Assembly (NCBI GenBank): GCA_902595195.1
Contig: CACJPC010000002.1
Span: forward strand, 1-42,269
Length of the DNA: 42,269 nt
Source: an uncultured Candidatus Actinomarina sp.
GTDB taxonomy: Bacteria; Actinomycetota; Acidimicrobiia; Actinomarinales; Actinomarinaceae
Reading direction: 5' to 3'
This document shows, piece after piece, positions 1 to 42,269 of this stretch (position 1 is the first letter of the stretch; each line of letters starts with the position of its first letter). Below the pieces are notes generated by a model that was given only the letters and a program-made list of their open reading frames with translations, did no database searches and was not told where the DNA came from. A program made the translations under genes and the position numbers.

Positions 1-817
1 TTAGATCAGCCTTAGAGCCAATGAAAACTTTGTTATTTTCAACATCAATTTTTGTGACATATTTCGGCTGTCCTTGTCCTCCTGGTATTCCCTTTCGCTG
101 TCCAACTGTAAATTCATGAACACCTTCATGGGTTCCAATAATATTGTCGTCTTTATCAACTATATCTCCACTCGAAGAAAAATCTATTCGACTACTTACA
201 AAATTTCTATAATCTTTTTTTCCTACAAAACATATATCCTGGCTATCTTTTTTGAATGCAGTTTTCAGACCAAGTGAAGCGGCTATTTGCCGCACTTCAG
301 GTTTGGAAATAGTACCCAATGGAAAATCAATTTTTGGTAGTTTATCTGCGGTTAACATGTGAAGAACGTAAGACTGATCTTTTTCAAGATAATCAGCTTT
401 ATGAAGCTCTAGAGAATCTTTACTTCTTACTATTTTTGCATAATGGCCAGTAGCGACTTTTTCACAATTTAATTTTTTAGCTTGATCAATGAAATGGTCG
501 AACTTAACTGATCTATTACATTCAACACAAGGATTAGGTGTAAGGCCTTGTGAATACATGTCTACAAAATTATCAATAACATTTTCAGAAAATGATGCTG
601 TGTAATCTAGAACATAATAAGGAATATCAAGTTTTGCTGCTACTTTTCTGGCATCTTCTGAGTCAGCTGCTGTACAGCATCCAGTCTCAGGCATTTCACC
701 ATTTGGTCCTTCCCATAATTTCATAGTCACACCAATTACGTCATGGCCTTGAGACTTTAATAATCCTGCAACTACAGATGAATCTACTCCACCACTCATT
801 GCTACTAGAATCCTCAT
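1..817 (-). CDS. mnmA: tRNA-specific 2-thiouridylase MnmA (3' end cut by window edge)
   Basis: MnmA adenylates and then thiolates U34 of the Lys, Glu and Gln tRNAs, using sulfur relayed from a cysteine desulfurase. The start at 817 gives MRILVAMSGGVDSSV, whose SGGVDSS is the PP-loop. Further on are PNPCVECN with the first active-site cysteine, ATGHYAK, SQDICFVG with the second cysteine, and TVGQRKG, which opens the C-terminal barrel. About 272 codons are present, against roughly 350-380 in the family. The frame is still open at base 2, and the TTA at 1-3 is out of frame, so the C-terminus lies outside the window. The start codon overlaps the stop of the upstream desulfurase gene as ATGA, so the sulfur donor and the thiolase are translationally coupled. 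The iscS-mnmA order is common in Actinobacteria. Confidence 0.95.
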   Translation of the reverse strand, partial: MRILVAMSGGVDSSVVAGLLKSQGHDVIGVTMKLWEGPNGEMPETGCCTAADSEDARKVAAKLDIPYYVLDYTASFSENVIDNFVDMYSQGLTPNPCVECNRSVKFDHFIDQAKKLNCEKVATGHYAKIVRSKDSLELHKADYLEKDQSYVLHMLTADKLPKIDFPLGTISKPEVRQIAASLGLKTAFKKDSQDICFVGKKDYRNFVSSRIDFSSSGDIVDKDDNIIGTHEGVHEFTVGQRKGIPGGQGQPKYVTKIDVENNKVFIGSKADL

Positions 818-1959
818 AGAATTTCCTTTACCGTATTTATTACAATTTCTGATGCATATTTCCCATCACCCTCTTTAGTATTCCAGCCAAAGCTAAAACG
901 TAGATGACTATTTACGTCAATATCAGGGACATTCATAGCAACTAATACATGGGAAGGTTTTTGAGCACCACTTGCACATGCAGAACCTCTTGAAACACCT
1001 AACCCTTTTAGATCAAGTGCAACCATTAATGTTTCTGAATTAACACTCTTAAATTGTATATTTGAAATGTGACATAATCGATCAATTTTTTCACCAACAA
1101 TTTTTATTTCTAGGGCGTTTTTTAGTTCATTTTCAAATATTTCTCTTTCTTGAAGTATTCTTTTCTTTTCATTATCAAAATTGTCTTGATGTTCCTTCAG
1201 AGCAGCAGCAAGGCCAGCTACACCTGAAACGTTTACCGTTCCAGCTCTTTTCTCTAATTCTTGTTTTCCACCATGAAAATAGTTAGGAAGTTTATATTTT
1301 GAACTTAAAAACATAATTCCAATTCCTTTTGGACCACCTATTTTATGCCCTGAAACTGCTGCGCTATCAATCCCTAATTTATGAAAATCTAGTTTTTCTG
1401 AAGAAACTGCTTGAACTACATCTGAGTGAAATAAAATATCTGAATTTTTAATTTTTACCTCTTTAGCTATTTTTTCTATTTGTTGAACTACCCCAGTTTC
1501 ATTGTTTGCATACATTAGAGAAGCAATAGCTGTATCTTTGTTGCATTTATCTAAAAATTCATTGATATCTACCTGCCCGTCTTTATTGCAACTAGCATAA
1601 TTAACTTCCTGACCTTGGGTTTCGAGCCATTCAGCTGATGCAAGAACAGCTTCATGTTCAATTTTTGAAGTTACTAAATTTTGACTATTTTTAGAATTAA
1701 TAAAAGGCGCTTTTATAACCCAGTTATCAGCTTCTGTCCCTCCACTTGTAAATGTAATTTCGCTGGGTGCAGCACCAAAATAGCTGGCTATGAAATCTCT
1801 TGATTCTTCAAGTAAGTTTTTTGCTCTTCTGGATAACTCATGACCACCTGCGGAATTTGCATATGCAAATTCTTCAGCATTTTTAAATGCCTCAAGTGCG
1901 CTTTCACGCATTGGCGTTGTAGCGGCATGATCTAAATAAAGATAATCATTTCTTTTCAT
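814..1959 (-). CDS. iscS: Cysteine desulfurase (IscS/NifS family)
   Basis: This is a PLP-dependent class V aminotransferase-fold enzyme of 381 aa that removes sulfur from cysteine as a protein-bound persulfide. The N-terminus YLDHAATTP is typical. EHEAV carries His102, SGHKIGGPKG carries the PLP lysine Lys206, and RGSACASG carries the persulfide cysteine Cys328. The short RGSACASG loop resembles the IscS/NifS group rather than SufS. It feeds mnmA, which overlaps its stop by 4 nt. The Nfu scaffold at 3.0 kb is a possible second recipient, but lies beyond two plus-strand genes and so in another transcription unit. Confidence 0.95.
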   Translation of the reverse strand: MKRNDYLYLDHAATTPMRESALEAFKNAEEFAYANSAGGHELSRRAKNLLEESRDFIASYFGAAPSEITFTSGGTEADNWVIKAPFINSKNSQNLVTSKIEHEAVLASAEWLETQGQEVNYASCNKDGQVDINEFLDKCNKDTAIASLMYANNETGVVQQIEKIAKEVKIKNSDILFHSDVVQAVSSEKLDFHKLGIDSAAVSGHKIGGPKGIGIMFLSSKYKLPNYFHGGKQELEKRAGTVNVSGVAGLAAALKEHQDNFDNEKKRILQEREIFENELKNALEIKIVGEKIDRLCHISNIQFKSVNSETLMVALDLKGLGVSRGSACASGAQKPSHVLVAMNVPDIDVNSHLRFSFGWNTKEGDGKYASEIVINTVKEIL

Positions 1960-2003
1960 ATATATATTTATTTTACTTATGAACTAATATTGTTTAACAA
2001 GCA

Positions 2004-2441
2004 ATGAGTAAAAGAATAGAAACTTCAATAATTATCAATAAACCACTAGATACAGTCTGGCAAGAAGTAAGGGTTATGGAAAACCATGTAAATTGGATGG
2101 AAGATGCCGTAAAAATTGATATTCTCTCAGAAAATAATTCTGGAATTGATACAAAAATGAATGTATTAACAAAGGTAGGTCCGATAAAGTTAACAGATAT
2201 AATTACTGTTACTGAGTGGAAAGAAAAAGAATCTATTGGGGTTATTCATGAAGGAATTGTCACAGGAGAAGGTATTTTCTATTTGAAAGCACTAAATGAA
2301 TCTCAGACAGAATTTAAATGGGAAGAAACTTTAAAATTTCCCATTTATCTTGGGGGTGTCATTGGAGAGTTCTTTGGTAGCTATGTTTTAAAATACATTT
2401 GGAAAAAGAATTTAAAAAACTTAAAGGAAATAATCGAATGA
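2004..2441 (+). CDS. SRPBCC (START-like/polyketide-cyclase fold) protein
   Basis: This 145-aa protein has the usual size and opening of the SRPBCC superfamily. An initial beta strand (RIETSIIINKPLDTVWQEV) is followed by NHVNWMEDAVKIDIL, a run of beta strands and a long C-terminal helix (FGSYVLKYIWKKNLKNLKEIIE). Members bind hydrophobic ligands in a deep pocket, but no ligand can be named here. A TAATAT at 1985-1990 lies 13 nt before the ATG, so the transcript would be almost leaderless. The TGA overlaps the ATG of the next gene (ATGA), which suggests that the two form an operon. Confidence 0.7.
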   Translation: MSKRIETSIIINKPLDTVWQEVRVMENHVNWMEDAVKIDILSENNSGIDTKMNVLTKVGPIKLTDIITVTEWKEKESIGVIHEGIVTGEGIFYLKALNESQTEFKWEETLKFPIYLGGVIGEFFGSYVLKYIWKKNLKNLKEIIE

Positions 2442-3046
2442 AAAAAATTACTTCTCTTCTTTTGTTTGCGTTATTAATTTCCTTTTGTAGCTCAACAGAT
2501 ACAGAAACAACTGAAACGGAATCACAAACTAACGATGTAATAATATTTACTAAAGGTTTAGGAAAATCTACATCTGAATATGTATCGAATTGGAACAAAC
2601 TAATCTCGGAAATTGCAAATGATGAAGATACCGTTTTATATTTCTCTATCAATCCTGATGAAGTGAGATGGGCAAGTCCTGAACAAACAGTTCTTTTTTA
2701 TCAGTTTGGTAAATTAGAACAAACACCAGTTTCTTTTGCTATAAATTTGATAGTTGAAGACGATACTGTAACTAGTGTCGAGTTCTTTTCACCAGTTGTC
2801 AGTGATGAGACCGCATCACAAAGAACAAAATTATTTTTTTTAATCCTTGTTGCTATGGCTGACGACACTCTTGATAAAGATGGAAGGGAATCAGTACTTA
2901 GTAAATTAGGTTTATATGATGAGGTTTCTACGCCTGATCAATTAGGCGGTAGCTTAACCTTAAACAATGTTCAGTACATTATTGAGCCATTAGTTGATAA
3001 GGGTTTATTGATTGGTCTAAATTTTTACACAAGTCAGTTAGATTAA
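2438..3046 (+). CDS. Hypothetical lipoprotein
   Basis: The reading frame is open from 2399, but the ATG at 2438 gives a lipoprotein signal peptide: MKKITSLLLFALL followed by the lipobox ISFC and a Ser/Thr/Glu-rich linker (SSTDTETTETES). The mature part of about 185 aa is soluble and acidic, and I do not recognise it. The residues around 35-75 and 125-165 look like mixed alpha/beta segments. It is 202 aa long and is coupled to the SRPBCC gene by an ATGA overlap. Its TAA abuts the stop of the convergent Nfu gene without a single base between them. Confidence 0.6.
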   Translation: MKKITSLLLFALLISFCSSTDTETTETESQTNDVIIFTKGLGKSTSEYVSNWNKLISEIANDEDTVLYFSINPDEVRWASPEQTVLFYQFGKLEQTPVSFAINLIVEDDTVTSVEFFSPVVSDETASQRTKLFFLILVAMADDTLDKDGRESVLSKLGLYDEVSTPDQLGGSLTLNNVQYIIEPLVDKGLLIGLNFYTSQLD

Positions 3047-3319
3047 TTAGGTAGCTATTACCTCAACTACACCTGGAACTTTATCTTTAAGAATTCTCTC
3101 TATTCCACTTTTTAAAGTTGCAATGGATAATGGACAACCTTGGCATGCTCCTAGCATTTCGATGTTAACAACACCGTCATTTACAGAAGCTAACTTAATA
3201 TCGCCCCCATCTGCCTGAACAGCGGGTCTTATGTACTCGATCGTGTCATTTAAGATGTCCATATCTATTTCAGAATTTGGATCTCTGTCTTTAACTTCTG
3301 GAAATTCTATATTTGCCAT
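3047..3319 (-). CDS. NifU-like (Nfu) iron-sulfur scaffold
   Basis: This is a stand-alone NifU C-terminal (Nfu) domain of 90 aa. Key features are VQADGGDIKLASV and LGACQGCPLS, with Cys59 and Cys62 as the CxxC that holds a transient [4Fe-4S] cluster between two monomers. It acts as an Fe-S carrier. It lies 3 bp after murA, so the two are probably cotranscribed. Client proteins in the window could include GltB and KorB, but this is inference. Confidence 0.85.
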   Translation of the reverse strand: MANIEFPEVKDRDPNSEIDMDILNDTIEYIRPAVQADGGDIKLASVNDGVVNIEMLGACQGCPLSIATLKSGIERILKDKVPGVVEVIAT

Positions 3320-3322
3320 AAC

Positions 3323-4579
3323 TTAATTATATTCAATTTCACTACCAATAGAACTTAGTAGAGAGACAATATTTTCATATCCCCTTTCTATATGGTCTAT
3401 TCCCGAAATTGTTGATTCACCGTCTGCTTGTAAAGCAGCAATTATAAGGCTTGCACCAGTTCTAATATCTGTGGAGTGAACAGGTGCTCCTGATAGTTTA
3501 TCTACACCTTTAATCATTGCATGTTGCCACCCTATTTGAATATCGGCACCCATTCTCTGCACTTCTGGAATCCACTGAAAACGTTGATCGTAAACATTTT
3601 CTGTGATTATTGATGTTCCATTGGCTTTTAATAGTGAGGCTCCAAATATTGGTTGCAAATCAGTAGCAATGCCTGGAAATGGAAGTGTAGATATATCAAT
3701 TGGCGATAGTTGTTTAGGTGATTCAACCTCAATAGAATCGCTGCTAATTTCAAATTTTGCTCCCATCTCTGTAAACTTTTTAATTTCCATAGGTAAATGA
3801 TCTGGATTAATTCCAACTATCTTACCGTTTCCATTTGTTGATAAAAAAGCACCAATATATGTTCCCGCAACTATGCGGTCTCCAATGACTTTGTGATTTG
3901 TACTCTTTAATGTACTTACTCCATTAATTACTATTTCGCTACTGCCCTCACCTGTTATATCGGCACCCATATTTTTTAACATTTTTATTAGATCCACTAC
4001 TTCAGGTTCTCGTGCTGCGTTTTCAATGACTGTAGTACCCTCAGCAAGTACTGCCGCTAATAATGTATTTTCAGTGGCACCAACAGATGCATAGGGTAAA
4101 TTAATTTCAACGCCTTTTAAGCCATCTGTTTTACCAATCAAAACTCCGTGGTCTAATTCAAATGATGCTCCCATTTTTTCAAGTGCTTCAATATGCATTT
4201 TGACAGGCCTAGGTCCAAGCTGGTCTCCTCCAGGAAAAGCAATTTTTGCTTCCCCTTTTCTAGCAAGTAACGGTCCAAGAACAATAATTGAAGCTCTCAT
4301 TTTTTGAACAATTTCATATGGAGCTTCAACGGAAATATCACTAGGCGATACTATCTCAAGGGTTTTTCCATCTAAATTAGAAGTAATACCTAATACACCA
4401 AGTACATCTTGCATGTAAAATACATCAGCAATATTAGGAACATTTTCAATTTTGTATTGTCCTTCACAAAGTATTGGAAGAATCATCTGTTTTAGAACCG
4501 CATTCTTTGCACCAGAGATTTCTATTTCACCAGTTAATTGGTTCTTACCTTTTATTTGAATACTTTTTTCCACTAACAT
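3323..4579 (-). CDS. murA: UDP-N-acetylglucosamine 1-carboxyvinyltransferase MurA
   Basis: MurA transfers enolpyruvate from PEP to UDP-GlcNAc, the first committed step of peptidoglycan synthesis in the cytoplasm. It is full length at 418 aa, with the ISGAKNAVLK substrate loop near residue 22 and the late RTGASLIIAAL motif. The active-site loop reads FPGGDQLGPRPV, so Asp119 replaces the usual catalytic Cys (Cys115 in E. coli). The same change is found in mycobacteria and chlamydiae, where it gives intrinsic fosfomycin resistance. The gene heads the murA-nfu pair and diverges from pgl across 35 bp. Confidence 0.95.
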   Translation of the reverse strand: MLVEKSIQIKGKNQLTGEIEISGAKNAVLKQMILPILCEGQYKIENVPNIADVFYMQDVLGVLGITSNLDGKTLEIVSPSDISVEAPYEIVQKMRASIIVLGPLLARKGEAKIAFPGGDQLGPRPVKMHIEALEKMGASFELDHGVLIGKTDGLKGVEINLPYASVGATENTLLAAVLAEGTTVIENAAREPEVVDLIKMLKNMGADITGEGSSEIVINGVSTLKSTNHKVIGDRIVAGTYIGAFLSTNGNGKIVGINPDHLPMEIKKFTEMGAKFEISSDSIEVESPKQLSPIDISTLPFPGIATDLQPIFGASLLKANGTSIITENVYDQRFQWIPEVQRMGADIQIGWQHAMIKGVDKLSGAPVHSTDIRTGASLIIAALQADGESTISGIDHIERGYENIVSLLSSIGSEIEYN

Positions 4580-4614
4580 TGATACTACTAATTTAACAAT
4601 TGTAATGGTTAACT

Positions 4615-5274
4615 ATGTTTGATTCACTTGAGATAATAAAAGAAAACAGTCATGAAGATGCATCTTTAAGACTTCAAGAGTTGATTGGCAAGTTTATACA
4701 GGATAATGAAAAATTTAGTTTAGGGTTGTCAGGCGGAAGTACGCCAAGATTTTTCTATCAAAACTTTGCAAATACTTATCAAGAAAATAGTGATATTTCT
4801 TTATGGACAATAGATGATAGACATGTTCCCATAAACGATGAAAATTCTAATCAAAGAATGATAAATGAGATATTTAGTAAAACAAAAATGAACATTTTAG
4901 AATTACAATTTAATGAAAATCCAAACATATCAGCAGACGAATATTCAAAATTAGTATTATCAAAAATTCAAAATTTTAATAGCGCAATTCTTGGAGTTGG
5001 TGATGATGGTCACATAGCTTCTCTATTTCCAAATACAACTGCTTTGAATAATATATCAACTGGATTTGTTGCAAATGAAGTAAATATATTAAGCAAATGG
5101 AGAATTACATCAACTTTTGAATTACTTTCTAATATTGAAAATGTATATCTCTTAGTAACTGGCGAAAACAAGTCCGATATTTTGAAAGAAATTGGTAAGG
5201 ATAACGGATTACCTGTAAATCGCTTAATAAAACATCGAAAAAAAACTGTCCTTGTAACGGACCAAAAAATATAA
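4615..5274 (+). CDS. pgl: 6-phosphogluconolactonase
   Basis: This enzyme hydrolyses 6-phosphogluconolactone in the oxidative pentose phosphate pathway. The protein of 219 aa is close to the family length, about 230. Visible motifs are LGLSGGSTPRFFY (phosphate loop), WTIDDRHVP, the signature LGVGDDGHIASLFP, and RITSTFELL. It stands alone, with no zwf or gnd in the window. No Shine-Dalgarno is evident before the ATG, so it may be read from a leaderless transcript. The stop at 5274 is followed at once by the promoter of the next gene. Confidence 0.9.
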   Translation: MFDSLEIIKENSHEDASLRLQELIGKFIQDNEKFSLGLSGGSTPRFFYQNFANTYQENSDISLWTIDDRHVPINDENSNQRMINEIFSKTKMNILELQFNENPNISADEYSKLVLSKIQNFNSAILGVGDDGHIASLFPNTTALNNISTGFVANEVNILSKWRITSTFELLSNIENVYLLVTGENKSDILKEIGKDNGLPVNRLIKHRKKTVLVTDQKI

Positions 5275-5280
5275 ACTCAA

Positions 5281-5286
5281 TATAAT
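5281..5286 (+). promoter_or_regulatory. -10 box of the DMT-transporter leader
   Basis: There is a perfect TATAAT immediately after the pgl stop. A start site 7 nt downstream, near 5293, would be the first base of the outer stem of the leader RNA. TTGTAA at 5252-5257 is too far away (23 bp) to be a convincing -35. Confidence 0.5.
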
Positions 5287-5292
5287 TAAATC

Positions 5293-5381
5293 AGAGTCGC
5301 CTTTGTGTCAGTTTGAACCACTACACTAATCCTTCTACCCTGTTGGATGGTGGCTCTATTGTTATTAATAAGGATTTTTCA
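5293..5381 (+). ncRNA. Candidate riboswitch-like structured 5' leader of the DMT transporter gene
   Basis: The RNA folds by hand into a three-way junction. P1 pairs AGAGTCGCC (5293-5301) with GGTGGCTCT (5349-5357), 9 of 9 pairs including two G-U. P2 pairs GTGTcAGT (5305-5312, one bulged C) with ACTACAC (5320-5326) around the loop TTGAACC. P3 pairs ATCC (5329-5332) with GGAT (5345-5348). The segment AATCCTT (5328-5334), which contains the P3 5' strand, is exactly complementary to AAGGATT (5370-5376), the Shine-Dalgarno of the TTG start at 5382. P3 and ribosome-site masking therefore exclude each other, as in a translational ON switch. It matches no riboswitch class I can recall, and the ligand is unknown. 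Confidence 0.45.
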
Positions 5382-6236
5382 TTGAAAATTGTAAATTATC
5401 TACAAATGCTTTTGACCTCAGCACTTTGGGGATCGTCTTTTTTAATGATGAAATATGCATTAGTTGACTTAAACCCTTTTCAGATTTCCTTCTACAGAAT
5501 TCTTATTGGTATGATTTTTATAAATATTATTTTTATAAAAAAGACTCCTTTCCCAAAAAATACTCATAAGAATTTAGCATCAATTGGGATGCTTTGGATG
5601 GCTTTACCTTTTTATTTATTTGCAAAGGCTGAAGAAACTATTTCCTCTAGCTTAGCTGGACTAATTAATGGCTCTACTCCAATATTTATTGGATTAATTG
5701 CTGTATTAATTTATAAAGAAAATATAACAAGAATGCAAAAGTTTTATTTGGGTCTAGGGTTTGTTGGAATTTATCTTGTTTCCTTTGAGTTGAATAACTT
5801 TTTAAATGATTTGAACATCGGTGCTTTGTTAGCTTTAATTGCATCAATTAGCTATGGATTTGCTGCGAATATTGTACAACCTTTAATAAAAGATTATGGA
5901 GCAATTCCTACATTAAAAATTTCTTTAAGATATGCAACGTTGTTTTCATTTATTATGTTGTTGCCTAATTCAGATATTGTATTACCTAGTATTTCAGATT
6001 CATTATTCCCAATCTTATTATTAGGGATTGGTAGTACTGGAATTGCTTTTGTATCCTTTTACAATTTAATTAATGATGTGGGAGCAGTGGCAGGATCAAT
6101 TACTGTTTACATAATTCCGATTTTTTCCACAATATTTGGTTTTGTTTTTCTTAACGAGTACACAAATAATATTCAACTTATTGGTATCGTTATTGTCGTA
6201 TTATCCGCTTATAGGTTTTCAAAAATTAAAAATTAA
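5382..6236 (+). CDS. EamA/DMT-superfamily transporter
   Basis: This is an integral membrane protein with about ten hydrophobic segments and two EamA repeats, 284 aa from the chosen start. The first helix carries ALWGSSFLMMKYAL, the hallmark of the drug/metabolite transporter family. The second repeat begins near GALLALIASISYGFAA, and the last helices end with IPIFSTIFGFVFLNE. Members export metabolites or amino acids, and the substrate here is unknown. The frame is open from a TTG at 5313. I chose the TTG at 5382 because AAGGA lies 7 nt upstream and the protein then begins just before helix 1, whereas the earlier start would translate the folded leader. The TAA overlaps the convergent thioesterase stop. 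Confidence 0.75.
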   Translation: MKIVNYLQMLLTSALWGSSFLMMKYALVDLNPFQISFYRILIGMIFINIIFIKKTPFPKNTHKNLASIGMLWMALPFYLFAKAEETISSSLAGLINGSTPIFIGLIAVLIYKENITRMQKFYLGLGFVGIYLVSFELNNFLNDLNIGALLALIASISYGFAANIVQPLIKDYGAIPTLKISLRYATLFSFIMLLPNSDIVLPSISDSLFPILLLGIGSTGIAFVSFYNLINDVGAVAGSITVYIIPIFSTIFGFVFLNEYTNNIQLIGIVIVVLSAYRFSKIKN

Positions 6237-6634
6237 TTTTTTGGTTGAACAAAAAGCCCCTCGGAAACTGCAGCTAATTCATCTGTATCTAGGTAAAGTT
6301 CAGCTTTATAAACTGATCCTTTCTCCGAGACTGACTCTCTCCATGCTTTTGCAGTAACATATTTATAATCTGCTGTAACAGGTCTTATATATTTTGCTGA
6401 AAAAGATTTTGTAACTACTCTTTCTCCCAGAAGCCAACTTAAAGGGCCCATTGTTACATCCATGTATGAGTCGATAATCCCACCTAAGGTAGTATCCATT
6501 GGATTAAAATATTTGGATTGAACTGGAAATTTACAAATAAGATACTCTTCTTCTTTATTAAAATCAATAAACTCTCCTTGGAGTTCAATGTATATCTTTG
6601 GTGTGGGTAATGTACCCCAAGTTTTATCTTCCAT
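6233..6634 (-). CDS. PaaI-like hotdog-fold thioesterase
   Basis: This protein of 133 aa has hotdog-fold character. It carries NPMDTTLGGIIDSYMDVTMGPLSW (long helix with the preceding catalytic-loop region), then KSFSAKYIRPVT and beta strands ending in AVSEGLFVQ. PaaI/YbgC-type members hydrolyse acyl-CoA thioesters, but no specific substrate is evident. It is a single gene, preceded by a strong hairpin at 6655-6687. Its stop codon overlaps that of the convergent transporter gene in a shared TTAA. Confidence 0.7.
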   Translation of the reverse strand: MEDKTWGTLPTPKIYIELQGEFIDFNKEEEYLICKFPVQSKYFNPMDTTLGGIIDSYMDVTMGPLSWLLGERVVTKSFSAKYIRPVTADYKYVTAKAWRESVSEKGSVYKAELYLDTDELAAVSEGLFVQPKN

Positions 6635-6654
6635 AGGTTTTCTATTTTAATGAA

Positions 6655-6687
6655 ATTAGCTACTTTGACATAATCAAAGTAGCTAAT
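6655..6687. terminator. Perfect 13-bp hairpin after the deoC-ALDH operon
   Basis: The arms TTAGCTACTTTG (6656-6667) and CAAAGTAGCTAA (6675-6686), plus one flanking A-T pair, enclose a 7-nt loop. It lies between the end of the deoC operon and the thioesterase start, both on the minus strand. The downstream tract on that strand is only moderately U-rich (TTTCATTTTAA), so termination is likely but not certain. Confidence 0.6.
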
Positions 6688-6731
6688 ACAGGGTATGAAT
6701 AATTAAATATTAAATTCTTGGTATGACAATT

Positions 6732-7559
6732 TTATGTGCCTTTTGGATGCCACACAGTTTTTGTCTCTAAGAATGACAGAATTGAAGAAATACCATCTAT
6801 AGAAGGCATATTTACAATTCTTTTAACTGAATTTGAAGCATTTTCTTGAATTTTTGTGAGCATTTCATTAGGAATTTCTTTACAAATTGAAATTAAATTA
6901 ATTTCAACATGTTTACTGACATCTTCAAAAACATTTTCAAACTGACCAGAAAGTATATTTAATGAGCCAGGAGGAAAGTCGGAATTATTTATATCTTCAG
7001 CAAACTTAAGTGCAATAATTGATGATTCCTCAGAAAATGAAATAACAGAACATCCAACAGTTAAAGGTTGAATAATGCTATTTAATAATGAAGTTAATGA
7101 ATTGTCGTTGCTATTTAAAGAAAAAACTACCCCAATTGGATTTTGATGTGAAATATTAAAGTATTCACCGTTTACTGGATTTAAATTACCTGATATTTGC
7201 TCCCACTTATCAGCTAAGCCTGCATACCAAACAATATTTTCAATTGCAGTTTCTACATCTTTCTTTGCCTGATTTTTTGTACTGCCACATAAAACTAAAA
7301 GATCAACATAGCTGTCTTTATTTCCTTCTATCATCTCAGATAAGCGATACAAAATTTGAGTCTTTGTATAAGGGCTAATCTCACTCCACTTTTCAAATCC
7401 TACTTTAGATGAAGTTACAGCATCCCTTATATCTTTTTTTGAGGTCAATGGAACCTCAAAAGAATCATTTTTTAAATTTAAGGTAAACGTTTTGCCAGAC
7501 TCAGATCTTACATATTTACCTCCAACATAATTTTTATAAGTTTTTTTTATTTCAATCAT
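6732..7559 (-). CDS. Truncated, non-catalytic aldehyde dehydrogenase domain (ALDH16 C-terminal-domain type)
   Basis: The 275-aa protein aligns with the NAD-binding part of aldehyde dehydrogenases: YKNYVGGKYVRSESGKTF, GFEKWSEISPYTKTQIL, YAGLADKWEQISGN and NPIGVVFSL. The WNxP, E-LGGK and catalytic-Cys segments are absent, and the protein ends with KTVWHPKG where half of an ALDH would be missing. It starts inside the upstream ALDH gene (ATGA overlap). A complete ALDH followed by a shorter catalytically empty one is the domain order of ALDH16, so this is probably a structural partner rather than a decayed duplicate. It has no internal stop and is coding-like throughout. Confidence 0.75.
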   Translation of the reverse strand: MIEIKKTYKNYVGGKYVRSESGKTFTLNLKNDSFEVPLTSKKDIRDAVTSSKVGFEKWSEISPYTKTQILYRLSEMIEGNKDSYVDLLVLCGSTKNQAKKDVETAIENIVWYAGLADKWEQISGNLNPVNGEYFNISHQNPIGVVFSLNSNDNSLTSLLNSIIQPLTVGCSVISFSEESSIIALKFAEDINNSDFPPGSLNILSGQFENVFEDVSKHVEINLISICKEIPNEMLTKIQENASNSVKRIVNMPSIDGISSILSFLETKTVWHPKGT

Positions 7560-8995
7560 GATTCTGCCTTTAAATATGAGAGAAGACCTTGCCTACCTCC
7601 CTCTCTTCCAAATCCAGATTCCTTATATCCACCAAATGGAGATGATGGATCAAACTTGTTAAAAGTATTTGCCCAGACTACTCCAGCTTGAAGTCTGTCA
7701 GCAGTCCATAGTATTTTTGAACCTTTCTCAGTCCATACTCCAGCAGATAATCCATACTCTGTATTATTTGCTATCTCAACTGCCTCTTGAGGAGTTCTAA
7801 ATGTAAGAGTTGTGAGTACAGGACCGAATATCTCTTCCCTTGCGATTGAATATGATGGCTGGACATCTGTAAATAAAGTTGGTTTAAACCAAAACCCATT
7901 ACCAGGAAGTTCACATTCAGTTTGAAAAATCTTTCCGCCGTCTGAAACTCCTTCATTTACAAGTCCCTCAATTTTATTTAATTGTTCTTTTGAATTGATA
8001 GCACCAATATCTGTATTTTTATCAAGTGGATTACCTACTCTTAATGTTTGCATCCTTTTTTCTAATTTTGCAACAAATTCATCATGAATTGACTCTTGAA
8101 GTAACAACCTGCTACCTGCACAACAAACATGTCCTTGGTTAAAGAATATACCATTAACAACACCTTCAACAGCTTGATCTATTGCTGCATCTTCGTACAC
8201 AATATTTGCTGCTTTTCCTCCAAGTTCTAGAGTTAAACCTACATCTCGTCCTGCTAAAGATTTTTGAATTAATTTTCCAACTTGAGTTGATCCAGTAAAT
8301 GCAATTTTATTAATATCTTTATGGTTTACGATTAAAGAACCTGTAGTGCCATCGCCTGTAATAATATTTACTACACCATCTGGCAAACCAGCTTGTTCGC
8401 AAAGTTCTGCAAATAATAAAGCAGTTAACGAAGTAGTTTCTGCAGGCTTTAAAACTACAGTATTGCCAGTAGCTAAAGCTGGTGCAACCTTCCATGCCAA
8501 CATTAATAATGGGAAGTTCCATGGAATTATTTGCCCAACAACTCCATGTGGTTTTAAACTTTTAGCACCCCAAGATAAATCTATCTTGTCAGCCCAGCCA
8601 GCAAAGTAAAAGAAATTTGCAGCTACCTGAGGCAAATCAAAATCTCTTGATTCTTTTATAGGCTTTCCTCCGTCCATTGACTCTAAAACTGCAAACTCTC
8701 GAGATCTTTCTTGAATTAATCTCGCAAGCTTAAAAAGATGTTTTGATCTCTCATGGGGCGACGTATTTGACCACTTTTCAAAGCCTAGTTGCGCAGATTG
8801 GACAGCATTATCAACATCTTTCTCATTTGAAATTACTATTTTAGAAAGAACCTCTTCAGTTGATGGAGAGATTGTGTTTATATATTTTTTGCTATTTTGT
8901 TGTTGGAATTTTCCATTTATAAAATTTTGATATTTGTCTTTAATATTCACAATTTCTTGTGACTCAACTGACTCTGAATATTCCCAATTTACCAT
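7556..8995 (-). CDS. Aldehyde dehydrogenase (catalytic partner)
   Basis: This is a full-length NAD(P)-dependent aldehyde dehydrogenase of 479 aa. Visible motifs are IIPWNFPLLM (Asn160 for oxyanion binding), KPAETTSLTALLFAEL, FTGSTQVG (Rossmann turn), LELGGK with general base Glu257, FNQGHVCCAGSR with nucleophile Cys291, and EEIFGPVLTTLTF. It lies 5 bp after deoC and overlaps the pseudo-ALDH gene by 4 nt. The context suggests oxidation of the acetaldehyde that DeoC releases from deoxyribose 5-phosphate. The substrate is inferred, not read from residues. Confidence 0.9.
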   Translation of the reverse strand: MVNWEYSESVESQEIVNIKDKYQNFINGKFQQQNSKKYINTISPSTEEVLSKIVISNEKDVDNAVQSAQLGFEKWSNTSPHERSKHLFKLARLIQERSREFAVLESMDGGKPIKESRDFDLPQVAANFFYFAGWADKIDLSWGAKSLKPHGVVGQIIPWNFPLLMLAWKVAPALATGNTVVLKPAETTSLTALLFAELCEQAGLPDGVVNIITGDGTTGSLIVNHKDINKIAFTGSTQVGKLIQKSLAGRDVGLTLELGGKAANIVYEDAAIDQAVEGVVNGIFFNQGHVCCAGSRLLLQESIHDEFVAKLEKRMQTLRVGNPLDKNTDIGAINSKEQLNKIEGLVNEGVSDGGKIFQTECELPGNGFWFKPTLFTDVQPSYSIAREEIFGPVLTTLTFRTPQEAVEIANNTEYGLSAGVWTEKGSKILWTADRLQAGVVWANTFNKFDPSSPFGGYKESGFGREGGRQGLLSYLKAES

Positions 8996-9000
8996 ATGAT

Positions 9001-9936
9001 TTAACCCCTAGGAAAATAATAACTAGCTTGATATGCACCTGTCTTTAGTTTTTTAATTTGTTTAAGAACATCATCTAAAAGACTTGACGCTCCAAATCTA
9101 AATAGATCTGGAGTTAACCACTCATCTCCCATTTCCTCATTAATTAAAACTAAATACCGTATTGCATCTTTTGAGTCTCTTATGCCACCTGCAACTTTGA
9201 TTCCTGCAGAGATCCCTGTTAGATTTTTAAAGTCTAATACTGCTTTAGCCATCACATAACAAGCCTGTCTAGATGAACCAACTGATAATTTTCCTGTTGA
9301 AGTTTTAATAAAGTCAGATCCAGCAGCTAAAGAAATTAAGCTAGCTTTTCTTATATTTTCATAAGTTTTCAAATCTCCAACCTCAAGAATTGTTTTTAGA
9401 TGAACATCCCCACAAGCTTCTTTTAAAGCAACTATTTCATCATATACTTTTCTGTAGTCACCCTCTAAAAAAGCTTTTCTATTAATAACAATGTCTATCT
9501 CATCAGCTCCAGAATCAATTGCATACTTAGTGTCTAATAACTTTGACTCCATTGGAACCTGGCCACTAGGAAAATACGAAGATACCGCCGCAACTTTGAC
9601 GCCAGAATTTCCTACTTTTTCTTTTGCAATGCTGACTAAAGAAGGATAAACACAAACTGCAGCTACGTTTTTTATATCAAGATTGCTTGGATCAGGAGTA
9701 ATTGCTTTTGCTACCATTTGTGATATCTTGCCTTCAGTATCTTCACCTTCAAGTGTTGTTAAATCACACATTGAAACAATCATATTAAGTGCATCTAATT
9801 TAGAATCTTTTTTAATACTTCTAGTAGCCAAAGAGTCAACTCTCTCATTCAAGCCAACAGAATCAATCCTTGAATCAAATACAAGCTCTAAAATATCTTC
9901 CCATTTAATACTTAGAGCCGCTGTTTTATTATTCAT
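9001..9936 (-). CDS. deoC: Deoxyribose-phosphate aldolase
   Basis: DERA splits 2-deoxyribose 5-phosphate into glyceraldehyde 3-phosphate and acetaldehyde, allowing use of deoxynucleosides. The protein of 311 aa belongs to the long, human-like form rather than the short form of about 220 aa. Catalytic residues are visible: Lys211 in FIKTSTGK (Schiff base), Lys248 in IKVAGGIRD, and the aspartate of ADEIDIVINRKAF. AAVCVYPSLV is the usual strand near residue 92. It leads the three-gene operon deoC-ALDH-pseudoALDH. A 42-bp gap separates it from gltB. Confidence 0.95.
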   Translation of the reverse strand: MNNKTAALSIKWEDILELVFDSRIDSVGLNERVDSLATRSIKKDSKLDALNMIVSMCDLTTLEGEDTEGKISQMVAKAITPDPSNLDIKNVAAVCVYPSLVSIAKEKVGNSGVKVAAVSSYFPSGQVPMESKLLDTKYAIDSGADEIDIVINRKAFLEGDYRKVYDEIVALKEACGDVHLKTILEVGDLKTYENIRKASLISLAAGSDFIKTSTGKLSVGSSRQACYVMAKAVLDFKNLTGISAGIKVAGGIRDSKDAIRYLVLINEEMGDEWLTPDLFRFGASSLLDDVLKQIKKLKTGAYQASYYFPRG

Positions 9937-9978
9937 AATTTTATGGTAAATGATAAGTGGTGTTTTTAGTAGTAGTAA

Positions 9979-12900
9979 TTAATCTAATGCCTTGACATGT
10001 TCTGGTTTTTGACTTACTTCACTTTCAGTTAGATCAGCCAAGCCTCCAAAAACAGCAAACATATTTGTCCAATTATCTTGTTTTTCAAGTATCTTTTTTG
10101 CAACTTTTGAATCAGTTTTTTCGATATGCAGCTCTAAAATTGTTCTTAATTCCAAAATATCAATTTCGTTGAGTTTTCTATACTCGGGTGCAGCTTTAGA
10201 GACATATTCTTTAAAATTTTTCTGAGTACTTAAAACGATAGCTTTGCCACCAGTCATTCCAGCACCAAAGTTAAAACCTACTTTACCTAAGACTATTAAT
10301 GTCCCTCCGGTCATATATTCAGCACCATGCGCACTGCATCCTTCAACTACACCAATTCCTCCACTGTTTCTTACTCCAAATCGTTGACCAACAGTTCCTG
10401 AAATAAACAATTGACCTCCAGTTGCACCGTATAAGATAGCATTTCCAGCAGCATGATATGCTCCTTGCATTTTTTTACCTTGAGGAATAATAGTTATACT
10501 TCCCCCAGCCATGCCTTTTCCAACATAATCATTAGCATTGCCGGTTAATTTAAGATTGATACCCTCTCTGATAAAAGCACCGAAACTTTGTCCAGCAGCA
10601 CCTGACAGATTTATATACGTGGGATTTGCAATTAGTTTATCTTGGTACTTCTTTATTGATATTTCTCCAGATAATCTTGCTCCTATGCTTCTATCTTCAT
10701 TAGCTATTGGATACTGCAAAAATGAACTGCTTCCACTTTCTAATAACTTTATTACTTCTGATGTAATCCTTCTAGACAATCTTCCTTCACTGTGTCGAAT
10801 AAAACCTGGGTGTTTTTCTTCTATTGAGAAATTCATTAATAATCTATGAAGGCTTTTCGAGAGATCGTTATTTGAAATTTTTAACCCTAGCAAATCTGCT
10901 CTACCTCTTAAGTCTTCTAAATTATCTAAATTTAATTCATCTAAAAATGATGTAATATCATTTGCGATGAACCTAAATAGTTGCACAACTTGTTCAGGTG
11001 CACCTGGAAATTTTGCTCTTAAATTTTCATCCTGCGTTGCAATTCCTACAGGACAAGTATTCTCGTGACATTGACGAACCATTTTGCAACCTAAAGCCAA
11101 AAGAGGTAAAGTTCCAAAACCAAACCTATCAGCACCAAGAATAGAACCAATTATCACGTCTTTTCCTGACCTTAATCCGCCATCAACCTCAAGAAGGACC
11201 TTATGTCGCATATTGTTTTTAACTAATGCTTGATGAGTTTCACTTAAACCTAATTCCCAAGGAGATCCAGCATGCTTAATGCTTACCCATGGGCTAGCAC
11301 CTGTACCACCATCACTTCCAGCAATTGTTATAATATCTGCACCTGCTTTTGCTACTCCAACAGCAATTGTTCCTACACCAGGTTCTGAAACTAATTTAAC
11401 TGATACTGGGCAATCAGGATTAAAGGTTTTTAAATCATAAATTAACTGGGCTAAATCTTCGATTGAATAAATATCATGATGTGGTGGAGGTGATATTAGA
11501 GTAACACCTTCAACTGTATGTCTTAATTTAGCGATGTGGCTGTCAACTTTAAAGCCTGGTAGCTGACCACCCTCTCCTGGCTTTGACCCTTGTGCCATTT
11601 TAATCTGAAACTCCTCTGCAGAAGCCAAATAATCTGGTGTAACACCAAATCTTCCTGAAGCAATTTGTTTTATTTTAGAGTTTTTATTTGTTCCATATCT
11701 AGATGGATCTTCACCACCTTCACCAGAACCAGATTTTCCACCAATCTCATTCATAGCTTCAGCCAAGGCTTGATGTGCTTCTTCAGACAAAGCACCCAAA
11801 GACATAGAGCTTACTGTGAACTTACTGAATATGTCGCTTAATACTTCATCATTAAACTCTCGATTGTGTTTTAGTGTTGTTGGTAAAGTAAATAAATCTC
11901 TCAATTGAACATCTGAACGATTTTCTAAAGTAGACATATACTCATTCCAATCTTCGAGATTTCCTGATCTCACAGCTTTTTGTAACTTTAAAACTGTCTT
12001 AGGAGATGTTACATGAGTTTCAGCGCCTTTTTTGTGTTTGTAAAACCCACCAACACCATCTTCTTCTGTATTGCTTTCACCATATACTTTTAATTCGTCA
12101 TTAAAAAACTTAAAACCCAAACCCTCTGTTCTTGTTTTAGTAAATTTAAATATGTTATCTACTATTTCTTTATTTAAACCAATTACCTCATAAAGTTCTG
12201 ATCCTCTGTATGAAGAGATAGTACATATACCCATTTTTGACATTATCTTTAACAAACCCTTATTCAGTGCCTTGCTATAGTTTTCTTGAGCTTCTTCTGG
12301 TGATAAATTTAAATCTTGCGCAAGAAGTGACAATTGACGAACTCTTTCAAGTGCTAGATAAGGCCAAACTGCAGATGCACCATAAGCAATATGACAAGCT
12401 AGATCGTGGGAATCTCTTATTTCTCCTGATACTACAACTAATGAAGCTTTCAATCGTATACCTTCATCAATTAAAAAGTGATGAACTTTTGCTAGTGCCA
12501 TAAGTGAAGGAATTGCTGTTTCTCCTTCTTTTATTGTTCGATCGGACAAAATAATTACTGATTTTTTATGTTCCACAATCTCTTTTTTAATTTCTTCACA
12601 CAATTTAATTAAAGAGTTTTCCAGGGATGTTTTATTTTTAATATATGTTGTTGAAAATACTGCAGTCTTATTTTTTAATATCTTATCATTAGTTAAAGCG
12701 TCATAAGAGCTACCACTCAATATTGGAGAATTTAGAGTTATTAAATTGGCTTGTTGAGAAGTCTCTTTCAGAATTGAGCCTCTTTTACCTAAATATGTCT
12801 TAGTGGACATAACAAATCTCTCTCGAATTGGATCTATTGGTGGATTTGTGACTTGAGCAAACATTTGATGAAAATAGCGACTCAAACGGGGATTATTTTT

Positions 12901-14358
12901 GCTCATTACTGCAAGTGAAGTATCATTGCCCATTGATCCAGTTGGAATATCTCCTTTGAGCATTGGAGATAAAATTAATCTGTCTTCTTCAGGTGTATAA
13001 GCGTAATACTCAGATAACATTTCTAAATCAATTGCAACGTCTTCTTTGTCGCTGTATTTTTGATCTACTATTAAAGGTCTTGAGCTTACCCAGTCTTCGT
13101 ATGGGTTTTTATCACTTAGTTTCTGAATTACTTCACTTTCATCTAAAAGCTCATCCGTTTCTAGTCTGTATCTGATTGTTTGACCTGGTTCAAGTTGCGC
13201 AGTTTTAAATGCACCAGCCTCAACAGAAGGACAAATACCTACTTCAGAAGCTGCTAAGACATATCTGTCTGATATCATCCAACGCAAAGGCCTTAATCCA
13301 CTTCTATCTAGACCAGCAATGATATCTTTACCATCTGATGCAACAATTGCTGCAGGTCCATCCCAAGGTTCCGTGAGAAATGCATGATATTGATAAAATG
13401 CTTTCTCTTTTTTGGTAAATCTTGGATTATTTTCCCATGCAGATGGTATTAACATCTCCTGAGAATGAGCAAGAGTTCTGCCAGATCTAACTAATAGCTC
13501 TATTGCATTATCTAATTGACCAGAATCAGAGATTCCATCATCAATAAATGGTTTTAATTTCTCAATATCGTCTTTCCAAAATGAAGAAGAAGCATCAACT
13601 TCCCTTGCTTTCATCCAAGACAGATTAGATTGTATCGTATTGATCTCGCCATTATGAGCCAACATTCTAAATGGTTGCGCCTTATCCCAAGTTGAAGAAG
13701 TATTCGTTGAAAATCTTTGGTGAAATATACCAAATCTAGTTTTATAAAGTGGATTACGAAGATCCCAATAGAAATCTGATGTTTGTGTTGCTGTAAACAG
13801 TCCCTTGTAAACAACAGTTTTTGATGAACATGAGTTTATGTGTATATTTAAAAAATCAATTTCTTTAATCTTTTTCTCTAAAGTTTTTCGAAATAGAAAA
13901 AGTTTTTTTTCGAATTCTTTATGATTTTCTTTTTCAGCACTAATTATGCCTTGATAAATTGAAGGTTTAGATTTCTTTGCAAGATCACCTAAGACTTGTT
14001 TATCAGTTGGGACTTTTCTCCAATATAAATGTTTTATGCCGAATTGTTCTAGTTCTTCATTAATTAAATCTATAGATTCATCAACATTTTTAGGGTCAAA
14101 AAAACATGAGATGATTCCAATTTTAGTTTTTTCATCAAGGTCAATACTAAGCTCTTTTAATTCTGCTCTAATCAACTCAAATGGTATTTCAGTTAAAACT
14201 CCTGCACCATCTCCAGTACCATCAGCAAACTTAGCTCCTCTATGATCTAAATTAGCTAAGCATTCTAAAACTTTTAAAGTCATTCCATGTGTAGGAGGAA
14301 TGTTTCTAGAGGCTATAAATCCAACACCACATGAATCTTTTTCAGAAAAATCAAACAT
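9979..14358 (-). CDS. gltB: Glutamate synthase large subunit
   Basis: GltB makes two glutamates from glutamine and 2-oxoglutarate. Domains in order are a class II glutamine amidotransferase starting at Cys10 in EKDSCGVGF (a nine-residue propeptide would be removed), a central domain, and an FMN/2-oxoglutarate synthase barrel with SGSGEGGEDPSRYGT near residue 890. These are followed by the 3Fe-4S cysteines in CKMVRQCHENTCPVG near 1090 and the GxGxG beta helix with AAGNAILYGATGG. At 1459 aa it is slightly shorter than the usual 1480-1530. A TACAAT at 14369-14374 lies 11 nt before the ATG, so the transcript may be leaderless. No gltD (NADPH subunit) lies beside it. Confidence 0.97.
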   Translation of the reverse strand: MFDFSEKDSCGVGFIASRNIPPTHGMTLKVLECLANLDHRGAKFADGTGDGAGVLTEIPFELIRAELKELSIDLDEKTKIGIISCFFDPKNVDESIDLINEELEQFGIKHLYWRKVPTDKQVLGDLAKKSKPSIYQGIISAEKENHKEFEKKLFLFRKTLEKKIKEIDFLNIHINSCSSKTVVYKGLFTATQTSDFYWDLRNPLYKTRFGIFHQRFSTNTSSTWDKAQPFRMLAHNGEINTIQSNLSWMKAREVDASSSFWKDDIEKLKPFIDDGISDSGQLDNAIELLVRSGRTLAHSQEMLIPSAWENNPRFTKKEKAFYQYHAFLTEPWDGPAAIVASDGKDIIAGLDRSGLRPLRWMISDRYVLAASEVGICPSVEAGAFKTAQLEPGQTIRYRLETDELLDESEVIQKLSDKNPYEDWVSSRPLIVDQKYSDKEDVAIDLEMLSEYYAYTPEEDRLILSPMLKGDIPTGSMGNDTSLAVMSKNNPRLSRYFHQMFAQVTNPPIDPIRERFVMSTKTYLGKRGSILKETSQQANLITLNSPILSGSSYDALTNDKILKNKTAVFSTTYIKNKTSLENSLIKLCEEIKKEIVEHKKSVIILSDRTIKEGETAIPSLMALAKVHHFLIDEGIRLKASLVVVSGEIRDSHDLACHIAYGASAVWPYLALERVRQLSLLAQDLNLSPEEAQENYSKALNKGLLKIMSKMGICTISSYRGSELYEVIGLNKEIVDNIFKFTKTRTEGLGFKFFNDELKVYGESNTEEDGVGGFYKHKKGAETHVTSPKTVLKLQKAVRSGNLEDWNEYMSTLENRSDVQLRDLFTLPTTLKHNREFNDEVLSDIFSKFTVSSMSLGALSEEAHQALAEAMNEIGGKSGSGEGGEDPSRYGTNKNSKIKQIASGRFGVTPDYLASAEEFQIKMAQGSKPGEGGQLPGFKVDSHIAKLRHTVEGVTLISPPPHHDIYSIEDLAQLIYDLKTFNPDCPVSVKLVSEPGVGTIAVGVAKAGADIITIAGSDGGTGASPWVSIKHAGSPWELGLSETHQALVKNNMRHKVLLEVDGGLRSGKDVIIGSILGADRFGFGTLPLLALGCKMVRQCHENTCPVGIATQDENLRAKFPGAPEQVVQLFRFIANDITSFLDELNLDNLEDLRGRADLLGLKISNNDLSKSLHRLLMNFSIEEKHPGFIRHSEGRLSRRITSEVIKLLESGSSSFLQYPIANEDRSIGARLSGEISIKKYQDKLIANPTYINLSGAAGQSFGAFIREGINLKLTGNANDYVGKGMAGGSITIIPQGKKMQGAYHAAGNAILYGATGGQLFISGTVGQRFGVRNSGGIGVVEGCSAHGAEYMTGGTLIVLGKVGFNFGAGMTGGKAIVLSTQKNFKEYVSKAAPEYRKLNEIDILELRTILELHIEKTDSKVAKKILEKQDNWTNMFAVFGGLADLTESEVSQKPEHVKALD

Positions 14359-14399
14359 AATTCAGAATATTGTAATTCATTTAAGCCCAAATTGAAAGA

Positions 14400-14457
14400 T
14401 GAAAATCAGCCAAACAATCAAAAAGGGGGAAACCTTATGAGATATGGCTGATTTTCA
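14400..14457. terminator. 13-bp stem with long loop between amt and gltB
   Basis: The arms TGAAAATCAGCCA (14400-14412) and TGGCTGATTTTCA (14445-14457) match perfectly around a 32-nt loop that contains a run of five G on the plus strand. Read on the minus strand it follows the amt stop and is trailed by TCTTTCAATTT. It is a probable terminator or attenuator of amt. gltB has its own -10 beyond it. Confidence 0.5.
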
Positions 14458-14468
14458 ACCTTTGTTAT

Positions 14469-15671
14469 CTATTTTTTAAGAATAAAATCTCCATAAGCGG
14501 TAGTCCCGTGCTCAGAAGCATCCAAGCCCGCAATTTCCTCTTCTGGGGTTACTCTTAAACCAACTGCTGAATCAATAGCTTTTAGGACAATAAATGATGT
14601 TATGTATGCCCATGCAGCTATTGCAAGCATACCAATGATTTGAGGCACAAATAATGAACTTCCTCCATTAATTAAACCATCATTAGTATCAAATATAGCA
14701 ACAGCAAGAACACCCCATGCACCACATACTCCGTGGACTGAGATAGCACCTACTGCATCGTCGAAACCTTTCTTTTCAATGAAATTGATTGAATACACTA
14801 CTAGAACACCTGAGACTAAACCAATTAATACTGCTCCCAAATTGTTCACGTTAGCACAACCTGCTGTAATGCCTACAAGTCCTGCAAGAGCACCATTTAA
14901 AGTCATGCTCACGTCAGGCTTTCCAGAGATCATAGATGTATACATTGCAGAAATAGATGCTGCCGCAGCAGACAATGTTGTGGTAACTGCAATAGATGCG
15001 AGATCAACATCAACAGCAGCTAATGCTGAACCAACATTGAATCCATACCAACCAAACCATAAAATAAATACTCCAAGTGCACCAGCAACCATGGAGCTGC
15101 CTGGTAATGGAAGGGGTGAACCTTGATCATCGTACTTTCCAATTCTTGGGCCTACAACTGTAACTGCAGCAAGAGCTGCAAATCCACCAACCATATGAAC
15201 AACTCCTGAACCGGCAAAATCAATAAATCCTAAATCGCCAAGCCATCCCTGACCACTCCATACCCAATGGGTAACAATTGGATATATTAAACCGCAAATA
15301 AAAGGTTGGAACAATAGATAAGCACTAAATTTAGTTCTTTCAGCTACGGCACCAGAAACTATAGTTGCAGCAGTTGCTGCGAATACGACTTGAAAGAAAT
15401 ATGTTAAAGAGTCCCCTTCAAGGAAGAAGTTACCATACGCTAGAAAACCTCCGAGTGTTGTGCCTCCATAAGCTAAAGCAAAACCAAAAGCCCAATAAGT
15501 TATTGCACCAACAGAAAAATCCATAAAGTTTTTCATAACAATATTTACTGAGTTCTTAGATCTTGTAAACCCTGTCTCAACCAACATAAAACCTGGTTGC
15601 ATAAACATTACTAAAATACCTGCGATGACTACCCACAGGCTGTCAACTGAATTTACTATCATTGATTCCAT
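14469..15671 (-). CDS. amt: Ammonium transporter (Amt/MEP/Rh family)
   Basis: This 400-aa protein with about eleven membrane helices conducts ammonium across the cytoplasmic membrane. It starts with VDSLWVVIAGILVMFMQPGFMLVETGFTR, the classic first helices, and contains DFAGSGVVHMVGG and SVHGVCGAWGVLAVAIF with the twin pore histidines. The C-terminus ends in TPEEEIAGLDASEHGTTAY, the conserved tail that couples to PII proteins. No glnK/glnB follows it, unlike in most Actinobacteria. AAGGAG precedes the ATG. A GlnR-like box lies 60-100 bp upstream, so expression is probably induced under nitrogen limitation. Confidence 0.97.
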   Translation of the reverse strand: MESMIVNSVDSLWVVIAGILVMFMQPGFMLVETGFTRSKNSVNIVMKNFMDFSVGAITYWAFGFALAYGGTTLGGFLAYGNFFLEGDSLTYFFQVVFAATAATIVSGAVAERTKFSAYLLFQPFICGLIYPIVTHWVWSGQGWLGDLGFIDFAGSGVVHMVGGFAALAAVTVVGPRIGKYDDQGSPLPLPGSSMVAGALGVFILWFGWYGFNVGSALAAVDVDLASIAVTTTLSAAAASISAMYTSMISGKPDVSMTLNGALAGLVGITAGCANVNNLGAVLIGLVSGVLVVYSINFIEKKGFDDAVGAISVHGVCGAWGVLAVAIFDTNDGLINGGSSLFVPQIIGMLAIAAWAYITSFIVLKAIDSAVGLRVTPEEEIAGLDASEHGTTAYGDFILKK

Positions 15672-15732
15672 TTTTTCTCCTTTTATTAAGTCTCAAATCT
15701 ACTAGGTGAATAAATTAAATTGTTAGAAAAAA

Positions 15733-15770
15733 GTTAAATGATTATTACTGAAATGTTTCTTAAATGTTAC
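15733..15770 (-). promoter_or_regulatory. GlnR-type operator upstream of amt
   Basis: On the minus strand the sequence reads GTAAC-N6-GAAAC-N6-GTAAT-N6-TTAAC. The actinobacterial GlnR consensus is GTnAC-n6-GaAAC, given twice with 6-bp spacing. The first half is exact, and the second half differs by one and two bases. It lies 62-99 bp before the amt start codon, where GlnR activates amtB in Streptomyces and mycobacteria. The regulator itself is not in the window. Confidence 0.65.
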
Positions 15771-15823
15771 AAATTTGAAGTCATTTTTTATTTAATGAAT
15801 GTAAAAATCGCTATCCTTATTGC

Positions 15824-17440
15824 ATGTCAAAAAATATTCTTGTAGCTGTTGCGTGGCCCTATGCAAGTGGTTCTAGACATCTAGGCCATATTGGTGGAGC
15901 ATATCTGCCTGCTGATATTTTTGCAAGGTACCACAGAGTTGTTGGTAACAATGTTTTAATGGTGTCAGGAAGCGACGTTCACGGTACCCCAATAACTGTT
16001 AGAGCTGATGCAGAAGGTGTGGAACCAATAGATATAGTCAATAAATATCACAATGAATTTTTGGGGTATTGGGAAAAACTTGGTATTTCTTGGGATAACT
16101 ATACAACAACAATGACTGATACTCATATAGAGGTTGTCCACGATATATTCAATAAACTTCTAGAAAAAGGATTTATCGACAAGCAAAAATCTTTACAAGC
16201 ATATGACCCTGGGGAAAATAAATTTTTACCAGATAGGTATGTAGAGGGCACTTGTCCTTACTGCTCTTATAGTGAAGCAAGAGGTGACCAGTGTGATAGC
16301 TGTAGTAAAACTCTTGATCCAGAAGAATTAATAAATCCAATAAGTAAAATATCTGGAAACAAAGCAGAATTTAAAGAGACTGAACATTTTTTCTTAAAAC
16401 TAAGTCTGCTTGAGGACCAGTTAGCTTCATGGCTCGATGAAAAAGAAGGATGGAGACCTCATGTAATAAATTGGGCTAAATCATTCGTAAAAGACGGATT
16501 ACAAGACAGAGCAATAACAAGAGATTTAGATTGGGGCATAGAAATACCTGTAGATGATCTTGGTTCTGGAAAAAAAATATATGTTTGGTTTGAAGCAGTC
16601 ATCGGTTATTTATCTGCATCAAAAGAATGGGCAAAAAATAAAGGAAACGAAAAAGAGTGGACGGAATGGTGGAATAATGAATCTGCTGGAACATATTACT
16701 TTATAGGTAAAGATAATGTCCCATTTCATGCTGTAATCTGGCCAAGCATTTTGCTTGCATATGAAGGGTTAAACCTGCCAACAAATGTTCCAGCTAATCA
16801 ATATATATTAGTAAAAGGGGAAAAAGCTTCTGCAAGTAGAGGTGTCGGAAAAACCCTCCAAGAATATCTTGATGAATGGAATCCAGACGCTTTACGATAT
16901 GCTTTGGCTTCTGCATTGCCCGAACAATCAGATACTGAGATTAGTGAAGATGAAATGATTAGAAGAAATAATGAAGAACTTGTTGCAGCATGGGGAAATT
17001 TAGTTCAAAGAGTTTTTACACAAATTCAAAATAATTTTTCAAAGATAAGTGAAATAGATGAAGCAGATGAAGTTGATAAGAAACTATTAAAAGAAATGTC
17101 AGAATCTTATGACATAGTAGGGCAACTAATTGAGAAAGTGGAATTAAAAGCAGCTTTACAAGAATCAATGCGTTATGTATCAAAAGTTAACGGTTATCTT
17201 AATGAAACTGAACCTTGGAAAGTTATTAAAGAAGATGAAAAGCGTGCTGGCCGAATTTTATATACTGCTTTGGAAGCAATTGATAGTTGTGCAAATCTAC
17301 TTTATCCATTCATGCCATCAACCAGCGATTTAGTTAGATCTGCTATTCCAAGAGAAACTGAAAATTTATGGGGTTTAAATAAAATAAAAACAGGAGTCGA
17401 ATTAAAAGAAATTGGACTCCTGTTTAATAAGTTTGATTAA
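15824..17440 (+). CDS. metG: Methionyl-tRNA synthetase
   Basis: MetRS charges tRNA-Met and initiator tRNA with methionine. The HIGH-type motif is HLGHIGG at residues 19-25. The zinc knuckles CPYCSY and CDSC lie near 145-160. The KMSKS-type loop reads KASASRG near 334, a variant seen in archaeal-like MetRS. The anticodon-binding helical domain follows, and the protein stops at 538 aa without a C-terminal EMAP/tRNA-binding extension. TATCCT at 15812-15817 puts the start of transcription on or next to the ATG, so the mRNA is likely leaderless. Its last codons contain a bidirectional terminator. Confidence 0.95.
   Translation: MSKNILVAVAWPYASGSRHLGHIGGAYLPADIFARYHRVVGNNVLMVSGSDVHGTPITVRADAEGVEPIDIVNKYHNEFLGYWEKLGISWDNYTTTMTDTHIEVVHDIFNKLLEKGFIDKQKSLQAYDPGENKFLPDRYVEGTCPYCSYSEARGDQCDSCSKTLDPEELINPISKISGNKAEFKETEHFFLKLSLLEDQLASWLDEKEGWRPHVINWAKSFVKDGLQDRAITRDLDWGIEIPVDDLGSGKKIYVWFEAVIGYLSASKEWAKNKGNEKEWTEWWNNESAGTYYFIGKDNVPFHAVIWPSILLAYEGLNLPTNVPANQYILVKGEKASASRGVGKTLQEYLDEWNPDALRYALASALPEQSDTEISEDEMIRRNNEELVAAWGNLVQRVFTQIQNNFSKISEIDEADEVDKKLLKEMSESYDIVGQLIEKVELKAALQESMRYVSKVNGYLNETEPWKVIKEDEKRAGRILYTALEAIDSCANLLYPFMPSTSDLVRSAIPRETENLWGLNKIKTGVELKEIGLLFNKFD
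17388..17425. terminator. Bidirectional terminator inside the 3' end of metG
   Basis: The arms AAACAGGAGTC (17388-17398) and GACTCCTGTTT (17415-17425) form 11 perfect pairs around a 16-nt loop that can pair further (AATT with AATT). The A-rich left and T-rich right flanks suit termination in both directions, serving convergent metG and sodN. The whole element is coding sequence of metG. Confidence 0.65.
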
Positions 17441-17823
17441 GACTTTGAATCTTTAAAAATCCCATCGATTTCATCAATAAGTTTTAAAAGCTCTTCTCCA
17501 ACTGCTGGGTCTTCTGATTTTTTAGCTTCTCCTGCTTTTTTTGTTGCCATCCAAAACAAATCATGAAGATTAGGATACTTCTCTAGATGTTCTGGTTTAA
17601 AATAATCTGTCCACAATACCCAGAGATGATGCTTTACTTCTTCTGCTCTTTCTTCTTTTATAGTCACACATCTTTGACGAAAACTAGGATCGTCTGAATC
17701 CTGGTATTTCTTTGACGCATTTAAAACAGATTCTGCTTCAATCCTTGCCTGTGCAGGATCGTAAACACCGCATGGAAGATCACAATGCGCATAGGCAAAT
17801 TTAGTTGGCCTAAATAATTTCAT
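17437..17823 (-). CDS. sodN: Nickel superoxide dismutase
   Basis: NiSOD disproportionates superoxide in the cytoplasm. The nickel hook HCDLPCGVYDPAQAR is intact. His1, Cys2 and Cys6 of the mature protein become the Ni ligands only after removal of the leader MKLFRPTKFAYA. The frame is open further upstream, but the ATG at 17823 has AGGAG 6 nt before it and gives a 12-residue leader, as expected for the family, with a total of 128 aa. The processing protease gene sodX is divergent, 41 bp away. The stop overlaps the metG stop in a shared TTAA. NiSOD occurs in Streptomyces and in many marine actinobacteria and cyanobacteria. Confidence 0.95.
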   Translation of the reverse strand: MKLFRPTKFAYAHCDLPCGVYDPAQARIEAESVLNASKKYQDSDDPSFRQRCVTIKEERAEEVKHHLWVLWTDYFKPEHLEKYPNLHDLFWMATKKAGEAKKSEDPAVGEELLKLIDEIDGIFKDSKS

Positions 17824-17842
17824 AAAACTCCTTTTTTTATAT

Positions 17843-17850
17843 ATTATAAT
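17843..17850. promoter_or_regulatory. Shared symmetric -10 of the sodN/sodX divergent promoters
   Basis: ATTATAAT is its own reverse complement and so presents TATAAT on both strands: plus at 17845-17850 for sodX, and minus at 17843-17848 for sodN. Predicted starts are about 8 nt before the sodX ATG and about 13 nt before the sodN ATG. No Nur/Fur-like palindrome was found in the 41-bp gap. Confidence 0.5.
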
Positions 17851-17864
17851 TTTATATAGAGCAT

Positions 17865-18365
17865 ATGTTAAAAACACTCGGAAGATTCATAAATTTAAAA
17901 ACTATTATTTTAGTTGCCGTATATGTATTTCTTAAAAAAGAAGACAAATCAATAACAACATATGAGATAAAAGAAGAAAGTATGAGTCCGGAATTACTAC
18001 CAGAGGATTATGTTGTTGCAGTTAAAACAAATGAACCATTTAATAGAGGCGACATGGTCATTTTTGAGAATTCTGAAAAAAGTATCTCTGTAGTTAAAAG
18101 AGTCCTGGGTCTACCTGGAGAAACTGTGTCAGCATCTGACGGTGAATTAAAAATAAATGGAAACACAATTAATGACTCTTGGGCTAAGACTGTAACAGAT
18201 GATTTCATAGATTGTAAAGTCAATGAAAATGAAGTATTTGTTTTAGGAGATCAACGAAGGTTATCTACTAGTGACTCTAGAACCTTAGGTGCAATAGATT
18301 CATCTCAATGTTTAAAAGTGAAGTATAGGTACTGGCCATATCAGAGAATCAAGGCATATGAGTAA
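17865..18365 (+). CDS. sodX: Nickel-type superoxide dismutase maturation protease
   Basis: This S26-family, signal-peptidase-I-like protease has 166 aa. A hydrophobic anchor lies at residues 12-23. Ser39 sits in ESMSPELLPEDYVV and Lys78 in VVKRVLGLPGE, forming the Ser/Lys dyad. The last box is GDQRRLSTSDSR at 128-139. It is shorter than housekeeping LepB and faces sodN from 41 bp away, the position typical of the maturase that removes the NiSOD leader. Given the active-site orientation and the cytosolic substrate, the membrane anchor may be vestigial (inference). It overlaps the following Cys-rich gene by 8 nt. Confidence 0.88.
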   Translation: MLKTLGRFINLKTIILVAVYVFLKKEDKSITTYEIKEESMSPELLPEDYVVAVKTNEPFNRGDMVIFENSEKSISVVKRVLGLPGETVSASDGELKINGNTINDSWAKTVTDDFIDCKVNENEVFVLGDQRRLSTSDSRTLGAIDSSQCLKVKYRYWPYQRIKAYE

Positions 18366-18549
18366 TTCCCTATTTTGTAGTTGGTGCAAAGGAGAAATGG
18401 CATATATCCATGGGCATGCAGCATGCATAAATAACTCTTGTTCTATGTTTGGATTAAATCAAGCTGAATGTTGCTCTGGAGAAAATGTTGATAATTGTGT
18501 GGGAACTCAGCAAAATGAAATCACATTATCCCCGCAAAGATTACAATAA
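18358..18549 (+). CDS. Small Cys-rich (zinc-ribbon-like) protein coupled to sodX
   Basis: This 63-aa protein has seven cysteines (7, 10, 23, 28, 38, 39, 47) and His18/His20. The N-terminal half FCSWCKGEMAYIHGHAAC followed by NNSCSMFG looks like a compact CxxC...CxxxxC metal site. It starts 8 nt inside sodX and ends 13 bp before korA. I do not recognise a named family. Its position suggests a metal-binding accessory factor of the NiSOD locus, but this is inference from context alone. Confidence 0.6.
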   Translation: MSNSLFCSWCKGEMAYIHGHAACINNSCSMFGLNQAECCSGENVDNCVGTQQNEITLSPQRLQ

Positions 18550-18562
18550 AAATAGAATATAA

Positions 18563-20413
18563 ATGAGTACTGAAAATAAAACTGTTGAATCTATTCCAGC
18601 TATAACCATCAGGTTTGCCGGTGACTCCGGTGACGGTATGCAGCTAGTTGGTACACGATTTACCGATACATCTGCCGTTTTTGGAAATGACTTAGCGACT
18701 CTTCCTGCATTCCCTGCCGAGATCAGAGCACCTCAAGGAACTATTGCTGGAGTATCTTCATTTCAAGTTCAAATTGCTGATTTCGATATATTAACACCAG
18801 GTGACAATCCAGATGTCCTAGTAGCAATGAACCCTGCTGCATTAAAAGCTCACCTTCATGACTTAGCACCAAATGGAATGCTGATTTTGAATGAAGATGC
18901 TTTTGAAGAAAAAAATATTACCAAAGCCGGATATAAAGTAGACCCGAGAGAATCTGGTGAATTAGACGGATACAGAGTGTTTCAAGTTCCAATGGAAAAA
19001 CTAACCAAGGAAGCTTTAGAAGAATTCGATTTACCTGGTAGAGCAGTTTTGAGATCAAAAAACATGGTCGCTCTTGGATTAATATCATGGACTTTTAACA
19101 GGCCTCTAGAAGATACTGAAAATTGGATAAATGATAAATTTAGTAAACTTCCAGAGATTGCTAAGGCTAATATCAAAGCATTAAAAACCGGTTATAACTT
19201 TGGAATAACTGTCGAAGCATTTCATCATACCTACGTTGTTGAAAAAGCAGCTCTTCCTGCTGGTGAATATACAAATATTAATGGAAATATAGGTTTGAGC
19301 TGGGGTTTAATTGCTGCCGCAAAGAAAGCAAATCTAGATTTATTTTATGGAAGCTATCCGATCACACCAGCATCAGATATTTTGCATGAACTTTCAAAAC
19401 ACAAAAACTTTAATGTCATTACTTTTCAAGCAGAAGATGAAATCGCAGCTGCAGCTGCTTCTGTTGGTGCTTCATTTACAGGAAAGCTTGCAGTTACTGG
19501 TACTAGTGGTCCAGGACTAGCTCTCAAAAGTGAAACGATTTCATTAGCGCTATCTGCAGAACTGCCATTAGTCATTGTGAACGTACAAAGAGGTGGGCCA
19601 TCTACTGGACTTCCAACGAAACCTGAACAATCAGATTTAATGTTTGCATTATATGGAAGACATGGTGAGTCACCTCTTCCAGTTGTAGCTGCTAAATCTC
19701 CTTCTCATGCTTTTTATGCAGCTTATGAAGCTTCCAGAATTGCTTTAAAATATATGACTCCAGTGATTTTATTATCTGACAACTATGTTGCAACTGGTTC
19801 TGAACCATGGAACCTTCCAAATACTGAAGAACTAAATGAATTAGAGACAAACATCATTACAAAACTTAATACAGAAGATGGGTTTTTGCCATTCTTAAGA
19901 AATGTTGATACATTTGCTAGGCCATGGGCACTGCCTGGTACTCCAGGACTAGAGTATAGAGTCGGTGGTCTTGAAAAAGAAGAGGGAACAGGAAATGTTT
20001 CTTATGACGCTGCAAACCACCAATATATGACAGATATGAGAGCATGGAAAGTTTCCAACATAGCAAATGATATTGATAAGTTAGAAATTCATGGTGATGA
20101 ATCAGCTGATACATTAGTTCTTGGTTGGGGATCAACTTATGGAGGGATTACACAAGCCGTAAATAGATTGAATGAAAAAGGTGTCAAAGTTGCGAGTGCG
20201 CATTTTGTTCATCTCAATCCTTTCCCAGACAACACACTTGAAGTTATATCTAAATTTAAAAAAGTAATCATTCCTGAGTTAAATACTGGTCAGCTACTTA
20301 AATTAGTTCGAGAGGCATTTTTAGTTGATGCACGAGGAATTAATAAAGTTTCCGGTGAGCCATTTACTGCTCAGGAGCTAACTGATAAAATTGAGGCAAT
20401 TATAAATGAGTAA
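18563..20413 (+). CDS. korA: 2-oxoacid:ferredoxin oxidoreductase, fused gamma-alpha subunit (KorA)
   Basis: Together with KorB this oxidises 2-oxoglutarate (or another 2-oxoacid) to its CoA ester with reduction of ferredoxin, and the reaction is reversible. The N-terminal gamma domain (about residues 12-190) carries RFAGDSGDGMQLVGTRF. The alpha (pyrimidine-binding) domain begins near 240 with GNIGLSWGLIAAAKK and FYGSYPITPASDIL, then AVTGTSGPGLALKSE. The C-terminal transketolase-like domain has LGWGSTYGGI. At 616 aa it matches the actinobacterial KorA fusion. A TACAAT at 18542-18547 may give korAB its own promoter. It overlaps korB by 8 nt. Confidence 0.93.
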   Translation: MSTENKTVESIPAITIRFAGDSGDGMQLVGTRFTDTSAVFGNDLATLPAFPAEIRAPQGTIAGVSSFQVQIADFDILTPGDNPDVLVAMNPAALKAHLHDLAPNGMLILNEDAFEEKNITKAGYKVDPRESGELDGYRVFQVPMEKLTKEALEEFDLPGRAVLRSKNMVALGLISWTFNRPLEDTENWINDKFSKLPEIAKANIKALKTGYNFGITVEAFHHTYVVEKAALPAGEYTNINGNIGLSWGLIAAAKKANLDLFYGSYPITPASDILHELSKHKNFNVITFQAEDEIAAAAASVGASFTGKLAVTGTSGPGLALKSETISLALSAELPLVIVNVQRGGPSTGLPTKPEQSDLMFALYGRHGESPLPVVAAKSPSHAFYAAYEASRIALKYMTPVILLSDNYVATGSEPWNLPNTEELNELETNIITKLNTEDGFLPFLRNVDTFARPWALPGTPGLEYRVGGLEKEEGTGNVSYDAANHQYMTDMRAWKVSNIANDIDKLEIHGDESADTLVLGWGSTYGGITQAVNRLNEKGVKVASAHFVHLNPFPDNTLEVISKFKKVIIPELNTGQLLKLVREAFLVDARGINKVSGEPFTAQELTDKIEAIINE

Positions 20414-21422
20414 AATACCTGTTACCTATAAGAGAACTGATTTACAAAGCGACCAAGAAGTCAAGTGGTGTCCTGGATGTGGTGACTACACTATCCTTGC
20501 GTCAGTCCAGAATTTCATGGCTGAGATGGGTATTTCAAAAGAGAAAATAGTTTTTGTCTCTGGAATTGGTTGCGCAGCAAGGTTCCCATATTACATGAAC
20601 ACATATGGTGTTCACTCAATTCATGGTAGAGCACCAGCAGTAGCTACTGGTGTATCAGTATCAAATCCAGATTTATCTGTTTGGGTTGTCTCTGGTGATG
20701 GTGACGCACTGTCTATTGGAGGTAACCACTTAATTCATGCACTACGTAAAAACGTAAACATCAAAATTCTTATGTTTAATAATCAGATTTATGGACTAAC
20801 TAAAGGCCAGTACTCTCCTACCAGTGAGGAAGGTAAAAAGACAAAGTCATCACCTTTTGGTTCAGTAGAAATGCCACTCAATCCAATGAGTCTTGCAATA
20901 GGTGCTGAAGCAACTTTTGTAGCAAGGTCCATTGATATGGATAGAGATCTTACTGCAGGAATTTTAGAAGAAGCCAAAAACCATAAAGGTTCTGCTTTTG
21001 TAGAGATTTATCAAAACTGTAATGTCTTCAATGATAAAGCCTTCGAACAGTTGACCAATAAAGAGACCAAAGTAGCAAATAGAATAAATTTAGTACATGG
21101 TGAGAAAACAGTTTTTGGGGAAGATGGTCATAAAGCTGTAGTTATCAGAAATGGTATTGCGCAAATTGTTGATACTAAAGATGTCGATGAATCTGAAATC
21201 TATGTTCATAACATTCATGAAGAGAACCCATCAATCGCTTTCTCTTTATCTAGACTTTCTCATGGTCCATATGGCCCAACACCACTTGGTGTATTTAGAA
21301 AAGTCCAGAGAGATACCTTTACCGAAGAGGTTCATGATCAAATTGATGTAGCTAAAGAACAAAAAGGTGAAGGCGAATTAGATAAGCTTATACGTTCTTT
21401 AGGAACTTGGGAAGTAAGTTAA
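20406..21422 (+). CDS. korB: 2-oxoacid:ferredoxin oxidoreductase beta subunit (KorB)
   Basis: This is the TPP- and [4Fe-4S]-binding subunit of 338 aa. WCPGCGDY (Cys22, Cys25), SGIGCAAR and IYQNCNVF supply the cluster cysteines. VVSGDGDALSIGGNHLIHALRKN followed by NNQIYGLTKGQYSPTS is the TPP/Mg motif. It is translated from inside the end of korA. In oxygen-tolerant Actinobacteria this enzyme replaces or complements 2-oxoglutarate dehydrogenase. No ferredoxin gene is visible in the window. Confidence 0.93.
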   Translation: MSKIPVTYKRTDLQSDQEVKWCPGCGDYTILASVQNFMAEMGISKEKIVFVSGIGCAARFPYYMNTYGVHSIHGRAPAVATGVSVSNPDLSVWVVSGDGDALSIGGNHLIHALRKNVNIKILMFNNQIYGLTKGQYSPTSEEGKKTKSSPFGSVEMPLNPMSLAIGAEATFVARSIDMDRDLTAGILEEAKNHKGSAFVEIYQNCNVFNDKAFEQLTNKETKVANRINLVHGEKTVFGEDGHKAVVIRNGIAQIVDTKDVDESEIYVHNIHEENPSIAFSLSRLSHGPYGPTPLGVFRKVQRDTFTEEVHDQIDVAKEQKGEGELDKLIRSLGTWEVS

Positions 21423-21430
21423 TTTAAGAC

Positions 21431-22063
21431 TTATTCGTCTAAATAGTCTATTTGATCCGTTGGCATAATCAATGCTGTTGCAGCATTAACTATATGGGAG
21501 ACAATTCTTTTTAAATATCTAAAAAAGAGTGTTGTTGCTACAGGATATTGAATCTTTTCTTTGTTTTCTAGCAAAGCTGTAATGCGTTTGTCAATATCAG
21601 TTGAAATTGATGACCCTAAAGTAATTAAATCCTGAACTTTTGATTCATCATCTAACGCAATGCAAGACTGAAGATAAACAATTAATTTACCAATATCATT
21701 TCGAAGCTCAATATATGAGTCCAGATCATCACCTTTTGCAAAAGTATTTCCTGTTTCAGCAATTTCAAAAAGATTTTTACAGTAATCTCCAATACGTTCG
21801 ATATCTTTTGACATAGTCATATATGAAAGTAATAAAGGTATGTCCAAACTTCTTGAATTCACTGCAGAGTGAATAATCATTTCTCTTCTGACTTCTCTGT
21901 GCAGTTCGTTTATAGCTTTATCTGTATCATATAAATCATCTCTAACCGAGTCTAAATTAGTATCACCTAATAAAGCATTCATCGATATATCAAAAACACG
22001 CGTGCTATTAGTTAACATCTCGCTTAATTTTGCGTCAATATTGTCTAATGAATTTTTACTCAT
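21431..22063 (-). CDS. PhoU-domain protein (second copy, linked to Na/Pi cotransporter)
   Basis: This 210-aa all-helical protein has two PhoU three-helix repeats. IHSAVNSRSLDIPLLLSYMTMSKDIERIGDYCKNLFEIA is the characteristic acidic/Arg metal-binding helix E-R-x-G-D. The end of the second repeat reads RYLKRIVSHIVNAATAL. It lies 9 bp after the NptA-type transporter gene, and PhoU domains are often fused or adjacent to that transporter. It differs clearly from the pst-linked PhoU at 24.7 kb, so the two presumably serve the two uptake systems separately. Confidence 0.85.
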   Translation of the reverse strand: MSKNSLDNIDAKLSEMLTNSTRVFDISMNALLGDTNLDSVRDDLYDTDKAINELHREVRREMIIHSAVNSRSLDIPLLLSYMTMSKDIERIGDYCKNLFEIAETGNTFAKGDDLDSYIELRNDIGKLIVYLQSCIALDDESKVQDLITLGSSISTDIDKRITALLENKEKIQYPVATTLFFRYLKRIVSHIVNAATALIMPTDQIDYLDE

Positions 22064-22072
22064 CTTTTCTCC

Positions 22073-23209
22073 TTAATTAAATAGTACTACTCCAAGTAAT
22101 GGAAGCAGTAAGAAAGTTACTAAAACATATAAGATTGCTACGTATCTTCTTTTAGCAGTAACAACAGCTAGGCTTTTAGCTAGATTTACAGGGATATTTC
22201 TAATAAATTGTATTGGATAAATGATCGCTACTCCAATTGCATTAAAGAATACATGATGTAAAGCGATAGTTAGACCTGCTGAGTTATCAACAGCAAAACT
22301 TGCTAAGACCGCTGTTATAGTTGTCCCAATATTTGCACCTAAAGTTATCGGGAAAGCGTTCTCAATTGATAATATTCCAGAACCGACAATTGGAACAAGT
22401 ATGGATGTTGTGATACTTGAGCTCTGTACTGAAAAAGTAATTAATATTCCAATCAAGATAGCAAGTAAGCCTCCACCTTTAGCTAATGCTCTATCAAGAC
22501 CCATCTCAATTTGATTGAGCATTAATGATTTCATATTTTTAACAACATTTCTCAAGCTTAAAAAGATACAACCTATTGCAATAACGATTAGGATCACTGC
22601 ATAGACTCTATAAGAGTTCTCATTGAGATTGCCAATAAATGGAACTGCATTTAATCCATCAAGAATATTATTAGATCCCCATTTGATTGCATTTTTAATT
22701 GGGCTATCTGGTTTTGTAGCTGTGAAGCCTGTCGCCAAAATGAATTCTGTTCCGTCTTCTGCCATTTTGGTAATGAATCCAGTTATGAGATCTAAAGGAA
22801 ATAAGATTATAACAACGATTACGTTGAAAAAGTCATGCATAGTTGAAGCAGCAAACGCTCTCTTGAATTCTTGTTCTCTTCGTACGTGCCCAAAAGATAC
22901 AAGCGTATTTGTAACAGTCGTTCCTATGTTGGCACCCATTACCATAGGGATTGCATATTCAAGACTTAAAACTCCACTACCAACTAATCCGACAATTGTA
23001 GATGTCGTAACTGATGAGGATTGAACCAAAACAGTACACAATATTCCCACGAGCAATCCTGCAAATGGATTTGAAACAGATTCAAAAAGTTGATCAGTAT
23101 ATTCTGCACCAAGAGTTTTGATACCCTTTTCAAGAAGTTTTATAGATACAAGAAAGAAGTATAAGAAAAATAATGCGAAGCTTAAGTTTTTAACGACTTT
23201 TAAATTCAT
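22073..23209 (-). CDS. Na+/phosphate cotransporter (NptA/PNaS family)
   Basis: This 378-aa membrane protein has the inverted-repeat signature of PF02690. QSSSVTTSTIVGLVGSG with GANIGTTVTN in the first half is mirrored by QSSSITTSILVPIVGSG with GANIGTTITA in the second. It moves phosphate with sodium at lower affinity than Pst. The TATAAT on the minus strand (23221-23226) sits 12-17 nt before the ATG. Three 11-bp Pho-like repeats lie further upstream, in the end of the kinase gene. It is last but one in the phosphate cluster and is followed by its own PhoU protein. Confidence 0.9.
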   Translation of the reverse strand: MNLKVVKNLSFALFFLYFFLVSIKLLEKGIKTLGAEYTDQLFESVSNPFAGLLVGILCTVLVQSSSVTTSTIVGLVGSGVLSLEYAIPMVMGANIGTTVTNTLVSFGHVRREQEFKRAFAASTMHDFFNVIVVIILFPLDLITGFITKMAEDGTEFILATGFTATKPDSPIKNAIKWGSNNILDGLNAVPFIGNLNENSYRVYAVILIVIAIGCIFLSLRNVVKNMKSLMLNQIEMGLDRALAKGGGLLAILIGILITFSVQSSSITTSILVPIVGSGILSIENAFPITLGANIGTTITAVLASFAVDNSAGLTIALHHVFFNAIGVAIIYPIQFIRNIPVNLAKSLAVVTAKRRYVAILYVLVTFLLLPLLGVVLFN

Positions 23210-23254
23210 ATTCCGTATGAATTATATATGAGTTTAAATTAAATTAAATTAAGA

Positions 23255-23283
23255 TTTACTGTTCGTTTACTTTACGTTTACTT
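23255..23283. promoter_or_regulatory. Candidate Pho operator upstream of the Na/Pi cotransporter
   Basis: On the plus strand three heptamers repeat every 11 bp: TTTACTG (23255-23261), TTTACTT (23266-23272) and TTTACTT (23277-23283). The two rightmost lie mostly within the last codons of the histidine kinase gene. The same heptamer and period occur before pstS and pstC. Here the repeats point the opposite way relative to the target gene and lie about 28 bp from its -10, unlike the other two sites. Confidence 0.45.
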
Positions 23284-23971
23284 TAGGAAAAATTATTGAG
23301 AATGTTGACCCGAAACTGAGTTTGCTTTCTATTTCGATTCTTGCATTATTTCTATCAATAGCATGTTTTACAATTGCTAGACCTAGCCCAGTCCCCCCTA
23401 GTTTTCGAGACCTGCCTTTATCTACTCTATAAAACCTTTCAAATATCTTTTCTTGATCGGCTTTTGATATTCCAGACCCAAAATCTTGAAAAGAACAAAT
23501 TATCTCAGAATCACTCGTCTCTGTTTTAATAAATATATTTTCTTCTAGTGGTGAATACTTAAGAGCATTTTTGATTAAGTTTTTAACAGCTATGGAAATA
23601 TCATCATAATTTGCAAAAATTTCAGCTTTTGTCTTTTTATATCCCACTCTCTTTTTATTTTGTTTCGAAAGATATGAAATCTCATTTGAAATCACTTCAT
23701 GTAAATCTATTATTTCCATTTCAATATCTGAGGATTCCATTGAAGAAAGGTCTAGCAAATCAGAAATCAATTCGTTCATACGATCTGAATCCCTTAGAAT
23801 TTGCTCCAAAAATGATTTCGCCATTCCATCCTTTAACTTTAAGGACCTTAGTGCGGATTCAGCAGCAAGTCTCACAGAAGCTACAGGAGTTTTTAATTCA
23901 TGAGAAGCATTTGCTATAAACTCTTCTTTAATCCTAGTAATCTCTAAGAACTCTTCTGTATTATCACTCAT
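23267..23971 (-). CDS. Soluble PhoR/SenX3-type sensor histidine kinase
   Basis: This histidine kinase is reduced to its catalytic core (234 aa). HisKA has NASHELKTPVASVRLAAE with His24. The ATPase domain has the N box NLIKNALKYSP, DFGSGIS, FERFYRVDKGRSRKLGGTGLGLAI. Nothing precedes the HisKA helix except about 14 residues, so there is no membrane segment, HAMP or PAS domain. The input must come from another protein, presumably PhoU/Pst as in phosphate signalling. The ATG at 23971 lies inside the restored 3' end of the response regulator gene (8-nt overlap), so the short N-terminus looks genuine. Confidence 0.9.
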   Translation of the reverse strand: MSDNTEEFLEITRIKEEFIANASHELKTPVASVRLAAESALRSLKLKDGMAKSFLEQILRDSDRMNELISDLLDLSSMESSDIEMEIIDLHEVISNEISYLSKQNKKRVGYKKTKAEIFANYDDISIAVKNLIKNALKYSPLEENIFIKTETSDSEIICSFQDFGSGISKADQEKIFERFYRVDKGRSRKLGGTGLGLAIVKHAIDRNNARIEIESKLSFGSTFSIIFPKVNVK

Positions 23972-24678
23972 CGATAAGTTTGTATCCCATACCTCTAATA
24001 GTCATAAGTTTTTTTTGGTTTTTTGGGATTTTCCTCTATTCTTTCTCTAATTCTTTGTATATGCACATCAAGTGTTTTGGAATTTCCAGCAAAACTATAA
24101 CCCCAGACTTGATCAAATAATTCCTCTCTTGAAACTAAGTTACCAGCATTGTCACATAAAAAATAAAGTAATTCAAACTCTCTGGGTCTTAAGTCAATAA
24201 GCTCTCCCTTTACTTTTGCTTCATATCTAAGTGGACTCATTTCAATATCCCCAACAATTATTTTGTCATTATCTGCAAAGTTGGTTTTTTGGCTTGCATT
24301 TGTAGGAGGTGAAAACTGCGATCTTCTCATGACAGCTTTGACACGACTAATTAATTCTTTAACAGAAAAAGGTTTCGTAATATAATCATCCGCACCTATT
24401 TCTAAACCTGTAATTTTATCTACTTCATCATCTCTAGCCGTCACCATTATTATTGGAACATTTGAAGTTTTCCTTATAGATCTGCATATATCTAAACCTG
24501 AAATTTCAGGAAGCATAATATCCAGTATCACCAAATCAAAATGTTCTTCTTCAAAAAGATCTAGAGCAATTGGACCTTCATCAACATGAGTTACCCTCAT
24601 GCCCTCATTTTTAAGATTATAAATTATTCCTTCAGCAATACTTTTTTCATCTTCTACAAGTAATATTTTCTTTGCCAT
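23964..24678 (-). CDS. PhoB/PhoP/RegX3-type response regulator (frameshifted near the 3' end)
   Basis: This is an OmpR-family regulator. The receiver has VEDEKS, phospho-Asp53 in VILDIMLP, VTARDD and ITKPFS. The winged-helix DNA-binding domain has LRPREFELLYFL and SKTLDVHIQRIRERI. In the uninterrupted frame it ends early at 23995 (PKKPKKTYDY, stop), without the last wing strand. One A fewer in the A8 tract (24009-24016) gives KKLMTIRGMGYKLIDE and a TGA at 23964, the normal family ending with the usual overlap into the kinase gene (237 aa). It probably activates the pst and npt promoters. Confidence 0.9.
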
Positions 24679-25319
24679 TAGAACTCTTTAAATTCTCCAG
24701 TGACTAGAAATGAGGCTAATTCGCAAATATCCACAGCGTGATCTCCTCCTCTTTCTAAAGTTCTCACACATGTTATTAGTCTAAATAATCCACTATATAA
24801 ATCTTTATTACCAGATATATTAGGAACTTCATTTAGCATCTTATTGTAAAGACTATTGATAAGCTCATCTTTTCTTGCGGTTGATAAGGCTAACTCCGCA
24901 TCTCTGTTTTTTAAACTTTCTAACGCTGAAGAAGCCATGTCTATGACCATATCACCCATTTCTACAACAATTTTATGTAAACTTTCTGGAATGGGTAAAT
25001 CATGTATTTCGTGAGTTGTTTTTCCTAAATAGACCGACAAATCTCCAAGTCTTTCTAAGTGCAAACTTGCTTGCAAAATTGATGTTGAGAGTCTTAAATC
25101 TGATGCAACAGGTTGTTCGGTAGCCATTAGTTCGAACCAGTCTTGATCAATCTTCATATACGCATCATCTATTTCATCATCTTTATCCATCACTTCTGAT
25201 GCTTTTAAAGTATCTTTATCTTCTAGTGCTCTAACAGCACCTACCAACGAATCGAGAACCAATGTTCCCATGATGTGTAAATCAGTTTCAAGATTATTTA
25301 TTTTCTGCTCTAAACTCAT
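24678..25319 (-). CDS. phoU: Phosphate signalling protein PhoU
   Basis: PhoU (213 aa) links the Pst transporter to the sensor kinase and represses the Pho response when phosphate is plentiful. Two three-helix repeats are visible. The metal-site helices are [19 protein letters not shown] in repeat one and [23 protein letters not shown] in repeat two. It lies between pstB (4-nt overlap at its start) and the response regulator gene (1-nt overlap), as in classical pst-phoU operons. Confidence 0.93.
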
Positions 25320-26123
25320 CCAAACCTCCCACTTATATATTCTTCCGTTAAACTTTCAGATGGATTTGTAAACATAGTCTTTGTATCACTATATTCCACC
25401 AATTCACCAGTCCTTCTTCCATCATCAGTAGCCTTTGTTGTAAAAAAAGCACAGTAATTAGATACTCTTGATGCTTGTTGCATGTTGTGAGTCACTATGA
25501 GGATGGAAAAGTCTTTTACTAATATCTGCATCAAATCTTCAATTTTTTTAGTTGCGACAGGGTCTAGTGCTGAACATGGTTCGTCCATCAATATAGTATC
25601 TGGTTCGACTGCAATTGTTCTTGCAATGCATAATCTCTGTTGTTGACCTCCAGAAAGATCAAGAGCATTTTTATCTAGGTCGTTTTTCACTTCATCCCAT
25701 AGAGCTGCTTGTGTAAGTGCTTTTTCAACTCTGTCATCTAAATTGTCAGTCATATTATTAACTTTTAATCCAAAAGTTATATTTTCTCTTATTGACTTTG
25801 GAAATGGATTTGGTTTTTGAAAAACCATACCAATTCTTCTTCGTACTTGTACTGGGTCTACTTCTTCATCGTATAGGTTTATGCCTTGATAATTTATCTC
25901 ACCGTTTACTACAGCATTAGGAATCAGATCATTCATTCTATTAAATGATCTGATAAGAGTACTCTTGCCACAACCTGATGGTCCTATGAAAGCAGTTATA
26001 TTATTTTTAAACATATCCATAGATACATTTTTCACAGCAGTAAAGTCTCCATAACTTACTGAAACATCTCTTACTGTAAAAACATGATCTAATTCTTTTT
26101 TTTGTTGTTATTTCAGTTTCCAT
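25316..26123 (-). CDS. pstB: Phosphate ABC transporter ATP-binding protein PstB (frameshifted near the 5' end)
   Basis: PstB is the ATPase of the high-affinity phosphate importer. Walker A is GPSGCGKST, the signature is [13 protein letters not shown], Walker B is [12 protein letters not shown], and the switch His is in IVTHNMQQ. The uninterrupted frame begins only at 26035 (KNVSMDMF), lacking the first strands. Upstream, ATG 26123 with AAGGA 7 nt before it reads METEITTKK. After removing one A from the A8 tract (26096-26103) it continues [24 protein letters not shown], restoring the A-loop Tyr and a normal 268-aa protein. Confidence 0.9.
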
Positions 26124-26140
26124 TTATTCCTTTCTGGTTA

Positions 26141-27064
26141 TTACCAGTCTTTTTCAAATTTATTCCTAATAATTAAGGCCAAAGCATTCATACTTAGAAG
26201 CAAACCAAGCAATAAAATTATTCCCGCAGATGATGTGTCTTTCCACTCTGCTTGTGGATATCCTATCCAGTTATAAACTTGTATTGGTACGGCAGTAAAT
26301 CCGCTAAGTGGTGTGTCTGGATAATAATTTACATAGGTTAACGCACCCATAAAAATTAATGGAGCAGTCTCTCCGATGGCTCTTGACAGTCCGAGAACCA
26401 TTCCTGTAACCATACCTGGGATTGCAGATGGTACTACTTGTCTAAAAAATTGCTTGAAATTTTGTCGAACCAAGTGCCAACGCACCTTGCCTTATTGTGT
26501 CCGGAACAGCTTTTAATGCTTCTCTAGAAGCAACAATAACAACAGGAAGAATAAGTAATGTCAAGGTTAAACCTCCTGATAATACAGATCTGCCAAAACC
26601 TGCGAGTCTGACAAAAACAGCCAACCCCATTAGTCCATAAATTACTGAGGGAACTCCCGCTAAATTAGTTAAATTTAACTCAATAAATCTGGTTAATTTA
26701 TTTTTTGGAGCAAATTCTTGTAGATATATATAGCTGCACCTGCACCAAGAGGAAATGTTGCAAATATTACTATTATCATTAACCAAACTGTTCCTGCAAA
26801 AGCTGGACCTATTCCAGCTTTAAGTGGATCACGAGAATCTAAGCTTGTTAAGAAATCTCTTGGATTATCAATTGTTACTTTACTAATAAGCCCTAGTTCA
26901 TAATCGTTAAATAACCTTGAATACCCTGTTGAAATTACATCATAAATAAGTGTCATTAAGGTAACAATTGCAACTGTTACACAAAAATACAAAATACTTA
27001 GAAAAGCCAATTCTTTTAATTGCCTTTCCTTTTTAGTTTCGGCAAACACAGAGCTACTGTTCAT
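26141..27064 (-). CDS. pstA: Phosphate ABC transporter permease PstA (two frame breaks)
   Basis: This is one of the two channel-forming permeases of the Pst importer. Three overlapping frames together make one PstA of about 306 aa. The first starts at 27064 ([12 protein letters not shown]) and runs to AAIYIY. The second carries [31 protein letters not shown] and [13 protein letters not shown]. The third carries [13 protein letters not shown] and [18 protein letters not shown]. The breaks are one extra AT in (AT)4 at 26724-26731 and one extra T (coding strand) in the six-base tract at 26444-26449. The start overlaps the pstC end by 11 nt. Confidence 0.9.
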
Positions 27065-27975
27065 ATTCTTTCCTGTATTTTCTAGCGATGTAATCTGAAA
27101 AAATATTGAGAACAAAAGTCATAATAAAAAGTGTTATTCCTAGCGCAAATAAAGCATTGTATGCTGTTGTTCCATGAGGAGTGTCTCCAAGTGAAACATT
27201 TACAATAGAAGAGGTTATCGTATACATAGCTTTTCTAGGATCAAGATTCAACTCAGGATACTGCCCACCAGCAATGGTCACAATCATTGTTTCACCAATG
27301 GCTCGTGAAAATCCCAAAATAAATGATGCAATGATCCCAGACAAAGCCGCAGGTAACATTATTTTTAATGCTGTTATTCTCCGCGTAGATCCTAATGCGA
27401 GAGAACCCATCCTCAAAGATTTTGGAACAGCATTTAGCGCATCATCAGAAATTGATGCGATTGTTGGAATAATCATTATACCCACTGCAATGCCAGCTGA
27501 AATAGCATTAAAAACACCTGATCCAGGTATAAAACGCTGAACGATATTAGGTGTAATCCAATTTAAGGCAAAATAACCAAAAACAACAGTTGGTACACCA
27601 GCAAGTATTTCCATAATTGGCTTTATAACTTTTTCTTGTTCTTCTTGAAGCAAATTCAGAAAGGTAAATTGCTGAAAACAAACCTAAAGGAAAAGAGATC
27701 AAACATGCAATCAATGCGATATAGAGCGTTGAAGAAATCAAAGGTAAGACCCCATACACTGGGTTTTTAAATGTTGGTGTCCATCGAGTAGCAGTAAAAT
27801 ACTCTCTAATTGTGACTTCTGGATCTTGAAAAAAATTAATAGCTTCAGTTAACAAAGTAAAAACTATAGCTATTGAAATTAAAATTGCTGCAAAAGCTGA
27901 CAACGTTATAAAAAACTTTACAACAGACTCAAGGGGCTTTGTTTTAGTTTTAGTTAGATTTAAATCTTTATACAT
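27054..27975 (-). CDS. pstC: Phosphate ABC transporter permease PstC (frameshifted)
   Basis: PstC pairs with PstA in the membrane. The first frame (27975 down to about 27635) has ESVVKFFITLSAFAA and PVYGVLPLISSTLYIA, and reaches SAIYLSEFASRRTRK. The second frame continues VIKPIMEILAGVPTVVFGYFAL and GFSRAIGETMIVTIAGG to the end. Removing one A from the A5 tract (27630-27634) joins them exactly and gives 306 aa. It has its own Pho-like promoter and a terminator between it and pstS. Confidence 0.9.
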
Positions 27976-28003
27976 TTCTATTTATAAAGAATTTAATTAG
28001 AAA

Positions 28004-28021
28004 AGGTAAATAGAAAGTAAA
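28004..28021 (-). promoter_or_regulatory. Candidate Pho operator and promoter of pstC
   Basis: Minus strand: TTTACTT (28021-28015), 4 bp, TTTACCT (28010-28004), then 8 bp to TAAATT (27995-27990) as -10. The predicted start is about 8 nt before the pstC ATG at 27975. The 7+4 direct repeat replacing a -35 is the layout of PhoB/PhoP sites, and the 8-bp distance to the -10 equals that at pstS. Confidence 0.5.
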
Positions 28022-28044
28022 TTGAAATTATCTTGGAATTAAAC

Positions 28045-28082
28045 AAAGACGTATCTATGTATCTCTACACAGATACGTCTTT
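28045..28082 (-). terminator. Terminator between pstS and pstC
   Basis: The arms AAAGACGTATCT (28045-28056) and AGATACGTCTTT (28071-28082) form 12 perfect pairs around a 14-nt loop, starting 7 bp after the pstS stop. On the minus strand the trailing sequence is GTTTAATTCC, weaker than the T tract on the plus side. It probably lowers read-through so that PstS exceeds the permease subunits. Confidence 0.65.
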
Positions 28083-28089
28083 TGTTTTT

Positions 28090-29088
28090 TCAGCTACTGA
28101 AGTTCTGCCAAGCAGATAGAGCATTGGCTTTTTGATCTTCAAGCATAGGTACGTATCCAACTGCGGGAACAATAATATCCATTGCTTCAAAATAGAAGTC
28201 AACGAATGCTTTAACTACTTGATCCTCTTTTACAGATTCTGAAATATATATATATAACGGTCTTGCTAAATAGTAATTTCCTTCAAAAGCAGCTTCTGGT
28301 GGCTGACAACCATTTCCTGCGTCAACTTGTACTGCGTTTAATTTATCTTTGTTTTCTTCATAGTAAGCAAGTCCAAAATAACCAAGACCACCTTCAGAGC
28401 CAGAAACTCCATTTACTAAAACGTTATCATCCTCAGATGCTGTGTAGTCAGATCTACTACCTGCTTCTCCAGTTATTTCCTCATTGAAGAAATCAAAAGT
28501 ACCTGAGTCCGTGCCAGGCCCATACAAATCTATTGGTACATCTGGGAATGTACTTCTTACTTCATTCCAGCTACTTACTGAACTATCGGCAACCCATATT
28601 GAATTTAACTCGTCAACTGTCAAGCATGTTGCCCAGTCATTTGAAGATGGAATTACTACTGATAATGCATCTATACCAACTTGCACCTCTAAATATTTTG
28701 TGTTGTTCTCTTCACAAAGCGCTACTTCTTTATCTTTTATTGCCCTTGATGCATTTGATATCATAGTCTCTCCAGGACAAAATTTCTTAAAACCACCACC
28801 TGTTCCAGAAACTCCAACTGAAATTTTCACATCAGGATTTAAAATTGTAAATTCTTCAGCTACAGCTTGGGTAATTGGAAAAACTGTTGAAGAACCATCA
28901 ATCAATATCTCACCAGTAAGTGTCTCTGCTGCTGGCTCAGAAACTTCATTTGTAGATTCAACGGTTGTTTGAGTAACTAATTCCTCATCATCTGTTGCTG
29001 TATCAGAACTAGCTTCATTGCTATCACCGCATGCAACTACTAGTAAAGATAGAATCAATATTAATGATGTAAATTTAAATTTAGTCAT
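28090..29088 (-). CDS. pstS: Phosphate ABC transporter substrate-binding lipoprotein PstS
   Basis: PstS captures phosphate outside the membrane for PstCAB. The signal peptide FKFTSLILILSLLVVAC carries the lipobox VVAC (Cys20) and is followed by a Ser/Thr/Glu-rich linker to about residue 55. Phosphate-binding loops are visible in IDGSSTVFPI, VSGTGGGFKKF and YGPGTDSGTFDFF. The length of 332 aa is normal. It heads the phosphate cluster, with AAGGGA 6 nt before the ATG and a Pho-like operator upstream. The frame is intact, unlike those of the other pst genes. Confidence 0.95.
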   Translation of the reverse strand: MTKFKFTSLILILSLLVVACGDSNEASSDTATDDEELVTQTTVESTNEVSEPAAETLTGEILIDGSSTVFPITQAVAEEFTILNPDVKISVGVSGTGGGFKKFCPGETMISNASRAIKDKEVALCEENNTKYLEVQVGIDALSVVIPSSNDWATCLTVDELNSIWVADSSVSSWNEVRSTFPDVPIDLYGPGTDSGTFDFFNEEITGEAGSRSDYTASEDDNVLVNGVSGSEGGLGYFGLAYYEENKDKLNAVQVDAGNGCQPPEAAFEGNYYLARPLYIYISESVKEDQVVKAFVDFYFEAMDIIVPAVGYVPMLEDQKANALSAWQNFSS

Positions 29089-29123
29089 TAAATTCCCTTT
29101 CTAATTTTTATTACTTAATTAAA

Positions 29124-29166
29124 AATATAAAATTAGTAAGTAAAAATGAAGTAAACCAAAGTTAAA
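29124..29166 (-). promoter_or_regulatory. Candidate Pho operator and promoter of pstS
   Basis: Minus strand: TTTAACT (29166-29160), TTTACTT (29155-29149) and TTTACTT (29144-29138) at exact 11-bp intervals, then 8 bp to TATATT (29129-29124) as -10. The expected start is near 29117, about 28 nt before the pstS ATG. No separate -35 is visible, as expected when the regulator occupies that position. Confidence 0.55.
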
Positions 29167-29178
29167 AGTGATTCAAAC

Positions 29179-30010
29179 TTAAACAAGTTCAGACGGAGAA
29201 GACCAATCTCCTCTATTAAAAGCTAAAATATAATTTTCATATCCTAAAAAGTCCTCTTTAAATTCATCTGGAATATTAAAACCCCACCAGTCATCTTTAA
29301 ACTGACTTCGATGAGCTTTCATCGATTTAATTTTATGTTCAACATACTTTGTTCCATCAACCTCAACATCTATATCATCATGTTCACTTCCAATGGGGTT
29401 AAACCTGTTAAATTCTTCTTCTGAAATAATTCCAGCATCAAACATTTGTTGTCTTCTAGATTGCATTCTTTTTTTTAGACCAGGCACTGAAATAAAGACG
29501 CTCTGGAGTCCATACTTCTTGACCCTCTTTTAAAGGAAATTTGTCTAAATCACTGGCTGCAAAGAAGGCTGCAGTTCCGACTCTATGTGTCTGAATATGA
29601 TCTGGATGACCGTATCCTCCAAAAGGGTCATATGTGATTAAAGCATCGGGTTTATATTTTCTAATTATGTCGACGAGTTTCCCAACAGGATCAAAATAGT
29701 TTTGTCTCCAGAAACAATCGGGGTCATCATTTTCACTAGTACCCATCATTCCAGAATCTTTAAACCCCATCCATTCATACTCTTTTACACCAAGAGCTTC
29801 AAGACTTGCCTCAAGCTCTTTTTTTCTCATTTCAGCGAGTTTAGGAAAAAGCTTTTCTGGATTATCGTAGTTATGAATTTCACCAGCAGAACCGTCAGTA
29901 GCTGTAGCTACTACAACCCTGTGTCCTTCGTCAGCATATTTTGCTAGAGTAACTCCAGTCGAGACGCTCTCATCATCTGGATGAGCGTGAAATGCTAAAA
30001 GAGATGACAT
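29179..30010 (-). CDS. PIG-L family amidase/deacetylase, Mca/MshB-like (frameshifted)
   Basis: This zinc-dependent PIG-L protein is of the kind that in Actinobacteria deacetylates the mycothiol precursor (MshB) or cleaves mycothiol S-conjugates (Mca). AFHAHPDDE holds the Zn ligands, GGYGHPDHIQTHR the third ligand, and TDGSAGEIHNYD follows the active-site loop. The first frame stops at 29456 (SKKKNAI). Removing one A from the A8 tract (29469-29476) gives SKKRMQSRRQQMFDAGI and runs to the stop at 29179, total 276 aa. The intact tail with WWGFNIPDEFKEDFLG favours Mca over MshB (weak). The start overlaps the atpC stop (TAATG). Confidence 0.82.
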
Positions 30011-30323
30011 TATTCCTCTGGAAAGGCTTTTTTAGCTAACTCTTGACCAAGTTCTACAGCTTTTTCGTGATCTCCATCAATCTTTTCAACAAGTTCGCCA
30101 AGAACAATTACTTTCTCTCCAGTTATTTGAAGTATTCCTCCAGAAATTGCAAAGCTTGTTCTTGTGTTGTCATGTTCAATGGTTAGCCCACCTGGAACTA
30201 AAGTTGCAACTGTTTGTTCATGACCTTCAAGAATTCCTATTTCTCCATTTGGAGTTCTTGAAATAACCATAGTTGCATCTCCTGAGAAACAATTCTCCTC
30301 TGGTGAGACAACCTCGACAAACA

Positions 30324-30324
<1 letters not shown>
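30010..30324 (-). CDS. atpC: ATP synthase epsilon subunit
   Basis: Epsilon is part of the central stalk of F1 and can restrain ATP hydrolysis. The beta-sandwich domain is complete (VEVVSPEENCFSGDATMVISRTPNGEIGILEGHE). At 104 aa the protein is short, with one weak C-terminal helix (HEKAVELGQELAKKA) instead of the usual helical hairpin, which suggests reduced or absent epsilon inhibition (inference). It overlaps atpD upstream and the amidase gene downstream by one nucleotide each (TAATG). Confidence 0.92.
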
Positions 30325-31742
<1,418 letters not shown>

Positions 31743-31754
31743 TTATTTTTCTCC

Positions 31755-32624
31755 TTATCCTGCTAGAGCTTCCGCTCCACCTACAATTTCTGAAATCTCA
31801 GTAGTAATTTCAGCCTGTCTAGCTTGATTACTTTGACGTGATAAAATCTTAATTAATTCCTCTGCATTCTCAGTAGCTGCTTTCATAGCCCTCATTCTTG
31901 CTGCATGCTCTGAAGTAGATGCATTAAGTAATGCAGAAAATATTGTTGCATTTGTGTATTTTGGAATAATATTACTTAAAACTTGGCTTGCTGAAGGTTC
32001 AAAGGTATAGCCTCCAACTGACTCAATCTCTTTTGCAATCTGCTCCACCTCAAATGGGAGGACAGTTTTATAAAGTGCAGTTTGAGTCATAGCAGACTGA
32101 TATTCTGTATACACAAGTTCAATTTGGTTAGTTTTTCCCTCGTAGAATTCTTCAACTAATGGAGTCATTATTTGTAAAGCATTTTCGAAATTAGGTTCAT
32201 CAGTTATGCCTTCGTAGTTTTGTTTAGGTTCAACATTTCTGTACTTGAAATATCCATTTGCTTTTTTTCCAACAGTGACAATCTCTACTTGGTTGCCTAT
32301 ATTTTCATACTCACCTTTTCTTATCTCAGCAAGTTTTAATATGTTGGTGTTATACGCACCCGCAAGTCCACGATCTGAAGTAATAACAACAAGTGTTATC
32401 TTTTTTGTTCCTTCAATCGCAGGAGAAGTAGGCATTTCACCACTCCCAGTAAGTTCTTCAACAATCTGAGCGAGTAAGTTTGTGTAATTGTTGGAAGAGG
32501 TAAGTCTCTGCTGTGCTTTTACAATTCTTGAAGAAGCAATAAGTTCCATTGCACGTGTTATCTTCTTGGTGGATTTAACACTCTTAATTCTTCGATTTAT
32601 GATTCGTAATTCAGCACTTGCCAT
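31755..32624 (-). CDS. atpG: ATP synthase gamma subunit
   Basis: Gamma is the rotor shaft of F1, 289 aa. The N-terminal helix RRIKSVKSTKKITRAMELIASSRIVKA and the C-terminal helix EHAARMRAMKAATENAEELI form the coiled coil. The middle Rossmann-like part has VVITSDRGLAGAYNTNIL. It is intact and 3 bp after atpA. Confidence 0.96.
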   Translation of the reverse strand: MASAELRIINRRIKSVKSTKKITRAMELIASSRIVKAQQRLTSSNNYTNLLAQIVEELTGSGEMPTSPAIEGTKKITLVVITSDRGLAGAYNTNILKLAEIRKGEYENIGNQVEIVTVGKKANGYFKYRNVEPKQNYEGITDEPNFENALQIMTPLVEEFYEGKTNQIELVYTEYQSAMTQTALYKTVLPFEVEQIAKEIESVGGYTFEPSASQVLSNIIPKYTNATIFSALLNASTSEHAARMRAMKAATENAEELIKILSRQSNQARQAEITTEISEIVGGAEALAG

Positions 32625-32627
32625 AAT

Positions 32628-34145
32628 TTACTCTTCTTTTTTCTCCAATGTACTTACAAAAGCCTCAACAGCAGCTTTTAATTCTTCTTCAGGCAATTCA
32701 CCAGTTGTTTTAATTGAATTAATAACATCAGAGTGTCTTGTTTTCACAAAATCAATCAAATCTTGCTCAGCTTGTGGGATATCAGCTGGATCCACTACAT
32801 CAAGGAATCCCTCTGTTACTGCGTATAGTGAAACCACTTGCTCTTCCATAGGTACTGGTTGATACTGTGGTTGTTTTAGCAACTCAACAACTCTTCTACC
32901 TCTATCAAGCTGTGCTTGAGATGCTGCATCTAAGTCAGATCCGAACTCAGCAAATGCCTCTAACTCCCTGAACTGTGCAAGGTTAATTCTTAAAGGACCA
33001 GAAACTTTTTTCATAGCCTTAGTCTGTGCTGCACCACCAACTCTTGATACTGAGGTACCAGGGTTTACAGCAGGTCTTACACCAGAATAAAAGAGTTCTG
33101 ATTCCAAATAAATCTGGCCATCTGTGATAGAAATCACATTAGTTGGAATGAATGCGGAAACGTCACCAGCTTTTGTCTCAATAATTGGAAGACCAGTTAG
33201 TGACCCTCCACCTAGCTCTTCACTTACTTTTGCACAACGCTCTAATAGCCTTGAGTGAAGATAGAAAACGTCACCAGGATATGCCTCTCTTCCAGGAGGT
33301 CTTCTTAGAAGTAGTGAAATCTGACGATATGCAATAGCTTGTTTGGATAAGTCGTCAAAAACAATTAATCCATGTTCGCCATTGTACATCCAGTGCTGAC
33401 CAATAGCTGAACCAGCATAAGGAGCGTACATCTGCAATGCTGCAGCTGCTGAAGCTGGAGCGTTAACGATAACAACTTTATCAAGCACTCCCTCTTCTTC
33501 GAATCTCTCTACAACTTCAGCTACTGTTGATGACTTCTGTCCAATAGCAACATAAATACACTTTACGTCAGTATCTTTTTGATTGATTATGGTGTCCACT
33601 GCAACAGCAGTTTTTCCAATCTGTCTATCTCCAATGATGAGCTCTCTTTGGCCTCTTCCAATTGGAATCATAGAATCAATAGCTTTAATACCAGTTTGAA
33701 GTGGTTCTCCAACAGGTTGTCTTTCAACAACGGAAGGTGCTTGAAGCTCTAAACGTCTTCTTTCAGTAAACTCTATGGGACCTTTTCCATCAATTGGGTT
33801 TCCTAGTGGATCGATAACTCTTCCTAAAAATCCATCTCCAACACCAATAGAAAGCACTTCACCAGTTTGCTTAACAGGGTTTCCTTCTTCAATGTGATTG
33901 GAGTCACCCATCAAAACAACACCAATTGAATCTTCTTCTAAGTTAAGAGCAACACCGACTAGTCCACCTGGAAACTCGAGTAGCTCAGATGCCATAACAT
34001 TTTCTAAGCCTTTAACTCTTGCTACACCGTCTGCAATCGCTGATACATAACCAACTACGTCATCTTTTACAGAATCTTTCCAGTCACCAAGAGTAGACTT
34101 TAAAGAATCCGATATCGCTTTTGCATCAATATTAAGATCGCTCAT
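32628..34145 (-). CDS. atpA: ATP synthase alpha subunit
   Basis: This is the regulatory nucleotide-binding subunit of F1, 505 aa. Walker A is [58 protein letters not shown] is the alpha/beta signature region. The N-terminal helix [14 protein letters not shown] anchors delta. The C-terminal tail is the actinobacterial-like [16 protein letters not shown]. The frame is intact and starts 1 bp after the atpH stop. Confidence 0.98.
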
Positions 34146-34146
34146 T

Positions 34147-34674
34147 CTACCTACCTTCTAATACAGTTTTAATTTCTGAAAACTTTGATGAGAGAAGACC
34201 GTCAAAAGTTCTCTCTCCTACACTTACACTTATTCCACCAATAACAGATGGATCAACATCAATACTTAGCTCTACGTCAGTTCCGACTTTGCTTTTTATT
34301 GCTTTTTGTAGTGCTTTTTGTGTTTTATCATCGAGCTCAATAGCTGTTACAACTTTTGCTACTGAAGCTCCTCTTTTGTTTGCTATAAAATTAGCAACAC
34401 TTGATTCAATATCATTTAGGTTATCTGCATAACCTTGGGATATAGTGAGGGTCACCAAGTCTACCGTTAAAGGTAAAACTCGTGTGCTCAACAAGTTTTG
34501 TACAGCTTCAATTTTTTTCTCTACAGGTATTCCAAAGTTTCTAAATACATCAAGAGCCTCTGATGAATCTGATAAAGACTTGAAAACTTGGAGGATTTCA
34601 TTTTCAACTCTCTCTGAATCATCAGAAGATGCAATTATTTCAACTAAACCTTTTGAAAAAGTCTCAACTGACAT
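34147..34674 (-). CDS. atpH: ATP synthase delta subunit
   Basis: Delta (OSCP) ties F1 to the b-type stator stalk, 175 aa. The helical N-terminal domain runs to about residue 100, followed by the C-terminal signature [29 protein letters not shown]. Unlike in Mycobacterium, it is a separate protein and not fused to a b subunit. It lies 8 bp after atpF. Confidence 0.93.
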
Positions 34675-34682
34675 TGTTTCTG

Positions 34683-35214
34683 CTACCCCATATCCTTTAT
34701 AAATTTATCAATAAGTTTCTTTTGGTCATCTTTTGACATAGATGATGCAACTTTTTGTGATATCTCTAAGGAGAGATCAGCTACTTCACCTTTCAATTCT
34801 GAAGAAACTCTTTCTTTTTCAGCCTCTGAATCAGATTTAGCTTTTTCTACGATTGCTTCTGCTTCTTTTTTAGCCTCTGCAAGCATATCTTCTTTAATTT
34901 TCTCAGCGGCAGCTTTACCTTCATCAATGATTGTTTGAACTTCTGAATCAGCATTTGATACAAGCTTGTCGTACTCAGCTTTAGATTTCTCAGCTTCGGC
35001 TTTTGTTTCCTCAGCTTCTTTTATCTGACCTTCTATAGCAGAAGCTCTTGATTCTAAAGTTTCATTCAATGCAGGTAGTGCCCATTTCCAAATAAAGAAA
35101 AAATACAATTGCAAAAGCAGCAATACCAGCAACAAGTTCAGATGTTGCAGGCAAAAGCAGATCAATGCCTGAGCTTGATTCTTCAGCTTCCGCTAATAAT
35201 AATTCTAAATTCAT
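34683..35214 (-). CDS. atpF: ATP synthase b subunit (frameshifted)
   Basis: This membrane-anchored stator stalk is a single TM helix followed by a long coiled coil. The first frame begins at ATG 35214 (MNLELLLAEAEE) and reads LVAGIAAFAIVFF, then stops. The second frame holds IWKWALPALNETLESRASAIEGQIKEAEETKAEAEK and the Glu/Lys/Ala-rich coil to the stop. Removing one T from the six-base tract (35098-35103) gives VFFFIWKWALPAL and a normal 176-aa b subunit. The upstream frame extension to 35259 is rejected because it would enter atpE. Confidence 0.9.
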
Positions 35215-35230
35215 GTTCACTCTTTTACTC

Positions 35231-35446
<216 letters not shown>

Positions 35447-35449
35447 TTA

Positions 35450-36257
35450 TTAATGCTCTGGATGCAGAGACGTTTGTATATATACTGCAGACAACAATGT
35501 AAATATGTATGCCTGCAAAATTGAAACTATAAGTTCGAATCCGTAGATTCCCAAACCAAGTGTGAACCAAGCTAATCCAATAGGTGCTTTAGAGAGTATG
35601 TAATCAGCTCCGCCAGGTTGTACTAAGAAAAAATATGCAGATGCTAATAACAAACTGAGCATGACGTGGCCAGCAACAAGGTTAGCAAAAAGTCGAACTG
35701 CAAGGCTGAATGGTCTCACTAATAAAACTGAAACTAACTCTATGACACCTACTAATGGTTTAAGCGCAACTGGTACGCCTGGAGGCCATACGAGATGTGA
35801 TATATAACCAAAACCTTCTTCTTTTATTCCAACAAAAACAAAAATAAAGTACGTTATCAAGCTTAAAAATAGAGGCAAAGCCATACGAGATGTAACTGGG
35901 AAATTGATTAATGGAGCAACCTCAAATAAGTTTCCTACGAGTATAAATAGAAATATAGAGACTAAATAAGGAGTGAATTTCTCTCCTCCTCTGCCAATAA
36001 CACCAAGTGCTATCTCATCTTTTACAAAAGTGAATATTGATTCAACCGCAGATTGAAGTTTTCCTGGTACAACTGATTTTTTTTCTTAATCCAAAAAACA
36101 CAACAACTACTGGAATAATGGCTGCAAGAAGTATTAAAACTTCAGTTCTTGATATCTGTGTTCCTGCAAAATTACCAAATTCGAATAATTCTTTTACATT
36201 TGCAGGTTTACAAACTACTTCATTTATAAAATCACAAGTTTCAGCTGCTGTTATCAT
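35450..36257 (-). CDS. atpB: ATP synthase a subunit (frameshifted)
   Basis: This is the stator channel protein of Fo. The first frame (36257 on) reads MITAAETCDFINEVVCKP and the first TM ILLAAIIPVVVVFFGL. It then stops after the A8 tract at 36077-36084. Removing one A gives KKSVVPGKLQSAVESIFTFVKDE and then FTPYLVSIFLFILVGNLFEVAPL. This runs into the intact rest, with the essential arginine in VRLFANLVAGHVML and the last helix GFELIVSILQAYIFTLL. The restored protein is 268 aa. It overlaps the restored end of the AtpI-like gene by 17 nt. Confidence 0.92.
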
Positions 36258-36648
36258 TTGCCCAATCTAAATCTGTGTCTTTTCTCTTAATAACCATAGT
36301 CATTTCTATAAATAACATAGTTAAAAAAAAACAATTGGCACTGTCAGAGACATTGCCAAATCATCAATAGAATATACGTTTTTTAGTAATAAGAGAAACC
36401 CAAATATAAAAATTAATCTAAAAACATATCCGAATAAAGCAGCAAAATAATAGAAATTTAGAGAGATTTTTGCTGCATATGACATGATTACCGCACCTAG
36501 AAAAAAACCTGTGGCAACAATTGCTGAAGAATAAAGCGAGGTAAAGAACGCTTCTTGAGATTTAAAATAAAATAATACTGGAACAAGCACATATATAGGT
36601 GAAGATCTAAAAAAGCATCCTTTTCGCTAGTTCAATTTCTACGTTCAT
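36241..36648 (-). CDS. AtpI-like four-helix membrane protein of the ATP synthase operon (two frame breaks)
   Basis: This small membrane protein sits directly before atpB, where Actinobacteria carry an AtpI-type assembly factor. The start at 36648 ([13 protein letters not shown]) has GAGG 9 nt upstream. The six-base T tract (36609-36614) must lose one base to join RSSPIYVLVPVLFYF. The next break is the T9 tract (36323-36331). Read straight it ends at VFF inside helix 4. With two T fewer, or one more, it continues LTMLFIEMTMVIKRKDTDLDW to a TGA at 36241. It would have four TM helices and about 135 aa. The family assignment rests on position and topology. Confidence 0.6.
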
Positions 36649-36853
36649 CTTTTTCATCCTCTAATTTTGCTGAAATATTCCACATTCTTCTATATCCGTC
36701 ATAGATCCCAATTAAAACAAATATTATTACTGGCCAAGGTGCATATCCAAAAAAGTTTTGTATTAAAAGCCCTATCAAGAGTCCACTCAAAATAGATGTG
36801 GAAAAGGTGGAAACAGGGCCAAAATCTTCTAAATTGATTCTTGCTTTAGCCAT
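36632..36853 (-). CDS. AtpZ/AtpI-type two-helix protein
   Basis: This is a 73-aa protein with two TM segments, [18 protein letters not shown] and [20 protein letters not shown], and a charged C-terminus. The length and the G-x-x-x-G pattern match the AtpZ/ATP synthase protein I family found upstream of atpB. The frame is open seven residues further, but ATG 36853 overlaps the glyA stop by 8 nt and gives [12 protein letters not shown], the more typical start. It overlaps the next gene by 17 nt. Confidence 0.65.
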
Positions 36854-38108
36854 ATGGTTGGAAACTCGTGGCAAGTGATCTGACTTCTGCCTCTAACTCA
36901 TTTAATTTATTTTCATCTGATCTATTTTTCATTATCTCAGATATTAAATAGCCAACCTGAGTTAGTTCATTTTCTTTCATTCCACATGTTGTTACTGCAG
37001 GTGTACCCATGCGTATACCTGAAGTTATAAAAGGTGATCGAGGATCAAATGGTATTGCATTTCTATTTAAAGTAACTCCCCTATCGTTTAGTAAAATACC
37101 AGCTTCTTTACCGGTTAGTTCTTCATCTACACTTCTAGTATCAACAAGAACTATGTGGTTTTCTGTTCCTCCACTAATTACCCTTAAGCCTTGCTCTTGA
37201 AAAGAATCAGATAATGCTTTTGCGTTATTTAATATTTGCTTTGCGTACTCTTGATATTCTTTTGTTAAGGCTTCTTTAAAACATACAGCTTTTGCTGCAA
37301 TCTGATTGTTTAATGCTCCACCTTGAGCTCCAGGAAATATGTTTTTATCAATATCCTTTGCAAATTCTTCCCTTGTTAAAATAATTCCACCACGCGGTCC
37401 GCGTAAAGCTTTGTGTGTTGTTGCGGTAACGACATCAGCATATTTTGTTGGATTATCTACAACTTTTCCAGCAACTAGACCGATGAAGTGAGCTGCATCA
37501 ACCATAAAGTGTGCGCCAACTTCATCTGCAATTTCTCTAAACTTTTGAAAATCAAGTGATTGAGAATAAGAGGAATATCCAGCAATAATCAATTTAGGCT
37601 TATGCTCTAACGCCATGTTGTAAACAGTTTCCATATTAATTAGTTCGGTATCCTCGTCTAAACCGTAGCCAACAAAGTTATAAACTTGTCCTGAGAAGTT
37701 AACTGGTGAACCATGTGTGAGGTGTCCTCCTTGGTCAAGTGACATTCCAAGTACGGTATCCCCTGGTTCCAGTGTGGACAAATAAACTGCCATATTTGCG
37801 GATGATCCTGAATGGGGTTGAACATTAGCATGATCAGCTTCAAACAATTCACAAGCTCTATCAATTGCAAGCTGTTCAATTTGATCAACAGTCTCACAAC
37901 CTTCGTAATATCTACGTCCTGGAAAACCCTCAGAGTATTTATTAGTCAATATTGAGCCAGATGCTTCCATTACTGCTTTTGAGGCAAAATTTTCTGATGC
38001 TATAAGGTGTATATGTGTATTTTGTCTATTTAAGTCGTTATCAATTAACTCAGAAATTTCTGCATCTACATTATTGAGTGATTCTTGGGAAGCGCCTTTT
38101 TCATTCAT
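36846..38108 (-). CDS. glyA: Serine hydroxymethyltransferase
   Basis: GlyA interconverts serine and glycine with tetrahydrofolate, the main source of one-carbon units. It is full length at 420 aa. [34 protein letters not shown] and [13 protein letters not shown] form the PLP/folate site. The PLP lysine lies in [12 protein letters not shown] near residue 232. The C-terminus contains [16 protein letters not shown] gap of only 10 bp separates it from tsaC. Confidence 0.97.
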
Positions 38109-38118
38109 AATATGTATT

Positions 38119-38700
38119 CTAACAGTAACTTGGAGGCCATTTAAGTGGGCCTTCTCTTAAAATTTCCCCACCTTCAACGCGAAAATCTATAATCGTTGAG
38201 CCACTCCCGTGAACAGAGGCTCCTTCAAGATATTCTGTAACATTTGAACCAAATATTTCTTCTGCTTCAGTATTACTTTTGACATCATTTTCACCAGAAC
38301 GGTTTGCGCTTGTAACAGCTAGTGGTCCAGTAATTTTTAATAACTCAATTGCTAGCTCATTGTCAGGAACTCTGACCCCAATTGAAAATGGATTTTTTGT
38401 ACCAACACCATCAGCAAATTCCTTTGTTGTCTCAACGACAATCGTTAGTGGTCCTGGCCAATAAAGCTCTACAACTTCAGGAATTGTTGATACTATATCA
38501 AGTTTTTGTAGGTCGTAATAAGAAGAAACAAGTATCGATAAAGGTTTATCTTCATCTCTTCCTTTTAGGTCAAAAATTTTATTTACAGCTTCTTGACTAT
38601 AAGGATTAACGCCAATTCCATAGACTGTCTCTGTTGGAATACCTACTACTTGATTGTTATTTATAGCTTCAACTGCAAGATTTAATTTATCGTTCTGCAA
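38119..38700 (-). CDS. tsaC: Threonylcarbamoyl-AMP synthase (TsaC/Sua5 family)
   Basis: This makes threonylcarbamoyl-AMP for the t6A37 modification of ANN-decoding tRNAs. [29 protein letters not shown] and [12 protein letters not shown] are diagnostic, as is [13 protein letters not shown]. At 193 aa it is the short TsaC form without the Sua5 C-terminal domain. The start overlaps prmC by 14 nt. Confidence 0.93.
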
Positions 38701-39436
38701 TTATATACCGATCTCTTTCAACTAAGTCCTTCTCTAATTCTACTTGCTTCCAATGCGAAAGATTATTCAAAACGGTTGTTGCATGACTAGTGTCGACTTC
38801 TAAAAACAGGGTAAGGTTTCTAATGACTTTTTCCTCAATTTCTTTTATTAATCTATTGATATATAAAAGTCCATCAACTCCACCATCAAGAGCTAGGAGT
38901 GGTTCATAGTCCACTACTTCAGACTCAAGACTAGTGAGAGTCTCTGTTGGAATATAAGGTAAATTTGCAACAATTATGTCATAATCAACTTCTTCAACAT
39001 CGCTTAAAAGATCTGATTGAAATAAATTAATTTCTAGATTATTAATTGCAGCATTCTCTTTTGCTAAATCTAATGCTTCAAGGGAAATATCACATGCATC
39101 AACTGTTGACTCCGGATATAGCTTTTTAAGCATAAGTGCAATACATCCAGTTCCTGTACCCACATCTAAGATTTTTTTTGGATTATCAGAATTATTTTTA
39201 ATTAACTCTATTAAAAATTCTGTTTCTGGTCTTGGGATTAAACATCGTTGATCCACATTAATTTGAATGCTATAGAAAGGAATGTACTCCTCTATGTATT
39301 GAAGAGGCTCACCATTTAGTCTTCTGTTAAGTAGCTCAGTATAGGATGAATGATAGTCTGACTGTGATCCTGAAATTTCTTTAGCTTTTTCTCTAAGCCT
39401 TGCAAGCTCATGCTCAGGAATTTCTCGGATGTTCAT
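38687..39436 (-). CDS. prmC: Release factor glutamine methyltransferase PrmC
   Basis: PrmC methylates the Gln of the GGQ motif in release factors. The methyltransferase fold shows ILDVGTGTGCIALML for SAM binding and VANLPYIP in place of the usual NPPY. RCLIPRPETEFLIE precedes the fold. At 249 aa the N-terminal helical domain is shorter than the usual, about 280 total. It follows its substrate gene prfA with a one-base overlap (TAATG). Confidence 0.93.
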   Translation of the reverse strand: MNIREIPEHELARLREKAKEISGSQSDYHSSYTELLNRRLNGEPLQYIEEYIPFYSIQINVDQRCLIPRPETEFLIELIKNNSDNPKKILDVGTGTGCIALMLKKLYPESTVDACDISLEALDLAKENAAINNLEINLFQSDLLSDVEEVDYDIIVANLPYIPTETLTSLESEVVDYEPLLALDGGVDGLLYINRLIKEIEEKVIRNLTLFLEVDTSHATTVLNNLSHWKQVELEKDLVERDRYIIAER

Positions 39437-40530
39437 TATTCTTCTAGATTGGCAAGTCTTGCTGCTTCATTATCTGCAATCAAGCCAACAACAAATTCTT
39501 CTAGGTCTCCATCCAAAACTTGGTCTAATTTCTTTAGTGTCAAGTTTATCCTGTGATCTGAAACTCTATTGTCTTTGTAATTATATGTTCTTATTTTGTC
39601 TGATCTCTCACCGGAACCAACTTGCTCTTTTCTGTCTTTCGCACGTTCTGCTGCAGCTTTATCTTGTTCAGCTTTTAGAAGTCTTGCCCTTAAAATTCTC
39701 ATTGCTTGATTTTTATTTTTTAACTGTGATTTTTCATCCTGACTAGTAACTACTAAGCCAGTTGGTATATGGGTAATTCTTACTGCTGAGTCAGTTGTAT
39801 TAACGCTTTGTCCACCTGGACCGCTAGATCTATAGACATCAATTTTTAGGTCACTATCTACAATATTTAAGTCAACCTCTTCAGCTTCAGGAAGTACGGC
39901 AACAGTTGCTATTGAAGTGTGTACTCTTCCCTGTGACTCAGTTTTAGGAATTCTTTGTACTCGATGGGCCCCAGCTTCAAACTTAAGCTTAGAAAACACT
40001 CCTTTTGACTTAATTGCAAAAATTATTTTACTGTAACCACCCTGGTCTGATGGAGTTAGTTCTATAGGTTCAACATTCCATCCATTTCTTTCGGCAAAAC
40101 GAGTGTACATTTTATACAAGTCACCCACCCATATAGCTGCCTCTTCTCCACCTGCTCCAGGTCTTATTTCTACCAATACATCCTTATCATCAGACGGATC
40201 TTTTGGAAGTAGTGAAATCTTTATTTTCTGTATCAAAGGATCAAGCTTTAATTTATTGTCTGAAATTATTCCTTCGAACTCTGTTTTCATTTCTTCATCA
40301 GACTCAGTTTGTAAGAGTTCTTCAGCATCAGTTATTTCGAGATTGATATCTTTCCATTCAACAAATAATTCAACAATTGTTGAGACTTCGCTATGTTTCT
40401 TTGCCATTTCTGCATAGGCTTTTTGATCTCTTGAAATATCAATTTCTGATAGCTGTTTTTCAATTTCTGGAAGTGAAGCCTCTATTGTAATTAGTTTCTC
40501 ATGAAGTGACTTATCCAATTTTGACCTCAT
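39436..40530 (-). CDS. prfA: Peptide chain release factor 1
   Basis: RF1 terminates at UAA and UAG. GGQ lies in RSSGPGGQSVNTTDSAVRI. The codon-recognition tripeptide position reads PKT in RIPKTESQGRVHTS, where PxT marks RF1. VEIRPGAGGEEAA is the usual domain 2 start. I chose ATG 40530 (MRSKLDKSLHEKL, 364 aa) over the in-frame ATG at 40551 because family N-termini begin about there. Either overlaps the DUF1385 gene end. Confidence 0.95.
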   Translation of the reverse strand: MRSKLDKSLHEKLITIEASLPEIEKQLSEIDISRDQKAYAEMAKKHSEVSTIVELFVEWKDINLEITDAEELLQTESDEEMKTEFEGIISDNKLKLDPLIQKIKISLLPKDPSDDKDVLVEIRPGAGGEEAAIWVGDLYKMYTRFAERNGWNVEPIELTPSDQGGYSKIIFAIKSKGVFSKLKFEAGAHRVQRIPKTESQGRVHTSIATVAVLPEAEEVDLNIVDSDLKIDVYRSSGPGGQSVNTTDSAVRITHIPTGLVVTSQDEKSQLKNKNQAMRILRARLLKAEQDKAAAERAKDRKEQVGSGERSDKIRTYNYKDNRVSDHRINLTLKKLDQVLDGDLEEFVVGLIADNEAARLANLEE

Positions 40531-41425
40531 TTGTGTTTGCAAGAATTTCATTAAATTTATCTGTGTTTTCTGAATGAGCGATACAGTTAGCCATTGATAA
40601 AATTGCTACTTCAATTTGTTCTTTTGATGGATTTTTCGTTGTTATTTTTTGTGTCCATATTCCAGGAGTAGCAAATATCTTGGCAATAATTGAGTCTGAG
40701 TTTTTAAAATTAAACTTTAGTACTTCATAAGAAATCATAGAAACTATCACCACATGTAAAAGTCTCGTAATTGTTGTCATAACAATGTTTAAATTTGGAA
40801 TAAATGGCAAAGTAAGAAGACTAATAAAAACAATCAAAAATAAGAACGACGTACCACATCTAATATGTTCTTTAGGATAATTAGTGACACTGTCAAACTC
40901 CAGTGACTGCTTGTCTTCATAGGAGGCTATCGTCATATGCTCAGCTCCATGATATTCAAATAGTTCTTGAGCATCTTTTGTTCTACCGATTAAATAAATA
41001 TAAATTATTACTATTACTCCTCGAAATAATCCCTCAATTATTCCTGTACCAATTTGTGCATAATTTATCATCTCAACAAGTAGGCGTGGACCTGCAATGA
41101 AAAGTAAAAGAACTGCAATTAGCACTGCGTAAGTAACAACCTTTGATAATAAACTTTCCTCTTCATCTTCAAATTTGGAATATATTTTCTCAGATAATGT
41201 AATTGCCTTAAACCCAACATACATTGAATCAATTAGTGCGCCAAAACCTCTGATAAATGGAGCTGCCCAAAACTTATTTCTTCTTACGAGAGGAATCCTT
41301 GGTTCATAATATCTATGTAGATTGTCATCCTTATCTCTTATACCAAGAGACCACCCTTTTGGACTTTGTATAAGAACACCGCCAATTACAGCTTGGCCAC
41401 CATAAGAAATATCAATATCAGACAT
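40511..41425 (-). CDS. DUF1385 family membrane protein
   Basis: This 304-aa protein has the DUF1385 (YqhQ-like) features. YGGQAVIGGVLIQSPKGWSLGIR is at the N-terminus. Membrane segments lie near residues 92-115 and 130-148. The signature FEYHGAEHMTIASYE and HIRCGTSFLFLIVFISLL follow near 160-205. The function is unknown. It sits between rpmE and prfA, a conserved position in Firmicutes and Actinobacteria. Confidence 0.88.
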   Translation of the reverse strand: MSDIDISYGGQAVIGGVLIQSPKGWSLGIRDKDDNLHRYYEPRIPLVRRNKFWAAPFIRGFGALIDSMYVGFKAITLSEKIYSKFEDEEESLLSKVVTYAVLIAVLLLFIAGPRLLVEMINYAQIGTGIIEGLFRGVIVIIYIYLIGRTKDAQELFEYHGAEHMTIASYEDKQSLEFDSVTNYPKEHIRCGTSFLFLIVFISLLTLPFIPNLNIVMTTITRLLHVVIVSMISYEVLKFNFKNSDSIIAKIFATPGIWTQKITTKNPSKEQIEVAILSMANCIAHSENTDKFNEILANTNEVKIG

Positions 41426-41446
41426 AATAAATTAAGAAAAGCTAAG

Positions 41447-41740
41447 TTATTCTTCTTCTTGAGAAGATACTTCAGCTTTAGGTGCTTGTCGTGTGCTTGT
41501 AGATCCGTAACGTTGTTTAAATCTTTCAACTCTTCCAGTAGAGTCAACAAGTTTTTGCTTACCTGTGAAGAAAGGGTGGCTTGCACTAGAGATTTCTAGT
41601 TTAACTAATGGATATTCATTTCCATCTTCCCATTGAATAGTTTCATTTGTTTTTATAGTTGAACGAGTTAAGAACGCAAAACCTGCGTCTTCGTCCTGAA
41701 AAACAACTTCTCTATAATCTGGGTGTATGCCTTGTTTCAT
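41447..41740 (-). CDS. rpmE: 50S ribosomal protein L31 (type B, zinc-free)
   Basis: This is L31 of 97 aa. [27 protein letters not shown] and [29 protein letters not shown] are diagnostic. No CxxC pair is present, so it is the zinc-independent C-minus (type B) form. The acidic tail of about 15 residues after RYG is an extension. It follows rho by 39 bp. Confidence 0.95.
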
Positions 41741-41779
41741 AGTTCTACTTTACAATAATATCTAATCTACTTTATATGA

Positions 41780-42269
41780 TTATTTAGCTTTTGCTACATC
41801 TTTTAAGAAAGCATCATTGCTCTTGGTCTCTTTTAATTTATCAATTAAAAGCTCAGTAGCTGCTCCACCTTCTAGAGCAACAAGAACTCTTCTCAGTGCC
41901 CATAGAGACTCTAGTTCTTTAGGAGATACAAGTCTTTGCTCTTCTCTTGTACCTGAAGGAGTAACATCAATAGCTGGGAAAACCCTCTTATCTGCAAGTT
42001 GTCTATCTAGGCGTAACTCCATATTTCCTGTTCCTTTAAATTCTTCAAAGATAACCTCATCCATCTTTGAACCTGTCTCAACAAGAGCGGTACCAAGAAT
42101 TGTTAAACTACCTCCACCTTCGATATTTCTAGCTGCACCAAAGAACTGTTTTGGAGGAGTTAATGCTGTTGAGTCAACACCACCTGATAAAATCCTGCCG
42201 CTAGCAGGTGTAGCAAGGTTGTGAGCACGAGCAAGACGAGTAATTGAATCTAATAAGATGACAACATCT
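41780..42269 (-). CDS. rho: Transcription termination factor Rho (5' end outside the window)
   Basis: This is the C-terminal 163 residues of the RNA-dependent helicase. [16 protein letters not shown] is the Walker B region. [30 protein letters not shown] follows, then the arginine-finger/R-loop region and [34 protein letters not shown] at the C-terminus. The frame is open to the right edge, so the N-terminal RNA-binding part and Walker A are missing from the window. No terminator hairpin is seen between rho and rpmE. Confidence 0.95.

Follow-up and report, generated by a model that had tools for sequence, protein, structure and literature searches.

The eamA gene of Candidatus Actinomarina, which encodes a transporter of the DMT/EamA type, is preceded by a real, lineage-specific orphan leader RNA of riboswitch-like character. 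The element is almost certainly a structured RNA with a regulatory role in cis. We assign a probability of about 0.6 to the reading that it forms the 5′ end of the eamA mRNA and acts on this mRNA as a compact riboswitch-like aptamer. A preliminary description of the same DNA had proposed a three-way junction that controls the exporter gene by masking its Shine-Dalgarno sequence; the RNA withstood our analysis, the masking did not. Transporter genes are typical targets of riboswitches.

Location and architecture of the element

The window (the whole stretch of 42,269 nucleotides analyzed here) comes from contig C2 of a Ca. Actinomarina genome assembled to 0.93 Mb. The features in and around the element are as follows:

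4615 to 5274, plus strand: pgl, a 6-phosphogluconolactonase-like gene (PF01182), upstream neighbor of the element
5281 to 5286, plus strand: –10-like box TATAAT, a TAnnnT motif ending 6–8 nt before the GAG of P1
5293 to 5357, plus strand: the whole conserved element, a three-way-junction RNA of 65 nt, directly before eamA
5293 to 5301, plus strand: 5′ strand of P1, AGAGTCGCC, pairing with 5349–5357
5302 to 5304, plus strand: junction J1/2, TTT (UUU in the RNA), invariant in the leader alignment
5305 to 5326, plus strand: hairpin P2, GUGU-c-AGU / ACU-ACAC with loop YUGAACC, its stem invariant in 62 aligned copies (nine distinct cores)
5327 to 5328, plus strand: junction J2/3, TA
5329 to 5348, plus strand: hairpin P3 with the invariant loop UACCCU, here of the AUCC-UU-C type, in the other lineage of the CAAC/GUUG type
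5349 to 5357, plus strand: 3′ strand of P1, GGTGGCTCT, pairing with 5293–5301
5358 to 5381, plus strand: unconserved tail from the end of P1 to the first start codon, 12–32 nt long in the 21 leaders examined
5370 to 5376, plus strand: Shine-Dalgarno sequence AAGGATT, a 7-nt complement of 5328–5334 only in the close relatives of the window
5382 to 6236, plus strand: eamA, DMT/EamA transporter of 284 amino acids with start codon TTG 5382 (PF00892, E = 6.7e-40)

The positions and the structure originally given for the TATAAT box, the junction and the TTG start are right, and the three-way junction is also the minimum-energy fold. P1 comprises nine base pairs, G-U and U-G included. In the window, P2 is formed by GTGT-c-AGT (5305–5312) and ACTACAC (5320–5326), giving 7 bp with C5309 bulged and a TTGAACC loop. 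P3 consists of ATCC (5329–5332) paired with GGAT (5345–5348) plus a C5335-G5342 pair across a UU/UU internal loop, and it carries the loop TACCCT (5336–5341); J3/1 is absent. The heptamer AATCCTT (5328–5334) had been presented as the 5′ side of P3, which holds only for its core: the P3 strand covers 5329–5332, and the heptamer adds one junction base and two bases of the internal loop.

The best NCBIfam match of the EamA protein is TIGR00950, under the cut-off of that model. In genome G031, the open frame of eamA starts exactly at the position matching TTG 5382. In each of the 31 genomes measured, 19–26 nt separate the pgl stop codon from the P1 GAG, and the gene neighborhood of eamA gives no hint at a ligand. 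No tRNA was found in the window. On the minus strand at 6732–8995, the window contains two overlapping frames of 275 and 479 amino acids that resemble tandem aldehyde dehydrogenases, as named by eye from the translation.

Conserved protein coding from TTG 5313, which the preliminary description had named among the observations that would speak against its reading, is excluded, and an N-terminal extension of EamA was rejected with it: in 61 of the 62 loci, a stop codon interrupts the eamA frame after P1 and before the start codon of eamA, the window being the sole open one, and the element measures 62, 63 or 65 nt from GAG to CTC.

The –10-like box is located where it would start a transcript at P1, and this arrangement recurs. 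All 27 distinct upstream sequences, among them the seven that are less than 70% identical, have a TAnnnT sequence that ends 6–8 nt ahead of the P1 GAG, although the pattern is a lax one in AT-rich DNA. From this placement, transcription of eamA is predicted to begin with the first base of P1 or beside it, and it is this predicted start that puts the element into the leader. The position of the box makes a transcript start downstream of 5357 unlikely. A consensus scan of the plus strand found no full –35/–10 promoter of the sigma-70 type.

Conservation, structure and distribution

With a covariance model built from five variants of the element, we identified a single strong copy (at least 72 bits) per genome in 32 of the 42 genomes of the genus, in each case beside eamA as judged by coordinates. 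All 62 translated element loci encode an EamA-like protein immediately downstream in the same orientation. The model was built on alignment A4; the MAFFT alignments A2 and A3 shifted either the ACAC strand or the 3′ terminus and were set aside. When 17 distinct leaders were aligned, all 44 invariant columns fell within the element and none in the flanks. The tie between a conserved, structured leader RNA and a DMT/EamA gene, drawn originally from a single sequence, is borne out. Two additional matches of 15–16 bits (E = 0.8–1; G038 and G018) were taken as chance, and a repeat or mobile element was ruled out, since each genome has one strong copy.

If one pair of near-copies is left out, identity between five A-type representatives is 94–100% in the element, compared with 28–45% at fourfold sites of eamA and 31–62% in the 3′ flanks. 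Synonymous sites of eamA are near saturation while the element has hardly changed. Across the deep split between A and B types, element copies are 65–80% identical (in a MAFFT alignment with one strand slightly out of place) and the EamA proteins 46–52%.

Single-sequence folding alone is weak evidence. The three-way junction (66 nt) reaches –20.9 kcal/mol with a z score of –3.1, and two of 200 shuffles were equally good; for the whole 97-nt leader, the z score is only –1.6, with ten equally good shuffles out of 200. It is the comparison across species that puts the structure far beyond chance. P1 shows standard pairs in 161 of 162 cells (nine pairs in 18 distinct arms), including compensatory changes at 5293/5357 (A-U, G-C, U-A) and at 5297/5353 (U-A, U-G, C-G). 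The test for covariation in P1 to P3 suggested earlier thus came out in favor of P1; P2 is without any variation, and P3, which takes the form AUCC-UU-C/G-UU-GGAU or CAAC/GUUG under the same loop, has two of its five model pairs unpaired in the A type. A formal covariation test is only suggestive: 26 of 500 shuffles reached the observed score, all slid structures scored lower, and changes on both sides occur in one of 18 model pairs. Covariation is thin because only nine distinct cores exist, all from one genus.

Seven genomes carry eamA without the element. They form a single clade (clade C) in the EamA tree, with support of 100/99 and, under midpoint rooting, on the A side. In all seven (L020–L026), TAnnnT lies 6–8 nt before the ATG, so that eamA looks leaderless here, judging from this spacing. 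Since clade C lacks the element and apparently also a leader, the element would seem to be the only reason for having a leader. With the midpoint root, one loss together with a switch to a leaderless transcript would be the simplest history, because both A and B carry the element. Three further genomes without the element (G017, G034 and G025) probably lack the whole region. Their joint absence of element and eamA was dropped as evidence for linkage, as pgl was not found there either; the contig of G025 begins inside eamA.

Six of the 31 element-bearing genomes in the EamA tree combine an A-type element with a B-type eamA, indicating that the element behaves as a module. The upstream flanks of these six resemble those of A-type genomes, which suggests that the eamA coding region was replaced while the element stayed in place.

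Beyond the genus, we scanned 84,980 species with a pattern strict on both loops, which was the only search applied to phyla other than Actinomycetota, and obtained matches exclusively in Actinomarina-like contigs. Among 33 public stretches that contain the element, 28 are named Candidatus Actinomarina, Actinomarinales or OCS155 (NCBI places Ca. Actinomarina in the Actinomycetota, Ca. Actinomarinales). Two MAGs labeled Woeseiaceae (L086) and Flavobacteriales (L077) also have it. L086 includes an eamA close to that of the window and L077 is cut off within the element; both are probably misbinned Actinomarina-like contigs in contaminated bins. Model scans, run with stricter Infernal filters that lose weak matches, gave four weak hits (E = 0.026–0.055) in 353 genomes of the class outside the genus and one (E = 0.0076) in 396 genomes of the phylum, both about chance level; the latter (L118) is rich in GC and has neither of the conserved loops. 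The viral collection contained no element, nor did 20 stretches upstream of distant eamA homologues from other genera; the best score among these stretches and the clade C loci was 10 bits. The sole credible Rfam match in the 20 stretches was a glycine riboswitch on the strand opposite eamA, and the idea of using a riboswitch before such homologues as a clue to the ligand was dropped.

Proposed regulatory function and competing explanations

Masking of the Shine-Dalgarno sequence was the switch originally put forward: AATCCTT would sequester AAGGATT unless a ligand holds P3, giving an ON switch. The sequence match as such is correct. In three leaders (L057, L058 and L086), those of the window and two close relatives, AATCCTT complements AAGGATT without a mismatch (shuffle p = 0.003–0.006). 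However, none of the other 18 of the 21 leaders reaches the 7-nt match; they offer 2–6 nt, and in L056, L059 and L072 AATCCTT persists although there is no Shine-Dalgarno sequence. Some match to any Shine-Dalgarno sequence is to be expected, because UCCUU is the general anti-Shine-Dalgarno sequence. Moreover, P1 and the masking helix are mutually exclusive, and P1 is predicted to dominate. We therefore consider this switch very improbable.

The region behind P1 offers no conserved substitute. All 21 leaders examined have P1 ending shortly before the first start codon, but masking, a U-run and a short upstream frame are each seen in some lineages only. At least five consecutive T residues follow within 12 nt of P1 in ten of the 16 leaders with an A-type element, and in seven of these 16 the T-richness exceeds that of tail shuffles (p < 0.05). 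P1 plus a U-run could constitute an intrinsic terminator and the element a trans-acting small RNA of about 75 nt, or else a terminator-embedded aptamer as in HMP-PP riboswitches. Such a run is missing from all five B-type leaders and from the window, and a terminator scan was blank at P1 in the window, its loop limit of 3–8 nt being unable to report P1. The invariable position beside eamA on the same strand likewise argues against a small RNA, and we hold this explanation to be improbable. Ahead of B-type eamA genes there is a short open frame, such as MLSFKACEF, which runs into the GTG start of eamA and overlaps it. By eye, this nine-codon frame is seen in L038, L042, L044, L041 and L076 and ends early in L039; it goes with B-type eamA and is also found in genomes with A-type elements.

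We regard the element as an aptamer that acts in cis through a platform differing between lineages, and control of translation near the start codon is most likely their common denominator. In the mechanism we propose, transcription would start at P1, as the –10-like box suggests, and the RNA would fold into the three-way junction, with the loops YUGAACC and UACCCU and the junction UUU fixed as a binding pocket would be. Binding of a ligand would then alter the stability of this knob and thereby the access of ribosomes to eamA; where an A-type leader has a U-run directly behind P1, premature termination could be an alternative output. The likely ligand would be the compound exported by EamA or a linked metabolite. 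It would probably turn the exporter on, a direction we favor because of exporter logic. That a small molecule is sensed at all appears rather probable to us. A slightly better than even chance is given to the full proposal, an orphan riboswitch class confined to Ca. Actinomarina that recognizes the substrate of, or a signal for, the DMT exporter through a 65-nt junction that begins with the first transcribed nucleotide and is coupled to exchangeable platforms.

Two further explanations would do without a ligand. P1 begins at the predicted +1 position and is predicted to form without ligand at a probability of at least 0.70 in 20 of the 21 leaders; the unliganded RNA would thus already contain it, and therefore no alternative state is evident. 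A stable +1 stem that protects the 5′ end of the mRNA or passively enhances translation, without sensing, would account for this. Yet a passive stem needs no 44 fixed positions including both loops and the junction, next to flanks and a tail that drift freely, making this role decidedly unlikely. The invariance of P2 in sequence as well as pairing throughout the 62 copies would fit recognition by a sequence-specific protein acting as a repressor or activator of eamA translation, comparable to the situation in attenuation leaders or those of ribosomal-protein genes. But this would require a separate regulator, the EamA transporter itself being no RNA-binding protein, and a protein devoted to one strong copy per genome would be costly in a genome of about 1 Mb. 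In addition, the element is overall about as conserved as a genuine riboswitch of these genomes, the one for TPP (see below). Hence, a protein-binding leader seems unlikely, and we prefer the riboswitch-like aptamer.

The element is found in an ultra-small, uncultured marine genus, before a transporter gene, and the identity of the ligand would hint at what this EamA exporter handles. With its short core of 65 nt and its fixed loops, it is well suited to direct experimental study.

Comparison with known RNA classes

The view that the element belongs to no known class is upheld. Rfam 15 (4227 families) gave no match in the window at gathering score, and a search of six leaders at E up to 10 returned six matches, none of them over the element. 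No relatives by sequence were found in the PDB at E = 0.001, and searches of the open-licence PMC literature brought up no title on this RNA or on any Actinomarina riboswitch. Rare riboswitch classes restricted to a single lineage are thought to be numerous and hard to find.

The purine and 2′-deoxyguanosine riboswitches are also three-way junctions of about 65 nt, closed by P1 and bearing two hairpins. In purine riboswitches, the loops L2 and L3 are complementary and kiss. The element shares the general layout, but Rfam does not match it to these families and its J1/2 is merely UUU. By inspection, the loops YUGAACC and UACCCU contain no 3-nt complement and thus no kissing interaction, and a purine riboswitch was rejected.

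Another likeness lies in the regulated gene. The ykkC-2d RNAs are described as orphan candidate riboswitches of unknown ligand that control EamA transporter genes (PMC7266159). The element resembles this subtype in both respects, but no ykkC family model recognizes it. The HMP-PP (thiS) riboswitch, described as a very compact, terminator-embedded aptamer (PMC6478431), is similar in its compactness, and many A-type leaders have a U-run after the closing stem. This run is not conserved in the element, however, being absent from the window and the B-type leaders examined; the associated gene is another one and Rfam gives no match.

As a yardstick we used the TPP riboswitch, which was found in 32 of the 41 Actinomarina genomes searched, in four of the 41 over the gathering cut-off of Rfam. 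In the genome of the window, it is located on the minus strand (L136 1501–1596; G000:C1:148573–148668) about 30 nt before a start codon as judged by eye, a position similar to that of the element. From the translation, it precedes a frame resembling a sodium:solute symporter, and a second EamA-like frame on its other side is transcribed away from it. The two RNAs differ in sequence and architecture, and RF00059 does not match the element. Nevertheless, they occur in most of the same genomes and are about equally conserved. Over 153 pairs from 18 genomes, mean identity is 0.83 for the element and 0.80 for the TPP aptamers, with the element higher in 85 pairs. Compared with the genome of the window, A-type copies of the element are equal to or closer than the TPP aptamers, whereas B-type copies (0.70–0.80 versus 0.74–0.81 for TPP) are equal or less alike. 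The element is therefore under riboswitch-like constraint, neither clearly weaker nor clearly stronger than that on the TPP riboswitch.
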